Of a stretch of 64,000 nt of DNA, positions 1-64,000 are shown piece by piece (position 1 is the first letter of the stretch; the number at the start of each line of letters is the position of its first letter). The notes below the pieces were generated by a model, which searched no databases, was not told the origin of the DNA, and saw only the letters and a list, made by a program, of their open reading frames with translations. The stretch lies in contig NZ_CP032674.1 of NCBI RefSeq assembly GCF_021730305.1, positions 3,953,001 through 4,017,000 of the forward strand. Reading direction: 5' to 3'. The position numbers were made by a program, and so were the translations under genes. The DNA comes from Xanthobacter sp. YC-JY1 (lineage in GTDB: Bacteria > Pseudomonadota > Alphaproteobacteria > Rhizobiales > Xanthobacteraceae).

Positions 1-1
1 C

Positions 2-1186
2 TATCCCTACGCCCTCGTCTCGCGGCACGGCGTGCCGCACGTGGCCGGCTTCTACATCCTGCATGAGGGCCTGATCGGCGTCCTCGGCGACAACGGCCTG
101 CAGGAAGTCACCTACGCCAAGATGGACAAGGAGAAGCCCCTCGCCTTCTCCGCCACCGGCGGCTGGCTCGGCATCACCGACAAGTACTGGGCGGCGACCG
201 TCATTCCCGATCAGAGCGTGAAGGTGGACGCCAAGTTCTCCTCGGCCATGATCAACGGCCAGCAGACCTTCCAGACCGACTATCTCGCCCAGCCGCTCAC
301 GGTGGAGCCGGGCAGCAAGATCACCTCCTCCGGCCAGCTCTTCGCCGGCGCCAAGGTGGTGCAGGTGGTGGACGGCTATGCCGAGACCTACAAGATCGAC
401 CGCTTCGACCGGCTGATCGACTGGGGCTGGTTCTATTTCATCACCAAGCCGCTGTTCCTCGTCATCGACTGGATCTATCGCGTCGTCGGCAATTTCGGCG
501 TCGCCATCCTGGTGGTGACGGTGCTGCTGAAGGGCATCTTCTTCCCGCTGGCCAACAAGTCCTACGCCTCCATGGCGAAGATGAAGGCGGTGCAGCCGGA
601 ACTCACCTCCATCCGCGAGCGCTACGCCGACGACAAGGTGAAGCAGCAACAGGCGATGATGGAGCTGTACAAGAAGGAGAAGATCAATCCGGTGGCGGGG
701 TGCCTGCCCATCCTGATCCAGATCCCGGTGTTCTTCGCCCTCTACAAGGTGCTGTTCGTCACCATCGAGATGCGGCATGCGCCGTTCTTCGGCTGGATCC
801 GCGACCTCTCGGCGCCCGACCCGACCACCGTGTTCAACCTGTTCGGGCTGATCCCCTGGGATCCGGGCTCCGTGCCGGTCATCGGCAGCTATCTCCTGCT
901 CGGCGCTTGGCCGCTCATCATGGGCGTGACCATGTGGGTGCAGATGAAGCTGAACCCGGCCCCGCCGGACCCGACCCAGCAGATGATCTTCAACTGGATG
1001 CCCATCATCTTCACCTTCATGCTGGCGCACTTCGCCGCCGGCCTGGTGATCTACTGGGCCTGGAACAACACGCTCTCCGTCACCCAGCAGGCCGTCATCA
1101 TGCGGCGCAACGGGGTGAAGATCGAGCTGTGGGACAACATCAAGGGGGCCCTCGGCCTCGGCAAGAAACAGGCGGCGAAGGGATAG
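2..1186 (+). CDS. yidC: Membrane protein insertase YidC (5' truncated by window edge)
   Basis: YidC inserts and folds inner-membrane proteins, alone or with Sec. The reading frame is already open at base 2, so only the C-terminal part (about 394 residues) is present: the end of the periplasmic P1 domain, then the conserved five-helix insertase core. The core includes the [20 protein letters not shown] segment before the cytoplasmic coiled coil, the [20 protein letters not shown] segment, and a late helix around [12 protein letters not shown]. The C-terminal tail is short and basic ([10 protein letters not shown]). A strong terminator follows, so this is the last gene of its unit. Family identity is clear from these motifs. 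Confidence 0.97.
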
Positions 1187-1212
1187 ACGCACTGCTGTTT
1201 CGAACGGGATCG

Positions 1213-1249
1213 AAACGCCGCGCTCCTCCGAGCGCGGCGTTTCTGTTTT
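1213..1249 (+). terminator. Rho-independent terminator after yidC
   Basis: A 12-bp perfect stem (arms 1213-1224 and 1231-1242) with a 6-nt loop is followed by a T-rich tail (ctgtttt). It lies 26 bp past the yidC stop. Confidence 0.85.
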
Positions 1250-1259
1250 GACGTGATAT

Positions 1260-1287
1260 GTGACTCTATTGACACGTGACTATATTG
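1260..1287 (+). promoter_or_regulatory. Direct-repeat operator candidate upstream of ArsR-SRPBCC gene
   Basis: Two near-identical 12-mers, gtgactctattg (1260-1271) and gtgactatattg (1276-1287), differ at one base and are spaced 16 bp centre to centre, just before the ATG at 1303. The position and repeat pattern suggest an autoregulatory operator for the encoded HTH protein. The function is inferred. Confidence 0.45.
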
Positions 1288-1302
1288 GAACATAATGCGC
1301 CC

Positions 1303-2085
1303 ATGGATGACATCTTCGCCGCCCTGTCCAACCCCGTCCGGCGAACGGTGCTCGATCTGCTACGGGAGCACGATGGGCGGACGCTTGGCGAGCTGGAGCA
1401 GGCGCTGAAGCCACACACCACCCTCACCCGCTTCGGCGTGATGAAACACCTCAAGGTGCTGGAGGAAGCGCACCTCCTCCTCACCCGGAAAGTGGGCCGC
1501 GAGAAGCACCACTATCTCAACCCGGCTCCCATCCAGCTCGTCGCCGACCGCTGGATTTCCCGTTATGCCGCGCCGCATGTGGCGGCGATGACCGGCCTGA
1601 AGCTTCTTCTGGAGAACAATCCGATGAGTTCCACCGCGCCGAAGCACATCTACGAGCTGTTCATCAAGGCGACGCCTCAAGCCCTTTGGGACGTGCTGAC
1701 GGACGATGCGAAAACACCGCTCTATGAGCACTTCAACATGACCAGCCGGACCGAATGGCGGACCGGCGGCGCGCGGAGCTATTACATGGGCGATCGGCAG
1801 GTCATCGCCTGCACCATCCTGGAAATGGAGCCGCCGCATCGGCTTGTCCTGTCCTTCCACGCCCAGTGGGCGCCGGACGTAGCGGCGGATCGGCCTTCGC
1901 GGGTCACATGGGAGATCGCGCCGATCGGCGCGGATGCCTGCAAGCTGACGCTCATTCACGACGATTTCGACGGAGAGACCGCAACCTCCAAGGCCGTGGT
2001 GCATGGCTGGCCGGAGGGATTGTCCCGGCTCAAGACCCTCGTCGAGACAGGTGTGCCCTTCCAGATGGCCGCGCCGGCTGCCTGA
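1303..2085 (+). CDS. ArsR-family HTH regulator fused to SRPBCC/AHSA1 domain
   Basis: This 260-residue protein joins two domains usually encoded by neighbouring genes. Residues about 1-95 are a winged-helix ArsR-type domain (MDDIFAALSNPVRRTVLDLL at the start, then a recognition-helix region around FGVMKHLKVLEEAHLL). Residues about 115-255 are an SRPBCC (START-like, AHSA1-type) domain with the typical WDVLTD and WPEGLSRLKTLVE elements. No cysteine cluster typical of metal-sensing ArsR proteins is visible in the HTH part. An in-frame GTG at 1276 would extend the protein by nine residues but lies inside the direct-repeat operator, so I chose the ATG at 1303. The SRPBCC cavity may bind a hydrophobic ligand that controls DNA binding; this is inference. 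Confidence 0.85.
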   Translation: MDDIFAALSNPVRRTVLDLLREHDGRTLGELEQALKPHTTLTRFGVMKHLKVLEEAHLLLTRKVGREKHHYLNPAPIQLVADRWISRYAAPHVAAMTGLKLLLENNPMSSTAPKHIYELFIKATPQALWDVLTDDAKTPLYEHFNMTSRTEWRTGGARSYYMGDRQVIACTILEMEPPHRLVLSFHAQWAPDVAADRPSRVTWEIAPIGADACKLTLIHDDFDGETATSKAVVHGWPEGLSRLKTLVETGVPFQMAAPAA

Positions 2086-2152
2086 CGGCCCGCAAGCGCA
2101 GCAAACCAAGGATCTGGAGCGTCTCCCCGATTCCATGAGACTGGGAGACGCT

Positions 2153-3115
2153 CTAGACGCGAGCCTCCGGAAGATAGCAGCGCCCGCCCTCCCCGCCCGG
2201 CATTTGCGGCAGGAAGCTTGCTCCTTCGCGCTCGAGGAAATCCATCAGCGCCTGTCCGGCCGGCAGCAGGCGCTTGTCGCGCGCGCGCACCGCCAGCCAC
2301 TGGCGCACCACCGGCAGCCCCTCCACCTCCAGCACACGCAGCCGGCCGTCCGCCACCTCCGCCGCCACCGTGTGGGCGGAGATGAATGCGAGGCCGAGGC
2401 CGGCCATCACCGACTGCTTGATGGTCTCGTTGGAGCCGATCTCCATGGCGATGGGGGGATTGGGCGCCCCCGCCTCCTCGAACACCCGCTCCATCAGCAT
2501 CCGCGTGCCGGAACCGGGCTCGCGCACCAGCAGCGATTCGCGGGTGAGATCGGCCGGGGTGATTCGCTTGCGCCGCTTGAACAGGGGATGGTCCACGGGC
2601 GCGACGATGATGTGCGGATGGTCGCCGATCAGCCGCGTTTCCGCCTCCAGCGCCGGCGGCGGACGGCCCATGATGGCCACGTCGAAATCAAGGCTGACAA
2701 TGCCCCGGATGATGTCCTCGCGGTTGCCGATGATAAGCCGGAGCTCGATTTCCGGCCGGCGGCGGCGAAAGGCGGCGAGCGCCATGGGGGCGAAATATTT
2801 GGCGGTGGACACCACCCCCACCACCACCGATCCGCGCTCGGGGCTCTTCAACGCCGCGATCGCCCGCTCCGCCTCCGACAGGGCCCGCGCGATCCGCTCC
2901 TGAGCGGAAAGAAGCTCCTGTCCAGCGGCGGTCGGTCGCAGACGGCCATCCACCCGCTCGAACACCGGGACGCCGATGTCCTCCTCCAGCACCTTCATCT
3001 GCGCGGTGACCGCAGGCGGGCTCAAACCCATGTCCTGCGCGGCTTTGGCATAGGAGCCGGAGGCCGCGGCGAGAGCCACGAGGCGGAGCTGGCGGAGCGT
3101 CCAGTGGGGTGCCAC
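2153..3115 (-). CDS. cbbR: LysR-type regulator of the Calvin cycle operon, CbbR
   Basis: This 320-residue LysR-type activator is divergently transcribed from cbbL. The N-terminal winged helix (LRQLRLVALAAASGSYAKAA, then LSPPAVTAQMKVLEEDIG) is followed by a periplasmic-binding-protein-like effector domain from about residue 90. In Xanthobacter flavus, CbbR binds the cbbR-cbbL intergenic region and NADPH strengthens activation; the same arrangement here supports the name. The start is GTG (VAPHWT...), 94 bp from the cbbL ATG. Length is close to the family norm. Confidence 0.95.
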   Translation of the reverse strand: MAPHWTLRQLRLVALAAASGSYAKAAQDMGLSPPAVTAQMKVLEEDIGVPVFERVDGRLRPTAAGQELLSAQERIARALSEAERAIAALKSPERGSVVVGVVSTAKYFAPMALAAFRRRRPEIELRLIIGNREDIIRGIVSLDFDVAIMGRPPPALEAETRLIGDHPHIIVAPVDHPLFKRRKRITPADLTRESLLVREPGSGTRMLMERVFEEAGAPNPPIAMEIGSNETIKQSVMAGLGLAFISAHTVAAEVADGRLRVLEVEGLPVVRQWLAVRARDKRLLPAGQALMDFLEREGASFLPQMPGGEGGRCYLPEARV

Positions 3116-4676
<1,561 letters not shown>

Positions 4677-4687
4677 GGAGAAGAGAC

Positions 4688-5089
4688 ATGCGCATCACCC
4701 AAGGCACCTTCTCCTTCCTGCCCGACCTCACGGCGGCCCAGGTCAAGGCCCAGATCCAGTATGCGCTGGACCAGAACTGGGCGGTTTCGGTCGAGTACAC
4801 GGACGATCCGCATCCCCGGAACACCTATTGGGAGATGTGGGGCCTGCCCATGTTCGACCTGCGCGATGCCGCCGGCGTCTACGGCGAGGTCGAGGCCTGC
4901 CGTGCCGCCCATCCCGGTCTCTATGTCCGGGTGAACGCCTTCGACTCCACCCGCGGGTGGGAGACGATCCGCCTGTCCTTCATCGTGCAGCGCCCGGCGA
5001 AAGAAGACGGCTTCCGCCTCGACCGCACCGAGGGCCCCGGCCGCACCCAGCGTTATGCGCTGCAGAACCGGGCCTACGCGGCCGGCTGA
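4688..5089 (+). CDS. cbbS: RubisCO small subunit (Form IC)
   Basis: This 133-residue small subunit assembles with CbbL as L8S8. It starts at an ATG 11 bp after the cbbL stop with gaggagaag just upstream. The sequence begins [15 protein letters not shown] and contains the conserved [13 protein letters not shown] segment. The C-terminal extension ([19 protein letters not shown]) is typical of red-type small subunits, where it forms a beta-hairpin that helps assembly. Confidence 0.97.
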
Positions 5090-5163
5090 TCTTCACGATC
5101 CACTTTTCGAGCTTCACCAGCGCGGCCGTTCCCACCGCGCCACTTAACGCCGAGGTTCGAGTC

Positions 5164-6117
5164 ATGCTCGATGTTGCCACATCCGCACCGTCCGCCGCGT
5201 TGCCGGCTGAGGCTGCCGAGGGCAGGCTCGACCTCGGCGCTCTCTTCACCGAGAGCGAAGTCCCCGAATTTCTCGCCGAACTGGACGAGGGCCTGATCGG
5301 GCTCAAGCCCGTCAAGCGGCGCATCCGCGAGATCGCCGCCCACCTCGTCATCGGCCGGGCCCGCGAAAAGCTGGGCCTCACCTCCGGCGCGCCGACGCTG
5401 CACATGGCGTTCACCGGCAATCCCGGCACCGGCAAGACCACCGTCGCCCTCAAGATGGCGCAGATCCTCCACCGCCTTGGATATGTGCGGCGGGGTCATC
5501 TTGTCTCGGTGACGCGAGACGATCTCGTGGGTCAATATATCGGCCACACGGCACCGAAGACCAAAGAGATTCTTAAGAAGGCCATGGGCGGGGTCCTGTT
5601 CATAGACGAGGCTTATTATCTGTACCGGCCCGAGAACGAGCGGGATTACGGTCAGGAAGCCATCGAGATTCTGCTGCAGGTGATGGAAAACCAGCGGGAC
5701 GATCTCGTGGTGATCCTCGCGGGCTACAAGGACCGCATGGACCGCTTCTTCGAGAGCAATCCCGGCTTCCGCTCCCGCATCGCCCACCACATCGACTTCC
5801 CGGACTATGAGGACGCCGAGCTGGTGGAGATCGCCAAGACCATGGCGGCCGATGCCGACTATGCCTTCAGCCCCGAGGCCGAGGTCGCGATCGAGGAATA
5901 TGTGGCCAAGCGCCGGCTGCAGCCGAACTTCGCCAATGCGCGCTCGATCCGCAACGCCCTCGACCGCATGCGGCTGCGCCAGTCGCTGCGCCTGTTCGAG
6001 GACGGCGGGTTTGCCGACCGCGCTGCGCTGTCGACCATTTCCGAGGGGGATGTCCGCGCCAGCCGGGTGTTTGCCGGCGGCATCGACGCCCCGAACTACA
6101 AGCCCCAGACGGAATAA
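5164..6117 (+). CDS. cbbX: Red-type RubisCO activase CbbX (AAA+)
   Basis: CbbX is the AAA+ remodeller that pulls on the CbbL C-terminus to release inhibitory sugar phosphates. The 317-residue protein has Walker A GNPGTGKT (about 85-92), the pore-loop motif YIGHT (about 125-129) and Walker B VLFIDEA (about 144-150), followed by a sensor and small lid domain. In this family, RuBP binding activates ATPase activity. The frame is open further upstream, but the ATG at 5164 gives the family length and leaves 74 bp after cbbS. Confidence 0.97.
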
Positions 6118-6206
6118 TCCGCCGCGGGACCGAAGACGACCCAAGAATAAAACCTGTGACGGCCCGCTGAACGGGCCGCGCGGAGGAGCCCTCAGGGAGA
6201 CCTGCC

Positions 6207-7301
6207 ATGTTGGAGCCGAACGCAGACCATCGGGCCGCAGTTGCCCAGGCTGCAGGTGTCGCAGCCTCGCGTATCACCCTCACCGTCATGCTCGACGAGT
6301 GGGCAGGTGCCGATGCCCGCCGCCGCGCCGTCGCGGATACCGTCTGCGCCCTCGCCACCGGCTGCGCGTCGCTGGCCGCCGCCATCGCCGAGGGGCCGCT
6401 CGCCGGCGATCTCGCCCGCACCCTCTCCTCCGGCGAGGCCGGCGAAGGCCAGAAGGCGCTCGACGTCATCTCCAACGACATTGTCATCGGCGCGCTGAGG
6501 GCGGCGCCGGTCGCGGGGGTGGCGTCCGAGGAGAACGACGCCCCGGTTCTGCTCGACCCCACCGCGCCGCTGCTCGTCGCCATCGACCCGCTGGACGGCT
6601 CGTCCAACATCGACACCGACATCTCGGTCGGCACCATCTTCGCCGTCTTCCCGCGCCCCGAAGGCGCCGATGCGTCCGAACCTTCTGCCTTCCTGCAGAA
6701 CGGGCGGGACATGCTGGCCGCCGGCTATGTGGTCTACGGCCCCCACACCGCGATGATGCTGACGCTCGGCGCCGGCACCTGGCACTTCGCCCTCGACCGC
6801 GCCGGTCTCTTCCGTCTGGTCGATGCCGAGGTGAAGGTGAAGGAGGGCGCGGCCGAATTCGCCATCAACATGTCCAACTACCACCACTGGGACGTGCCGG
6901 TGCGCGACTATGTGGACGACTGCCTCGCCGGCAAGAAGGGCCCGCGGGAGCGCGACTTCAACATGCGCTGGGTGGCCTCCATGGTGGCGGACGCGCATCG
7001 CATCTTCCAGCGTGGCGGCATCTATCTCTATCCGGGCGATGGCCGGAAGGGCTACACCCACGGCCGCCTTCGCCTGCTCTACGAGGCCTTCCCCGTCGCC
7101 TTCCTGATGGAACAGGCGAGCGGTTCGGCCACCGACGGCCGGGGTGCGATCCTCGATCTGACCGCCGACGCCCTGCACCAGCGCGTGCCGTTCATCTTCG
7201 GCTCGCGCGACGAGGTGGCCCGCGTCAGCCGCTATCACCTCGAGCCGAACGGCCACGGCGAGCGCTCGCCGCTGTTCGCCCGGCGCGGACTGTTCATCTG
7301 A
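6207..7301 (+). CDS. cbbF: Class I fructose-1,6-/sedoheptulose-1,7-bisphosphatase
   Basis: This 364-residue class I FBPase acts in RuBP regeneration in the Calvin cycle. The metal-binding and catalytic signature [11 protein letters not shown] lies at about 126-136, with an upstream acidic SEEND motif (108-112) also involved in metal binding. Bacterial CbbF enzymes commonly accept sedoheptulose bisphosphate too. It lies 89 bp after cbbX and 35 bp before cbbP, consistent with one transcript. The N-terminal region is longer than in the gluconeogenic enzyme, as in other CbbF proteins. Confidence 0.96.
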
Positions 7302-7336
7302 CCCGCGCCCCCTGACCTTCGGAATTCGAGCATCCC

Positions 7337-8212
7337 ATGTCCATCAAGCACCCCATCATCGTCGTCACCGGATCGTCGGGCGCCGGAACGACCTCCGTGA
7401 AGCGGACCTTCGAGCAGATCTTCTATCGCGAGAAGGTCAAGGCGGCCTTCGTGGAAGGCGACAGCTTCCACCGCTACGACCGCTATGAGATGCGCGAGCT
7501 GATGGCCGCCGAGGCGGCCAAGGGCAACAAGCATTTCAGCCACTTCTCGCCCGAGACCAACCGGCTCGACGATCTGGCCCAGCTGTTCAAGGACTATGGG
7601 GCGACCGGCTCCGGCCGCTTCCGCCACTATGTCCACGATGCCGGCGAGGCCAAGCTGTACAACACCGAACCCGGCCGTTTCACTGACTGGGAAGATCTGG
7701 AGCAGGGCACCGACATCCTGTTCTACGAGGGTCTGCACGGGGCCGTCGTCACCGACGAACTGAACCTCGCCCAGCATGCCGACCTGAAGATCGGCGTGGT
7801 GCCGGTGATCAACCTGGAGTGGATCCAGAAGATCCACCGCGACAAGGCCACCCGCGGCTATTCCACCGAGGACGTGACCGACACCATCATGCGGCGCATG
7901 CCCGATTACGTGCGCTACATCTGCCCGCAATTCACCGAGACCGACATCAACTTCCAGCGCGTGCCGACGGTGGACACCTCCAACCCGTTCGTCGCCCGCT
8001 GGATCCCGACACCGGACGAGTCGATGGTCGTGATCCGCTTCCGCGACCCGCACGGCATCGATTTCCCCTATCTGCTGTCGATGATCCACAACAGCTTCAT
8101 GTCGCGGGCGAACTCCATCGTCATCCCCGGCAACAAGCAGGATCTCGCCATGCAGCTCCTGCTGACCCCGCTCATCATGAAGTTGATGGACAGGAAGCGC
8201 CGCGCCGGCTGA
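7337..8212 (+). CDS. cbbP: Phosphoribulokinase
   Basis: This enzyme phosphorylates ribulose-5-phosphate with ATP to give RuBP, the step unique to the Calvin cycle. The 291-residue protein is the proteobacterial type. The P-loop GSSGAGTTS lies at about 12-20, followed by an EGDSFHRYDR segment and a LFYEGLHG motif typical of this enzyme. It lacks the redox-regulatory cysteines of the chloroplast enzyme; proteobacterial homologues are activated by NADH instead (family knowledge). A 257-bp spacer with GC-rich hairpins separates it from cbbT. Confidence 0.97.
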   Translation: MSIKHPIIVVTGSSGAGTTSVKRTFEQIFYREKVKAAFVEGDSFHRYDRYEMRELMAAEAAKGNKHFSHFSPETNRLDDLAQLFKDYGATGSGRFRHYVHDAGEAKLYNTEPGRFTDWEDLEQGTDILFYEGLHGAVVTDELNLAQHADLKIGVVPVINLEWIQKIHRDKATRGYSTEDVTDTIMRRMPDYVRYICPQFTETDINFQRVPTVDTSNPFVARWIPTPDESMVVIRFRDPHGIDFPYLLSMIHNSFMSRANSIVIPGNKQDLAMQLLLTPLIMKLMDRKRRAG

Positions 8213-8228
8213 GGCGGGTGCGTAACTC

Positions 8229-8252
8229 CCCTCCCCCGCGCCGGGGGGAGGG
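8229..8252. repeat. GC-rich hairpin in the cbbP-cbbT spacer
   Basis: A 9-bp perfect inverted repeat (ccctccccc / gggggaggg) with a 6-nt loop lies 16 bp after cbbP. No T-run follows, so it looks like an mRNA-processing or stability element or a palindromic repeat rather than a terminator. The remaining spacer to 8469 shows no gene, only the aagggagaa ribosome site of cbbT. Confidence 0.4.
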
Positions 8253-8469
8253 CGAGGGGGGAGGGTGGCACGTTCTTGAGCCCCGAAGCCCGGGCGACCT
8301 TGGACGCGTGGCTGCTGCCCTCCCCCCACCCTTTCCGGATCGAAGCCGAGCGCTTCTTCCGGCACGTGATGGCGCGCGTTTTGCGTAAACGACAACTGGC
8401 AGCCCCTTCCCTCCCACCCGGCGGCGCCGGGAGATGGTGTGCGGGGTCCCGAGCCCAAGGGAGAAGACC

Positions 8470-10533
8470 ATGACCGCCCACGCTGCTGCTGTTGCCGCTG
8501 CCGAAGCCCCGGCGCCCGTCGACCGTTCTCCCGGTGCGCTCGGCTGGCCGGTGACGGCGGCCCTGCGTGCGCTCGCCATGGACGGCGTGGAGCAGGCGAA
8601 GTCGGGCCATCCCGGTGCCCCCATGGGCATGGCGGAGATCGCCGCCGTGCTCTGGCGGGAGCATCTGCGGCACAATCCGGCAGATCCCTCCTGGCCCGAC
8701 CGCGATCGCTTCGTGCTCTCCAACGGGCACGGCTCCATGTTGATCTACGCGCTGCTTCACCTCACCGGCTACGATCTGCCCATCGCCGAGCTGAAGCGCT
8801 TCCGCCAATTGCATTCGCGCACCCCCGGCCACCCCGAACTCGGCATGACGCCGGGCGTGGAGACCACCACCGGCCCGCTCGGCCAGGGCCTCGCCAATGC
8901 GGTGGGCATGGCCATCGCGGAGAAGACGCTGGCTGCCCAGTTCAACCGGCCGGGGCTTTCCATCGTCGATCACCGCACCTTCGTCTTCCTCGGCGACGGT
9001 TGCCTGATGGAAGGCGTGAGCCACGAGGCCTGCTCGCTGGCCGGACGCCTCGGCCTCGGCAAGCTCGTCGCCTTCTATGACGACAACGGCATCTCCATCG
9101 ACGGCAAGGTGGAAGAGTGGTTCCCGGACGACACGCCGGCCCGCTTCGCCGCCTATGGCTGGCAGGTGATCCGCAACGTGGACGGTCACGACCCCGCCAT
9201 GCTGCGCGATGCGGTGGAGGCGGCGCTGTCCGAGACCGGCAAGCCGACGCTGATCTGCTGCAAGACCACCATCGGCCGCGGCGCGCCCACCAAGGAAGGC
9301 CACCAGGACACCCACGGCGCCCCGCTCGGCGCCGAGGAGATCGCCCGCACCCGCGCCGCCATGGGCTGGGACCATGCGCCCTTCGAGGTGCCGGAGGACA
9401 TCTACGCCTTGTGGGATGCCCGCCGCTCCGGTGCCGCCCGGCAGTCGGCATGGGATGCGCGCATGGAAGCCTATGAGCGCGCCTATCCTGCCGAGGCCGC
9501 CGAATTCCGCCGCCGGCTCAAAGGCGACCTCTCCCCCGCCTTCGCCGCGACCTACGAGGCGGCCCTGAAGGCCACCGTGGAGAAGGCCGAGACGGTGGCC
9601 ACCCGCAAGGCGAGCCAGCTCGCCCTTGCCGCCCTCGCCCCGGCGGTGCCGGAATTCCTCGGCGGCTCGGCGGACCTCGCCCATTCCAACCTCACCACCT
9701 TCCCCGGTGCCGTGCCGATCACCCGCGATCCGGCCGGCAACCAGATCTTCTACGGCGTGCGCGAGTTCGGCATGTCGGCCATCGCCAACGGCATCGCGCT
9801 GCACGGCGGGTTCATCCCCTTCGTCGCCACCTTCCTGGTGTTCTCGGACTATGCCCGCAACGCCATGCGCATGAGCGCGCTGATGGGTCAGCGGGTCATC
9901 TACATCCTTACCCACGATTCCATCGGCCTTGGCGAGGACGGCCCCACACACCAGCCGGTGGAGCATGTGGAGAGCCTGCGCCTCATCCCCAACCTCGATG
10001 TCTGGCGCCCCGCCGACACCGTGGAAACGCTGGCCGCCTGGCATGCCGCCTTGACGCGCACGGACGGGCCAAGCGCCTTCATCCTGTCGCGGCAGAACCT
10101 ACCGTGCTGGCCGCGGGACACGGCCCAGCTCGAAGCCATTGAGGCCGGCGCCTACGTGCTGCGCGAGAGCGAGGGCCTCGCCCGCGCCGTGCTCGTCGCC
10201 ACCGGCTCGGAAGTGAAGCTGGCGGTTGCAGCGGCGGACCTGCTCGACACCGCGGGCATTCCCACCCGCATCGTCTCCATGCCCTGTCGCGAGCGTTTCG
10301 AGGCGCTGACCGAGACCGAGCGTGCCGCGCTCTTCCCGAAGGGCGTGCCGGTGGTGGCGGTGGAGGCGGGCGTCACCCGCGGCTGGCGCGGCCTCTCCGG
10401 CACCCGCGCCGACGGCATCATCGCCATCGGCATCGACCGCTTCGGCGAATCGGCGCCGGAAAAGGACCTGTGGCCGCTGTTCGGCTTTACACCGGAAGCT
10501 GTGGCCGACGCCGTGCGCCGCGCGGTAGGATGA
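8470..10533 (+). CDS. cbbT: Transketolase
   Basis: This thiamine-diphosphate enzyme shuttles two-carbon units among Calvin-cycle sugar phosphates. The chosen ATG gives 687 residues and follows a good ribosome site; an upstream GTG at 8434 would add twelve residues lacking family character. Visible motifs are [13 protein letters not shown] (N-terminal substrate/TPP region), the ThDP fold GDGCLMEG (about 175-182) with Asn206, and the C-terminal pyrimidine-binding region with [12 protein letters not shown]. It depends on TPP, which the thi operon later in the window helps supply. Confidence 0.97.
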
Positions 10534-10754
10534 GCCCAAATCAAAGCCCTCCCCCGCCCGAGGCGGAGGGCTGGGCGGGGGCGCCACCGTACGACGCGAT
10601 CGACCCGGCCCGCGCCGGGTCCGCCGGACCGGTGAGGGCGATGGACAGCAGCCAAGCGACACCGTGACCCCCGCATAAGCTGGGGCTGACGGAGCGAACG
10701 GAACCATGGCGCGCGCATCGCGGCGCCGACCTGAACTTTGAAGAGGAGAGGACT

Positions 10755-11819
10755 ATGGCCCTCGTTTCCATGCGCCAGCTGCTCGACCATGCGGCGGAGC
10801 ATTCCTACGGACTGCCGGCCTTCAACGTGAACAACATGGAGCAGGTGAAGGCGATCATGGACGCCGCCCGCGCCACCTCGTCGCCCGTCATCCTCCAGGG
10901 CTCGGCCGGCGCGCGCAAATATGCCGGCGAGCCCTTCCTGCGCCATCTCATCGCCGCCGCCGTGGAGGCCTATCCCGAAATCCCGGTGGTGATGCACCAG
11001 GACCATGGCGCCTCTCCCGCCGTGTGCATGGGTGCCATCAAGTCCGGCTTCTCCTCGGTGATGATGGACGGCTCCCTGAAGGAAGACGGCAAGACCCCCG
11101 CCGACTACGACTACAACGTCTCCGTCACCGCCAAGGTGGTGGAGCTGGCCCATGCGGTGGGCGTGTCGGTGGAGGGCGAACTCGGCTGCCTCGGCTCGCT
11201 GGAGACCGGCAAGGGCGAGGCCGAGGACGGCCACGGCGCCGAGGAGGCCCTCGACCATTCCAAGCTGCTCACCGATCCGGACGAGGCGGCCCAGTTCGTG
11301 AAGGCCACCCAGTGCGATGCGCTGGCCATCGCCATCGGCACCTCCCACGGCGCCTACAAGTTCACGCGCAAGCCCACCGGCGACATCCTCGCCATCGACC
11401 GCATCAAGGCGATCCACCAGCGCATCCCCACCACCCATCTGGTGATGCACGGCTCGTCCTCGGTGCCGCAGGAACTGCTTGAGGAAATCCGCACCTATGG
11501 CGGCGACATCAAGGAGACCTACGGCGTACCGGTGGAGGAGATCCAGGAAGGTATCCGCTACGGCGTGCGCAAGGTGAACATCGACACCGACATCCGCCTC
11601 GCCATGACCGCCGCCATCCGCCGCGTCGGAGCCAAGAACAAGTCCGAGTTCGACCCGCGCAAGTTCATGGCCGCCGCCATGGAAGAGGCGAAGAAGGTCT
11701 GCATCGCCCGCTTCGAGGCCTTCGGCTCCGCCGGCAAGGCCGAAAAGATCCGGGCCATCGAGCTGGACGAGATGGCCAAGCGCTATGCATCCGGCGAGCT
11801 CGCGCAGGTTGTGCATTGA
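10755..11819 (+). CDS. cbbA: Class II fructose-1,6-/sedoheptulose-1,7-bisphosphate aldolase
   Basis: This zinc-dependent aldolase condenses triose phosphates in RuBP regeneration. The 354-residue protein shows the class II signature around HQDHGA (about 81-86, zinc ligand region), [12 protein letters not shown], and the later IGTSHGAYK and MHGSSSVP zinc/phosphate motifs. It is the CbbA/Fba subtype seen in cbb operons. The 221-bp spacer before it contains GC-rich hairpins (about 10553-10600) and a gaagaggagagg ribosome site, but no gene that I can see. Confidence 0.97.
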
Positions 11820-11887
11820 GGCGACGGCTGGCGCCCACCGGGCGCCGTGCCTATAGGAGTGCCTGAGGCAGCCACGGCTGCCTCGTT

Positions 11888-11928
11888 CCCCGGACAAGCG
11901 ACAGCGCAGCTGGAGCGCTGATCCGGGG
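11888..11928. repeat. REP-like palindromic element between cbbA and cbbE
   Basis: The outer arms ccccgga / tccgggg (11888-11894 and 11922-11928) enclose an inner stem cagcg / cgctg. This type of double-hairpin intergenic palindrome is common in alphaproteobacterial spacers and lies inside the 275-bp cbbA-cbbE gap, which otherwise holds no gene that I can support. Confidence 0.45.
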
Positions 11929-12094
11929 TCCAGGGAAGGGTCCTGCGCAGCAGGCTCATGTCTGCGAGGGTCATGAAGGGAGCCGCCTTCGGCGCACTAT
12001 TGCGCTGGGCCCCGGCTCTCCTTCCACTGGCACTCCAGTCGGCCGGGGCACGAGAACGCGCCCCGCCCTATCCAGTCGTCAAGGAGAGATCCCC

Positions 12095-12787
12095 ATGGCC
12101 CGCGCCTATCCGATCATCGCCCCCTCCATCCTCTCGGCGGACTTCACCCGCCTCGGCGCCGAGGTGGATGCGGTGCTCGAGGGCGGCGCCGAGTGGATCC
12201 ATTTCGACGTGATGGACAACCATTATGTCCCCAACCTCACCATCGGCCCGCTGATCCTCCAGTCGCTGCGCAAGGCGACCAAGGCGTTCGTGGACGTGCA
12301 CCTGATGGTGAAGCCGGTAGACGGGATGATCGAGGCCTTTGCCGCGGCCGGCGCCGACCTCATCTCCTTCCACCCGGAAGCCTCCGAGCATGTGGACCGC
12401 TCGCTCCAGCTCATCCGCTCCAAGGGCGTGAAGGCCGGCCTGGTGCTGAACCCGGCCACCCCCCTCTCGGTGCTGGACTACACGCTGGACGCCCTCGACC
12501 TCGTGCTGGTCATGTCGGTGAACCCCGGCTTCGGCGGGCAGGCCTTCATTCCCTCGGCGCTCGACAAGCTGAAGGCCATTCGCGAGCGCATCGACGCCTC
12601 GGGCCGCGACATCCGTCTTGAGATCGACGGCGGGGTGAAGGTGGACAATATCGGCGCCATCGCCGCCGCGGGGGCGGACACCTTCGTCGCCGGCAGCGCC
12701 ATCTACGGCGCCAAGGACTATGCCGCGACCATCGCCGCCATGAAGCGCGAGATCGCCGCCGCCACCGGCACAGCCGCTGCGGCCTGA
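12095..12787 (+). CDS. cbbE: Ribulose-phosphate 3-epimerase
   Basis: This enzyme interconverts ribulose- and xylulose-5-phosphate and closes the Calvin-cycle regeneration phase. The 230-residue TIM-barrel protein carries APSILSADF at the start, the [12 protein letters not shown] metal/catalytic motif, HLMVKP, the [10 protein letters not shown] phosphate loop, and the late LEIDGGVK catalytic Asp motif. It is the last recognised gene of the cbb unit and converges on cysW 70 bp downstream. Confidence 0.96.
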
Positions 12788-12857
12788 CGTGGGCGCAAGC
12801 CCGCGCGGCACCTGAGAGACCCCATCCGGCGGCGGTCGAAGACCGGTGCCGTCGGCC

Positions 12858-13730
12858 TCAGTGTCCCGGCCGGCGCGGCGCGACGATCTCGCCCCGCGCC
12901 CGCTCCGCCCGCTCGATCAGATATTTCGCCACCAGCGTGAACAAAGCGACGCCTACCAGGACCGTCGCGGCGGCGAAGGCGGCGACGGCGTGGCTGTCCT
13001 GGTAGAGCAGCTCGATCTGCAACGGCAGGGTCGAGGTCTGGCCGCGGATGTTGCCGGAGACGATGGAGACGGCGCCGAACTCGCCCATCACCCGCGCATT
13101 ACACAGGGCCGCCCCATAGAGTAGCGCGAACTTCACATTGGGCAGGGTGACGAGCCGCAGCACGTCGAAGCCCGAGGCGCCCAGGCTCACCGCCGCCTCC
13201 TCCTCGTCCCGCCCCTGCGCCATCATCAGCGGCACCAGCTCGCGCAGCACGAACGGCGCGGTCACGAACAGGCTGGCGAGGATGATGGCCGGCACGGCGA
13301 ACATGATCTTGATGTCGTGTGCCTGCAGAAACGGCCCGAACAGCCCCTGCGCCCCATAGACGAAGAGATAGGCGACGCCCGCCACGATGGGCGAGATGGA
13401 GAAGGGCAGCTCCGCCACCGCCAGCAGCAGGTTGCGCCCGCGGAAGGAGAATTTCGTCACCGCCCAAGCGGCGGCGATGCCGAAGGCGGTATTGAGCGGC
13501 ACGCAGACGAGGGCGGTGAGCAGCGTCAGCCCCACCGCGTGCAGCGTATCCGGCCGGGCGAGCGCTTCGAGATAGGTGGGCAGGCCGCGCGCGAACGCCT
13601 CGGCGAAGATGACGGCCAGCGGCGCGATGAGCGCCAGAGCGGTGGTCGCCAGCACCAGGGTGAGAATCACCGAGCGGGTCACCGCGCCGTCGCCGACGCG
13701 CAGGCGGTGGCGGTTCACGGGATGCGCCAT
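12858..13730 (-). CDS. cysW: Sulfate/thiosulfate-type ABC transporter permease CysW
   Basis: This 290-residue inner-membrane permease has about six hydrophobic helices and the EAA-type cytoplasmic loop (EEEAAVSLGASGFDVLRLVTLP), the contact site for the ATPase. The ATG at 13730 overlaps the TGA of cysT by one base, indicating translational coupling. A cysA ATPase gene would be expected next, but the convergent cbbE begins 70 bp away. The frame is open further upstream, but the coupled ATG is the better start. Confidence 0.9.
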   Translation of the reverse strand: MAHPVNRHRLRVGDGAVTRSVILTLVLATTALALIAPLAVIFAEAFARGLPTYLEALARPDTLHAVGLTLLTALVCVPLNTAFGIAAAWAVTKFSFRGRNLLLAVAELPFSISPIVAGVAYLFVYGAQGLFGPFLQAHDIKIMFAVPAIILASLFVTAPFVLRELVPLMMAQGRDEEEAAVSLGASGFDVLRLVTLPNVKFALLYGAALCNARVMGEFGAVSIVSGNIRGQTSTLPLQIELLYQDSHAVAAFAAATVLVGVALFTLVAKYLIERAERARGEIVAPRRPGH

Positions 13731-14596
13731 CAGGCATCCCCCATGGCGAACTTCTGGTGCCACGCCTGCACGGCGTTCACGATCAGCAGCATGACGAAGG
13801 CGAGGCCAAGCATGGTGACGGCGATGGCGGCGGCGGCGGCGTAGTCATATTCCTCCAGCCGGATGAAGGTGAGCAGCGCCACGATCTCGGTGCGGAACGG
13901 CTGGTTGCCGGCGATGAACACCACCGCGCCGAATTCCCCGAGCGAACGGGCGAAGGCCAGCGACGTGCCGGCGAGGAAGGCCGGGAAGATGGTGGGGAAG
14001 ATGATGCGGCGGAAGATGGTGAGGTCGCTCGCGCCCAGCGTCGCGCCCGCCTCCTCCAGCTCTGGCTCCATGTCCTCCAGCACCGGCTGCACGGTGCGCA
14101 CCACGAAGGGGATGGAGGTGAAGGCCATGGCGCAGACGATGCCGGCCGGGGCGTAGGCCACCTGTATCCCCCACTGCGCCAGCGGCGCGCCGAACCACCC
14201 GTTCTTGGCGAACAGCGCCGTCAATGCGAGGCCCGCCACCGCCGTGGGCAAGGCGAAGGGCACATCCACCATGGCATCCAGCAGGCGCTTGCCGGGAAAC
14301 TCGTAGCGCACCAGCACCCAGGCGAGGGCGAGGCCATAGATGGCGTTGAACAGCGCCGCCAGAGCCGCCGTGGTCAGCGTCACCTGGAAGGAGGCGAGCG
14401 TGCGCGGCGAGGTGATGATGGCGATGTAGCGATCGAAGCCCACGTCCGCCGCCTTCAGCAGCAGCGCGCCGATGGGCAGGAGCACGATGAGGCCGAGATA
14501 GAGAAGTGCCAGGCCGAGCGAGAGCCGAAAGCCCGGAATGACGCTGCGGCGGGGCTGGCGGCTCAGCATCGGCAGCGCGAAGCGGGGGCGGGGCAT
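13730..14596 (-). CDS. cysT: Sulfate/thiosulfate-type ABC transporter permease CysT (CysU)
   Basis: This 288-residue permease partners CysW. It has multiple hydrophobic helices, the DVPFALPTAVAGL region and the EAA loop (ELEEAGATLGASDLTIFRRI). The late FARSLGEFGAVVFIAGN segment is characteristic of CysT. No binding-protein gene (sbp/cysP) precedes it: the next gene upstream is an unrelated small exported protein. Substrate could be sulfate or another oxyanion such as thiosulfate; motifs alone do not decide. Confidence 0.88.
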   Translation of the reverse strand: MPRPRFALPMLSRQPRRSVIPGFRLSLGLALLYLGLIVLLPIGALLLKAADVGFDRYIAIITSPRTLASFQVTLTTAALAALFNAIYGLALAWVLVRYEFPGKRLLDAMVDVPFALPTAVAGLALTALFAKNGWFGAPLAQWGIQVAYAPAGIVCAMAFTSIPFVVRTVQPVLEDMEPELEEAGATLGASDLTIFRRIIFPTIFPAFLAGTSLAFARSLGEFGAVVFIAGNQPFRTEIVALLTFIRLEEYDYAAAAAIAVTMLGLAFVMLLIVNAVQAWHQKFAMGDA

Positions 14597-14734
14597 GGGC
14601 TCTTAAGGGGCATCTTGCGCTGGAAGGTCGGGCCGACGTCGCGGCATACGGCCGTTATGGCGCGCACAAGCGAAAATGTCATGCTTGGCCGGGATAAAAA
14701 TTAAATACCGCGAAAACGCTGTGATTTCACCCCA

Positions 14735-14758
14735 CAAAAAAGGGCCGCGAGGCGGCCC
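14735..14758 (-). terminator. Terminator of the small exported protein gene
   Basis: The stem gggccgc / gcggccc (14742-14748 and 14752-14758) is followed on the minus strand by a T-run (complement of 14735-14741). It lies 26 bp past the stop at 14785. Confidence 0.75.
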
Positions 14759-14784
14759 CTTCCGTCTTCTTCGGCAGCCTTGGC

Positions 14785-15138
14785 TCAGAAGCCCGGCAGG
14801 TCGAAGGCGCCCGGCAGCGGCCAGCGCAGGCCGGTGATGGGGCCGGGACCGGCGGCCGTGGGTCCATAGGTCGGGTAGAAGTAGCCGGGCGGCAGCGCGT
14901 AATCGAGATACGACTTGGAGCCGGGCTTCACCACCGTGCCGGCATCGAGATAGGAGCGGCGCTCCACCACGATACGGTTGCGCTTCTTGACCGTCTGCGC
15001 CTCGGCGCTGTCGGCGGAAGCGATGGAGAAAGCACCGGTGGTCGCCGCAATGGCTGCCGCCGCCAGCGACACCGAGAGCGCCGTCTTCAGGCCCGAACGG
15101 GCGAAAGCAGCGAAGGTGGTGAACGACGCGAAACCCAT
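14785..15138 (-). CDS. Small exported protein of unknown function
   Basis: I do not recognise this 117-residue protein. It starts at an ATG preceded by gggagga. The N-terminal half contains a hydrophobic stretch (LKTALSVSLAAAAIAATTGAF) ending near an alanine-rich site, followed by KKRNR, which fits a signal peptide or single anchor. The mature part is short, rich in Tyr, Pro and Gly (SYLDYALPPGYFYPTYGP), and likely extracytoplasmic. An in-frame start further upstream would add 30 residues without a better ribosome site. Confidence 0.6.
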   Translation of the reverse strand: MGFASFTTFAAFARSGLKTALSVSLAAAAIAATTGAFSIASADSAEAQTVKKRNRIVVERRSYLDAGTVVKPGSKSYLDYALPPGYFYPTYGPTAAGPGPITGLRWPLPGAFDLPGF

Positions 15139-15246
15139 GGCATCCTCCCAGATCGGCGCTGGGCCGACCTTGACTGGATTAATAGACGTTTGTCCCCTGC
15201 GCAAGGAAACCCGCCGGCTTGGTGCCATGTTCCCGCCTTCTCGACG

Positions 15247-15284
15247 CCGGCGCGTTGCGTTGACGCAACAGTTGAATGCGCCGG
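15247..15284. other. Structured hairpin upstream of asd
   Basis: The outer arms ccggcgc / gcgccgg (15247-15253, 15278-15284) enclose a perfect inner stem gttgcgt / acgcaac (15254-15260, 15263-15269). It lies in the 244-bp divergent gap between the small exported protein and asd. Its role is unknown; it could be a regulatory hairpin or operator. Confidence 0.35.
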
Positions 15285-15382
15285 TGCCGTGCCTGATCGC
15301 GAATCTTCGATTTGCAAGGCCAAGGGGTTCGGCCTAAAAGCACGGTCTTCGGCCGCATGGGCCGATACATCCGAGGAACATC

Positions 15383-16417
15383 ATGGGTTACAAGGTCGCC
15401 GTCGTCGGCGCCACGGGCAACGTGGGCCGGGAGATTCTCTCGATCCTCGACGAGCGGGGCTTCCCCGCGGACGAGGTCGTCGCGCTCGCCTCGCGAAAGT
15501 CGCAGGGCGTGGAAGTCTCCTACGGCGATAAAACCCTCAAGGTGAAGGCGCTTGAGACCTACGACTTCTCCGACACCGACATCTGCCTGATGTCGGCCGG
15601 TGGAGCCGTGTCCAAGGAGTGGTCGCCGAAGATCGGAGCGCAGGGCTGCGTCGTCATCGACAATTCCTCCCAATGGCGCATGGACCCGGACGTGCCCCTG
15701 ATCGTTCCCGAGGTGAACGCGGACGCCATCGTCGGCTTCTCCAAGAAGAACATCATCGCCAATCCCAACTGCTCCACGGCGCAGCTCGTCGTCGCGCTGA
15801 AGCCGCTGCATGACGCCGCGACCATCAAGCGCGTGGTGGTCTCCACCTACCAGTCCGTCTCCGGTGCCGGCAAGGACGCCATGGACGAGCTGTTCACCCA
15901 GACGCGGGCCGTCTTCGTCTCCGATCCGGTGGAGCCGAAGAAGTTCCCCAAGCGCATCGCCTTCAACCTCATCCCGCAGATCGACGTCTTCATGGACGAC
16001 GGTTTCACCAAGGAAGAGTGGAAGATGGTGGCCGAGACCAAGAAGATTCTCGACCCAAAGATCAAGCTCACGGCCACCTGCGTCCGCGTGCCGGTCTTCA
16101 TCTCCCACTCCGAGGCGGTGAACGTGGAGTTCGAGAAGGAGCTCTCCGCCGACGACGCGCGCAAGATCCTGCGCGAGGCGCCCGGCATCCTCGTCATCGA
16201 CACCCGTGAGCCGGGCGGCTACGCCACCCCCCACGAGGCGGCCGGCGAGGACGCGACCTACATCTCGCGCCTGCGCGACGACCCGACCGTGGACAACGGC
16301 ATCGCCTTCTGGTGCGTGTCGGACAACCTGCGCAAGGGCGCCGCGCTGAATGCGGTGCAGATCGCCGAGGTGCTGGTGAACCGCAAGCTCATCACCGCCC
16401 GTTCCAAGGCGGCCTGA
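15383..16417 (+). CDS. asd: Aspartate-semialdehyde dehydrogenase
   Basis: This enzyme reduces aspartyl phosphate to aspartate semialdehyde with NADPH, feeding lysine/diaminopimelate, threonine and methionine synthesis. The 344-residue protein has the N-terminal dinucleotide fold VAVVGATGNVGREIL and the catalytic cysteine in NPNCSTAQ (Cys130). It also has the ESVSGAG-like YQSVSGAGKDAMDEL segment and the RVPVFISHSEAVNVEF substrate motif containing the catalytic His. It is followed by a strong terminator and appears monocistronic. Confidence 0.97.
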   Translation: MGYKVAVVGATGNVGREILSILDERGFPADEVVALASRKSQGVEVSYGDKTLKVKALETYDFSDTDICLMSAGGAVSKEWSPKIGAQGCVVIDNSSQWRMDPDVPLIVPEVNADAIVGFSKKNIIANPNCSTAQLVVALKPLHDAATIKRVVVSTYQSVSGAGKDAMDELFTQTRAVFVSDPVEPKKFPKRIAFNLIPQIDVFMDDGFTKEEWKMVAETKKILDPKIKLTATCVRVPVFISHSEAVNVEFEKELSADDARKILREAPGILVIDTREPGGYATPHEAAGEDATYISRLRDDPTVDNGIAFWCVSDNLRKGAALNAVQIAEVLVNRKLITARSKAA

Positions 16418-16443
16418 GCCTTCCGGCATTCTGGAAAATGACG

Positions 16444-16476
16444 AACGGCCCGCTTCGGCGGGCCGTTTGCTTTTGC
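16444..16476. terminator. Bidirectional terminator between asd and the EamA transporter
   Basis: A 10-bp perfect stem aacggcccgc / gcgggccgtt with a ttcg tetraloop is followed by tgcttttg. The converging transporter gene ends at 16481, so the hairpin can serve both strands. Confidence 0.85.
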
Positions 16477-16480
16477 GGGA

Positions 16481-17368
16481 TCAGCGCGGCCGCGAGCGGG
16501 TGCGCTGCGCCACCGCGACCACCAGCGCCACGCCCGCGGCGAAGGCCACGGTCTCCGCGTCCGGCACCTCGCCATTGATGGGCCAGGCGAGCCCCACCGT
16601 CACGAAGGTCTGCAGGAGCTGCATCTGCCCGACGCGGGCGATGCCGCCCATGGCGAGCCCGGCATTCCAGAAGAAGAAGCCGATGAGCTGGCTGAAGAGG
16701 CCGAGATAGAGCAGCGCCGCCCAGGAGGCGCCTGACACACTGCCCGCGCCACCCCATGGAAAGGTGAGGAGCGCGAGCGGGAGCGTCACTGGCAGGCAGA
16801 GGATCAGCATGAACGCGATCACCTCCCACCCCGACATGGTGCGCGCCAGGCCCCCCGAGACGGCATAGCCGATGGCGCAGGCGATGACGCCGAGGAACAG
16901 AAGGCTATCGCCCATCCCCAGCGCGCCGCCCGCGCCGTTGCGCAAGGCGAAGGCGACCACCAGCCCGGCCCCCACAGCGCTCGCGGCGAACAGGCCGAGG
17001 CCCGGCCGTTCCCCGGCCAGCAGCATGGCGGCGATGGCCGTGCACAGGGGCAGAAGGCCGAGCACGATGCCGCCATGGGCCGCCGGCACCGTCTGGGTGG
17101 CAACGCCGATGGCCAGCGGGAACACGAAGATCAGGCAGCCCGAGGAAACGGCGAGGCGCCACAGCACGGCCCGCTGGCCGAACGGCCACGGCCGACGCAT
17201 CACCAGCACCAGCCCGAGCGCCGCGAAGCCGGCCAAGGCGGCGCGGCCGAAGCTGATGAACCAGGGGCTGAAATCGTGCAGCGCGAAGCGGGTGAGCGGC
17301 AGGGTCGCACCGAACATCACGACCGCGACGAAACCGAGAAGAAGCCCGAGGGCCAAGCGTCGATCCAT
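16481..17368 (-). CDS. EamA/DMT-superfamily transporter
   Basis: This 295-residue integral membrane protein has about ten predicted helices in two repeated halves, as in drug/metabolite (EamA, RhaT-like) exporters. The first helix is LALGLLLGFVAVVMFGATLPL, and the second half begins near DSLLFLGVIACAIGYAVSGG. The substrate cannot be told from sequence. The start ATG at 17368 places the first helix directly after MDRR; upstream in-frame codons belong to the divergent promoter region. Confidence 0.85.
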   Translation of the reverse strand: MDRRLALGLLLGFVAVVMFGATLPLTRFALHDFSPWFISFGRAALAGFAALGLVLVMRRPWPFGQRAVLWRLAVSSGCLIFVFPLAIGVATQTVPAAHGGIVLGLLPLCTAIAAMLLAGERPGLGLFAASAVGAGLVVAFALRNGAGGALGMGDSLLFLGVIACAIGYAVSGGLARTMSGWEVIAFMLILCLPVTLPLALLTFPWGGAGSVSGASWAALLYLGLFSQLIGFFFWNAGLAMGGIARVGQMQLLQTFVTVGLAWPINGEVPDAETVAFAAGVALVVAVAQRTRSRPR

Positions 17369-17563
17369 TGGGCTCCCGGGAGGCGCGGTTCCAAGGGCGC
17401 TTATTAGGGTCTGTGCGGTCGAAAAGACAGCGAAACCGCGTGATATGCCCATCAGCGACCGTGATGTCGCGAAAATCGCTGATGAAAGGCCACCCCGCCG
17501 CCGCTATGGTGGCGCGCCGCGGAACCTTTGCCCTCGAAACGCGCGGCACCAAAGAGCGAGAAC

Positions 17564-17776
17564 ATGATCCAGTCCCAGCGTCCCGGCCACGACGTCGACC
17601 CCAAGCTGCTCGAAATCCTGGTCTGCCCCCTCACCAAGGGGCCGCTGGAATATGATCGCGAGCGCCAGGAGCTGATCTCCCGCGCCGCCCGCCTCGCCTA
17701 TCCCATCCGCGACGGCATCCCGATCATGCTCGCCGACGAGGCGCGCCAGCTGGACGAAAGCGAACTCAACCGCTGA
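17564..17776 (+). CDS. Trm112/YcaR-like (UPF0434) small protein
   Basis: This 70-residue protein has the [17 protein letters not shown] opening and the [12 protein letters not shown] end typical of the Trm112/UPF0434 family, small zinc-ribbon-like proteins that can activate methyltransferases. Only one cysteine of the ribbon is kept, as is usual in the proteobacterial branch. The ATG at 17564 is preferred over an upstream in-frame ATG because it gives the family length. The gene lies just upstream of the TPP riboswitch, transcribed in the same direction. Confidence 0.85.
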
Positions 17777-17842
17777 GCTCGGCCTCGTCCCGGGCGCCCC
17801 GCCTCTTGCAGTTCTGCGGCCGGCATGAGTAAATAACAGACA

Positions 17843-17920
17843 CGGCCTGGGGTGCCGCGCATCATGCGCGGCTGAGATCACACCCATCGAACCTGTCTGG
17901 ATCATGCCAGCGTAGGGAGA
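17843..17920 (+). promoter_or_regulatory. TPP riboswitch (thi box)
   Basis: The conserved thi-box segments appear in order: ggggtgcc, ctgagat, accc, gaacctg, and the final atgccagcgtaggga. A variable hairpin (gcgcatcatgcgc) sits between the first two. The terminal agggaga lies 5-6 bases before the thiO ATG at 17926, so the riboswitch 3' end includes the thiO ribosome site. This suggests control of translation initiation by TPP. Confidence 0.93.
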
Positions 17921-17925
17921 TGCCG

Positions 17926-19131
17926 ATGAGCGAGAGCTTGTCGCAGTTTACATCCGCACCTTCATCGCAAGCCGGCTCTGCACCGGCGGGCAAGGCCAAA
18001 CCACGTGTTGCCATCGTCGGCGGCGGCGTCATCGGCCTCGCCCTCGCCTGGCGCCTCGCCGACGCCGGCTGTCCGGTGGATTTGTTCGAGGCCGGCGAGA
18101 CCGGAGAAGGCGCGAGCCGCGCCGCCGCCGGCATGCTCGCCGCCTGCGCCGAGGCCGAGCCCGGCGAGGAGGGCCTGCTCGCCCTCAATCGCGCCAGCCA
18201 GACCCTCTGGCCCGCCTTCGCGGCGGAGCTGGAGCGCGCCTCCGGTGAGGCGGTGGACCTGCGCACCGAGGGCACCATCACCATCGCCCTCACGGCGGAC
18301 GACCTCGCGAAGCTGCGCCACCTTTACGCCTTCCAGCAGGGGCTGGGCCTGCCCGTGCAGTGGCTCACCGCCGCCGAGGTGCGCCGGCGCGAGCCCTATC
18401 TCGCGCCCCGCCTCGCCGGCGGCGTGCTGAGCCCCGAGGATCATCAGGTGGACAACCGCAAGGTTGCCGCCGCGCTGAAGATCGCCGCGCTCAAGGCCGG
18501 CGCGACGATCCACCAGAACACGCCCGTCAGCCGCGTGGAGACGACCGGCGGCCGCGCCACCGGCATCGTCACCGGCGAGACGCACCATGCCGCCGACGTG
18601 GTGGTGCTCGCGGCCGGGGCGTGGAGCCGGGGCGTGGACATCACCCCGGCGACGCCGCTGCCGGTGCGCCCCATCAAGGGGCAGATGCTGTCCCTGCGCA
18701 TGGACCCGGCCGCGCCGATCCTTTCCCACGTCCTGTGGGCGCCTGGCTCCTACCTCGTGCCGCGGCGCGACGGCCGGCTCATCATCGGCGCCACCACCGA
18801 GGAGAAGGGGTTCGACACCGACCTCACAGCCGGCGGCCAGCTCGCTTTGCTCACCAATGCGTGGCGGGCACTGCCGACGCTGGAGGAGCTGAGCATCGTT
18901 GAGCAATGGGTCGGCTTCCGCCCCGGCAGCCGGGACGACGCCCCCATCCTCGGCCCGAGCCCGGAGGTGGACGGCCTCGTCTACGCCACCGGCCATCACC
19001 GCAACGGCATCCTCCTGCTGCCGGTGACCACGCAGATGATCGCCGACCACATCCTGGGCGGCAAGATCGCGGACGTAGCCCTGCCCTTCGGCGCGGAGCG
19101 CTTCGGCCCGCCGCGCGCGGCGGCGGAGTGA
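17926..19131 (+). CDS. thiO: Glycine oxidase ThiO
   Basis: This FAD-dependent oxidase converts glycine to iminoglycine (dehydroglycine) for thiazole synthesis, replacing ThiH in aerobes. The 401-residue protein has the Rossmann FAD motif VAIVGGGVIGLALAWRLAD near residue 30 and the DAO-type C-terminal motif GLVYATGHHRNGILLLP. I chose the ATG at 17926 because an ATG at 17920 overlaps the agggaga ribosome site. thiS overlaps its 3' end by 4 bp. Confidence 0.94.
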   Translation: MSESLSQFTSAPSSQAGSAPAGKAKPRVAIVGGGVIGLALAWRLADAGCPVDLFEAGETGEGASRAAAGMLAACAEAEPGEEGLLALNRASQTLWPAFAAELERASGEAVDLRTEGTITIALTADDLAKLRHLYAFQQGLGLPVQWLTAAEVRRREPYLAPRLAGGVLSPEDHQVDNRKVAAALKIAALKAGATIHQNTPVSRVETTGGRATGIVTGETHHAADVVVLAAGAWSRGVDITPATPLPVRPIKGQMLSLRMDPAAPILSHVLWAPGSYLVPRRDGRLIIGATTEEKGFDTDLTAGGQLALLTNAWRALPTLEELSIVEQWVGFRPGSRDDAPILGPSPEVDGLVYATGHHRNGILLLPVTTQMIADHILGGKIADVALPFGAERFGPPRAAAE

Positions 19132-19343
19132 ACGCCGTGCTCGCCCTGAAGGTGAACGGCGCCGAGGAGGCGCATCCCGTGGCCACCGTCGCCGATCTGC
19201 TCGTCGCCAAAGGGCTTGAGCCGGAGCGCAAGGGCATCGCCGTGGCGGTGAACGGCACCGTGGTGCCCCGCCGCACCTGGACCGAGGCACGCCTTTCCGC
19301 AGGCGACGCCGTGGAAATCATCGAGGCCAAGCAGGGCGGCTGA
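19128..19343 (+). CDS. thiS: Sulfur carrier protein ThiS
   Basis: This ubiquitin-like carrier donates thiocarboxylate sulfur to thiazole synthase. The 71-residue protein ends with the required Gly-Gly (AKQGG) and contains the VAVNGTVVPR and LSAGDAVEIIEA segments of the beta-grasp fold. The GTG start at 19128 overlaps the thiO stop as GTGA, which implies coupled translation; a second GTG three codons later is possible. Confidence 0.92.
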   Translation: MNAVLALKVNGAEEAHPVATVADLLVAKGLEPERKGIAVAVNGTVVPRRTWTEARLSAGDAVEIIEAKQGG

Positions 19344-20189
<846 letters not shown>

Positions 20190-20191
20190 CC

Positions 20192-20821
20192 CTGCCTTCT
20201 CTGCCGACGCCGCCTCTGCTCCTCATCACCGACCGCACATTGGCGCGGGGTGATCTGGCGGACGTGGTGGCCTCGGCCTGTGCCGGCGGGTGCAGATGGG
20301 TGAGCCTGCGGGAGAAGGATCTGCCGGCCGCCGAGCAGATCGCCCTCTTCGCCCGCCTGCGCGCCGCAACCTTGCCCTTCGGCGCCCGCCTGACGCTGCA
20401 TGGCTTCCCCGAGCTGGCGCTGGCCGCTGGCGCGGACGGCGTGCACCTCTCCGGCGGCGGGGACGCGAAGGCGGCGCGGGCACTTCTTGGGCCGGGGGCA
20501 TTGATCGGCTTGTCCACTCACACCCTTGTGGAAGCAGCCGCAGCGGATCCAACCGCGCTGGACTACATCACGGCGAGTCCCGTTTTCCTCACCCGGTCCA
20601 AGCCGGGACACGGGCCGGCGCTGGGGCTTGAAGGGCTGTCCGCCTTCGCCCGCACGAGCGCCGTGCCGGTGGTCGCCCTCGCCGGCATCGACGCAGAAGC
20701 GGCACCGACCTGCCTTGCCGCCGGAGCCAAAGGTGTCGCGATCATGGGCGGAATCATGCGCGCGGACGATCCACGAGCCGCCTTCGCCGCTCTCGCCGCG
20801 CGCGCGCCATCGGCAATCTGA
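20192..20821 (+). CDS. thiE: Thiamine phosphate synthase ThiE (apparent CTG start)
   Basis: This enzyme couples HMP pyrophosphate and thiazole phosphate to thiamine phosphate. The frame encodes a typical ThiE: the first beta strand PLLLITDR, WVSLREKDLP, the ADGVHLSGG loop, and a C-terminal VVALAGIDAE-GAKGVAIMGG phosphate site. No ATG, GTG or TTG occurs before the first strand. The best candidate is CTG at 20192, six bases after gggag, giving 209 residues, the family size. CTG at 20186, overlapping the thiG stop, is an alternative. A TTG in RTLARGD would delete the first strand and is unlikely. Confidence 0.85.
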   Translation: MPSLPTPPLLLITDRTLARGDLADVVASACAGGCRWVSLREKDLPAAEQIALFARLRAATLPFGARLTLHGFPELALAAGADGVHLSGGGDAKAARALLGPGALIGLSTHTLVEAAAADPTALDYITASPVFLTRSKPGHGPALGLEGLSAFARTSAVPVVALAGIDAEAAPTCLAAGAKGVAIMGGIMRADDPRAAFAALAARAPSAI

Positions 20822-20913
20822 TCCATCGCGGAACAGTCTCGGCTTTTGCGTGCATCCCCGGCGCTGTTAAGCTTGGCCACAGTGGGGGAAACCGCCAAAG
20901 AAGGGGCAATCCA

Positions 20914-21666
20914 ATGACCATGAACCGCCGCACGCTGCTTGCGGGCCTTGTCGCCTGCCCGGTCTGCGCAAGCGCGGCCCGGGCGTCCGAGGGGGCGCAC
21001 TGGACCTATGAGGGCCACGGCGGCCCGCAGGAATGGGGCTCGCTGGAGAAGGGCTTCTCGGCCTGCTCGGTGGGCACCCAGCAGTCGCCCATCAATCTCG
21101 AAGGCGCGGTCAAGGCAGAGAGCGCCGGCCCCGTACTCGCGTGGAAGCCGTTCGCCTACAAGGTCGTGAACAACGGCCACACGATCCAGGCGGACGTGAC
21201 CGGCGACGGCGGCACCGCCACCATGGGCGGCAAGACCTACGCCCTCAAGCAGTTCCACTTCCACGCCCCGAGCGAGCACGCGATCGACGGCAAGCGCACC
21301 GCCATGGAAGCGCATTTCGTTCATGCGGCGCCTGAGGGCGGGCTTCTGGTGGCCGGCGTCTTCATGGTGCCCGGCGCGGCCAATGCCGCCTTTTCCTCGC
21401 TCATGGCCGCCGCGCCGCGCAACGCCGGGGACAAGACGCTGGCCGCCCCGCTCGATCCGGCCGGCTTCCTGCCGTCGGCCCGCGGCACCTATCGCTACGA
21501 GGGGTCTCTGACCACCCCGCCCTGCTCGGAAATCGTGGACTGGAACGTGTTCGGGGCGCCAATCGAAGTGGCGCAGGCGGACATCGACGCCTTCCGCGCC
21601 ATCTTCCCCATGAACGCCCGCCCGCTGCAGGCGGTGAACCGGCGCTTCCTGCTGCGCCTCAACTGA
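20914..21666 (+). CDS. Periplasmic alpha-class carbonic anhydrase
   Basis: This enzyme interconverts CO2 and bicarbonate outside the cytoplasm. The 250-residue protein starts with a twin-arginine-like signal (MNRRTLLAGL) ending near ARA-SE. The alpha-CA features are QSPI (57-60), the zinc ligands in FHFHAPSEH (His115, His117) and EAHFVH (His134), the LTTPPCSE segment, and the C-terminal RPLQAVNRR. Two cysteines (Cys51 and the Cys of TPPCSE) could form the family disulfide. In a CO2-fixing organism it may help supply inorganic carbon; this link is inference. Confidence 0.95.
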   Translation: MTMNRRTLLAGLVACPVCASAARASEGAHWTYEGHGGPQEWGSLEKGFSACSVGTQQSPINLEGAVKAESAGPVLAWKPFAYKVVNNGHTIQADVTGDGGTATMGGKTYALKQFHFHAPSEHAIDGKRTAMEAHFVHAAPEGGLLVAGVFMVPGAANAAFSSLMAAAPRNAGDKTLAAPLDPAGFLPSARGTYRYEGSLTTPPCSEIVDWNVFGAPIEVAQADIDAFRAIFPMNARPLQAVNRRFLLRLN

Positions 21667-21764
21667 GACGAAGCGAGGGGCGGGAGGCGCCGCCATGGCG
21701 GCGCGCCCAGGTACTTTCCATCGGGGGGAGGACGCCACGCCCTCCCCGACCGCATCAGGCGCGA

Positions 21765-21819
21765 GTCAAGCTCGCGTCAAGCTCACGTCAAGCTTACGTC
21801 AAGCTTACGTCAAGCTTAC
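21765..21819. repeat. 11-bp tandem repeat, five copies
   Basis: Five units of gtcaagctNRc run head to tail from 21765 to 21819 (gtcaagctcgc, gtcaagctcac, then three exact gtcaagcttac), and a partial sixth continues into the stop codon of the EF-hand gene at 21821. Read on the minus strand, every unit contains TGA and most contain TAA. This looks like a recently expanded minisatellite in the intergenic gap. Confidence 0.9.
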
Positions 21820-21820
21820 G

Positions 21821-22225
21821 TCACTTGGCGATGAGCAGAAGCAGTTGCTGGCCGGCGGGAGCATCGAGCTCCGCCTCGGTCAGCTTGCCGTCCTTGTTGG
21901 CGTCGGCGTCATTGAAGCGCTTGCGCACGATGATGAGCCACTCGTCCAGCTCCAGCGTCTTGTCGCCGTCCTTGTTCACGGCGGCCCAGTCCTCGTCGGT
22001 CAGCCGGCCCTTGGTCTCGGCGGCCTCGAGGGTCTTGTCCTTGTCGGGATTAATGGCCTTGAACACCTTGGTGCCGAGGTCGATGGCCTCGACGATCTCG
22101 ACGGTGTTGTCCTTGTCCTTGTTGTACTTGGACAGGAATTCCTTGCCGGTGAGGGCGAAGGCCGAACCCGTGGCGGCGAGCGAGACCGCGGCGACGACGC
22201 CGAGGGAAATCATCCTGCGCTTCAT
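21821..22225 (-). CDS. Exported EF-hand (calmodulin-like) calcium-binding protein
   Basis: This 134-residue secreted protein has a clear signal peptide (MKRRMISLGVVAAVSLAATG, cleavage near AFA) and at least three acidic EF-hand loops: NKDKDNTVEIVE, NKDGDKTLELDE and DANKDGKLTEAE, plus a partial NPDKDKTLEAAE. Calcium binding is expected from the family; the partner is unknown. The ATG at 22225 has a gggagg ribosome site. Its stop codon abuts the 11-bp tandem repeat. Confidence 0.88.
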   Translation of the reverse strand: MKRRMISLGVVAAVSLAATGSAFALTGKEFLSKYNKDKDNTVEIVEAIDLGTKVFKAINPDKDKTLEAAETKGRLTDEDWAAVNKDGDKTLELDEWLIIVRKRFNDADANKDGKLTEAELDAPAGQQLLLLIAK

Positions 22226-22315
22226 GGCAAACCTCCCATTGACAAACCAGACTTGGATACTTCCGCGCTGATCCCGACACAAGAACGCCCGGCGGCGTCT
22301 GAATGGCGCATGGGT

Positions 22316-22349
22316 TGAAAAAAAGGGCCGGTGCAACGCACCGGCCCTT
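22316..22349 (-). terminator. rpsA terminator
   Basis: A 12-bp perfect stem aagggccggtgc / gcaccggccctt with loop aac is followed on the minus strand by a T-run (complement of 22316-22324). It lies 34 bp downstream of the rpsA stop. Confidence 0.9.
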
Positions 22350-22382
22350 CATTCTTGCGGATGGTCCGATCGCGAGAGGCGA

Positions 22383-24101
22383 TCAGTCCTCCTTGTCGGC
22401 CTCGTCGGCGGTGTCGGCGGCGCGCTGCTTCAGCGCGGCACCCAGGATGTCGCCGAGCGAAGCGCCCGAATCCTGCGAGCCGAACTGGGCCACGGCCTCA
22501 CGCTCTTCCGCGATCTCCATCGCCTTGATGGAGACCTGCACCTTGCGCGCCTTGCGGTCGAACAGGGTGACGCGGGCGTCGAGCTTGTCGCCGACCGAGA
22601 AGCGCTCGGGGCGCTGGTCGTTGCGGTCGCGAGCGAGCTCGGAGCGCTTGATGAAGGCGGAGAGGTCGGTGCCGGTGAGCTTCACCTCGATGCCGCCGTC
22701 CTTCACGTCGGTGACTTCGCAGGTCACGACAGCGCCCTTCTTCACCTCGCCTGCGTCGGCGAAGGGATCGCCGGCCAGCTGCTTGATGCCGAGGGAGATG
22801 CGCTCCTTCTCGACGTCCACGTCGAGCACCACGGCCTTCACCATGTCGCCCTTGCGGTATTCGTCGATCACCTGCTCGCCCGGACGGTTCCAGTCGAGGT
22901 CGGAGAGATGGACCATGCCGTCCACATCGCCGTCGAGGCCGAGGAACAGGCCGAACTCGGTCTTGTTCTTGACCTCGCCTTCCACCACGGCGCCGGGCGC
23001 ATACTTCTCGGCGAAGGCCTCCCAGGGGTTCTGGAGGGTCTGCTTGAGGCCGAGGGAGATGCGGCGCTTGGCCGAATCCACTTCCAGCACCTGAACCTCA
23101 ACCTCCTGGGAGGTGGAGACGATCTTGCCGGGGTGGACGTTCTTCTTGGTCCAGCTCATCTCGGAGACGTGGATGAGGCCCTCGATGCCGGGCTCCAGCT
23201 CCACGAACGCGCCGTAGTCGGTGATGTTGGTGACGCGACCCTTGAAGCGGGCCTCCACCGGATACTTGGCCTCGATGCCCTCCCAGGGATCGCCCAGAAG
23301 CTGCTTCATGCCGAGCGAGATGCGGTGGGTCTCGTGGTTGATCTTGATGATCTTGACCTTCACCGTCTGGCCGATGTTGAGCACCTCGGTCGGGTGGTTC
23401 ACGCGGCGCCAGGCGATGTCGGTGACGTGCAGCAGGCCGTCGATGCCGCCGAGGTCAACGAACGCACCGTAATCGGTGATGTTCTTGACCACGCCGTCGA
23501 TGGCCTGACCCTCTTCGAGGTTCTGCACCAGCTCGTGGCGCTGCTCGGCGCGGGTCTCTTCCAGCACGGTGCGGCGGGACACGACGATGTTGCCGCGGCG
23601 ACGATCCATCTTGAGGATCTGGAAGGGCTGCTGGTTGTGCATCAGCGGGCCGACGTCGCGGATCGGGCGGATGTCCACCTGGGAGCGCGGCAGGAAGGCC
23701 ACGGCGCCGTCGAGATCGACGGTGAAGCCGCCCTTCACCTGGTTGAAGATCACGCCGAAGACCTTCTCGTTGGCCGTGAAGGCCTTCTCGAGCTTGACCC
23801 AGCTCTCCTCGCGGCGCGCCTTGTCGCGCGAGAGGACGGCTTCGCCCATGGCGTTCTCGACGCGCTCGAGATAGACCTCGACCTCGTCACCCACCTTGAT
23901 GGCGTTCTCGCGGCCGGGGCCGGCGAACTCGCGCAGGGCCACGCGCCCTTCCGTCTTCAGGCCGATATCGATGATCGCCAGATCCTTCTCGATGGCGACC
24001 ACGATGCCCTTGACCACCGAACCTTCATTGGTATCGGCACGGCCGAAGCTCTCGTCGAGCAGGGCGGCAAAATCCTCACGGGTGGTTTCTACGGCGGACA
24101 T
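22383..24101 (-). CDS. rpsA: 30S ribosomal protein S1
   Basis: S1 binds mRNA on the 30S subunit and promotes initiation on structured messages. The 572-residue protein contains six S1 (OB-fold) repeats. Repeats 3 and 4 show the classic [22 protein letters not shown] and [20 protein letters not shown] signatures, and repeat 5 reads [20 protein letters not shown]. The acidic C-terminus is typical of alphaproteobacteria. The usual upstream neighbour cmk is absent; a stress-protein gene lies there instead. Confidence 0.98.
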
Positions 24102-24430
24102 TCACGCTCCAGACTTGCTGCGCCGGCATCTCGTGTTGCGAGGCCCGAACCGCTCGGATGTCCGCCATTCAAGAAATGACGAACGGCCGCCGCAAAAGCG
24201 GCGGGCCGGCGCGAAGGCCGGGCGGCACGGACGATGAATTGAGTGTCGATGCGCGCTCACAGAAAGCCAGGGCGGGCTGCCTCCGACGATCAGGACCGCG
24301 TATACCGCCGGTCCCTGCCCACCCGGGCGGCTCCCCGCTTGAGGGAGCGCGGCCACGGACCGGGCTCACATAGGGCAAAAACCCCGCTGGCGCAAGGGCT
24401 CGCGCAAGGCCGGCCGTCGGGAAGGCGCGT
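24102..24430. other. 329-bp gap upstream of rpsA
   Basis: No gene is visible. A GC-rich hairpin with one bulge (about 24184-24208, cggccgccgc-aaaa-gcggcgggccg) may lie in the rpsA leader or act as a weak terminator. The rest is expected to contain the rpsA promoter, which I cannot place with confidence. Confidence 0.35.
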
Positions 24431-24955
24431 TCAGCGGCCGGGGGCGAAGAAGGCCGGGCTGGGCTCGGGCCATTCCACGCCGCCGGTGGGGCTGGCCTGG
24501 ATGGCGGGCGCCACCTCCTCCCGCACCACCAGCACGGGAATGCCGGAGTGGGTGAGTACCTTGGTGGTCTCGCTGCCCAGCACCACGGCGGACAGGCCCC
24601 GGCGGCCGTGGGAGGCCATCACGATCAGGTCACAGCCCTCGGCTTCGGCGGTGGAGATGATGCCGTGGAAGGGCTGGTCGTCCTCCACATGCACCCGCTT
24701 CGCCTCGACGCCGGCCGCGGCGGCGGTATCGGCGGCGCGGGCGAGCACGGCCTCGGCCTTTCGCCCGGTCTGGCGCCGGTACTCGGCTTCCGTGTCGGCG
24801 ATCTGGTCGGCCTCGGTGCTGAAGAGATGGAAGCGCTCGCTGGCCGTGACGATCACAAGCGCCGCGTGGAGCGCCGCGGCGAGCGCGACCGCGTGGGAGA
24901 CCGCAAGGTCCGACAACGCGGAGCCATCGGTGGCGACGAGAATCTTCTTGTACAT
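24431..24955 (-). CDS. Universal stress protein (UspA family)
   Basis: This 174-residue single-domain Usp begins MYKKILVATDGSALSD and carries the ATP-binding signature GRRGLSAVVLGSETTKVL with HSGIPVLVV at the end of the fold. It is therefore probably an ATP-binding member acting in the cytoplasm. The ATG at 24955 has gggaggga upstream. The C-terminal 20 residues (Pro/Gly rich) extend beyond the fold. Confidence 0.9.
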   Translation of the reverse strand: MYKKILVATDGSALSDLAVSHAVALAAALHAALVIVTASERFHLFSTEADQIADTEAEYRRQTGRKAEAVLARAADTAAAAGVEAKRVHVEDDQPFHGIISTAEAEGCDLIVMASHGRRGLSAVVLGSETTKVLTHSGIPVLVVREEVAPAIQASPTGGVEWPEPSPAFFAPGR

Positions 24956-25057
24956 GGCTCCCTCCCGCAACGAGAGCCGCGATCATAGCAGCGGCGGGCG
25001 GCGAAGCGGCTTGCGCGCCATCAAATCGCCGGGAGCGGCAAGCGGGGCACCCGCCGC

Positions 25058-26632
25058 TCAGTCGGCGATGATCTTGACCTTCTCGCCATATTTCAGCCGG
25101 GCATTGGCATCGAGTCCGTTGAGGATGAGGAAGCGCTCCACCGGGCGGTCGGGCACCTGCATCTTGCCGGCGATCTTCTCCACATTGTCGCCGAGCCCCA
25201 CCTGGACGATGCGCACGCGCAGCGGCTTCACCGTGTCCGCCTCGCCGGAGGAGACGCGGCGGAAGGTGTCGGCGGCGGCGCGGAACTGCTTGTCCAGATC
25301 CGGCGTCAGCTCGCGGGCAGCGAAGATCAGGCGGTAGACGTCGGAGCCGAAGCGGATGGCGAACATGCGGAACGACCACTGGTCGCCGCGCGCCACCGCC
25401 GTCGCCGCACTGAAGCCGTTCACGGTGAGCGATTCGACCGTGTTGATCTCCACCCCGTCGATCCAGCCCGAGGAGAGATATTGCGCCAGGGACTGATCGG
25501 CCGGGATGCGCACGGCATCGAGCCTCAGCGCCTCGCGGCCGGTCTGGGTGGCGCCGAGCACCGCCTGGGAGGTGTTCTCCAGCGAGAAGCCCTCCGGCGC
25601 GGTGAAGGTGAAGCCGAGCTTGGGATGCAGGAACTTGCGGCCGCGGACGAAGCCTTCCTTGGGATCGTCGCCAAAGACCATACCGTTGATGACATTGAAA
25701 TAGGCGCTGCGGTCCCGCTCACCATCCGACGGCCCCGCCGCCGGGGCATATTGGCGGGCATTGGCGATGGCGATGGAAATGCGCTCGGGCGTCGCCGGAT
25801 GGGACGACAGGAAGTCCATGTCCGGCGTGGTCGAGGACGAGCCCGAGAAGGCCGTGCTCTTGATCTCCGAGAAACGGCCCATGTCTGTCAGGAAGCGCGA
25901 GGCGCCATAGGGATCGAAGCCGGCGCGCGCGGCGATGCCGACCCCGATGGCATCCGCCTCCAGCTCCTGCCCGCGATTGAACGAGGCCAGCGTGCGCCGG
26001 CTCTTCTGCATGGCGAGCGCGCCGAGATCGGGGTCGTTCACCACGTCCGAGATGACGCGGCTCACCAGCACCGCCTGCTTCACCTGGTCCTCGCGGATGG
26101 TGGCGTGGCGGGCGATGACGTGGGCCATCTCGTGGGCGAGCACGGAGGACAGCTCGGACGTATCGTTGGCCAGAGCCAGCAGGCCGCGGGTCACGTAGAG
26201 CGAACCGTCCGGCAACGCGAAGGCGTTGATGGCCGGCGAGTTAAGCACGGTGACGCGATATTTCAGGTCCGGGCGCTCGGAGGCCGCGACGAGGCGCTCG
26301 ACCACCTTCTGGATCAGTGCCTTCAGCTCGGGATCGTCATAGGCGCCGCCATAGCTCGCCACGAGCTTTTCATGCTCGCGCCGCTGGCTGGGCGACATGT
26401 CGGCGAATTCGGACGCCGGGCTGGTGGAGGCGAGCGGCACGCTCACCTGATCAAGGTCGATGCCGGCGCATCCGGTGAGCCACAAGGGGAAGGCGACGGC
26501 CGCACAGGCGAGCAGCGCGCGTAGGCCGGAGCGCCGGGCAAGCGCGCGCGCAGGCGCTTCCGCCCGAACCCGCCTCGCCGCACCCTGCCCTCTCAGCGCC
26601 TCACGCACCCAGCACCTCATGCATCCGTTCAC
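25058..26632 (-). CDS. M48-family metalloprotease lipoprotein with LysM-like C-terminus
   Basis: This periplasmic zinc protease resembles the BepA class of envelope quality-control enzymes. In the 524-residue product a lipobox LTGC (Cys55) follows a hydrophobic stretch. The zinc motif HEMAH is at about 167-171, and the third ligand is in QELEADAIG about 50 residues later. The last 55 residues (VGLGDNVEKIAGKM ... NARLKYGEKVKII) resemble a LysM-like domain. The GTG start overlaps the upstream gene stop (GTGA), indicating coupling; an internal ATG four codons later is an alternative. Confidence 0.9.
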   Translation of the reverse strand: MNGCMRCWVREALRGQGAARRVRAEAPARALARRSGLRALLACAAVAFPLWLTGCAGIDLDQVSVPLASTSPASEFADMSPSQRREHEKLVASYGGAYDDPELKALIQKVVERLVAASERPDLKYRVTVLNSPAINAFALPDGSLYVTRGLLALANDTSELSSVLAHEMAHVIARHATIREDQVKQAVLVSRVISDVVNDPDLGALAMQKSRRTLASFNRGQELEADAIGVGIAARAGFDPYGASRFLTDMGRFSEIKSTAFSGSSSTTPDMDFLSSHPATPERISIAIANARQYAPAAGPSDGERDRSAYFNVINGMVFGDDPKEGFVRGRKFLHPKLGFTFTAPEGFSLENTSQAVLGATQTGREALRLDAVRIPADQSLAQYLSSGWIDGVEINTVESLTVNGFSAATAVARGDQWSFRMFAIRFGSDVYRLIFAARELTPDLDKQFRAAADTFRRVSSGEADTVKPLRVRIVQVGLGDNVEKIAGKMQVPDRPVERFLILNGLDANARLKYGEKVKIIAD

Positions 26633-27579
26633 CGCTCCCGGCGCCTCGACGGCAGCGCCTGGGCATCGGGCAGGGATTCGACCTTGCCCTCGATGCGCAG
26701 CACCTCGCCCTGCCGCCGCGGCGCCATGGCCGGTCCACCTTCCTCACGGACGACGCCCCTTACCTGGATAAGGGCTCCGCGCAAGATGGCAGGATCGAGC
26801 CTATCGCCCAAGATTGTGGCGAAATCCTCCCTCTTCAGCATGACAGTGAAATCTTGCTTCCAGCTTGCCCCGAAATTGAGAAAAATCCGGTCACGTCCGC
26901 CGGCGGCCAGCACCCGCCCTTCAGTAACGGAATAAAGGCCACGCCGTTCCGCCATGACCTTCTCGTCCCCGGCCGGGGCGACCGCCGTGGCCAAGCTCCA
27001 GATGCCCCGGCGGGCGCTGCGCGCCTCCGCTTCGGCCGAAAGGCGCTGGGTGGCACACGCGGTATCACCTTCCGCCGTGGCGTAGCCTGCCCCAGCCCGA
27101 ACCAGCGCCGTGGCAAGATCCTCCCCCCGGGCCTCTCCCGCTGCCGGGCAGACGAGCCGCGCCGTCCCGCCAAGCCGGCCGTGACGATCGAGCGCGGCAG
27201 AAACGGGCGCGACCGCGCAGCCCTCGAGCACCGAAGCCGCCGCATCCGCCGCGACCGTGAGCACCTGCGGATCGGGCGAGAGGCGGGTCGGCAAGGCGAT
27301 GCCTTCCGGGGCGAGTCTCCGGCCGTCGGCGAGAGCCAGCGCCCCCGCATCGCTCCAGCGCGCGGCGCTCCCAGCCGCCTCCGTCCCGCCGCCTGCGCAA
27401 TCCACCGGCGCCGGGACGGCAGCCCTTTGGGCGGGCCGGGCGGCGGCAGGGGAGACGGTTTCGAGGCCCAGCCCACCGGCAAGGGCGAGACCGCCCACCG
27501 CCAGAAGATGCGCCATCGTCCGCAATGAATGCGGGTGGTGCAGCCTCCCTGCGCGCGCTGATAATTGGCCCTGCGTCAT
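26629..27579 (-). CDS. Exported SNase-like (thermonuclease-fold) protein
   Basis: This protein of about 316 residues has an N-terminal hydrophobic segment (MAHLLAVGGLALAGGLGLET) and two recognisable parts. A central region (GRRLAPEGIALP ... LVRAGAGYATAEGD ... EAEARSARRGIWS) follows the pattern of the staphylococcal-nuclease fold. The C-terminal region (GRDRIFLNFGASWKQDFTVM ... IQVRGVV) resembles an OB-type domain. The usual Arg/Glu nuclease residues are not obvious, so catalysis is uncertain. The start could be 27579 or the ATG at 27516. It is coupled to the M48 gene by a 4-bp overlap. Confidence 0.65.
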   Translation of the reverse strand: MTQGQLSARAGRLHHPHSLRTMAHLLAVGGLALAGGLGLETVSPAAARPAQRAAVPAPVDCAGGGTEAAGSAARWSDAGALALADGRRLAPEGIALPTRLSPDPQVLTVAADAAASVLEGCAVAPVSAALDRHGRLGGTARLVCPAAGEARGEDLATALVRAGAGYATAEGDTACATQRLSAEAEARSARRGIWSLATAVAPAGDEKVMAERRGLYSVTEGRVLAAGGRDRIFLNFGASWKQDFTVMLKREDFATILGDRLDPAILRGALIQVRGVVREEGGPAMAPRRQGEVLRIEGKVESLPDAQALPSRRRER

Positions 27580-27735
27580 GCAAGGACGATAGCGGCAACC
27601 ACCCTCCGGATTGAAGCCCGGCCCGATCAACTGTCCTTACGCCGCCTTACGCCCGCCTCCGCCTCCAGACTCGGACGGGGAAGCCGCCATCCGGCCCCTT
27701 CCCTCCCGGCGTGCCGCGATTTAGAAGGAGGGCGT

Positions 27736-27812
27736 GTCCCGGTAGCTCAGCAGGATAGAGCAGCGGTTTCCTAAACCGCAGGTCAGGGGTTCGAATCCCT
27801 TCCGGGACACCA
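27736..27812 (+). tRNA. tRNA-Arg (anticodon CCU)
   Basis: A complete cloverleaf with acceptor arms gtcccgg / ccgggac, anticodon loop ttCCTaa between gcggt and accgc, T-arm ggggttcgaatcccc-like, and an encoded CCA end. It reads AGG codons. Downstream DNA holds an autotransporter remnant. Confidence 0.95.
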
Positions 27813-27945
27813 TATTTTTCAATGACTTAACCACATAACCTTCGCGCGCTCGGGCTCGTCGCCATGGGCCTGGGCGCCGGAAGCCTTGCGCGGAACGCGC
27901 TCGCCGAACCCCTGCCGTCTTCGTCGACGACCTATGAGACGTTGC

Positions 27946-28119
27946 GTCCCGAACTTCACCGTCGCCGGCGTGCCGCTGGCGCAGAACACCGCGTTGGTGA
28001 AGGTGGGCGCCGACCTGCGCATCGGCGAACAGGTCCGCCTCGGCATGGCCTATGTCGGCCAGTTCGCGGACAGCGTGACGGTCAATGCCGTCCAGGCCAA
28101 CCTGGCATGGCGCTTCTAG
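27946..28119 (+). pseudogene. Remnant of an autotransporter beta-barrel C-terminus
   Basis: About 57 codons encode the end of an autotransporter translocator domain: PNFTVAGVPLAQNTALVKVG, then VRLGMAYVGQFADSVT and the terminal strand AVQANLAWRF with the C-terminal Phe that outer-membrane beta-barrels need. No passenger domain or proper start is present upstream; the tRNA-Arg lies about 130 bp away. I read it as a broken 3' fragment. Confidence 0.6.
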
Positions 28120-28254
28120 CTGGGTCGTGCGCGGGATGCCCATCCTCCCGCGCCGTACCCGGCTGACGATCTGCGCCATTGCGTCATGCTACTTGGTCGC
28201 ATGTTCCGCGACGGTCATAACGCTATGGTTGCAGAAGCAAGGTTGGGGGCGAGA

Positions 28255-28383
28255 ATGGGCAGGATCGGGCGCGTGGTGATCATGGCCGTAGTGCTGGCGG
28301 CTGTCGGCGGGTGCCAGCTCTCGAACCCGAGAATGATCGTGACCCCGCATGACCGCCCGTCGGGGCCGTTCCCCCAGCCATGA
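28255..28383 (+). CDS. Small putative lipoprotein
   Basis: This 42-residue protein starts MGRIGRVVIMAVVLAAVGGC. The hydrophobic stretch followed by VGGC is a lipobox, leaving a mature peptide of about 24 residues ending PFPQP. A ggggcgag ribosome site precedes the ATG. The function is unknown; similar tiny lipoproteins are common and often unannotated. Confidence 0.5.
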   Translation: MGRIGRVVIMAVVLAAVGGCQLSNPRMIVTPHDRPSGPFPQP

Positions 28384-28406
28384 ACTGATGACGTTCGGGC
28401 GGCCCC

Positions 28407-29819
28407 TCAGAAGGCCACCGTCGTACGAAGGCCCACCACCCAGGCGTTTTCGTTGACCGGCGAGGAGTAGCCGCCGGGATCGATGACGTATTGCAGCGAG
28501 GCCTTCAGGTTCAGCCAGCCCGTTGCCTGGAAGCCGTAATAGGCTTCCAGCACATATTCGTTGTGCTGCACGTAGCCAGGGCCGAGACCCAGCCAGTTGG
28601 CCTCGGTCTGCGCCGTCGCGAGCCGTGGATTGATGCCGGTCGTTCCGATGGCGAAGCCGATCTCATCATCGGGCCGGCCTGCGAACGTGCCGTGCTGCTG
28701 AAGCCCCCATGCCACCTGATAGAGCGTGGTGGAGGTCCGCGGGTCGGCATAGGTGAAGTTGAAGAAGCTCCACAATCCCTGCTTCGGGTTCGGCCCCTGG
28801 GCATTCCCGGTCAGCTGCTGGATGAAGGAAACATAGAAGCCGTAGCGCCCATAGTCCTGCGCATAGGGCAGCCCCGAGACGAGCTGGGGCTGCCCGTTGA
28901 TGCTCGTGACGGCGTTATCCACGGTCGCGGTATCGAACCATCCGCCGATCTTGTAGGTGCCCGACAGATTCCAGAGCGTCGGAGTCCATTTCAGCTCCAG
29001 GGGCACCAGCGCCCCCTCGGAACCGGACGGCCAGCTGGGCAGCAGCGCCCATTTCGCCTGAACGGACAGGTAGGTCTGATTTTCGTCGTAGACGGCGGCC
29101 GAAAAGGTCAGGTCATCGGTGAGATGGACCTTCAGGACGCCACCCCACTGGCTGACCGGCCAGTTGAAAATATAGTTTCCGACGATATTTCCCGGAACCG
29201 ACCCGCAGAAGGTCAGATTGATGAAGTCGCAGCGCTCGAAGCCGAAATCGGCGCCGACGGCGAGGCGGCCGACCTTGATGTCTACGGCACCATCGAACAA
29301 GGCCTGATTGTAGTGGAAGTCCACGAGGCGGACGATATTGCCGCGGCCATAGACTTCGTTCATCAGCATCAGCGCCGGAATGTTGGCGACTTCCGCGAGG
29401 TTGTCGCCCCAACGGCCCACGAGTGTGATGCCGAACGTGCCGCCGGTGATGTTGGCCAGCTTCTCCATGTCGAAGAGGGCCTGGATGGAGGCTTGGCCGG
29501 CATTGGCGCCCGTCTGTTGCGTGCCGCCCGAAAGATTCCCGACCGTCTCGTTGACCAGCCCGCCGGAGATGTCGATCCCCAGCTCCTTCAGCCGGCTCCG
29601 TCCCAGATCCCCGAAGAAATAGGGTCGGGTCTGGAAATCGTCCTGTGCGACGGTGGACGCCGCGGTGCCGCCCGCCGCGAGATCGCCCGCGAGCCCCGGA
29701 GCTGCGGCGGATATCAAAAGCGCTGGAATGAGAGCGAGCCGCGCCTGCACCATCCGGCCGCAGGCCCGGCGACGTCGATCCTCAGATCGCTCCGGCCGCC
29801 TCATCCGCTCTTTTCCCAT
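28407..29819 (-). CDS. OprB-family carbohydrate-selective porin
   Basis: This outer-membrane porin is probably for sugars or other small polar solutes. The 470-residue frame includes a signal peptide best seen from the internal Met at 29753 (MVQARLALIPALLISAAAPG). The mature part shows OprB features: LGIDISGGLVNETVGNLSGG, DFHYNQALFDGAVDIKVGRL, the LPYAQDYGRYGFYVSF segment, and a C-terminal strand ending TVAF. Three start codons are possible (29819, 29804, 29753); the ribosome-site evidence is weak for each. Confidence 0.88.
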   Translation of the reverse strand: MGKERMRRPERSEDRRRRACGRMVQARLALIPALLISAAAPGLAGDLAAGGTAASTVAQDDFQTRPYFFGDLGRSRLKELGIDISGGLVNETVGNLSGGTQQTGANAGQASIQALFDMEKLANITGGTFGITLVGRWGDNLAEVANIPALMLMNEVYGRGNIVRLVDFHYNQALFDGAVDIKVGRLAVGADFGFERCDFINLTFCGSVPGNIVGNYIFNWPVSQWGGVLKVHLTDDLTFSAAVYDENQTYLSVQAKWALLPSWPSGSEGALVPLELKWTPTLWNLSGTYKIGGWFDTATVDNAVTSINGQPQLVSGLPYAQDYGRYGFYVSFIQQLTGNAQGPNPKQGLWSFFNFTYADPRTSTTLYQVAWGLQQHGTFAGRPDDEIGFAIGTTGINPRLATAQTEANWLGLGPGYVQHNEYVLEAYYGFQATGWLNLKASLQYVIDPGGYSSPVNENAWVVGLRTTVAF

Positions 29820-30026
29820 CCAGAGAGCCTACAGAAAACGCAGAATCGCCTGCGTAGAATGCACGTTTTCGCGCCTGTCGGACCTGTCCGAACAAAAAGA
29901 AGAGCTAAATACCAACGAAGTCGCCGCTCCGTTACCACTCCGGCCAAGCTTCGACACTGGACCGCGGGTTCATGCCGACAGAATCACGGCGAACGGTCCG
30001 TCACGCGTCCGTCCGGGCGCACCGTT

Positions 30027-30998
30027 TCACAGCCGCCTGAGACTGACCTCGGCTATTTCGTGGCGGCCGGCTTTGCGCAGGATGAGGTCGGCGCGCTGTC
30101 GGGTGGGCAGGATGTTATCCTGCAGATTGACGAGGTTGATCCGCCGCCAGATGGACAGTGCGGTCGCCTGCGCCTCGTCGTCGGAGAGCTGCGAGTAGCG
30201 GTGGAAGTAGGAGAGCGGGTCGGTGAAGGCGGTCTCGCGCAGGCGCATGAAGCGCTCCACGTACCAGCGCTCGATCACGTCCTCGTCGCCGTCGATATAG
30301 ACCGAGAAGTCGAAGAAGTCGGAGACGAAGGGAATCGCCTTGCCGTCCTTGGGCGGGCGCGTGGTCTGGAGCACATTCAGCCCCTCCACGATGAGGATGT
30401 CCGGCCGGTCGATCTCCACATACTGGTCCGGCATCACGTCGTAGAAGAAATGCGAGTAGAGCGGCGCGCGCACCGGCCGGCGGCCGGCCTTGATGTCAGT
30501 GAGGAAGCGCAGCAGCAGGGCGACGTCGTAGCTCTCGGGGAAGCCCTTCTTCTCCATCAGCCCCTCGCGCTCGAGGATGGCATTGGGCAGGAGGAAGCCG
30601 TCGGTGGTGACGAGGTCCACCTTGGGCGTGTTGGGCCAGCGGGCGAGCAGCGCCTGCAGCACGCGCGCGGTGGTGGACTTGCCCACCGCCACCGAGCCGG
30701 CGACGCCGATAATGTAAGGCATCTTCTGTTCGCCCGCGGCCTCCCCCTCCCGATGGTCGAGGAAATGGCTCATGGCGCGGTAGAGCTTCTGCGTCGCCGC
30801 CACATAGAGCGAGAGCAGGCGCGACAGCGGGAGGTAGATCTCCTCCACCTCCTTCATGGAGAGGCGGACGCCGAGGCCTTCCAGCCGCGCGATCTCGTCC
30901 GGCCGCAACGTCATGGGCGTGTCGCGGCGCAGCTTCGCCCACTCCTCGCGGGAGAAGGAGCGATACGGGGAGAGGCCGGGGTCGATGGGCCGGTCCAT
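30027..30998 (-). CDS. coaA: Pantothenate kinase (type I, CoaA)
   Basis: This kinase catalyses the first step of coenzyme A synthesis. The 323-residue P-loop kinase has Walker A GSVAVGKS (about 101-108), [15 protein letters not shown], the [13 protein letters not shown] segment, and the late [16 protein letters not shown] motif. Type I enzymes are inhibited by CoA. It is the last gene of the his cluster here, 16 bp after hisE, an arrangement often seen in Rhizobiales. The ATG at 30998 gives the normal length. Confidence 0.96.
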
Positions 30999-31014
30999 GA
31001 TCGCGATGTCTCTG

Positions 31015-31341
31015 TCAGGCGGTGGGACGGGCGGCTTTTTCGGCGAGACCGGACTGGGCGGTCCTCCGCGCAAGCTCGGCATGGATGTCGGCGAGGCTCA
31101 CGCCACGGGCCTTGAGCACCACCATCAGGTGGTAGAGGAGGTCGCTCGCCTCACCCACGAGGTCCTTCTCGCTGCCGGAGACGGCGGCGATCACCGTCTC
31201 CACCGCCTCCTCGCCCAGCTTCTGGGCGCATTTGGCGACGCCCTTGTCCAGCAGGGAACGAGTGTAGGATGCGCCGGCGTCCGCCGAGGCCCGCGCCGCG
31301 ACGATGGCTTCGAGATCGGCGAGGGAGAAGCTGTCGCTCAT
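31015..31341 (-). CDS. hisE: Phosphoribosyl-ATP pyrophosphatase
   Basis: This is the second enzyme of histidine synthesis. The 108-residue all-alpha NTP-pyrophosphohydrolase has the metal-binding [12 protein letters not shown] and [13 protein letters not shown] motifs. It is separated from hisF by 135 bp without a gene. Its end lies close to coaA. Confidence 0.95.
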
Positions 31342-31476
31342 CGGGTCGGCCCCACAAGAAGGGTCAGGAACGAAGGCACTGAAGCATTTTCAGCGACTTG
31401 GGGAGCGGTTCGCATCAACAAAATGCGAAAAACGGGTTAACCGGGAGCGCTGCGGTATCGCCACCCCCGGCGCGGC

Positions 31477-32250
31477 TCAGTCGAGCCGTACCGGAAGACC
31501 AGCCTCGGCCAGCCGGTCCTTGGCCTCGCGCACCGTGAAGGTGCCGAAGTGGAAGATGGAGGCGGCGAGCACCGCCGAGGCGCCCCCGTCCCGGATGCCC
31601 TCCACCAGATGGTCGAGGATGCCGACGCCGCCGGAAGCGATGACCGGCACATGCACCGCATCCGCCACCGCCCGGGTCAGCGCGCAGTCGAAGCCCTGTC
31701 CGGTGCCGTCGCGATCCATGGAGGTGAGCAGGATTTCGCCGGCGCCGAGATCCACCACCTCGCGGGCATACTGGATGGCGTCGATGCCGGTGGGGTTGCG
31801 GCCGCCATGGGTGAATATCTCCCAGCGGTTCTCCTCGCCCGGCTGCGACACCTTCTTGGCGTCGATGGCCACCACAATGCACTGCTCGCCGAACTTCTCC
31901 GCCGCCTCGCCCACGAAGGCGCGGCGGTTCACGGCGGCGGTGTTGATGGAGACCTTGTCGGCCCCCGCGTGCAGCAGGGTGCGCACATCGTCCACCGTGC
32001 GCACGCCGCCGCCCACGGTGAGGGGCATGAAGCACTGCTCGGCGGTGCGGCGCACCACATCGAGGATGGTGCCGCGGTTCTCGTGGCTGGCGGTGATGTC
32101 GAGGAAGGTGAGCTCGTCGGCCCCGGCGGCGTCATAGGCGCGCGCGGCCTCCACCGGATCACCGGCGTCGCGCAGGTCCACGAACTGGACGCCCTTCACC
32201 ACGCGGCCGTCCTTCACGTCGAGACAGGGGATGACGCGGACCTTCAGCAT
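31477..32250 (-). CDS. hisF: Imidazole glycerol phosphate synthase cyclase subunit
   Basis: HisF uses ammonia from HisH to form IGP and AICAR. The 257-residue TIM barrel has the catalytic Asp11 in [14 protein letters not shown], the [12 protein letters not shown] phosphate loop, [13 protein letters not shown] containing the second catalytic Asp, and the ASGGVG site. The start ATG at 32250 lies 7 bp from the hisA stop, so the two are tightly coupled. Confidence 0.97.
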
Positions 32251-32257
32251 GGCGCAC

Positions 32258-32986
32258 CTATCGTCCCGCCACCAGCGCGAGGGCCTCGCGCGGGTCGAGC
32301 CGCCCATCATAGAGCGCCCGGCCGGTGATGGCGCCTTCGAGCTTCTTCGCGCCGGGCGCGAGCAATCCCTCGATGTCGGCGAGGGAGGCGAGCCCGCCGG
32401 AGGCGATCACCGGCAGCGAGATGGCCTCGGCCAGCGCGATGGTGGCCTCGAGGTTCAGGCCCTTCAGCAGGCCGTCGCGAGCGATGTCGGTGTAGATGAT
32501 GGCGGCGACGCCGGCATCCTCGAAGCGGCGGGCGATGTCCACGGCGGCAAGGTCGGATGTCTCCGCCCAGCCTTCCACGGCGACCCGCCCGTCGCGGGCA
32601 TCGAGGCCCACCACGATGCGGCCAGGATGGGCCTTTGCCGCCGCCTTCACGAAGTCCGGATCGCGCACCGCGGCGGTGCCGAGGATCACGCGGGTGACGC
32701 CCTTCTCCAGCCAGCCTTCCACCGTGCGCATGTCGCGGATGCCGCCGCCGAGCTGCACGGGGATGGAGACCGTCTCCAGGATGCGGTCCACCGCCGCCGC
32801 GTTCACCGGCTTGCCGGCGAAGGCGCCGTCAAGGTCGACGAGATGCAGGTAGCGGAAGCCGAGGTTCTCGAACTCCTCCGCCTGGGCGGCAGGGTCGCGA
32901 TTGAACACGGTGGCCCGCGCCATGTCGCCCTGTTCGAGGCGCACGGCGAGGCCGTCCTTGAGGTCGATGGCCGGAAAGAGGATCAC
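32258..32986 (-). CDS. hisA: ProFAR isomerase HisA
   Basis: This isomerase converts ProFAR to PRFAR in histidine synthesis. The 242-residue TIM barrel has the catalytic Asp in FPAIDLKDG, the [10 protein letters not shown] loop, and IYTDIARDG with the second Asp. The GTG start at 32986 overlaps the hisH stop (GTGA). The longer open frame upstream is a shadow of hisH. Confidence 0.96.
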
Positions 32987-33639
32987 GGATGCCACTTCAG
33001 GAAATTGGCGAGGAGCGCGAGGCCGAGGGTCTGGCTCTTCTCGGGATGGAACTGGGTGCCGGCGACATTTTCCCGCGCCACCGCGGCGGTGATGGTGCCG
33101 CCATAGTCGGTGGTGGCGAGGAGGTCGATGCCATCCGCCGGCTTGAGGTGGTAGGAGTGGACGAAATAGGCATGGAGCCCGGACGCGCCGGTGGGAATGC
33201 CGGCGAGCAGCGGGTGCTCGCGCGCGATTTCCAGCGTGTTCCAGCCCATGTGAGGGATCTTGAGGGTGGGATCGTTGGGGGTGATGCGGTCCACCTCGCC
33301 GCGGATCCAGCCGAGGCCCTCGGTGACGCCGTGCTCCAGCCCGCGCTCGGCGAGAAGCTGGAGGCCGACGCAAATGCCGAGGAAGGGGCGCCCCCTGCCC
33401 TTCACCGCCTCGGTCATGGCCTCCACCATGCCCGGCACGGCATCGAGCCCGGCGCGGCAGTCGGCGAAGGCACCGACGCCCGGCAGCACGACGCGATCAG
33501 CGGTGCGCACCACCTCCGGGTCGCTGGTGACGATAACGGTCTGGCCGGCATCATGGGCGAGGCTCTGCGCCGCGCGCTCCATGGCCTTGGCGGCGGAATG
33601 CAGGTTGCCGGAATTATAGTCGATGATGGCGACGGTCAC
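32983..33639 (-). CDS. hisH: Imidazole glycerol phosphate synthase glutaminase subunit
   Basis: This glutamine amidotransferase supplies ammonia to HisF. The 218-residue class I enzyme has the catalytic triad Cys90 in FLGICVGLQ, and His198/Glu200 in QFHPEKSQ. It starts [13 protein letters not shown] and is coupled to hisA by a 4-bp overlap. Confidence 0.97.
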
Positions 33640-33642
33640 GCC

Positions 33643-34128
33643 TCAGGCTCCCGGAAAGGCGCCGATGACGCCGGGTGTGCCGCCCGGAACCGGGAAGGAC
33701 GGGCGGATGGCGGGAAGGGCGGAGGCGGCGCGCGGCGCCGGGAACAGTCCGTCCCATTCCGCGAAAAAGCGGTGTTCCGCCTCGTCCCGGTCGGCGGCGA
33801 CCACCACGGCGGCCTCCTCATAGCCGAGGCGTTCCAGCTTGCGCTGCCGAAGGCGCGGCAGTTCCAAAGCGAGGAGGACGTGGAAGCCGATCATCACCGC
33901 GTTGCCGACCCCATCGGCGATGCCGGCCCACACTTCCGCGAGGCCCATGACGACCATCACCGCCACATAGGCGGCAAACACCAGCCACAGGCGGAAGCGC
34001 AGCAGCACGATGGGGGCGAAGAACAGCGTCACCCAGGAGAATTTCTCGCGCACGAACACGGTGCGCCCCGCCGCCTGCTCGGCGGTGTCGCCGGGGACGC
34101 TGCGGGTCAGAACGGTCCAGCTGGCCAT
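33643..34128 (-). CDS. DUF2628 membrane protein
   Basis: This 161-residue protein is commonly found inside alphaproteobacterial his operons. A central hydrophobic region (WVTLFFAPIVLLRFRLWLVFAAYVAV, then a second helix ending LLALELPRLRQRKL) gives two to three helices. The C-terminus (DEAEHRFFAEWDG) is conserved in the family. The function is unknown. It sits 3 bp before hisH and 34 bp after hisB. Confidence 0.82.
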   Translation of the reverse strand: MASWTVLTRSVPGDTAEQAAGRTVFVREKFSWVTLFFAPIVLLRFRLWLVFAAYVAVMVVMGLAEVWAGIADGVGNAVMIGFHVLLALELPRLRQRKLERLGYEEAAVVVAADRDEAEHRFFAEWDGLFPAPRAASALPAIRPSFPVPGGTPGVIGAFPGA

Positions 34129-34162
34129 GGCTGCCTCGTCTCCTGCCTCGTCTCTGCCCGCC

Positions 34163-34756
34163 TCAGGTGCCCAGGGCGCCCTTGGTGGAGGGAATCTCCC
34201 CCGCCGCCGCCGGGTCCACCGCCACCGCAGCGCGCAGCACCCGGGCGAGGCCCTTGAAGCAGCTTTCCGCGATGTGGTGGGCATTCACCCCGTACAACGT
34301 CTCCACATGCAGGGTGACGCCGGCATTGGAGGCGAAGGCCTGGAAGAATTCCCGCACCAGCTCGGTGTCGAACTCGCCGATCTTCTGCGCCGCGAACTCG
34401 GTGCGGAAGACCAGGAACGGACGGCCGGAAATGTCGATGGCGACGCGGGTGAGCGTCTCGTCCATGGGCAGGAGCACATCGGCATAGCGCGTGATGCCGC
34501 GCATGTCGCCGAGCGCCTTCCTCACCGCCTGGCCGAGGACGATGCCCACATCCTCGGTGGTGTGGTGGAAATCGATGTGGAGGTCGCCCACCGCCTTGAT
34601 ATCCAGATCAAAACGAGCGTGACGGCCGAGCAGGTCCAGCATGTGGTCAAGGAAGCCGACACCGGTGGACACGCTGGTCCGCCCCATCCCGTCGAGGTCG
34701 ACGGCGAGCGTGACGCGGGTCTCCTTGGTCTCGCGGACGATTTCGGCCTTGCGCAT
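34163..34756 (-). CDS. hisB: Imidazoleglycerol-phosphate dehydratase
   Basis: This is the monofunctional IGPD of histidine synthesis. The 197-residue protein has duplicated metal-binding motifs: [18 protein letters not shown] with [13 protein letters not shown] in the first half, and the [16 protein letters not shown] repeat in the second. It opens the hisB-DUF2628-hisH-hisA-hisF-hisE-coaA run. No His-rich leader peptide is visible in the 168-bp divergent region upstream. Confidence 0.97.
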
Positions 34757-34924
34757 GGAACTCCTCCAAGGCTGCGGCTTCTATCAGCAACCTCGCTGCA
34801 ACGCCATATGGCGATGAAATGACAGCGCGCGCGACGGAATGCTCGGCCTTTCCCTGCGTCACCCGCCTCGCGCCGACGCGCCATCTATGGCATAGCGCAC
34901 CCGTCAACCCGACGGGGATCGCCG

Positions 34925-35716
34925 ATGCCGACGACGCACAATGACGGGCTGGAGCTTGCGTATCAGGTCAGCGGCGAAGGCCCGCCCCTGCTCATCATCT
35001 CCGGCCTTTCGGCCGAGCGCTCCTTCTGGGCCCTGTCGCGCCCGCTGCTGACGGGCTTCACCCTCATCGAGTTCGACAACCGGGACATCGGCAAGAGCGA
35101 GCGGGCCAAGGCCGCCTACACCGCCGCCGACATGGCCCGCGACGCCCTCGCCGTGCTTGATGCGGCGGGCTTCGAGAAGGCCCACGTCATCGGCCATTCC
35201 ATGGGCGGCATGATCGCGCAGGAGCTGGCCATCGCCGCGCCGAAGCGGGTGAACCGGCTGGTGCTGTCCAACACCATCGCCCGCAATGATCTCTACACCA
35301 CCGAAATCATGCGGCTGTTCAAGGAGCTGCGGCTCCAGCTCGACAACGAACTGACGTTCGGCGCCGCGCTCACGACCTTCGTGCTCGGCATGCGCACCCT
35401 GAACAAGATCCCGCTGTTTGCGGCGGTCCAGCAGTCGCTGGACGCGGGCCTCTACCAGGAGAAGGACGCCTTCATCCGCCAGGTGGGGGTCTGCGTCGGC
35501 TTCGACAGCCTCGCCCGCATCGGCACGATCACCGCGCCCACCCTCGCCATCTATTGCGACGACGACCGCGTGTTCTCCCCGGCCATGGTGCGCGAGGTGG
35601 CGAACGGCATTCCCGGCGCGAAGCTCGACGAGATCATCGACAGCGGCCACTGCCCCATGGTGGAGGCGCCGGAGAACTTCTGCACCACCGTGCGCGCCTT
35701 CCTCAACGGAAGCTGA
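34925..35716 (+). CDS. Alpha/beta-fold hydrolase
   Basis: This 263-residue hydrolase has the nucleophile elbow GHSMGG (Ser92), an oxyanion region near ISGLSAERSFW, an acid residue in IYCDDDRVFSP, and the C-terminal His in DSGHCPMVEAPE. The fold resembles 3-oxoadipate enol-lactonase and related esterases; the substrate is not known. It lies divergent from hisB and upstream of hslV. Confidence 0.88.
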   Translation: MPTTHNDGLELAYQVSGEGPPLLIISGLSAERSFWALSRPLLTGFTLIEFDNRDIGKSERAKAAYTAADMARDALAVLDAAGFEKAHVIGHSMGGMIAQELAIAAPKRVNRLVLSNTIARNDLYTTEIMRLFKELRLQLDNELTFGAALTTFVLGMRTLNKIPLFAAVQQSLDAGLYQEKDAFIRQVGVCVGFDSLARIGTITAPTLAIYCDDDRVFSPAMVREVANGIPGAKLDEIIDSGHCPMVEAPENFCTTVRAFLNGS

Positions 35717-35776
35717 ACGGGAGGCGAGTTGCGTCAGCCGCGGAAGCGCATAAGTAAGCTCCAAGCGGAGCACTGC

Positions 35777-36322
35777 ATGCATTCCCCTGATACCATTTAC
35801 GGCACCACCATCGTCACCGTCCGCAAGGGCAACCGCGTCGCCATCGCCGGCGACGGGCAGGTCACGCTCGGCCAAACCGTGCTCAAGGCCAATGCGCGCA
35901 AGGTGCGCCGGCTGGGCCGGGGCGACGTGATCGGCGGATTTGCCGGCGCCACGGCCGACGCCTTCACCCTGTTCGAGCGGCTGGAAGCGAAGCTGGAGCA
36001 GTATCCCGGCCAGCTGCAGCGCGCCGCCGTGGAACTCGCCAAGGACTGGCGGACCGACCGCTATCTGCGCCGGCTGGAGGCCATGATGATCGTGGCCGAC
36101 GCCTCGGTCTCCCTCGTCCTCACCGGCACCGGCGACGTGCTGGAGCCGGATGCGGGCGTGGCGGGCATCGGCTCGGGCGGCATGTATGCCCTCGCGGCCG
36201 CGCGCGCGCTCCTTGATCGCGAGGAGGATCCCGAGGCGATCGTGCGCCGCTCGCTGGAGATCGCGGCCGACATCTGCGTCTACACCAACCGGAACATCGT
36301 CGTGGAAACCATCGGGTCCTGA
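35777..36322 (+). CDS. hslV: ATP-dependent protease subunit HslV
   Basis: HslV is the peptidase of the HslUV complex. The 181-residue N-terminal-nucleophile protein has the catalytic threonine region [10 protein letters not shown], preceded by a ten-residue propeptide as in other alphaproteobacteria, then [15 protein letters not shown] and the [14 protein letters not shown] segment. It starts at the ATG 35777 with ggag upstream, and is followed by hslU after 37 bp. Confidence 0.97.
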
Positions 36323-36359
36323 GCAGCCCCGCCCCCCCGCGATAAGGACAGCTGATTCC

Positions 36360-37667
36360 ATGAGCGACTTTTCCCCCCGTGAGATCGTCTCCGAGCTTGA
36401 CCGCCATATTGTCGGCCAGGGCAAGGCCAAGCGCGCGGTGGCCATCGCCCTGCGCAACCGCTGGCGCCGACAGCAGCTGGACGAGAAGCTGCGCGAGGAG
36501 GTTCTGCCCAAGAACATCCTGATGATCGGCCCCACCGGCGTCGGCAAGACCGAGATTTCCCGCCGCCTCGCCCGGCTCGCCGGCGCGCCCTTCCTGAAGG
36601 TCGAGGCCACCAAGTTCACCGAGGTCGGCTATGTGGGCCGCGACGTGGAGCAGATCGTGCGCGATCTCGTGGAGGTCGGCATCGGCCTGACCCGCGATGC
36701 CAAGCGCAAGGACGTGCAGGCGAAAGCCCACCTTGCCGCGGAAAACCGCGTGCTCGACGCCCTCGTCGGCGCCACCGCCTCGCAGGCCACCCGCGACGCC
36801 TTCCGCAAGCGCCTGCGCGCCGGCGAGCTGGACGACAAGGAAGTCGAGATCGAGGTGGCGCAGGGCCAGCAGGGCATGCCCATGTTCGAGATTCCCGGCA
36901 TGCCGGGCGCGCAGATGGGCGCCATCTCGCTGGGCGACATGCTGGGCAAGGCCTTCGGCGGCCGCTCCAAGCCGCGCCGCGTCACGGTGAAGGAGGCCCA
37001 TCCCCTTCTTCTCACCGAAGAGGCGGACAAGCTGATCGATCAGGAGGCCATCACCCAGGAGGCGATCCACGCCGTCGAGAACAACGGCATCGTCTTTCTC
37101 GACGAGATCGACAAGATCGCCGGGCGCGAGGGCCGCTCGGGTGCGGACGTCTCCCGCGAGGGCGTGCAGCGTGACCTGCTGCCGCTGATCGAGGGCACCA
37201 CCGTCTCCACCAAGCACGGGTCGGTGAAGACCGACCACATCCTGTTCATTGCCTCCGGCGCGTTCCACGTCTCCAAGCCGTCCGACCTGCTGCCGGAGCT
37301 TCAGGGCCGCCTGCCCATCCGCGTGGAGCTCGAGGCGCTGACCCGTGCCGACTTCGTGCGCATCCTCACCGAGACCGAGGCGAGCCTCGTCAAGCAGTCG
37401 GTGGCGCTCATGGGGACGGAAGGCGTGACGCTGGACGTCACGGCGGACGCGGTGGAGGCCATCGCCGATGCGGCGGTGGAGGTGAACTCCAATGTGGAGA
37501 ATATCGGCGCCCGTCGCCTGCAGACGGTGATCGAGCGCGTGCTCGACGACCTCTCCTTCTCCGCGCCCGACCGTTCCGGCGAGACGGTGGTGGTGGATGC
37601 GGAGTATGTGCGCTCGCGCGTTGCGGACCTCGCGAAGAACGCCGATCTCAGCCGCTTCATCCTCTGA
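36360..37667 (+). CDS. hslU: ATP-dependent protease ATPase subunit HslU
   Basis: HslU unfolds substrates for HslV. The 435-residue AAA+ protein has Walker A GPTGVGKT (57-64), the GYVGRD pore motif, an intermediate domain around residues 110-230 rich in Gly and Met, Walker [10 protein letters not shown], and the C-terminal LSRFIL tail that docks into HslV. The longer open frame upstream is a shadow over hslV. Confidence 0.98.
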
Positions 37668-37673
37668 GGCGGC

Positions 37674-39059
37674 TCAAGACAGCCGCGTGCGCTCGCCCCA
37701 GGCCAGTTTCTTGCGGTAGAGGGTCGAGGGGCTGAGATCGAGGGCGGCGGCGGCGAGCGAGATGTTGCCGTCGAAGGCGGCGATGGCGGCCTCGATGGCG
37801 CGCCGTTCGATCACCGCCAGCGGCTCGACCCGGCCGTGCCACGCATGGCCCTCGGACCAGCCCTGGATGAACACCTCGGGGCTGCGGCCGGGGGCGTCGG
37901 CCTCGGGCGCGGCTGGCTCGGCCAAAAGACCGGGTGGAATGGTGCCGCCTTCGCTCAGGATCACCACCTGCCGCATCAGGTTCTGCAATTCGCGCACATT
38001 GCCGGGGAAGCGCCGGGCGCGCAGCGCCTCCACCACCTCGGGCGTGAAGCGCGGCATGGGCCGGCCCTCTTCTCCCGCGAAGCGGGCAAGGAACGTCTCA
38101 GCCAGAAGCAGCACGTCGTCGCCGCGTGCCCGCAGCGGCGGCAGCGCCAGCGGCAGCACCGCCAGCCGGTAATAGAGATCTTCCCGCAGCCGGCCGGCGC
38201 GCACCTCCTCCAGCGGGTCTCGGCTGGTGGCGCAGACGAGGCGCACGTCCGCCTCACGCTCCGCCACCTCGCCCACGGGACTGAACCGCCCCGTCTCGAC
38301 GAAGTGCATCAGCCGGGCCTGGCAGGCCGGTTCCATCTGCGTGATCTCGTCCAGGTGGAGCGTGCCGCTCTGGGCGCGGTCCATGGCACCGGCGTCCTCG
38401 CGGCCGAACAGGGCGACTTCCATCAGCTCGGCGGGGATGACGGCGCAGTTGAGCGCGACGAACGGCGCATCGCGCCGCGACGAGGCGGCATGGACCGCCG
38501 CAGCTACCAGATCCTTGCCGGTGCCGCTCTCGCCGGTCACGAATACCGCCGCGCGCGAGGCGGCGAGGCGCTCGATCTGGGCGTAGACCGCCTGCATGGC
38601 CGTCGAACGCCCGTAGAGACCGCAGAAATCACCCCCGCGCGGCAGGGGACGGGCCGCCCGGCGGCGGCGCTCGGGGCGGCGCGCCGGGGTCGCGGCCAGC
38701 AGGCGATCCATCACCTCCTCGACCACGAGCGGCTTCTGGACCACGTCGTCGGCCCCGGCCCGCATGGCGGCGACGGCATCCGTCACCGAGCTTTCGCTCA
38801 GCGCCACGACGAGCGTGCCGACAAATCCGCTGGCGCGGATCCGGCGCACGGCATCTTCCGGATCAACCGTGCCGACGAGGGCGGAGGTGCAGCGAGGGAG
38901 CAGCGCCAGCGCGCCGGCGACGTCGGCCGCCTCAATCATGTCGAGGGAATCTCGACGCGCCAGCGCCGCCCGAACCGTGACGCGCACGGCGGGATCGGGA
39001 TCGCAGATCAGCAGGCGGGTGGGCCCGCCGGTGCGTCGGGCGATGGAAAATTGGGACAT
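37674..39059 (-). CDS. Fis-family AAA+ regulator with degenerate receiver, lacking GAFTGA
   Basis: This 461-residue protein has three domains: receiver-like (about 15-120), AAA+ (about 150-370, Walker A GESGTGKD at 176-183, Walker B TLHLDEI at 233-239) and a C-terminal Fis-type HTH (AIAAFDGNISLAAAALDLSP). The receiver keeps the acidic pair near residues 20-22 and the Lys of VVQKP (109). However, the phospho-acceptor Asp position after the third strand reads ALVGTV. The GAFTGA loop that contacts sigma-54 is deleted: LFGRED runs almost directly to QSGTLHLDE. Activation of sigma-54 is therefore unlikely. The start is uncertain (39059, 39086 or 39137). It converges on hslU. Confidence 0.85.
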   Translation of the reverse strand: MSQFSIARRTGGPTRLLICDPDPAVRVTVRAALARRDSLDMIEAADVAGALALLPRCTSALVGTVDPEDAVRRIRASGFVGTLVVALSESSVTDAVAAMRAGADDVVQKPLVVEEVMDRLLAATPARRPERRRRAARPLPRGGDFCGLYGRSTAMQAVYAQIERLAASRAAVFVTGESGTGKDLVAAAVHAASSRRDAPFVALNCAVIPAELMEVALFGREDAGAMDRAQSGTLHLDEITQMEPACQARLMHFVETGRFSPVGEVAEREADVRLVCATSRDPLEEVRAGRLREDLYYRLAVLPLALPPLRARGDDVLLLAETFLARFAGEEGRPMPRFTPEVVEALRARRFPGNVRELQNLMRQVVILSEGGTIPPGLLAEPAAPEADAPGRSPEVFIQGWSEGHAWHGRVEPLAVIERRAIEAAIAAFDGNISLAAAALDLSPSTLYRKKLAWGERTRLS

Positions 39060-39187
39060 GGAATGTGAATCGCGGGCAAAGAACATCCCTGGAAGTAGAC
39101 GCCGGACAGCGTAAAGGAAGCCTTGCCGCCCGCACAACCCATTCTCTATGTGAGGCTTACGCCCGCCCGATCAAGCCGGCGCGCCGT

Positions 39188-41065
39188 TCAACCCCGCGGC
39201 GGCTTGCCCACGCCCGCCTCGGCGGAGAGGCCCGCGCTCTCCAGCGCGGCGAGCGCACGCGAGGCGTGATCCTTGGACGGCAACAGACGCGTCACCAGCC
39301 GGCGTACGCCATCGGCGCCATCGGACGCCTGATGCACCATCAGGTTGACCACGTCCCGCTCCTCGCTGTGGCGCCCGAGGGCGTGAAGGCTGAGGGCGAG
39401 CGCGATGCGGTTTTCCACCGTCGGATGCAGCGTCAGCTGAGGCAGCATCGCCTGCGCCGCGATCAGGTCGCCCCGCAGGAAGGCGGCGAGCGCCAGATAG
39501 GAATCACGGAACGGGGTCGCCACGGCGCCCTCGCGGCGGGCGTTGGCGAGCAGGGCCTCGCCCTCCGCGATCCGCCCGGCGCCGATGAACACCACGCCCA
39601 CCGTCGCCGCCACGTCGAAATCGAGCGGATTGAGGCGCAGCGCGCGCTCGGCCGTGGTTACCGCCTCGTCCGGCTCGCCGGCGAAAAGCTGCACCAAAGC
39701 GAGCGCGCGGGCGGCATAGGCGCTGGCGGGGGCGAGTTCCACGGCGCGCTCGGCCTCGTCCAGCATCACCTCAAGCTCGGCCTCCGAGGGGGCTGGCGTG
39801 TCGTCATGCAAAGTACGCTGGAGCTGGGTCTCGGCGCGCACCGCGTGGCCCAAAGCGAAGGCGGGGTCGCGACGGGTGAGCTCGGCGAGGCACTCGTCCA
39901 CATTGATGCCGCGCGTCTCCTGCCGGGTCTCGGCCTTCATTTCCGGCCGCGTCTCCTGGCTGTCGCTGCGCCTCTGGGCGGCGGCGGCGGCCACGCAGCC
40001 ATAGCCCGAGGCGGGAGCCCGGGCGAGCGCCTGCGCCCGCGCGCGGACCTGCACCACGCCATAGCCTTCCATCACCGCGACGGCGACGTCATGGATCACG
40101 CGCTGCTCGCTCTCCGCGAGCTTTCCGGCGCCGGACAGGCCGTCCAGCATGGTCGACCAGACGATGGAGCCGTCGCAGCGGTCGGTGAGGCGCACGGCGA
40201 GGGAGAAGGTGCCGTCCGGCCGGCCTTCGGCGAGGCCGGCGAGAGAGAAGACCGAGCGTGGCACCTTGGCCGCACAGGCTTCGGCGACCGCGCCCTCATG
40301 GATGTCGGCGCCAGCGGCGCGCACCTGGGTGAAATCGAAGCGGGCGAAGGCGTCGCGCATCCGCTCCTCGATGGCGCGCAGCTCGGTGATGGACGGCGCC
40401 CCGTCGCCGGACGCCTCGAAGGTGCGGACCTCGACCAGCGGAAGCCGGATGCGGTCCGCCGTCGCGGCGGCGGACGCCGCATCCCGCGGCGCCTTGATTT
40501 CCGTGCCCCACAGAGCGAGGCCCACGCCCGCCGTCACCACCACCGCGAGCCCCGCCGCCAGGGCCGGCAGCAGCCGGCGGGGGCGGACGATCTCGGCGGG
40601 GACCTCGGTCGATCCCGGCAGCACGGCGGATGCATCGGGGTCGGCCAGCGCCGCATCATCCGGCCCGCGGACGCGGAACTGAGGCACATAGCCGCCTTTG
40701 GGGACGTCGATGACAACGGGATCGTCGGCGCCAACGGTCGCGTAATACCGTTCCAGCGCGCGTCGAAGCCGGGTGGCCTCCACCCGGACGATAGGATCGG
40801 ACTGGGGATCGAAGGATGGCGGACGGCCCAGGGCCTCGACCGCGATGGTGTAGCCCTTCAGCGCGTCGGCGCGACCGTCCAGCGTCGATTCGACTACGAA
40901 CCGCAGAAAGGCGGCGAGGCGGGGCGAGGAGGCGAAATCGGCCGAGGCCAGCACGCGGTCGAGGGCGGCGCGCACGCCGGCAGAGGCATCGGCCGTATTG
41001 GCCACGCCTTCCACGCCGGCTTCCACCGCGCTCTCTTCGCCTGCGTCTGCAGCGCTGCTCACCAC
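39188..41065 (-). CDS. Membrane-anchored winged-helix/TPR regulator-like protein
   Basis: This 625-residue protein has an N-terminal region (ASSPRLAAFLRFVVESTLDGRAD, KGYTIAVEALGRPPSFDPQS, YATVG, VPKGGYVPQF) that matches a conserved module found at the start of adenylate-cyclase- or CadC-like rhizobial proteins. One transmembrane helix (LLPALAAGLAVVVTAGVGLALWG, about 165-187) follows, then a domain resembling FlgO/TolB-type modules, and a C-terminal array of TPR repeats (AELEVMLDEAERAVELAP, AALVQLF-type helices). No cyclase motif is visible. The start is GTG 41065, with a second GTG next to it. The role is unknown, possibly signal sensing. Confidence 0.7.
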   Translation of the reverse strand: MVSSAADAGEESAVEAGVEGVANTADASAGVRAALDRVLASADFASSPRLAAFLRFVVESTLDGRADALKGYTIAVEALGRPPSFDPQSDPIVRVEATRLRRALERYYATVGADDPVVIDVPKGGYVPQFRVRGPDDAALADPDASAVLPGSTEVPAEIVRPRRLLPALAAGLAVVVTAGVGLALWGTEIKAPRDAASAAATADRIRLPLVEVRTFEASGDGAPSITELRAIEERMRDAFARFDFTQVRAAGADIHEGAVAEACAAKVPRSVFSLAGLAEGRPDGTFSLAVRLTDRCDGSIVWSTMLDGLSGAGKLAESEQRVIHDVAVAVMEGYGVVQVRARAQALARAPASGYGCVAAAAAQRRSDSQETRPEMKAETRQETRGINVDECLAELTRRDPAFALGHAVRAETQLQRTLHDDTPAPSEAELEVMLDEAERAVELAPASAYAARALALVQLFAGEPDEAVTTAERALRLNPLDFDVAATVGVVFIGAGRIAEGEALLANARREGAVATPFRDSYLALAAFLRGDLIAAQAMLPQLTLHPTVENRIALALSLHALGRHSEERDVVNLMVHQASDGADGVRRLVTRLLPSKDHASRALAALESAGLSAEAGVGKPPRG

Positions 41066-41324
41066 GATACCGTCCTAACCTACGGTCATGATCTTTGTCG
41101 ATCAGAACCCATGCACAAGCAAGAGGGCGGGATCATGGTCGGCCCGCTCCCTGCGGCAAGCTTCCACCAGCCGGTTCCCACCAGCGGTGCGGACTGCTAG
41201 CCTTGCCGCGACGCGACCGCACCCCGAGGCCGCCGGCCGGCAGGTGCCGGAGGCGCGCGACCCCCATTGTGCGCGCTGCCGCGTTGCAAATTGCGCCCTG
41301 AAGTCGGCGCGAGAGAGGACCATC

Positions 41325-42680
41325 ATGGCTCTGGACGATCTGGTGACGGACGGCGTGCGCGCGGACAGCGTTCCGAACGACCTCGAAGCCTTCTGGATGC
41401 CGTTTACCTCCAACCGGTCATTCAAAAAGCGGCCGCGGCTCGTGTCCCGCGCCAAGGACATGCACTATTACACGCCTGAAGGCCGCCCGATCCTCGACGG
41501 CTGCGCCGGCCTGTGGTGCGTCAATCCCGGCCACAATCGCGAGCCCATCGTCGAGGCCATCCGCGCCGGTGCCGCCGAGATGGATTTCGGCCCGACCTTC
41601 CAATATGGCCACCTGAGCGCGTTCCGCCTCGCCACCAAGATCGCCGACCTCGCGCCCGGCGACCTCGACCATGTGTTCTTCTGCAACTCGGGCTCCGAGG
41701 CGGTGGACACAGCGCTGAAGATCGCCCTCGCCTACCAGCAGACCATCGGCCAGGGCACCCGTACTCGCCTCATCGGCCGCGAGCGTGGCTATCACGGCGT
41801 CGGCTTCGGCGGCATCTCGGTGGGCGGCATGGTGGCGAACCGCCGCACCTTCGGCACCATGCTGGCCGGCGTCGATCACCTGCGCACCACCTACGACCGG
41901 GAGAATCAGGCCTTCTCCAAGGGCGAGCCGGAATATGGCGCGCATTTCGCCGACGAGCTGGAGCGCATCGTCGGCCTTCATGACGCCTCCACCATCGCGG
42001 CCGTCATCGTCGAGCCCATGGGCGGCTCCACCGGCGTGCTGCCGGCGCCCAAGGGCTACCTCAAGCGCCTGCGCGAGATCTGCGACAAGTATGGCATCCT
42101 GCTGATCTTCGATGAGGTCATCACCGGCTACGGACGCCTCGGCTACGCCTTCGCCGCCGAGCGCTACGGCGTGATCCCGGACATGATCTGCTTCGCCAAG
42201 GGCATCACGGCCGGCGCCGTGCCCATGGGCGGCGTGATCGCCCGCAAGCCCATCCACGACGCATTCATGAAGGGGCCGGAGCACATGGTGGAGCTGTTCC
42301 ACGGCTACACCTACTCGGCGCATCCGCTCGCCTGCGCCGCCGGCCTCGCAACGCTCGACCTCTACGCGAAGGAAAACACCTTCACCCACGCGTTGGCGCT
42401 GGAGCCCTTCTTCGCCGATGCGGTGATGTCGCTGAAGGACAAGCCAGGCGTGCTCGACATCCGCACCGTGGGCATCACCGGCGCGGTGGACTTGGCCCCG
42501 CGCGCCGGCTCGCCCGGACTGCGCGGCTACGAGGCGCTGGAAAAGGCCTTCCACGAAGAAGGCTTCATGATGCGCATCGCCGGCGACACGCTCGTCATCA
42601 CCCCGCCCCTCATCATCTCGAAGGATCAGGTGGGCGAACTCGTCGAGAAGCTCGGACGGGTGATCGAAAAGACCGCCTGA
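41325..42680 (+). CDS. Omega-amino acid:pyruvate (class III) aminotransferase
   Basis: This 451-residue PLP enzyme resembles beta-alanine or omega-amino-acid:pyruvate transaminases. Visible features are CNSGSEAVDTALKIA (PLP phosphate), Asp263 in IFDEVITGYGRLG, the PLP lysine Lys292 in CFAKGITAGAVP, and GYTYSAHPLACAAG. The ATG at 41325 follows gagagagga. The frame is open upstream, but that part reads as non-coding. It is divergent from the TPR regulator; any regulatory link is not shown. The substrate is not fixed by sequence. Confidence 0.9.
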   Translation: MALDDLVTDGVRADSVPNDLEAFWMPFTSNRSFKKRPRLVSRAKDMHYYTPEGRPILDGCAGLWCVNPGHNREPIVEAIRAGAAEMDFGPTFQYGHLSAFRLATKIADLAPGDLDHVFFCNSGSEAVDTALKIALAYQQTIGQGTRTRLIGRERGYHGVGFGGISVGGMVANRRTFGTMLAGVDHLRTTYDRENQAFSKGEPEYGAHFADELERIVGLHDASTIAAVIVEPMGGSTGVLPAPKGYLKRLREICDKYGILLIFDEVITGYGRLGYAFAAERYGVIPDMICFAKGITAGAVPMGGVIARKPIHDAFMKGPEHMVELFHGYTYSAHPLACAAGLATLDLYAKENTFTHALALEPFFADAVMSLKDKPGVLDIRTVGITGAVDLAPRAGSPGLRGYEALEKAFHEEGFMMRIAGDTLVITPPLIISKDQVGELVEKLGRVIEKTA

Positions 42681-42711
42681 CGCCGGACGCCTCCGGACAC
42701 AACCTGGCCGC

Positions 42712-42744
42712 CGGTCCGCATGTGAGTGCGGCCGACGGCCAGGT
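42712..42744 (+). terminator. Hairpin after the aminotransferase gene
   Basis: A 9-bp perfect stem acctggccg / cggccaggt encloses a 15-nt loop, 32 bp past the stop. No T-run follows, so termination is uncertain. Confidence 0.4.
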
Positions 42745-42887
42745 GCGCACGGCCGCGAAGCAGGGGCGTCAAGCTCGCGAGCCGCACATTCGCGGTCTCG
42801 GGGTCGGAGACAGTGTGGATTGAGGTTTAGGGCGCGTCGCGCCGCAGGCATGGCCGGCTCAGGCCGAAGCTAGAGCCGGCCGCCGGA

Positions 42888-43040
42888 CTAGAGCCGCCCT
42901 GTGAGTGCCAGCACGATCACGATGATCAGAAGCACACCCACGATACCGCCGGGTCCATACCCCCACCCGGAGCTGTAGCCCCATGTCGGCAGCGCGCCGA
43001 CGAGCAGCAGCACGAGAATGATGATGAGGATCGTGGACAT
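42888..43040 (-). CDS. DUF3309 small membrane protein
   Basis: This 50-residue protein starts MSTILIIILVLLLVGALPTW and contains the family hallmark YSSGWGYGPGG followed by a second hydrophobic helix ending LTGRL. It is probably an inner-membrane hairpin protein. The ATG at 43040 has gggagg upstream. Homologues are often induced by stress, but the function is unknown. Confidence 0.85.
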   Translation of the reverse strand: MSTILIIILVLLLVGALPTWGYSSGWGYGPGGIVGVLLIIVIVLALTGRL

Positions 43041-43167
43041 CGGCGGCCTCCCATTCTGTCGGGTGGAGCCACGCTCCACCTCGCGCATCTGGTAACGCGC
43101 ACGAGGCCTTGCAGTTCCTTGTCTTGTGGCGGACCGCCCGACGCTCTGCGGATGACCCGGCCGACGC

Positions 43168-45066
43168 CTAGAGCGGCGCCGTGGCTCCGGCGAGCCACTC
43201 GACGCTGCCTTCGTCCACCAGCGGCACGAGGGTCGCGCGGACTTCGGCGTGATAGGCATCCACCTGCGCCCGCTCGGTGCCGGTGAGGAGACGCAGATCG
43301 ATCAGCCGCCGATCGTAGGGCACCAGCGTAAGGGTCGAGAAGCCGAAGCACGGCCGCTCGCCCGCCTCCACCGGGCGGTCCTCCACGAGGATCAGGTTCT
43401 CGATGCGGATGCCATAGGCGCCGGTGCGATAGAAGCCCGGTTCATTGGAGAGGATCATCCCCGCGGCCAGCGCCAGATGGCCGAGCTGCGAGATGCGCGC
43501 CGGCCCCTCATGCACGGAGAGCCCGGCGCCGACGCCATGGCCGGTGCCGTGATCGAAATCCAGCCCGTTCTCCCACAGGAACTGCCGCGCCAGCGGATCG
43601 AGCTGGGCCCCCGTGATCCCCTTGGGAAACACCGCGCGGGTGAGGGCCAGATGGCCCTTCAGCACCAGCGTGTAGTGGCGGCGCATGTCCTGCGTCGGCG
43701 TGCCGACGGCGAGGGTGCGGGTGATGTCCGTGGTGCCATCCGGATATTGCGCGCCGGAATCGAGCAGGAACAGCTCGCCCGGATGGATCGCCCGGTTGGT
43801 CTTGCGGGTGACCCGATAGTGCACGATGGCGCCGTTCTCCCCCGCGCCGGCAATGGTCGGGAAGGAGATGTCGGTGAGACAGCCGGTGGCGCGGCGGAAC
43901 GTCTCCAGCGCCTCCACCGCGTCGATCTCGGTCAATTTGCCGGTGGGCGCTTCCCGGTCGAACCAGGCGAGGAAGCGCACCAGCGCCGCGCCATCGCGCA
44001 CATGGGCCGCGCGCATTCCCGCGATCTCGGCCGGGTTCTTCGAGGCCTTGATGAGGGAGATGGGGTCGGCGCCCTTGTCGGCGATGCCGCCTGACGTCTC
44101 GATGAGCGTGGCGAGGCGAACGGGCGCGGTGGCCTGATCGACGCGGATGCGCCGGCCCTTGCCGTTGCCATTCTCCCCCTTGGCGAAAGCGGCGAGCACG
44201 CGGTCGAGGTCGCCCACGCCGTGCAGGCGGGCGTGGCCGGCGAGGGCCGCGCGCACCTCATGGGAGAGCTTCAGTGCCTCGAGGAAAAGATCGGGCAGCC
44301 CCTCGCGCGGCACGATGCACCAGGCGAGCGGCAGCGGCGTGTGCGCCACATCCCCGCCGCGCATGTTGAACAGCCAGGCCGCCCCGTGCGGATCGGAGAC
44401 GAGCACGCCGTCGAGCTTCTCCTCGGCGAGCTTCTCCTGCACCCGCCGGAGCTTGGTGGCGGTGTCCTCACCGGCGACGGAAAGATCGAGCAGGCGCACC
44501 GGCTCGCGGGGCGGCGCCGGTCGGTCGGGCCAGATGGGATCGAAGGGATCGGCCTCCAGCGGCGCGAGGATGCCACCCGCCGCCGCCACCGCCTTCACCA
44601 GCCGCTCGCGGCCGTCGATGGTGGTGCGCCACGGATCGAATCCGAGCCGGGCACCACGGGGCAGATGGTCTTCGATCCACTTGTCCGGCCGTGTCTGCGA
44701 CAGCGGCACCACGGTGAAGGCCGTCTCGTCCACCTGCGCGGGGGCCTGGAGGGTGTAGCGCCCATCCACGAACAATGCGGCCTCCGTCGGCAGCACCACG
44801 CAGGTGCCGGCGGAGCCGGTGAAGCCGGTGAGGTAGGCAAGCCGCTCCTCGCAGGCCGGCACATATTCGTTCTGATGGGCGTCCGCGCGCGGGATCACAT
44901 AACCGTCGAAGCCGAGGCGCGCGAGCTCCGCCCGCAGCGCCACCAACCGCGCCCGCCCCTCGGCGCCATCGGCAAGATCGTCGAAGGTCTGGAAGTGCGC
45001 CTTGAACGGGGGATGGCCGTGGGATGCGGGATGAACAGGGGAATGGGCAGAAGACGGGGACGTCAT
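43168..45066 (-). CDS. Xaa-Pro aminopeptidase (M24B)
   Basis: This cytosolic di-metal peptidase removes N-terminal residues before proline. The 632-residue form has two creatinase-like N-terminal domains and a C-terminal catalytic domain, as in eukaryotic-type APP1. Metal ligands appear in LLDSGAQYPDGTTDITR (two Asp), HGTGHGVGAGL (His), NEPGFYR (Glu) and IRIENLILVE (Glu). The ATG at 45066 is preferred over a TTG at 45084. Confidence 0.94.
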   Translation of the reverse strand: MTSPSSAHSPVHPASHGHPPFKAHFQTFDDLADGAEGRARLVALRAELARLGFDGYVIPRADAHQNEYVPACEERLAYLTGFTGSAGTCVVLPTEAALFVDGRYTLQAPAQVDETAFTVVPLSQTRPDKWIEDHLPRGARLGFDPWRTTIDGRERLVKAVAAAGGILAPLEADPFDPIWPDRPAPPREPVRLLDLSVAGEDTATKLRRVQEKLAEEKLDGVLVSDPHGAAWLFNMRGGDVAHTPLPLAWCIVPREGLPDLFLEALKLSHEVRAALAGHARLHGVGDLDRVLAAFAKGENGNGKGRRIRVDQATAPVRLATLIETSGGIADKGADPISLIKASKNPAEIAGMRAAHVRDGAALVRFLAWFDREAPTGKLTEIDAVEALETFRRATGCLTDISFPTIAGAGENGAIVHYRVTRKTNRAIHPGELFLLDSGAQYPDGTTDITRTLAVGTPTQDMRRHYTLVLKGHLALTRAVFPKGITGAQLDPLARQFLWENGLDFDHGTGHGVGAGLSVHEGPARISQLGHLALAAGMILSNEPGFYRTGAYGIRIENLILVEDRPVEAGERPCFGFSTLTLVPYDRRLIDLRLLTGTERAQVDAYHAEVRATLVPLVDEGSVEWLAGATAPL

Positions 45067-45196
45067 GGGCGGTGCGCCGGGCAATCGTTGAAATCCCGCC
45101 GACCATAGGAGCCCCGCCGCACCACGGCAACGCAGTGGGTATTTCGCGAAACGCCCTTGATGGGCAACCCCGCATCCGATTATGGTCGGCGCCTGC

Positions 45197-45271
45197 GCGG
45201 GCGTAGTTCAGTGGTAGAACGACAGCTTCCCAAGCTGTATGTCGTGGGTTCGATTCCCATCGCCCGCTCCA
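45197..45271 (+). tRNA. tRNA-Gly (anticodon CCC)
   Basis: Acceptor arms gcgggcg / cgcccgc, anticodon loop ttCCCaa within acagc / gctgt, and a ggttcgattcc T-arm with encoded CCA. The integrase of the adjacent island starts its 3' end 84 bp away, so this gene is the probable integration target. Confidence 0.95.
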
Positions 45272-45355
45272 GTTTCGCGAGCTATGACAAGAGCTTGTCG
45301 GCCTACCGTTGAACTAGGCGTTCCCCGCGTTCCTCGCCGCGTTCCTCCGTTTTGT

Positions 45356-46304
45356 TTACGACTTGTTCCGGTGCTGCTGACGGAGCGCGGCAACCTTGCG
45401 ACTCTTCCCGATCGTGCCCCGCACATAGCGGATCGTCGTGGAAGCCTGTGAGTGGCCGGCGGCGGAGCGGATGGAGTCGAGGTCGGCCCCCGCGTCATCC
45501 GCCTCGGATATGCCGCCCGCCCGCGCATCCATGTTCCACAGCGCATCGGGGATGCCGGCCACCCGCGCGACCTTGCGCCACTCGCGCGCATAGGCGTGCT
45601 CGGCGAATGGCCGGCCGGCGAGCTCATCCACGATCAGCGGACCAACGCGCCTTTCGGAAGGGATGCGGGAAATCAGATCCATGACCAGCGGGCACAAGGT
45701 CAGGTCATGGGCCACCTCTGCGCCGGTCTTGGTGGTGACCTTCCTCACCACGAGGTCAGCGCCGATGTCGGCCCACGTAAGCCCCCGCGACCACCTCCGC
45801 CCGCGCAGGACGATGCCGCCGCCCTCGGCCGCAGCGGGCAAGGTGTCCCACCGGCCGATCACGTCCCGCTGCCGCATCGTGGTCTCAAACTGAAACGCCG
45901 TGCCCAGGGCGAGAGACAGCCGATCGCAGTCCAGCGCTTTGGCGATGAAGGCCTGCACATGGTGCAGTTCCAGTTTCTCGCGGCGGCGGGCTGGTTGCTG
46001 GAAGCGAGCCTTTGAAAGGATGGTCACGAGGCGCACGCATTCAGGCAGCTCGGCCGTGACGCCATAGGCCAGGACACGGCGCAGCATGGCGATGATGCCG
46101 TGAGCCTTCCGGACACGCTCCCGCCCGCCGGTGGCTTTCGGCTTCTTCGCCTCTTCGTACCAGCGGTAGAAATCCGCGATGCCGAGCGCGGCGAGGGACC
46201 GTTGCCCGAATGCCTTCTCGATCACACGCAGCACCTGATCGTAGGTGCGCCGCGTGTTCTCGCGCACCTGCCGGTATGGGCTGGACTCGTCCGTCTGATA
46301 GCGC
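45356..46304 (-). pseudogene. Tyrosine integrase, N-terminus removed by IS insertion
   Basis: The host-derived part encodes about 315 residues of a phage-type integrase. The core-binding start is NTRRTYDQVLRVIEKAFG. The catalytic Arg is in TTMRQRDVIGRW, and the box II cluster is RAGGISEADDAGA, then GHSQASTTIRYVRG with His, Arg region and the nucleophile Tyr. The N-terminal arm-binding domain is missing: the frame runs into the IS end at 46304/46305 and stays open to a GTG at 46402 inside the IS. The host DNA beyond the IS does not encode the lost N-terminus. Confidence 0.85.
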
Positions 46305-46322
46305 TGACGTTGCCCCCAACTT

Positions 46323-47252
46323 CTATCCAGCTTTGAGTTCGTTCTGGCGGTTGGATTTGCCCTTTCGGGCGTGCTGGGCGGCGGGGGCAGACGCGGAACC
46401 ACTCATGTTGCGGAGCGTCTGATCCCGCCGCGGGTGGAACGTTGAGGCGAAGGCGCTTGGCGTCTGCCATCCGAGCTTCGAGTGCGGGCGGTCGGTGTTG
46501 TAATCGACCTGCCATCGGGCGAGGGCGGCCCTGGCTTGGGACAGGCTGGAGAACAGCGTCTCGTTCAACAGCTCGTCCCGCAGGCGGCCGTTGAAGCTCT
46601 CGATGAAGCCATTCTGCATCGGTTTGCCGGGCGCGATGTAGTGCCACTCGACCCGGGCCGCGTCGGTCCAGGCCAGAATGGCATTGGAGGTGAACTCGCT
46701 GCCATTGTCGCTGACGATCATCTTGGGCCGGCCGCGCTCTGCTAGAAGCCTGTCGAGTTCGCGAGCGACCCTGACCCCGGACAGCGACGTGTCCGCCACC
46801 AGCGCCAGGCACTCGCGAGTGCAGTCGTCCACGATGGCCAGCATCCGGAAGCGCCGGCCATCGGTCATCTGGTCGGCGACGAAGTCGAGCGACCAGCGCT
46901 CGTTCGGTCGCAGCGGGATCATCATCGGCGCCCGCGTTCCGATGGCCCGCTTGCGACCACCGCGCTGGCGCACCATCAGCCGTTCCTCACGATAGAGCCG
47001 GAACAGCCGCTTGTGGTTGACCGTGAAACCCTCCCGCCTGAGCAGGACGTGGAGACGGCGATACCCGAACCGCCGCCGTTCCTGGGCGATGGCCTTCATC
47101 CGCTCACGCAGCAAAGCGTCATTCCCGCGCTTGGCTCTGTATCTCATGGTCATGCGGCAGAAGCCGGTGGCTTTACACGCCCGCCGTTCGCTCATCCCGT
47201 GATGCTCCACGAGATGGGCGACAGCTTTGCGCTCGGCAGCGGGCGTCACCAC
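46323..47252 (-). CDS. IS3-family transposase OrfB (DDE integrase domain)
   Basis: This retrovirus-type integrase catalyses transposition. It has the HTH_21 region ([34 protein letters not shown]) and the DDE residues in [12 protein letters not shown] (Asp), [11 protein letters not shown] (Asp) and [14 protein letters not shown] (Glu). It is probably made as an OrfAB fusion by -1 frameshifting; a GTG at 47252 could also start it alone. The frame is intact and the stop lies within the left inverted repeat. Confidence 0.93.
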
Positions 47253-47512
47253 TTCTTTCCCAGGAGATCCTTCAGCGCGACGTTGTCCAGCATGGCGTCG
47301 GCGAGCATTCGCTTCAGCTTGGCGTTCTCGTCCTCCAGCGCCCGCAGCCGCTTGGCCTCTGATATGTCCATCCCGCCGAAACGGGCCTTCCACTTGTAGA
47401 TGCTGGCGTCGCTGACCCCGTGCTTCCGACACAGGTCCGAGACCGGCACCCCGGCCTCGTGCTCCTTCAGGATCCCGATGATCTGCTCCTCGGTGAACCG
47501 GCTGCGCCTCAT
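47246..47512 (-). CDS. IS3-family transposase OrfA (HTH)
   Basis: This 88-residue protein has an N-terminal HTH ([40 protein letters not shown]) and a leucine-zipper-like helix ([17 protein letters not shown]). It ends KDLLGKKW. Near its end the minus strand reads G GGA AAG (47255-47261), a slippery heptamer of the X XXY YYZ type that would shift ribosomes into orfB. Confidence 0.93.
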
Positions 47513-47575
47513 GTTCTGGTCCTCTCATTGGGCCAGAACGAACTCAAAGCTGGATAGAAGTTGGGGGCAACGTCA

Positions 47576-47998
47576 GCCTTGGTGATCGGGGAGTTGGAAA
47601 ACCGAACGAATACGGTCCCTGTGGCCTTTAGTCCGAGAACCTGTTGCATACGCCACAGGCTCCCCGACCTCAGGGTCAAGGAGTGGGTGCCATTCCGGTT
47701 GGCACACAGACCGATTCGTTGGGGTTTCCACGCCCCAGAACGTCGCGTAACGCTCCGCCTACATATCTACTCCGGTAGGGGAAATTTGTCGCGCTTTTTT
47801 GGCCTATGTCAGAACATCGAACCTCAAGTACGCAGGCACCCGAGACCCTTAGACTTGCCAGAAGACCAATGTGTCATCGCACAAAAAACGTTCCTACTCG
47901 AACTTTTTTATAGAAAGCCTCGCGTAAGCATATATGATCACCCAAGTAAATATGTTTAGTGTGCAAATTAAAAAATCAGGACTCGAGTCATATACATA
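47576..47998. other. 423-bp gap right of the IS, no assigned gene
   Basis: Next to the IS the minus strand has an open frame of about 65 codons without a recognisable product, and it does not look like the missing integrase N-terminus. The right half turns AT-rich. I see no gene that I can support. Confidence 0.4.
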
Positions 47999-48295
47999 TT
48001 AAACGGTCGATGCGTATATCGCGAATACGACACTTGCTACAAATAGACACTTAACGATCCGTAACAATATATATAGATCACCACCATACTGACCAAACTT
48101 CCAGTATGCCAGGAACGCTATTCCAAATGCGATTGACATTATGGAGCCAACTAATAGCTCTTATGTCATGCTCGAAGAAAGTGCAAAACTAATTACCGGG
48201 GACAGTAGAACAAAAGAAAGTATCAGGGTGAACAGCCGCAGCTGAGCAATGCTCTTCGGCGGCAGTCGGCTGTACCAGCGTTCGGAGTGACTCAT
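47999..48295 (-). pseudogene. Small membrane protein with an internal in-frame TAA
   Basis: A 99-codon frame starts ATG (MSHSERWYSRLPPKSIAQLR) and runs to TAA at 47999, but codon 45 is TAA (48161-48163). Hydrophobic segments lie on both sides: LFTLILSFVLLSPVISFALS before the stop, and LLVGSIMSIAFGIAFLAYW and CLFVASVVFAIYA after it. This is what a three-helix membrane protein with one nonsense mutation would look like. A shorter 44-residue product, or restart at the Met of GSIMSIAF, is possible. The family is not recognised. Confidence 0.5.
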
Positions 48296-48408
48296 TATTC
48301 GCAGCCCAATCCTCGTTCGAGGGGAATGAAACCGTCACCGGCGCTTATCAAAAAGCGTGGCCCCGAATGAGGGCCCAGCATGACGATAGCGGAGCCCTAT
48401 CGGCATTC

Positions 48409-49800
48409 TCAAGCCCATCCCCTGATGATGCGCTCGACCTGCTTGAGGCGATCCTTCGGTGACGTGGTTCGGCGAGCGGCGTCATCCAAGATCGGCTTCG
48501 CGGCCTCCGCAAGCAGACCGAGATTGCGTAGGTCAATTGCGAGGTCCCAAATTGCCGCGTCGCCTTGGCCTGCACGAGTGCCAGTCTCATCGAATGTCGC
48601 CACCGCGTCCTTTACGGCTTCAGCAACATCAGGAGGCCAATCCACTCCCTCAGTGAGCAAGGGAGCGAGCGGAGGTGAAGGCAAAAGCGCGGGCACCATT
48701 TGAAGCCAATAGTCCGGATTCATGAACTGGCGATCGTCTCCCACCAATGCTTCGAAGAAGGAGTCCCCTTTGTCGGCTTGGCAAGGGAGGTGGTAGATGC
48801 TCGCTATTGATTTCTTCGAGGGATCGAACCCGTGATCGACGAAGCCATTGTCCTCCAGCTCCATCATGATCGCAGCGAAGAGGCGACCAGACTCCTCCTT
48901 GGTCACCGGCCTTGAAAGAGGGATGCAGACGCGCCATTTTTCGCGTTCAGATATCGAGCTGAAGCTATTGGAAACAATCATTTTTTCCTGATTTAAAATT
49001 CCAATGAACTCGGCACGAGACATCCCACCACCGTCGTTGTCGAGAATGAGCACGGATGTCCCTTGAGCATTGACGGCGCTCCTCGCATCCACCTTCGGAT
49101 CGATGAAGCTGGTAAAATTGAAACAAGGAGTATCTGTCTTCTTTTCGTACTTTATCTCATGTGCCGTCGAGAACAGCTCCACCATGTCGTCGATGGTTTC
49201 GAGTTCAATCACGTCCGTAGCGGCTGGTGTGTAGCTTTTGCCACCTGTGATATGTGACGTATCATATCGATTCATGGTCCATGTCGTCTCAGCGGTCTCG
49301 AAACATCGTGTCACGATATCCATTCTTATAGGGGTTTCGTGACATATCTCTTTGGATACGTTATTGGCGTCTGGTGGCAGTTCAAGGGCTTTCGCTTTGT
49401 CTCTTGCGCGTTGTGCCCTCTTTCTGGCAGTCGCGTTGCTGTGGACTCGTGGTCTACCAACACGCCCGACCTTCGCTGGTATCTCGATTGGTATCTTGAT
49501 GAGCGTTGAGCCCTTGAAGACGCCCTCAAGAAATTCCGCTACTCTACGATCCGGAACAATGACGATCTTTCGAGTAGTGGAATTGATATCTCGAATCGAG
49601 CATCGCATAACGGCCTGATAGATTTCCAGGCAATGCATTCCCATGACGATGTCATCGTCGTTGAAGCCGAGCCACTTCAGGAATGTTTTATAATAATCGT
49701 TTGGATTACGAGCTGTGTAGATCAGAACGTTGTCGATGTGCCTGTAGCCGTTAAGGCCGTGGACGGTCCCTTTGATTTGATGACCGCCTGCTGCAACCAA
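48409..49800 (-). CDS. Helicase C-terminal region plus primase-like domain (second half of a frameshifted gene)
   Basis: The first 120 residues (NVLIYTARNPNDYYKTFLK, LEIYQAVMRCSIRDINSTTR, IVIVPDRRVAEFLEGVF) look like the C-terminal part of a DEAD-like helicase whose N-terminal half is the adjacent gene. The frame is open back to about 49918 without a start codon. From about residue 240 the pattern VLILDNDGGGMSRAEFIGIL ... EKWRVCIPLSRPVT ... YHLPCQADKGDSF resembles archaeo-eukaryotic primases of plasmids and phages (the D-x-D pair and His-containing strand). A helical C-terminal part follows. It is probably replication machinery of the integrated element. Confidence 0.6.
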   Translation of the reverse strand: MVAAGGHQIKGTVHGLNGYRHIDNVLIYTARNPNDYYKTFLKWLGFNDDDIVMGMHCLEIYQAVMRCSIRDINSTTRKIVIVPDRRVAEFLEGVFKGSTLIKIPIEIPAKVGRVGRPRVHSNATARKRAQRARDKAKALELPPDANNVSKEICHETPIRMDIVTRCFETAETTWTMNRYDTSHITGGKSYTPAATDVIELETIDDMVELFSTAHEIKYEKKTDTPCFNFTSFIDPKVDARSAVNAQGTSVLILDNDGGGMSRAEFIGILNQEKMIVSNSFSSISEREKWRVCIPLSRPVTKEESGRLFAAIMMELEDNGFVDHGFDPSKKSIASIYHLPCQADKGDSFFEALVGDDRQFMNPDYWLQMVPALLPSPPLAPLLTEGVDWPPDVAEAVKDAVATFDETGTRAGQGDAAIWDLAIDLRNLGLLAEAAKPILDDAARRTTSPKDRLKQVERIIRGWA

Positions 49801-49885
49801 CGCCGCGTTATCGATCGCCTTTCCATCAAGCGAATTGTTGGATTGAAAGATAAACGCATTGCCGTCGAAGACCGATAACGCATAG

Positions 49886-50791
49886 TCAATGAGGCCGGGA
49901 AACGATCTCCGAATAATGCATCATGATACCCTTAGACCACCTCGGTAGATCGAGGTAATGTATCTCGATCAGATGCCCATTTGGGTGATCCATGTAAGCG
50001 AGTTCCGCCGGTTCGTCGCCATTCAATGGAGGGTACTGCGGCTCGTCGTAAGCGATAAACTCGACCCCAATGCGCGAGAATATTTTGTAAAAGAAGGTTT
50101 CGCGAAACATGGCGGAGGCGATCGTGCAGCTCTTGAACTGCGAAATGACGCTCTTGGTTCGGACTGCGCAGATCGACAACTTTGTCGCTTCGCTGTCGCC
50201 ATCGAGGAGCCCGCGGTACTTTTCAGATTGAACGAGCGGCTTCCAACCCTTCGTCAGCATCATTTTTGTAGCATCGCGAAACACGCCGTCTACTGCATCC
50301 TTGCTCCCAACGATGGCCTTAAGCCTGGACACGCTCTTGGCGCGAACCGGCACGTAGAAGCCATCCCCTGATGGAATGATATGTTCGGTCAGATAGGCAT
50401 GGTTCTGCGGGACGTCGATCTGGAAGCCCTGTTCGACCTTCGGGCACTCATCGAAGAACAAGTCCCAGAATCTCGCCTTGTGGAAGTGGGGCACCAGATC
50501 GAACGCCGAATGCGTGATGATGACAACCTGCCCTCCCTGTCCGGCATTCTTGAAATGGCCAACGATCGCCGAGGCGACGTTTTGGCCGCTCAGAGTGTCC
50601 TCATGGATTTTCGTGACCGGGAAATCGGCGCCACACCTCTCGATCATGTCGCCATAGGTCTGATCGACCAGAGCCTTCGAGGGTTGGCAGAGAAGGATAT
50701 TACGATCCCATTGAACCATTTCCCCGATCTCGGATATCAGGAACCTCGTTTTGCCCGAACCTGCGGGCGCATCAATGTACTTTATCTTCAT
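49886..50791 (-). CDS. DEAD-like helicase N-terminal half (first half of a frameshifted gene)
   Basis: This 301-residue product has Walker A DAPAGSGKT at residues 7-15, ILLCQPSKALVDQT (motif Ia region) and LFFDECPKVE (motif II variant, DECP). It ends SEIVSRPH at a TGA. Reading one base on in gatcgtttcccgg (about 49905-49920) continues as FPGLIDYALSVFDGN and joins the next frame. One extra base, or a +1 shift, therefore separates the halves. The ATG at 50791 has ttggag upstream. With the downstream gene it forms a replication-type helicase/primase unit. Confidence 0.7.
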   Translation of the reverse strand: MKIKYIDAPAGSGKTRFLISEIGEMVQWDRNILLCQPSKALVDQTYGDMIERCGADFPVTKIHEDTLSGQNVASAIVGHFKNAGQGGQVVIITHSAFDLVPHFHKARFWDLFFDECPKVEQGFQIDVPQNHAYLTEHIIPSGDGFYVPVRAKSVSRLKAIVGSKDAVDGVFRDATKMMLTKGWKPLVQSEKYRGLLDGDSEATKLSICAVRTKSVISQFKSCTIASAMFRETFFYKIFSRIGVEFIAYDEPQYPPLNGDEPAELAYMDHPNGHLIEIHYLDLPRWSKGIMMHYSEIVSRPH

Positions 50792-51186
50792 TCAAGATCT
50801 CCAAATTACGGATGTAAATATGCGTTCGAACACACCCCAAAAGGGCGCGGCCGCTTGTGTCAAAATTCCTCGCGAGAACACGGCCTTTATAGCCTATCTG
50901 GCACCGAGAGTCAAGCGACAACCCATCTAACTATCTGAAATTACATTATAATTTTTGATCATTTAAATTATTTCTCGTCTGAGTTGTGGCGTGAATGTAA
51001 ACATCATTCAGATAGCACATTGATTTCACAATAAAATTACGTATATAGCGCGACCGACTGCAAAGGATCTGCCTTCGTCCGTCTCCCCGCGATCGTCGAA
51101 GTCGGGAGCCAGAGCACGATAAAGGTGAAGGCCCACGCGAGCGCTTACCACCCGCTTCCTTGGTTTCTTGAGCGGAGAGTGCTCAA
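50792..51186. other. 395-bp AT-rich gap with a short gene fragment
   Basis: The left half is AT-rich and probably holds the helicase promoter. From about 51015 to the TGA at 51188-51190 a plus-strand frame without start codon reads GSAFVRLPAIVEVGSQSTI ... YHPLPWFLERRVLK. Its FVRLPAIVEV opening faintly recalls AlpA-type excisionases, but the match is too short to claim. Confidence 0.35.
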
Positions 51187-51195
51187 ATGAGGCTC
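51154..51195. repeat. Short dispersed repeat, copy 1
   Basis: The 17-mer gcttccttggtttcttg (51154-51170) and the 12-mer caaatgaggctc (51184-51195) both recur near 52.9 kb, there in the opposite order. Confidence 0.5.
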
Positions 51196-51546
51196 ATGGA
51201 AGGGAAGCGAAGGCACCGTATCGCAAGGGAAGAGCGGTTCCAATCAAGAGCGAGCGTGGCGATGCCTGGAATGCAGTCGGACGATTCCGCAAAGAGGACT
51301 TTGCTATTTTGCAGTATATTCATATTTTGTTTGCTAGTTCTTTGCGTTTCCGTTCTGCTGCTGTCGTTTGTAGGCGCATGCATTGGCTTGGACTTCGATA
51401 GGCCGGGATTCATATTATTCTGTATTTTCGCGCTTTCACTTTTATCATACCATTATTATCGAACATATGTTCGATTCGGCATTGAGGATGAATGGGAGGA
51501 GCCGGCGTTTGTAAGGAGATATTTGTCGTTCATAGATCGAGATTAA
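51187..51546 (+). CDS. Putative two-helix membrane protein
   Basis: This 119-residue protein of unknown function has a basic N-terminus (RRHRIAREER), two hydrophobic stretches (TLLFCSIFIFCLLVLCVSVL continuing LLSF, then FILFCIFALSLLSYHYY), and an acidic end (EDEWEEPAFVRRYLSF). An ATG with gcggagag 9 bp upstream makes translation plausible. Codon use is AT-rich like the surrounding island. No family is recognised. Confidence 0.5.
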   Translation: MRLMEGKRRHRIAREERFQSRASVAMPGMQSDDSAKRTLLFCSIFIFCLLVLCVSVLLLSFVGACIGLDFDRPGFILFCIFALSLLSYHYYRTYVRFGIEDEWEEPAFVRRYLSFIDRD

Positions 51547-51555
51547 ATTCGAAAA

Positions 51556-51690
51556 ATGGATTCCAATAGATTAGCATCAGATGCATGCATCCTTCAGGCT
51601 CTCATTTCGGCTATTATGGTGTGCGTTCTATTTTATTATATTTTCCATAACAACTCGGCATGCCCGATACCGCTCCTGAACTCGTTGTGA
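51556..51690 (+). CDS. Possible 44-residue single-helix membrane peptide
   Basis: An ATG 9 bp after the previous stop opens MDSNRLASDACILQALISAI followed by a hydrophobic run MVCVLFYYIF and the tail SACPIPLLNSL. No clear ribosome site precedes it. It could be the second gene of a small pair with the 119-residue protein, or chance. Confidence 0.25.
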   Translation: MDSNRLASDACILQALISAIMVCVLFYYIFHNNSACPIPLLNSL

Positions 51691-52231
51691 GAAACGCCCA
51701 ACCTGCCTCAGCGTGCAAATTCCCTTCGGTCTTTCGGCTGGGTTTGCGCCCGGCGCTCGCTTAGGTGAACCGAAACGAAGGAATTTCTATCCGCTCCTTC
51801 ATGTACAGAGGGGTTTCCACACGTTTCGTCGGCTTCTTGGTAGGCGCGCGATGTGGCTCATGGCGTCGGGATTAAGGTGCGGGCGCCCTGTCCTTGAACG
51901 TATGATTTGCCGGCCGCGCTCAACTCGATCATCCCCAGGAACTTGGCCAATATCCGTTATCTTGCACCCGTGAAATGGTAATTAGGTGTAGAATTCGGTC
52001 GAATTTCTACGTCAACCCGCGCCGAATCCCTATGTTTTTGAGATTGCAAGCGGAAAATCGCTGCGAACGCTCCAATCTGCCCATAATGGGAGCATTAGTG
52101 GCGGGCATTCATGGGTCGCTTGGATGGAAAGTGCCAACCATTCATGAGGGCCTCCGCGGTTATCGGAGCCCTTTGATTAATGGTAAGATATTTCAAATCT
52201 GGATGGGACTTACGAGGGCAACGGCCGAACC
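51691..52231. other. 541-bp island segment without an assigned gene
   Basis: Open frames exist on the plus strand (about 51713-51973 and 51975-52316), but they show no domain, no ribosome site and a codon pattern unlike genes. I regard this as degraded DNA. Confidence 0.35.
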
Positions 52232-52541
52232 TCACACCGCCCCTTTGTCACTCCAGTCCATCTCTTTCTGGTGCCTCAAGAGAAGGATGGTCACTCCATC
52301 GTCGCCAAAGTGGTAGCGAGCGACATAACCACTATCCCCAAACGGGATGAGCCAGTCCCGAAACTGCTCGGGAAGACCGTCGATCGTCCGGCCCCATGTG
52401 AGGATGTGTGCCGAGTGCACGAACGCCGTCTATGATGGCCTCGCCGGCTCTTTTCGCAGCGGCAGGATTCTTGGGGCTTAGAAACGCCCGTAGCCGCTCA
52501 AGGTCACGGATCGCAGCTGGCGAAAATCTCACTTGCGGCAT
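52232..52541 (-). pseudogene. ParE/RelE-type toxin, frameshifted
   Basis: The N-terminal part (MPQVRFSPAAIRDLERLRAF, AAAKRAGEAIIDGVRAL) and the C-terminal part in another frame (IDGLPEQFRDWLIPFGDSGYVARYH, VTILLLRHQKEMDW) together make one plausible ParE-family toxin of about 95 residues. They are split at a run of four G (minus strand; 52392-52395) where three G would keep the frame: HPHMG then RTIDGLP. The start overlaps the antitoxin by 13 bp. It is either inactivated or a homopolymer sequencing error. Confidence 0.8.
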
Positions 52542-52807
52542 TGAGGTGCCGGCAGCTCGCTTTCAGTTCCCCAACTCGACAACCACTTCTCGACATCCTC
52601 GGCTGTGGCATGCACGCCCGTTGCCTGAAACTCGTCCCATGCCTTGAGGGAGTCCTGTCGCAGCGCCTCGCGCTTTTCCTCGCGCTCCACGTACTGCGCG
52701 ATCGCCTCCCGCATGATCCAATGGGAGGAGCGACGGCGAACTTCCGCGAGACGCTGGATGCGCCCTTTCAACTCATCGTCGAGTTTGATGGATGTTGCCG
52801 ATGCCAT
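52529..52807 (-). CDS. CopG/ribbon-helix-helix antitoxin
   Basis: This 92-residue antitoxin has an RHH DNA-binding N-terminus (ATSIKLDDELKGRIQRLAEV, SSHWIMREAIAQYVE) and a charged C-terminal part that would bind the toxin. It overlaps the downstream ParE-type gene by 13 bp, the usual layout for such pairs. It appears intact although its toxin is frameshifted. Confidence 0.88.
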   Translation of the reverse strand: MASATSIKLDDELKGRIQRLAEVRRRSSHWIMREAIAQYVEREEKREALRQDSLKAWDEFQATGVHATAEDVEKWLSSWGTESELPAPQCRK

Positions 52808-52827
52808 GCGTGGGCTCCATAGCGAAT

Positions 52828-52838
52828 AGGTAATACCT
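52828..52838 (-). promoter_or_regulatory. Palindrome upstream of the antitoxin
   Basis: The 11-bp palindrome aggtaatacct lies 21 bp before the antitoxin ATG. RHH antitoxins commonly bind such sites to repress their own operon; binding here is inferred. Confidence 0.45.
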
Positions 52839-52882
52839 CTTGCTACTATAGGCGCCCGTCACCCATTGTCCAACAGAGAGGC

Positions 52883-52931
52883 CAAATGAGGCTCCCGACG
52901 AGGCTCCACCTCCTGCTTCCTTGGTTTCTTG
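52883..52931. repeat. Short dispersed repeat, copy 2
   Basis: It contains caaatgaggctc (52883-52894) and gcttccttggtttcttg (52915-52931), the same two words as at 51.15-51.2 kb but in swapped order. Confidence 0.5.
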
Positions 52932-53318
52932 GAGGGGAGTGTCTGGAGGGACCCATTTTTCCTAAGTGGAAGGTCGAGGGCGGCTGGCAGTGGCCACGAC
53001 CTCTCTTGGTTCCGCGTCCGGCTGTGGATGGGCTTCGGCGGGCCTCTGAAGCGATATGTCTTGGAACTGCCCCGCTAAGGCTGCTTCAGGGTAACAAGCC
53101 TCGGGTAACGGTCGTCAGGGCGAAGCTGCGAGAGTGACGGCGAAAGGCGAGGCTGCGGATATCCGCTAAAGCGAGTCGTCGGGCGGTTCGCTGAGGTCCA
53201 TTGCGAAGAAGGCAACCCAGCCCTAGCAAGCGCCTTTCGTTACCCCCATGTACCCTAGACGACGAAGCTGAACCCGCCCCAAGAGGCAGGCCGCTAAGTC
53301 ATTGATCTTCAAGGTATT

Positions 53319-53394
<76 letters not shown>

Positions 53395-53519
53395 GTCCGG
53401 GGTGGCCCCCGAAGGAGGCGTTCGTGTAGCAAATGAGTTTCGGGCTGGCAAGGGGCTGGGGCGGCGCGGCGGCGAAGATTTCCACAGGTCTTCCCGCCGC
53501 CGCGTCGTCGCTTGGGGAT

Positions 53520-55019
53520 TTACTCCTTGAAGGCTTCCTCGCGGCCCCTCTGCACGGAGGGCAGCAGCACCACCACCAGAGCGGCCAATGCGAGCAGCAG
53601 CAGCACGGCCGAGATGGGGCGGGTGACGAACACGGTGGGATCGCCGCGCGAGATCAGCATGGCCCGGCGCAGATACTCTTCCAGCATGGGGCCGATGACG
53701 AAGCCCAGCAGCAGCGGCGCGGGCTCGCAATCGAGCTTCACCAGCGCGTAGCCGAGCAGGCCGAACAGGGCCATGGTGTACACGTCGAACACGTTGTTGT
53801 TCACGCTGTACACGCCGATGCAGCAGAAGGCGATGATGGCCGGGAACATCACGTGGTAGGGCACGGTGAGCAGCTTCACCCACATGCCGATGAGCGGCAG
53901 GTTGAGCAGCACCAGCATGAAGTTGCCCACCCACATGGAGGCGATGACGCCCCAGAACAGGTCGGGCTTTTCCGTCACCACGTTGGGGCCGGGCGTGATG
54001 CCCTGGATGATCAGCGCGCCGATCATCAGCGCCATCACCGGGTTGGAGGGGATGCCCAGCGTCAGCATGGGGATGAACGAGGTCTGCGCGCCGGCATTGT
54101 TGGCGCTCTCCGGCCCCGCCACGCCCTCGATGGCGCCGCGCCCGAACTCCTGCGGATGGCGCGAAAGCTTCTTCTCGATGGAATAGGAGGCGAAGGAGGA
54201 GAGCATGGCGCCGCCGCCCGGCAGGATGCCGAGGAAGGAGCCGAGCGCGGTGCCGCGCAGCACCGGGGCGATGATGCGCTTGAACTCCTCCTTGGTGAGC
54301 ATCAGGCTCTTCACCTTGGCCGCGACGAGCGAGCGCTGGTGCTCGTCCTCGAGGTTGCGGATGATCTCGCTGATGCCGAACATGCCCATGGCCAGTGCCA
54401 CGAAATCGAACCCGTCGGAGAGCTCGGGCAGATCGAAGGTGAAGCGCGGCGTGCCGGTGTAGATGTCCTGGCCGGAGAGGCCGAGGATCAGCCCGAGCAC
54501 GATCATGGCGATGGCCTTGACCACCGAGCCCGAGGCCAGCGTCACCGAGGCGATGAGGCCGAGCACCATCAGCGAGAAATATTCCGGTGGCCCGAACTGC
54601 AGCGCGAGGTTGGCGAGCGGCGGCGCGAACAGGGCCAGCAGCAGGGTGGCCACCGAGCCGGCGAAGAAGGAGCCCAGCGCCGCCGTGGCGAGCGCCGCGC
54701 CCGCCCGGCCCTTGCGGGCCATCTGATGGCCGTCGATGGCGGTGACCACCGATGAGGATTCGCCCGGCAGGTTGATGAGAATGGCGGTGGTGGAGCCGCC
54801 ATATTGCGCGCCGTAATAGATGCCGGCGAGCATGATGAGAGCGGAGACCGGCGGCAGGCCGAAGGTGAGCGGCAGCAGCATGGCGATGGTCGCCACCGGG
54901 CCGAGGCCGGGCAGAACGCCGATCAGCGTGCCGAGCAGCGCGCCGACGAAGCAGTAGAAGATATTCTGCAGCGACAGCGCGACGGAGAAGCCGAGGGCGA
55001 GGTTGTCAAACAGTTCCAT
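53520..55019 (-). CDS. tctA: Tripartite tricarboxylate transporter large permease TctA
   Basis: This 499-residue permease has about twelve helices and belongs to the TTT family, which imports carboxylates using a periplasmic binding protein. Conserved segments include GTLIGVLPGLGPVATIAMLL, YYGAQYGGSTTAILINLPGE, the repeated GSFLGILPGGGAMLSSFASY and GPESANNAGAQTSFIPMLTLG. It ends the tctC-tctB-tctA order on the minus strand, 10 bp after tctB. Confidence 0.95.
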   Translation of the reverse strand: MELFDNLALGFSVALSLQNIFYCFVGALLGTLIGVLPGLGPVATIAMLLPLTFGLPPVSALIMLAGIYYGAQYGGSTTAILINLPGESSSVVTAIDGHQMARKGRAGAALATAALGSFFAGSVATLLLALFAPPLANLALQFGPPEYFSLMVLGLIASVTLASGSVVKAIAMIVLGLILGLSGQDIYTGTPRFTFDLPELSDGFDFVALAMGMFGISEIIRNLEDEHQRSLVAAKVKSLMLTKEEFKRIIAPVLRGTALGSFLGILPGGGAMLSSFASYSIEKKLSRHPQEFGRGAIEGVAGPESANNAGAQTSFIPMLTLGIPSNPVMALMIGALIIQGITPGPNVVTEKPDLFWGVIASMWVGNFMLVLLNLPLIGMWVKLLTVPYHVMFPAIIAFCCIGVYSVNNNVFDVYTMALFGLLGYALVKLDCEPAPLLLGFVIGPMLEEYLRRAMLISRGDPTVFVTRPISAVLLLLALAALVVVLLPSVQRGREEAFKE

Positions 55020-55029
55020 CCCGCCCTCC

Positions 55030-55491
55030 TCAGTATCCGCCGAGCCACGGGCCGAGCAGCGGCAGCGGCAGGCCGAGGCCCTTGATGAAGACGGCCCAGG
55101 CGAACACCACCATCACGGCGGTGTTCAGCAGCGCCGTCCTGAAGGTGAACAGGCGCGAGGCCAGCGCCGAGACGAACACGGAGACGCCGAGGGCGGGGAG
55201 GAAGCCGAGGGGCCGTACACCGAAGCCGAAGAACACCAACGCACCGGTGATGATGAGCAGGGCCCGCCAGGCGATGCCGCTCGGCATCTCGCCGGGAAAG
55301 CGCAGTCCGTTGATGAGGATGATGAGCCCGAGCAGGCCGAGGAGGGCCGAGAGCAGGAGCGGGAAATAGCCCGGCCCCATGCGCACCGCCGTGCCCATCG
55401 GCAGTTCCTGCGTCTGCCAGCCGAACAGGAGCCCGAGGGCGATGAAAAGGAGCCCCGAGAGGACGTCCTTCGGATTGCGGATGATGTTCAT
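55030..55491 (-). CDS. tctB: Tripartite tricarboxylate transporter small permease TctB
   Basis: This 153-residue membrane protein has four helices (VLSGLLFIALGLLFGW, YFPLLLSALLGLLGLIILI, and two in the C-terminal half). The MGPGYFPLLL motif is characteristic of TctB. Its start ATG at 55491 gives the family length; the upstream open frame is non-coding. It partners TctA and TctC. Confidence 0.92.
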   Translation of the reverse strand: MNIIRNPKDVLSGLLFIALGLLFGWQTQELPMGTAVRMGPGYFPLLLSALLGLLGLIILINGLRFPGEMPSGIAWRALLIITGALVFFGFGVRPLGFLPALGVSVFVSALASRLFTFRTALLNTAVMVVFAWAVFIKGLGLPLPLLGPWLGGY

Positions 55492-55701
55492 GTCCCCCCT
55501 CGGTGCCGGCGCGTATTGGTTGCGCTCTGACAGATGGCCTGCTGTGTGACTGCCCGCGCGGCTGGCTCCGGCCACGCGGGTGTTTTCGTAAGGGCGCGCA
55601 GTCTCAGGGGCGCGCAGACGCGGGCGCGACCCCAACCGATATCAGCTGGGGCGTCGGGCCGGAGGTCCGGCCACGACGCGCGATCTCACCGGGAGCGGAG
55701 A

Positions 55702-56682
55702 TCAGTCGGCGTAGACGCCGGCGCTCTGGATCACCGGCTTCCACTTGGCGATCTCGGCGATGACAAAATCCTTGTGGAAGGCCGGGCTGCGGCGATCCTT
55801 GGGCTCCGGCTCGGTGCCGAGGTCGGCGAAGCGGGCGACGACCTTGGGGTCGTTCAGGGCGACGTCGAGGGCGGCATTCAGCTTGTCGACGATGGCCTTG
55901 GGCGTGCCCTTGGGGGCATAGATGCCGTGCCACACCGCCACCTCGAAGTCCTTGAGGCCGCTTTCCTGCATGGTCGGCAGGTCGGGCAGCGACTTCACAT
56001 GGTCCTTGGTGGTGACCGCATAGGCCTTCACCTTGCCGCCCTTGATCTGGCCGGTGGTGTTGGTGGTCTGGTCGCACATGAGGTCGATCTGGCCGCCGAC
56101 CAGGTCGTTCATGGCCGGACCCGTGCCCTGATAGGGAACGGTGGTCATCTGCGTGCCGATGGAGGACATGAACAGCATGCCGCACAGATGCGAGGCGGAG
56201 CCGACGCCGGCATTGCCGTAGGTGACCTTGTCCTTGTTCGCCTTCACGAAGTCCACGGCCTCGGCCATGGTCTTGGGGGCGAAGCCGGGCTTGCCGATCA
56301 TGGTCATGGGCACGGCGGTGACGAGGCCTACGGCCTCGAAGTCGGTCGCGGGATTGTAGGGCAGCTTGCGGTAGAGCGTCGCCGCGGTGGCCTGGCCGAT
56401 ATGGTGGAGCAGGATGGTGTAGCCGTCGGGCGCGGCCTTCGCCACCTGGCCCGCGCCGCGGGTGCCGCCGGCGCCGCCGACATTCTCCACGATGACCTGC
56501 TGGCCCAGCGTCTTCGACATGGATTCGGCGACGAGGCGCGCCACCGTGTCGGTCGGGCCGCCGGCCGCGAACGGAACCACCATGGTGATCGGCCGCGTGG
56601 GGTAGTCCTGCGCCGTCGCTGCCGCCGAAAAACCAATCGCCGCGGCAAGCGCGAGGGCGGCCGAGATCATTCGCATGGGCAT
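55702..56682 (-). CDS. tctC: Tripartite tricarboxylate transporter binding protein TctC (Bug family)
   Basis: This 326-residue periplasmic receptor has a signal peptide MPMRMISAALALAAAIGFSA (cleavage near ATAQ), then YPTRPITMVVPFAAGGPTDTVARL, VGGAGGTRGAGQVA and the ATTLPYQGTGPAMNDLVGGQID-type hinge typical of Bug receptors. The ATG at 56682 follows gaggagga. The ligand may be citrate or another carboxylate. It is the first gene of the tctCBA set, with a 210-bp spacer before tctB. Confidence 0.94.
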   Translation of the reverse strand: MPMRMISAALALAAAIGFSAAATAQDYPTRPITMVVPFAAGGPTDTVARLVAESMSKTLGQQVIVENVGGAGGTRGAGQVAKAAPDGYTILLHHIGQATAATLYRKLPYNPATDFEAVGLVTAVPMTMIGKPGFAPKTMAEAVDFVKANKDKVTYGNAGVGSASHLCGMLFMSSIGTQMTTVPYQGTGPAMNDLVGGQIDLMCDQTTNTTGQIKGGKVKAYAVTTKDHVKSLPDLPTMQESGLKDFEVAVWHGIYAPKGTPKAIVDKLNAALDVALNDPKVVARFADLGTEPEPKDRRSPAFHKDFVIAEIAKWKPVIQSAGVYAD

Positions 56683-56942
56683 TGTCCTCCTCTGGGGGTC
56701 CTTCAGCGACCCCTTCTGAATCCTTTTGAAAGTCGCGACGACCGTTACGTCAAGCCCGAAGTGCCGCAGCGTCGCCGGCAGCCTGGCACCACACGCATGC
56801 CCAAGCTGCCACCTTCCGGCCGCACCACAGCTACGCCGGACCGCGCAAGCTTTTGGCAAAGCGTGGTTTTTCCCGCTGCTTTCCGCACGGAACCAGCGGA
56901 GGCCTAGCCGGTTCTCATGACACGACCCCAAAAGGAGATGTT

Positions 56943-59003
56943 ATGAGAATCTCGCCCCTGCCCCTCAGTCGGGCTTTGCTCTCCAGCGCGGCGCTCGCGC
57001 TCGCGGTTCCCGCCGTCGCTTCGCTCGCCGTTGCGACGCCGGCAACCGCGCAGCAGGCGCAGAAACGGACCCAGGGCCAGCCGCAGCAGACCGGCCGCGA
57101 GCGGGTGGACGTCAACGTCTTCTACGCGCCGCTGGCGGAGCACGGCAGCTGGGTGCGCCATCCCGACTACGACTACGTCTTCGTGCCCGCCGGCCTCGAC
57201 GCCTCGTGGCGGCCCTATCAGGAGGGCCGCTGGCTGTGGACCGACGATTACGGCTGGTACTGGGATTCGGCCGAGCCGTTCGCCTGGGCGACCTACCATT
57301 ATGGTCGCTGGGGCTACGAGCAGGCTTATGGCTGGTTCTGGGTGCCCGGCGACACCTGGGCGCCTGCCTGGGTGACGTGGCGCAGCGGCGGCGGCAAGAC
57401 CGGCTGGGCGCCCATCGCACCCGATTCCCGAGGCTATGCCTATGGCGCGCCCCGGGTGATGGACCCGCCGGTGGCGGAAAGCTGGGTTTTCGTCGAAAAC
57501 CGCTACCTCGCCGCGCCGGAGCTGGCGCTGCATGTGGCGCCCATCGCGCAGATCGCCGTGTGGCTGTCGCGGGACAATCCGCGCGTCTACCAGCCGCTCT
57601 ATCGCGACGGGGTGGTGACGACCCGCTTCGTCGACCGTAACGACTATGCGAGCGTGATCGAAGGCGGCATCCCCTCCCGCCGGGTGGTCTTCGTGGACAA
57701 TTACCGGGACGAGTTCGTCGATCGCGGCGGCTATGTGGGCATTTACGGCCCGCGCGTTGCCCGCGCGAACCGCGTTCCCCCGCCGCCGCGCTTCGAGCGC
57801 GAGCTGCCGCAGGACCGACGAATCCTGGTGCGCAACTATGTGGGCGAACGGGTGCCGGGGCTGGCCGCGCCGTCCGCCGCTTTGCTCTCGGTCATCGACG
57901 ACAGCCAGCGGCGCCAGCTGCGCGAGCATCGCTGGTCGGGCAACAACCGCGCCTATGAGCGGGAGATCGACCAGTTGCGCGAGCGCCAGCGCGATCGCAT
58001 CCAGAAGACTGTGGAGGAGGCGAACCGCAACGCGGGCGAGATGCAGGAGAAGCGCCTCGAAGCCATCAAGGCGCGCAACGAGAAGCTGCAGCAGCGTGTG
58101 GAGCAGCGCCAGGAGCGGGCTCAGCAGGTGATCGACAAGATCCGGCAGGAGCGGCCCAACACCCTCCCCGCCCGCGCCACCGACGACAACCGAACCGGCG
58201 CCCCTGGCGCCCCCGGCGCTCGCCCCGGCACGCCGAACGTGCCGCCGCCCGGCACCGGCGATGCCGCCCGTCCCGGTGCAGCCGGTACCCCGCCGGGCAC
58301 CCCGCAGCGCAATCCCGATGCGCCAACCACGCCGCCGGACCGCACGCCGCCCAATGCGGCGCGTCCCGACACGCCGCGCAGCGGCCAGCCGGAGCGCAGC
58401 GAGCGTCAGGCCGAGCCGGACCGCGCCCGTCAGCCGGATGCGGCGTCGCCGGCGAGCCCTGCCGAGCGTCAGGACAGGCAGGCCCAGCCCGATCAGGGCC
58501 GTCAGCCGGAGACGCCGCCCAACCGGCCGGCCACCCCCGCGCAGCCGAGGCCTGATGGCAATGCGCGTCCGGAGCAGAGCGGTGCGCCGAACCGCCCTGC
58601 CGTGCCGACCAACCCGGATCGGGGCCGCGAGGATCGCCCGTCTCCCGGCCAGATGGACCAGCCGAAGAACGCCCCCTCCCCGCGCGCCGACCGGGAGCGG
58701 CCGGAGCGCCCCAGCCGCGATCAGCCCCGCCCCGTGGATCGGGCGGCCACGCCCGACCGCGCTGTCCCCGAGCGTCCCGCGCCCCAGCGCGCGGCGCCGG
58801 CCAACCGGGCGCAGGGCGATGCCCCGGCGCGCGAGCCCGCCGCCCCTGCGGCCCGCGAGCGTGCCCAGCCGGGCCCGACGCCGGGCGGAGCCGCCGCCGG
58901 TGCCGCGCGCCCCGGTCCCGCGACCCCGGCCGCCCGGCCGGGCGGCGCAGCAGCCCCCGGCGGTGCCGCGGGGACTCCCGGCGACGGACCGGGCCGCAAC
59001 TGA
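56943..59003 (+). CDS. DUF6600 secreted protein with long disordered Pro/Arg tail
   Basis: The 686-residue exported protein has a signal peptide (ending ATPATAQQ). An ordered region (about 30-270) is rich in Tyr and Trp and repeats HPDYDYVFVPAGLD, GRWLWTDDYGWYWDS, GRWGYEQAYGWFWVPG, the DUF6600 pattern. A coiled-coil stretch (about 320-400, RQLREHR ... QRVEQRQERAQQVIDKIRQE) follows, then about 270 residues of low-complexity Pro/Arg/Ala/Gly. Family proteins are exported and of unknown role. The ATG at 56943 has aaaaggag upstream. A strong terminator follows. Confidence 0.85.
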   Translation: MRISPLPLSRALLSSAALALAVPAVASLAVATPATAQQAQKRTQGQPQQTGRERVDVNVFYAPLAEHGSWVRHPDYDYVFVPAGLDASWRPYQEGRWLWTDDYGWYWDSAEPFAWATYHYGRWGYEQAYGWFWVPGDTWAPAWVTWRSGGGKTGWAPIAPDSRGYAYGAPRVMDPPVAESWVFVENRYLAAPELALHVAPIAQIAVWLSRDNPRVYQPLYRDGVVTTRFVDRNDYASVIEGGIPSRRVVFVDNYRDEFVDRGGYVGIYGPRVARANRVPPPPRFERELPQDRRILVRNYVGERVPGLAAPSAALLSVIDDSQRRQLREHRWSGNNRAYEREIDQLRERQRDRIQKTVEEANRNAGEMQEKRLEAIKARNEKLQQRVEQRQERAQQVIDKIRQERPNTLPARATDDNRTGAPGAPGARPGTPNVPPPGTGDAARPGAAGTPPGTPQRNPDAPTTPPDRTPPNAARPDTPRSGQPERSERQAEPDRARQPDAASPASPAERQDRQAQPDQGRQPETPPNRPATPAQPRPDGNARPEQSGAPNRPAVPTNPDRGREDRPSPGQMDQPKNAPSPRADRERPERPSRDQPRPVDRAATPDRAVPERPAPQRAAPANRAQGDAPAREPAAPAARERAQPGPTPGGAAAGAARPGPATPAARPGGAAAPGGAAGTPGDGPGRN

Positions 59004-59015
59004 TCCCGCAACGAA

Positions 59016-59047
59016 AAAGGCCGCCCCATGGGGCGGCCTTCTTTCTT
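59016..59047. terminator. Bidirectional terminator between the DUF6600 gene and leuA
   Basis: The palindrome aaggccgcccc-at-ggggcggcctt is flanked by an A-run (59014-59018) on one side and a T-rich tail on the other, so it can stop transcription from both converging genes. Confidence 0.88.
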
Positions 59048-59079
59048 CGTGACAAGCGGGAGGCCTCAGCCCACCGCGC

Positions 59080-60642
<1,563 letters not shown>

Positions 60643-60714
60643 GGGAGCGGTCCTTCTCGCATCCGGCGCGGCCCGTCTGGGGGCATGTTGTCCGGATCAT
60701 AAGCCGAAAACAGG

Positions 60715-60786
60715 CGCCGGGTCTTCAGGCCCGGCGGCGGCGTTTCCCCTGAGTGCCCAGGCGCAAGCCCGGCCGGCCCTCAGGGG
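60715..60786 (-). promoter_or_regulatory. Putative leucine-responsive transcription attenuator of leuA
   Basis: On the minus strand, after the leader-peptide Leu run, a hairpin with 8-bp arms cccctgag / ctcagggg (60746-60753, 60779-60786) has the leader stop codon within its first arm. A second 7-bp stem, CGCCGGG / CCCGGCG (60715-60736), is then followed by CCTGTTTTC, a terminator-like tail. The arrangement matches amino-acid attenuators. Exact alternative pairings need folding. Confidence 0.6.
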
Positions 60787-60884
60787 CGGCTAAGGAGAAG
60801 AAGCGCGCGCAGAATAAGAGCGTTGCCCGGAACCTTGATGGTCCGGGGCTGAGAGGCGGCGGTCTTGGTCGTGCGGGACGACAC
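60780..60884 (-). CDS. leuA leader peptide (Leu-rich, 34 residues)
   Basis: A GTG-started frame ends KVPGNALILRALLLLSRP and carries six Leu codons near its end (CTT, CTG, then CTT CTT CTC CTT), with four in a row directly before AGC CGC CCC TGA. CTT is uncommon in this GC-rich genome, which would make ribosome progress sensitive to charged tRNA-Leu. It lies upstream of leuA on the same strand. The GTG start is only one candidate and its ribosome site is weak; the Leu-run end is the firmer part. Confidence 0.65.
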   Translation of the reverse strand: MSSRTTKTAASQPRTIKVPGNALILRALLLLSRP

Positions 60885-60997
60885 GGGGCGCTCTGCTCTT
60901 CGCTCACGAGTACGGGAAGGTGCTCATAGCCGAATGGTACGGCTGAAGCAAGGGGGCGCGGCGTGAGGTGGGATGCCTTCCGCCGGCATCCCCTCCC

Positions 60998-61996
60998 CTA
61001 CTGCACCGGCAGGATGCGCTTTCCGGTGCGGGCCGCCTCGTCATAGATGCGGGTGTCACCGGGCTTCAGGGAATAGCAGGTCTGGGCGATCACCGGCGTT
61101 CCGGCGGCGAGCAACTGGCCCACGGTGGCGAAGCGGTAGCCCTTGGCGCGCAGTGCTGGGATGAGGATCTTCAGCGCCTCGGCCGTGTGCTTGCCGCGGC
61201 CGTTGGCGTGCATGAGCACGATGGAGCCGGGCTTGATGCCGCGGAGCATGTCGTCTGCCATGCCCTTGGCGCCGATGAAGGCGGGATCGCCGGAATCCAC
61301 GTCCCACTGGATGGCGAGGTGGCCGGTGTCGTTCACATAGTTCAGGGATTCGGCGCTGCACGAGCCATAGGGAAAGCGGAACAGGCTGATGGCCTGCGGC
61401 TTGGGCAGCATGCAGCCCTTCGCCTCTGCCTGCTTGCGGCCGAGGGCGAGGCCGATGTCGGCATCGTCCACCTGCCGGCGCATGGCTTCCCCCGTCTTCA
61501 CGGTGAGATTGGCATGGGACCAGGTATGGTTACCCATCTCGAAGCCGGGATCGGCGGTGAGCTGCCCGCCGCGCTCGGGATGGCTCACCATCCACTTGCC
61601 GCCGGCGAAGAAGGTGGCGGCAACGCCCTCGGACCTCAGATAATCGACGAGCGCGCCGTCATAGCCCGATGTCTCGCTGGAGGCCTCGCAGAGGTCGAAG
61701 GTGAGTGCCACCATCTTCACCCCCGGCGGCAGGTCCACTCGGCGGATGGAGCCGCGCAGCGCCGCCGGCACCGGCGCCGAGGCGGGCACCGAGATATCCG
61801 GCAGTTGGCCCGGCCCGCCCGTGTGCGGCCGCACGATCTCCTCGCCCTGCTTCGCCGCCAGCGCCTGGGGCGGATAGCAGGCCGGGCCGGCGGCGAGCGC
61901 AGGCGCGCAGAGGCCGGCGAGCAGGAGCGCGGCAAAAAGCGGACGGAACGGCAGTCGGATCGAGGGCAAGGCGTCACCGGCACAAAGCGTCGCCAT
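60998..61996 (-). CDS. Polysaccharide deacetylase family protein (NodB homology)
   Basis: This 332-residue exported protein has a signal peptide (PFRPLFAALLLAGLCAPALA, then AG-PACYPP) and a NodB-type domain: VALTFDLCEASS (TFDxxx motif with the metal Asp), NHTWSHANL (metal His residues), and the late GSIVLMHANGRGKH motif with the catalytic His. It probably removes acetyl groups from a cell-envelope polysaccharide or peptidoglycan; the substrate is unknown. The upstream open frame is non-coding; the ATG is at 61996. Confidence 0.88.
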   Translation of the reverse strand: MATLCAGDALPSIRLPFRPLFAALLLAGLCAPALAAGPACYPPQALAAKQGEEIVRPHTGGPGQLPDISVPASAPVPAALRGSIRRVDLPPGVKMVALTFDLCEASSETSGYDGALVDYLRSEGVAATFFAGGKWMVSHPERGGQLTADPGFEMGNHTWSHANLTVKTGEAMRRQVDDADIGLALGRKQAEAKGCMLPKPQAISLFRFPYGSCSAESLNYVNDTGHLAIQWDVDSGDPAFIGAKGMADDMLRGIKPGSIVLMHANGRGKHTAEALKILIPALRAKGYRFATVGQLLAAGTPVIAQTCYSLKPGDTRIYDEAARTGKRILPVQ

Positions 61997-62228
61997 CGGG
62001 CGGCGGCGCACCGGCTTAGCCCTGCGCGCGGCGCATTTCCAGTAGCCGCACGGCTCGGTTGCGGTCACTTGCTGTTGCGCGGGGAAACATGGGCGTCGAA
62101 CGAATGGCGGCCCTGCGGCTCCCATCAGCATCGCGTGACGGCCGATCAACAGAATCCATTTGAATGCAGGCGGCCTGACGGAGTACGCGGCGAGGGCGGG
62201 CCGATGGCCCCCTGATCCGGGACGTCCC

Positions 62229-63077
62229 ATGAACATCCTCTCCATCCAGTCGCACGTCGCCTACGGCCATGTGGGCAACGCTTCCGCCGTGTTCCCGCTG
62301 CAGCGGCTGGGTGTGGAGGTGTGGCCCATCAACACCGTGCAGTTCTCCAACCATACCGGCTATGGCGCGTGGCGGGGACAGGTGTTCGAGGCGTCGGTGA
62401 TCGGCGATCTGGTGGAGGGCATCGCCGAGCGCGGGGTGCTGTCGCGCTGCGACGGCGTGCTCTCCGGCTATATGGGCTCGGCCGACATCGGCGCCGCCAT
62501 CCTCGATGCGGTCGAGCGGGTGCGGGCGGCGAACCGCAACGCCGCCTATTGCTGCGACCCGGTGATCGGCGACGTGGGCCGCGGCATCTTCGTGCGTCCG
62601 GGCATCCCGGAATTCATGCGCGAGAAGGCGGTGCCCGCCGCCGATGTCATCACCCCCAACCAGTTCGAGCTGGAGCTGCTCACCGGCCGCACCTGCACGA
62701 CGCTCCCGGAGGCCATCGCCGCCTGCGACGCGTTGCACGCGCTGGGGCCGAAGGTGATCCTTGTCACCAGCCTGCATGTCGGCGAAACGCCGCCCGATTC
62801 GATCGACCTTCTCGCCTCCGGTCCCGATGGCCGGTTCCTGGTGCGCACGCCGCGCCTCGCCGTGTCCCTCAACGGCGCGGGCGACGCCATCGCCGCTTTG
62901 TTCTTCTTCCACGTGCTGCGCACGGGCTCCACCGCGCAGGCGGTTTCCCTTGCCGCATCCTCCATTTACGGGGTGCTGTCGCGGACCGAAAAAGCACAGT
63001 CTCGGGAATTGCTGCTGGTGGAAGCGCAGGAGGAGTTCGTTACCCCCTCCCGGCTCTTCCCGGCCTCCTCGATCTGA
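62229..63077 (+). CDS. pdxY: Pyridoxal kinase PdxY
   Basis: This kinase salvages pyridoxal to PLP using ATP. The 282-residue ribokinase-like protein starts MNILSIQSHVAYGHVGNASA and has the GYMGSADIG lid region, DPVIGD, TPNQFELELLTG and the catalytic Asp motif LNGAGDAIAALFF. The ATG at 62229 is chosen over 62160 because the family begins with the first strand there. Confidence 0.94.
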   Translation: MNILSIQSHVAYGHVGNASAVFPLQRLGVEVWPINTVQFSNHTGYGAWRGQVFEASVIGDLVEGIAERGVLSRCDGVLSGYMGSADIGAAILDAVERVRAANRNAAYCCDPVIGDVGRGIFVRPGIPEFMREKAVPAADVITPNQFELELLTGRTCTTLPEAIAACDALHALGPKVILVTSLHVGETPPDSIDLLASGPDGRFLVRTPRLAVSLNGAGDAIAALFFFHVLRTGSTAQAVSLAASSIYGVLSRTEKAQSRELLLVEAQEEFVTPSRLFPASSI

Positions 63078-63150
63078 GGCTAAATTGTGGCAAGCAAGTA
63101 AAGAGGCCGGCGTGGGGGCGCGGGTGCTCTTGTAGCGTTCGAGAGCTGAG

Positions 63151-64000
63151 ATGCCGCGCCGGTACGTGACCCTGGACGTGTTCACCACCCGCCCGTTCGG
63201 CGGAAATCCGCTCGCCGTGGTGCTCGACGCCCAGGGGCTCGACGACGCGGCCATGCAGCAGATCGCGCGGGAGTTCAACGTCTCAGAGACGGTGTTCGTG
63301 CTGCCACCGAAGAACAAGGCGAACCGCGCCCGCATCCGCATCTTCACCGTCGCCCACGAAATGCCGTTCGCCGGCCATCCCACCGTCGGCGCCGCCGTGC
63401 TCCTTGCGCTGGAGGACAAGCTCACGACGGGCACCCTGCGCATCGAGGAGACCATCGGCACCATCACCTGCGAGGTGACGACGCACGGCGTCACGCCGGC
63501 TGGCGCGCGCAAGGGATCGGCCGTGTTCACCGCGCCGCGCAAGGGCGAGATCGAGGAGGTGAACATCTCCCGCGCCGCCTGCGCCGAGGCGCTGAACCTG
63601 GACGAGGGCGACATCGGCTTCGACGCCCATCGGCCCATCGTCGCCAATGCCGGCGTGCCCTTCCTGTTCGTGCCGCTGGCCGACCTGACGGCGCTCGCCC
63701 GCGCGCGGCCGGACGAGGCGGCCTTCATCGCCTCCCTCGGCGGCTTCGGCGAGGCGCTTTACCTCTACACGCTGGACGAGGAAGGCGACGCGGACTTCCG
63801 CGCCCGCATGTTCTCCCCCGGCCTCGGCACGGAGGAAGACCCGGCCACCGGCTCCGCCGCCGCCGCCTTCCCCTGGGTGCTGCTCGACGCCGAGAACCGG
63901 GTGGACGGCCACCACAAGGTGCGCATCGACCAGGGCTTCGAGATGGGCCGGCCGAGCCGGGTCGATCTCGGCTTCACCGTGAAGGGCGGGCAGGTTACCG
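63151..64000 (+). CDS. PhzF-family isomerase-like protein (3' end beyond window)
   Basis: The ATG at 63151 opens a frame that runs off the window end (about 283 codons visible). The PhzF signatures are LDVFTTRPFGGNPLAVVLDA, FNVSETVFVLPP (with the catalytic-type Glu), HEMPFAGHPTVGAA and EEDPATGSAAAAF. PhzF proteins resemble diaminopimelate epimerase; for most members the substrate is unknown. It lies 73 bp after pdxY, possibly co-transcribed. Confidence 0.92.
   Translation, partial: MPRRYVTLDVFTTRPFGGNPLAVVLDAQGLDDAAMQQIAREFNVSETVFVLPPKNKANRARIRIFTVAHEMPFAGHPTVGAAVLLALEDKLTTGTLRIEETIGTITCEVTTHGVTPAGARKGSAVFTAPRKGEIEEVNISRAACAEALNLDEGDIGFDAHRPIVANAGVPFLFVPLADLTALARARPDEAAFIASLGGFGEALYLYTLDEEGDADFRARMFSPGLGTEEDPATGSAAAAFPWVLLDAENRVDGHHKVRIDQGFEMGRPSRVDLGFTVKGGQVT

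Follow-up and report, generated by a model that had tools for sequence, protein, structure and literature searches.

What is a short reading frame rich in Leu codons doing upstream of leuA in Xanthobacter sp. YC-JY1? The locus lies on the minus strand of a 64,000-nt stretch of genomic DNA, here called the window, and a reading made from the letters alone (the sequence-only reading) had taken the frame for the leader peptide of a ribosome-mediated attenuator. We find that the element is real, widespread, and functional-looking; the earlier regulatory idea was right in kind but probably erred in the terminator step. Its features are listed below in window positions. The name leuA comes from the sequence-only reading and agrees with a LeuA-like family match, which falls below the family cut-off.

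60923..60951, minus strand: candidate sigma-70-like promoter, TTGCTT-17 nt-TATGAG, upstream of the leader (sequence)
60780..60884, minus strand: leader peptide ORF of 34 codons, from GTG to UGA (sequence, ORF list)
60792..60803, minus strand: control codons CUU CUU CUC CUU (Leu) (sequence)
60795..60802, minus strand: 5′ strand of pairing P1, UUCUUCUC, inside the Leu codons and extended by GCG at 60804-60806 (minimum-free-energy fold, complementarity statistics)
60651..60658, minus strand: 3′ strand of P1, GAGAAGGA, the leuA Shine-Dalgarno region, extended by CGC at 60649-60647 (fold)
60746..60786, minus strand: hairpin P2, CCCCUGAG...CUCAGGGG, with a 3-bp GCC/GGC and an upper stem, holding the leader stop (fold, covariation)
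60715..60736, minus strand: hairpin P3, CGCCGGG..CCCGGCG, followed by the weak U tract CCTGTTTTCG (terminator scan, genus comparison)
60661..60697, minus strand: P4, AUCCGG (60697-60692) with CCGGAU (60666-60661) (fold and genus sequences, by eye)
59080..60642, minus strand: leuA, 2-isopropylmalate synthase, 520 aa, ATG at 60642 (ORF list, homology)

The sequence and the ORF list agree on the leader as it had been described: 34 codons running from GTG at 60884 to UGA at 60782-60780, with the translation MSSRTTKTAASQPRTIKVPGNALILRALLLLSRP and six Leu codons, four of them consecutive (CTT CTT CTC CTT, 60803-60792). The Leu run had been placed immediately before the stop; it is indeed near the end, but three codons (AGC CGC CCC) intervene, and the 3′ end of the frame reads CUU CUU CUC CUU AGC CGC CCC UGA. 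As proposed, the stop sits inside the first arm of an 8-bp hairpin, where the 5′ arm CCCCTGAG (CCCCUGAG, 60786-60779) contains the UGA and its partner is the 3′ arm CTCAGGGG (CUCAGGGG, 60753-60746). The second GC-rich stem that had been noted before leuA is likewise present, at 60736-60715, with TTTT in the tract that follows. Since CTT makes up 7.7% of the 1,281 Leu codons in 34 CDS-like ORFs of the window, its use in the Leu run is unusual. The folding energy of the leader region, on the other hand, is unexceptional (z = −0.86 for 258 nt and +0.46 for 126 nt). We dropped unusual fold stability as evidence because the region is ordinary for its composition; stability alone makes no case, and the case against chance is conservation. 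A pattern search with the exact arms of P2, which are palindromic and were reported on both strands, returned no second genomic copy.

The Leu run and the stem had been expected to be conserved in relatives, and they are. In genus and family relatives, the Leu run and P2 upstream of leuA are almost unchanged. Our covariance model R1, which spans the Leu run and P2 and was built from 44 sequences, places the element on the leuA strand at 74 of 80 LeuA loci; these are the best 80 of 589 relatives by protein similarity and so lean toward window-like LeuA. As 33 of the 44 training sequences come from the 80 loci (the other 11 come from close relatives), 33 of the 74 matches are partly there by construction, while the other 41 are not. 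The six loci lacking the element are L063, L086, L101, L109, L066, and L079, the last two having nearly no upstream sequence. Among close genomes, 55 of 61 carry it. Within the 56 genomes whose best LeuA match has at least 64% identity, only one lacks it (G039, a 1.4-Mb genome with LeuA at 66%). The other close genomes without it have no LeuA match (G033), only a match at E 9e-5 (G028), or best LeuA matches at 31-35% identity (G045, G050, and G059).

In a draw of genomes from the class, 127 of 385 match R1 at E 0.01; the proportion is 117 of 186 among those with LeuA at E 1e-150 or better, and 10 of the 127 matching genomes have no LeuA at that level. We examined 110 of the 127 (30 + 80 loci), and all 110 matches, the window's own included, precede a LeuA homologue, which has at least 57% identity in 108 cases and only 28-30% in two. 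Outside the 110, at least three of the weakest class matches (G256, G278, and G414) lie on another contig than LeuA and are probably false. A draw from the phylum gave 53 matches in 299 genomes, all labelled as the same class or nearer; the class make-up of the other 246 is not given. Under the strict R1 search, 69 of the 186 genomes with LeuA at E 1e-150 or better show no element, a count to be read with the stricter filters used for searches over more than 40 genomes, which miss some elements. Twenty of the 69 were inspected. Three match on the leuA strand at E 0.01 with filters off (L240, L243, and L255), two can be seen by eye to have the Leu run and arms that match P2 (L238 and L254), and 15 have no Leu run or P2 by model or eye (L236, L237, L239, L241, L242, and ten others of L236-L255). 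In one family of the window's order (f24), all 13 genomes listed from the phylum draw are without the element (e.g., G484, G488, and G502). We guess that this family may be Rhizobiaceae. One of its members, G059, also lacks this type of LeuA, its best match being at 31% identity. As judged from these searches, the element is widespread in Alphaproteobacteria and not universal, and the gaps are real.

For quantitative comparison, we assembled 203 loci (98 of 110 LeuA loci and 105 of 110 class loci), dereplicated to 165 at 70% identity. The LeuA loci left out had too little upstream sequence (L066 and L079), were near duplicates (L002 and L031), were missed by the simple finder (L063, L069, L095, L101, and L109, of which R1 finds L069 and L095), or had no element or a far or uncertain leuA start (L086, L089, and L105). 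The class loci left out were the window itself (L112), two with LeuA identity below 40% (L211 and L221), and two with starts 464 and 477 nt away (L116 and L120). The leuA starts were set by rule as the nearest in-frame ATG, and some are probably wrong.

All 203 loci have a Leu codon at the last position of the Leu run (third before the final sense codon), and 192 have one at the third-last position, two codons further up; in model-found loci, these counts are biased toward Leu because R1 contains the Leu run. An in-frame start lies at least 9 codons upstream in 201 loci, the exceptions (L030 and L097) being near contig ends. In 191 of the 203 loci (TGA in 175, TAG in 12, and TAA in 4), including 93 of the 98 that were found through LeuA and not through the model, the stop codon keeps its position within P2. 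In Roseomonas-type leaders (L082, L084, and L087), it is 6 nt further downstream. The final sense codon is CCC in 170 loci and CUC in 28, so proline is not essential. We also considered, from the sequence alone, a +1 frameshift at CUU-A that would carry the ribosome past the stop and rejected it as a shared feature: where a leader has CUA-A or CUA-G, the slip would land on a stop codon.

Compensatory changes support P2. In a MAFFT alignment of the 44 sequences, 8 of 12 pairs change on both sides, with 31 two-sided cells versus 9.4 in shuffled alignments (0/500 as high). In a 101-row alignment, which was fitted to the P2 structure and includes one antisense row (L123), 9 of 12 pairs do so (1/500 shuffles as high), with 73 cells versus 23 (0/500). 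Changes of the stop codon itself are mirrored on the other arm, e.g., CCCCUAGG with CUUAGGGG. Comparison across the loci thus demonstrates the leader, its in-frame Leu codons, the stop within P2, and the P2 pairing. As a separate observation, 184 of the 203 loci have CTTA at −8 to −5 relative to P2 (window 60794-60791, minus strand), also those in which P1 is more distant from P2 on the upstream side.

Such constancy could also be read without the peptide: P2 and P1 together would bind a protein, or leucine itself in the manner of a riboswitch, the peptide being secondary. P2 is highly conserved in sequence, as is the CTTA before it (184/203), and for the actinobacterial LEU element, discussed below, control by a protein has been suggested. 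In Rhodobacterales-like loci, moreover, the P2 interior pairs with sequence just downstream in a possible pseudoknot with covarying strands (CGGTGCG/CGCACCG and CGGGTGC/GCACCCG; e.g., L083, L093, L094, and L098). Over the 165 loci, this pairing exceeds permuted pairs (z = 4.6; 0/3,000 as high, versus 179/3,000 for the reversed control). By group, with groups assigned from the P2 sequence, the permuted values as high were 20/3,000 for Rhodobacterales-like loci (n = 22), 775/3,000 for Hyphomicrobiales-like loci (n = 53), and 200/3,000 for the others (n = 90), so a pseudoknot common to all lineages is unsupported outside the first group. Against a peptide-independent binding site, the interior of P2 differs between orders, and the stop is kept in place through changes among TGA, TAG, and TAA, with the Leu codons in frame, neither of which a peptide-free device needs. 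We consider this explanation very improbable.

The sequence-only reading had proposed classical attenuation, in which the position of the ribosome on the Leu codons would pick either an antiterminator or P3 as an intrinsic terminator. Part of that proposal stands, namely, a Leu leader with a regulatory layout and a conserved Leu run and hairpin. P3 with its U tract is indeed the sole terminator-like site in 60600-61100 (mean of 0.3 in shuffles), and P3 is kept in the Xanthobacter-genus loci inspected. The TTTT after it, however, is confined among these loci to the window species and the near-identical L002, the others having TTT or fewer, and only two genus loci pass the terminator rule (the window and L014). 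Terminator-like sites number 10 in 203 loci, somewhat above the 2-5 found in shuffles; nearly all other loci have none. The mutually exclusive antiterminator and terminator pairings that were to be sought by folding did not appear in conserved form, as neither folding nor sequence comparison by eye revealed a conserved antiterminator. The conserved partner of the Leu run is instead the ribosome-binding region of leuA, which points to control of translation initiation. With a terminator-like site in only 10 of 203 loci, we reject a terminator/antiterminator pair as the conserved principle, and classical attenuation as the account of this locus is unlikely; a weak terminator function of P3 in the window species is possible. 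In the fold of the window, the UUUU mostly pairs upstream and AGCCG before P2 pairs with CGGCU after P3, which suggests that P3 and P4 may be spacer helices inside P1.

P1, the pairing of the Leu codons with the leuA initiation region, appears in the minimum-free-energy fold of the window as UUCUUCUC (60802-60795) with the Shine-Dalgarno stretch GAGAAGGA (60658-60651). Other lineages have their own complements, in which both strands change together (AGATTCTTCGA/TCGAAGAATCT, CTACTAAGC/GCTTAGTAG, TCCTAAGCC/GGCTTAGGA, and TTCTGCTT/AAGCAGAA). To compare loci, we determined the longest Watson-Crick helix that the 22 nt preceding P2 can form with the 60 nt preceding leuA. This helix averages 6.17 bp for a locus's own strands versus 5.11 bp for permuted partners (165 loci; z = 14.8; 0/3,000 as high) and versus 5.20 bp when partners are permuted within GC classes (z = 12.9; 0/3,000). 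On the leuA side the signal is highest between −30 and −10, on the leader side over the Leu codons, and it is found in each group separately (Rhodobacterales-like, n = 22; Hyphomicrobiales-like, n = 53; others, n = 90; 0/3,000 each). The permutation assumes independent loci, which they are not, and these z values are therefore overstated. The controls also beat permutation (reversed strand, z = 2.2, 53/3,000; a segment further upstream, z = 3.8, 0/3,000; leuA codons 2-21, z = 3.1, 4/3,000), indicating that part of the signal reflects composition or relatedness. Shared descent alone, however, does not make the two strands complementary, and by this comparison the complementarity of P1 is demonstrated.

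The choice among synonymous codons gives a second view of P1. In the eight codons before the last sense codon, CUU accounts for 409 of 725 Leu codons (56%). When Leu codons were replaced with random synonyms, the mean pairing fell from 6.27 to 5.34 bp under window usage and to 5.65 bp under leader usage (0/200 as high in each case), and shuffling a leader's own Leu codons among their places lowered it to 5.88 bp (0/300). Because synonymous swaps leave the peptide unchanged, selection acts on the RNA, and sequence comparison thereby shows the Leu codons to be chosen for P1. The CTT codons, whose use in a GC-rich genome had been offered as a strengthening sign of attenuation, are unusual as claimed, but P1 pairing accounts for them at least partly. 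In many lineages (L126, L147, L150, and L217, among others), the run reads CTT CGA CTT, with Arg between Leu codons; complements such as TCGAAGGA near the leuA start suggest that RNA pairing dictates the CGA.

P1 is not equally long or equally placed everywhere. An uninterrupted Watson-Crick helix of 6 bp is missing in 58 of 165 loci, and in the 107 loci with a helix of at least 6 bp, it overlaps a Shine-Dalgarno-like tetramer in 43, so direct masking of the Shine-Dalgarno site is not universal. A leader on which ribosomes stall might act mainly through Rho-dependent termination or decay of untranslated leuA mRNA; the frequent placement of P1 upstream of the Shine-Dalgarno site fits this, as does the lack of a conserved intrinsic terminator. 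The sequence gives it no direct support, however, and we hold such an output to be improbable.

Folding with the Leu codons blocked predicts how the leuA site would respond. In the window, the unpaired probability of leuA −18 to −5 rises from 0.19 to 0.58 in the folding model; it stays at 0.19 with an equal block further upstream and reaches 0.54 with a ribosome at the stop. A stop-parked ribosome would thus also open the window site, and discrimination would rest on dwell time. Across the 165 loci, the modelled mean accessibility increases from 0.418 to 0.506, versus 0.430 with the upstream control block and 0.455 with a ribosome at the stop. A gain above 0.1 is predicted for 62 loci when the Leu codons are blocked versus 24 with the upstream control block (Wilcoxon P = 2.5e-6), 38 with the ribosome placed at the stop, and 24 when the linkers are shuffled. 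The predicted gain is 0.1 or less in 103 of the 165 loci, and there is none in 56.

These results favor a leucine-responsive leader that controls leuA translation, a reading to which we assign a probability of roughly 0.68. With leucine plentiful, the ribosome would complete the leader at the stop embedded in P2 and depart, and P2 would refold; the freed Leu codons would pair with the leuA initiation region as P1, lowering leuA translation. P2 would keep the two strands of P1 near each other, and P4 would draw the Shine-Dalgarno region toward P2. When leucyl-tRNA is short, the ribosome would stall on the CUU and CUC codons and cover the 5′ strand of P1, leaving the Shine-Dalgarno region of leuA accessible. 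We infer that the leader is transcribed, that ribosomes stall on it, that it responds to leucine, and that control is translational rather than Rho dependent.

Where transcription would begin was approached through promoter patterns. Of 18 hand-chosen near loci, 14 have a TTGNNN-16..19-TATNNN pattern 160-168 nt upstream of P2; across all loci, the pattern is found in 38 of 203 versus a mean of 15.5 and a maximum of 21 in shuffled sequences. A stricter promoter scan of the region did not pick up TTGCTT-17-TATGAG. A promoter within the leader would be compatible with the sequence. Between P3 and leuA, the segment CGGCTTATGATCCGG (window 60706-60692, minus strand) is kept in Xanthobacter-genus loci, as TTATCATCCGG in L003 and L011. 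In the fold of the window, its CGGCU is the partner of AGCCG and its AUCCGG is a strand of P4; the segment could also hold the −10 box of another promoter, one located downstream of the leader.

Several known systems share parts of this design. In translational attenuation of ermC and cat, a drug is the trigger and a separate hairpin masks the Shine-Dalgarno site; here too a ribosome stalled on the leader would expose the Shine-Dalgarno site of the gene that follows, but the control codons themselves are the masking strand. With the gammaproteobacterial leu operon leader, grouped with other ribosome-mediated transcription attenuators, our element shares a biosynthetic target preceded by a peptide with Leu codons in tandem; unlike that leader, it has no Rfam match and no conserved terminator. 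No Rfam 15 family matches it, and the family described for the gammaproteobacterial leader, RF00512 (PMC3766115), gave no match at its gathering score in the whole window and none at E values up to 5 in 60600-60960.

The closest described system is the LEU element, predicted to precede leuA in Actinobacteria (Seliverstov et al. 2005, PMC1262725). Its leader ORF has a run of Leu codons that pairs with the Shine-Dalgarno box of leuA as a base stem, and above this stem lies a pseudoknot or an alternative hairpin (PMC1262725). Mutations in the Streptomyces leuA leader are described there as having effects inconsistent with classical attenuation, and, partly from these data, the authors favored a regulatory protein (PMC1262725). 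The position upstream of leuA, the leader ORF with its Leu run, and the base stem with the Shine-Dalgarno box are all as here, and the LEU pseudoknot has a possible counterpart in the Rhodobacterales-like loci, as compared by description only; the phylum is another one. The LeuA type is probably different as well: the window's LeuA scores 123 bits against TIGR00970, for which the cut-off is 697 bits. Actinobacterial LeuA, we assume, belongs to the TIGR00970 type. An RNA-seq study of Corynebacterium glutamicum describes a leuA leader peptide with four consecutive Leu codons as a putative attenuator (PMC4046766), a Leu-run peptide upstream of leuA as in the window and, again, in another phylum. 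The excerpted text of a Sinorhizobium meliloti small-protein study does not name leuA (PMC10117765). In the open-access literature searched, we recognised no report of an alphaproteobacterial leuA leader; Vitreschak et al. 2004 (FEMS Microbiol Lett) could hold a prior prediction.

A broader proposition, for which we see the odds as about even, is that Alphaproteobacteria have in common a leucine sensor, ancient and uncatalogued, whose control codons would serve both as sensor of leucyl-tRNA and as antisense mask of the leuA ribosome-binding region. Synonymous choice and order would be tuned per lineage, and the same principle would occur in Actinobacteria by descent or convergence. If so, one shared leucine control element, absent from current catalogues, would serve many Alphaproteobacteria (the named loci include Bradyrhizobium, Methylobacterium, Rhodopseudomonas, and Rhodobacterales), and it would be a clear-cut example of codons being selected for RNA pairing and not for tRNA supply. 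These bacteria would offer tractable hosts for probing the proposed logic of the actinobacterial LEU element, where leader mutants are ambiguous. The practical yield would be a covariance model with which to annotate genomes and a simple switch that makes translation respond to leucine.

Some minor observations concern individual loci. G023 has two close LeuA matches (C129 and C103, the latter being L030) with a copy of the element beside each, possibly an assembly duplicate. L063 lies on a contig labelled Patescibacteria and carries an alphaproteobacterial-type LeuA at 70% identity, and its label is probably a binning error; upstream of this leuA are CCTCCTCCTTACC and a GAGGAGG near the start, and P2 was not found. 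Elsewhere in the window, there are tRNA genes at 27736-27809 (plus strand), 45197-45268 (plus strand), and 53322-53394 (minus strand), and a TPP riboswitch at 17838-17937 (plus strand) matches RF00059 with 61.9 bits versus a gathering score of 54.3.
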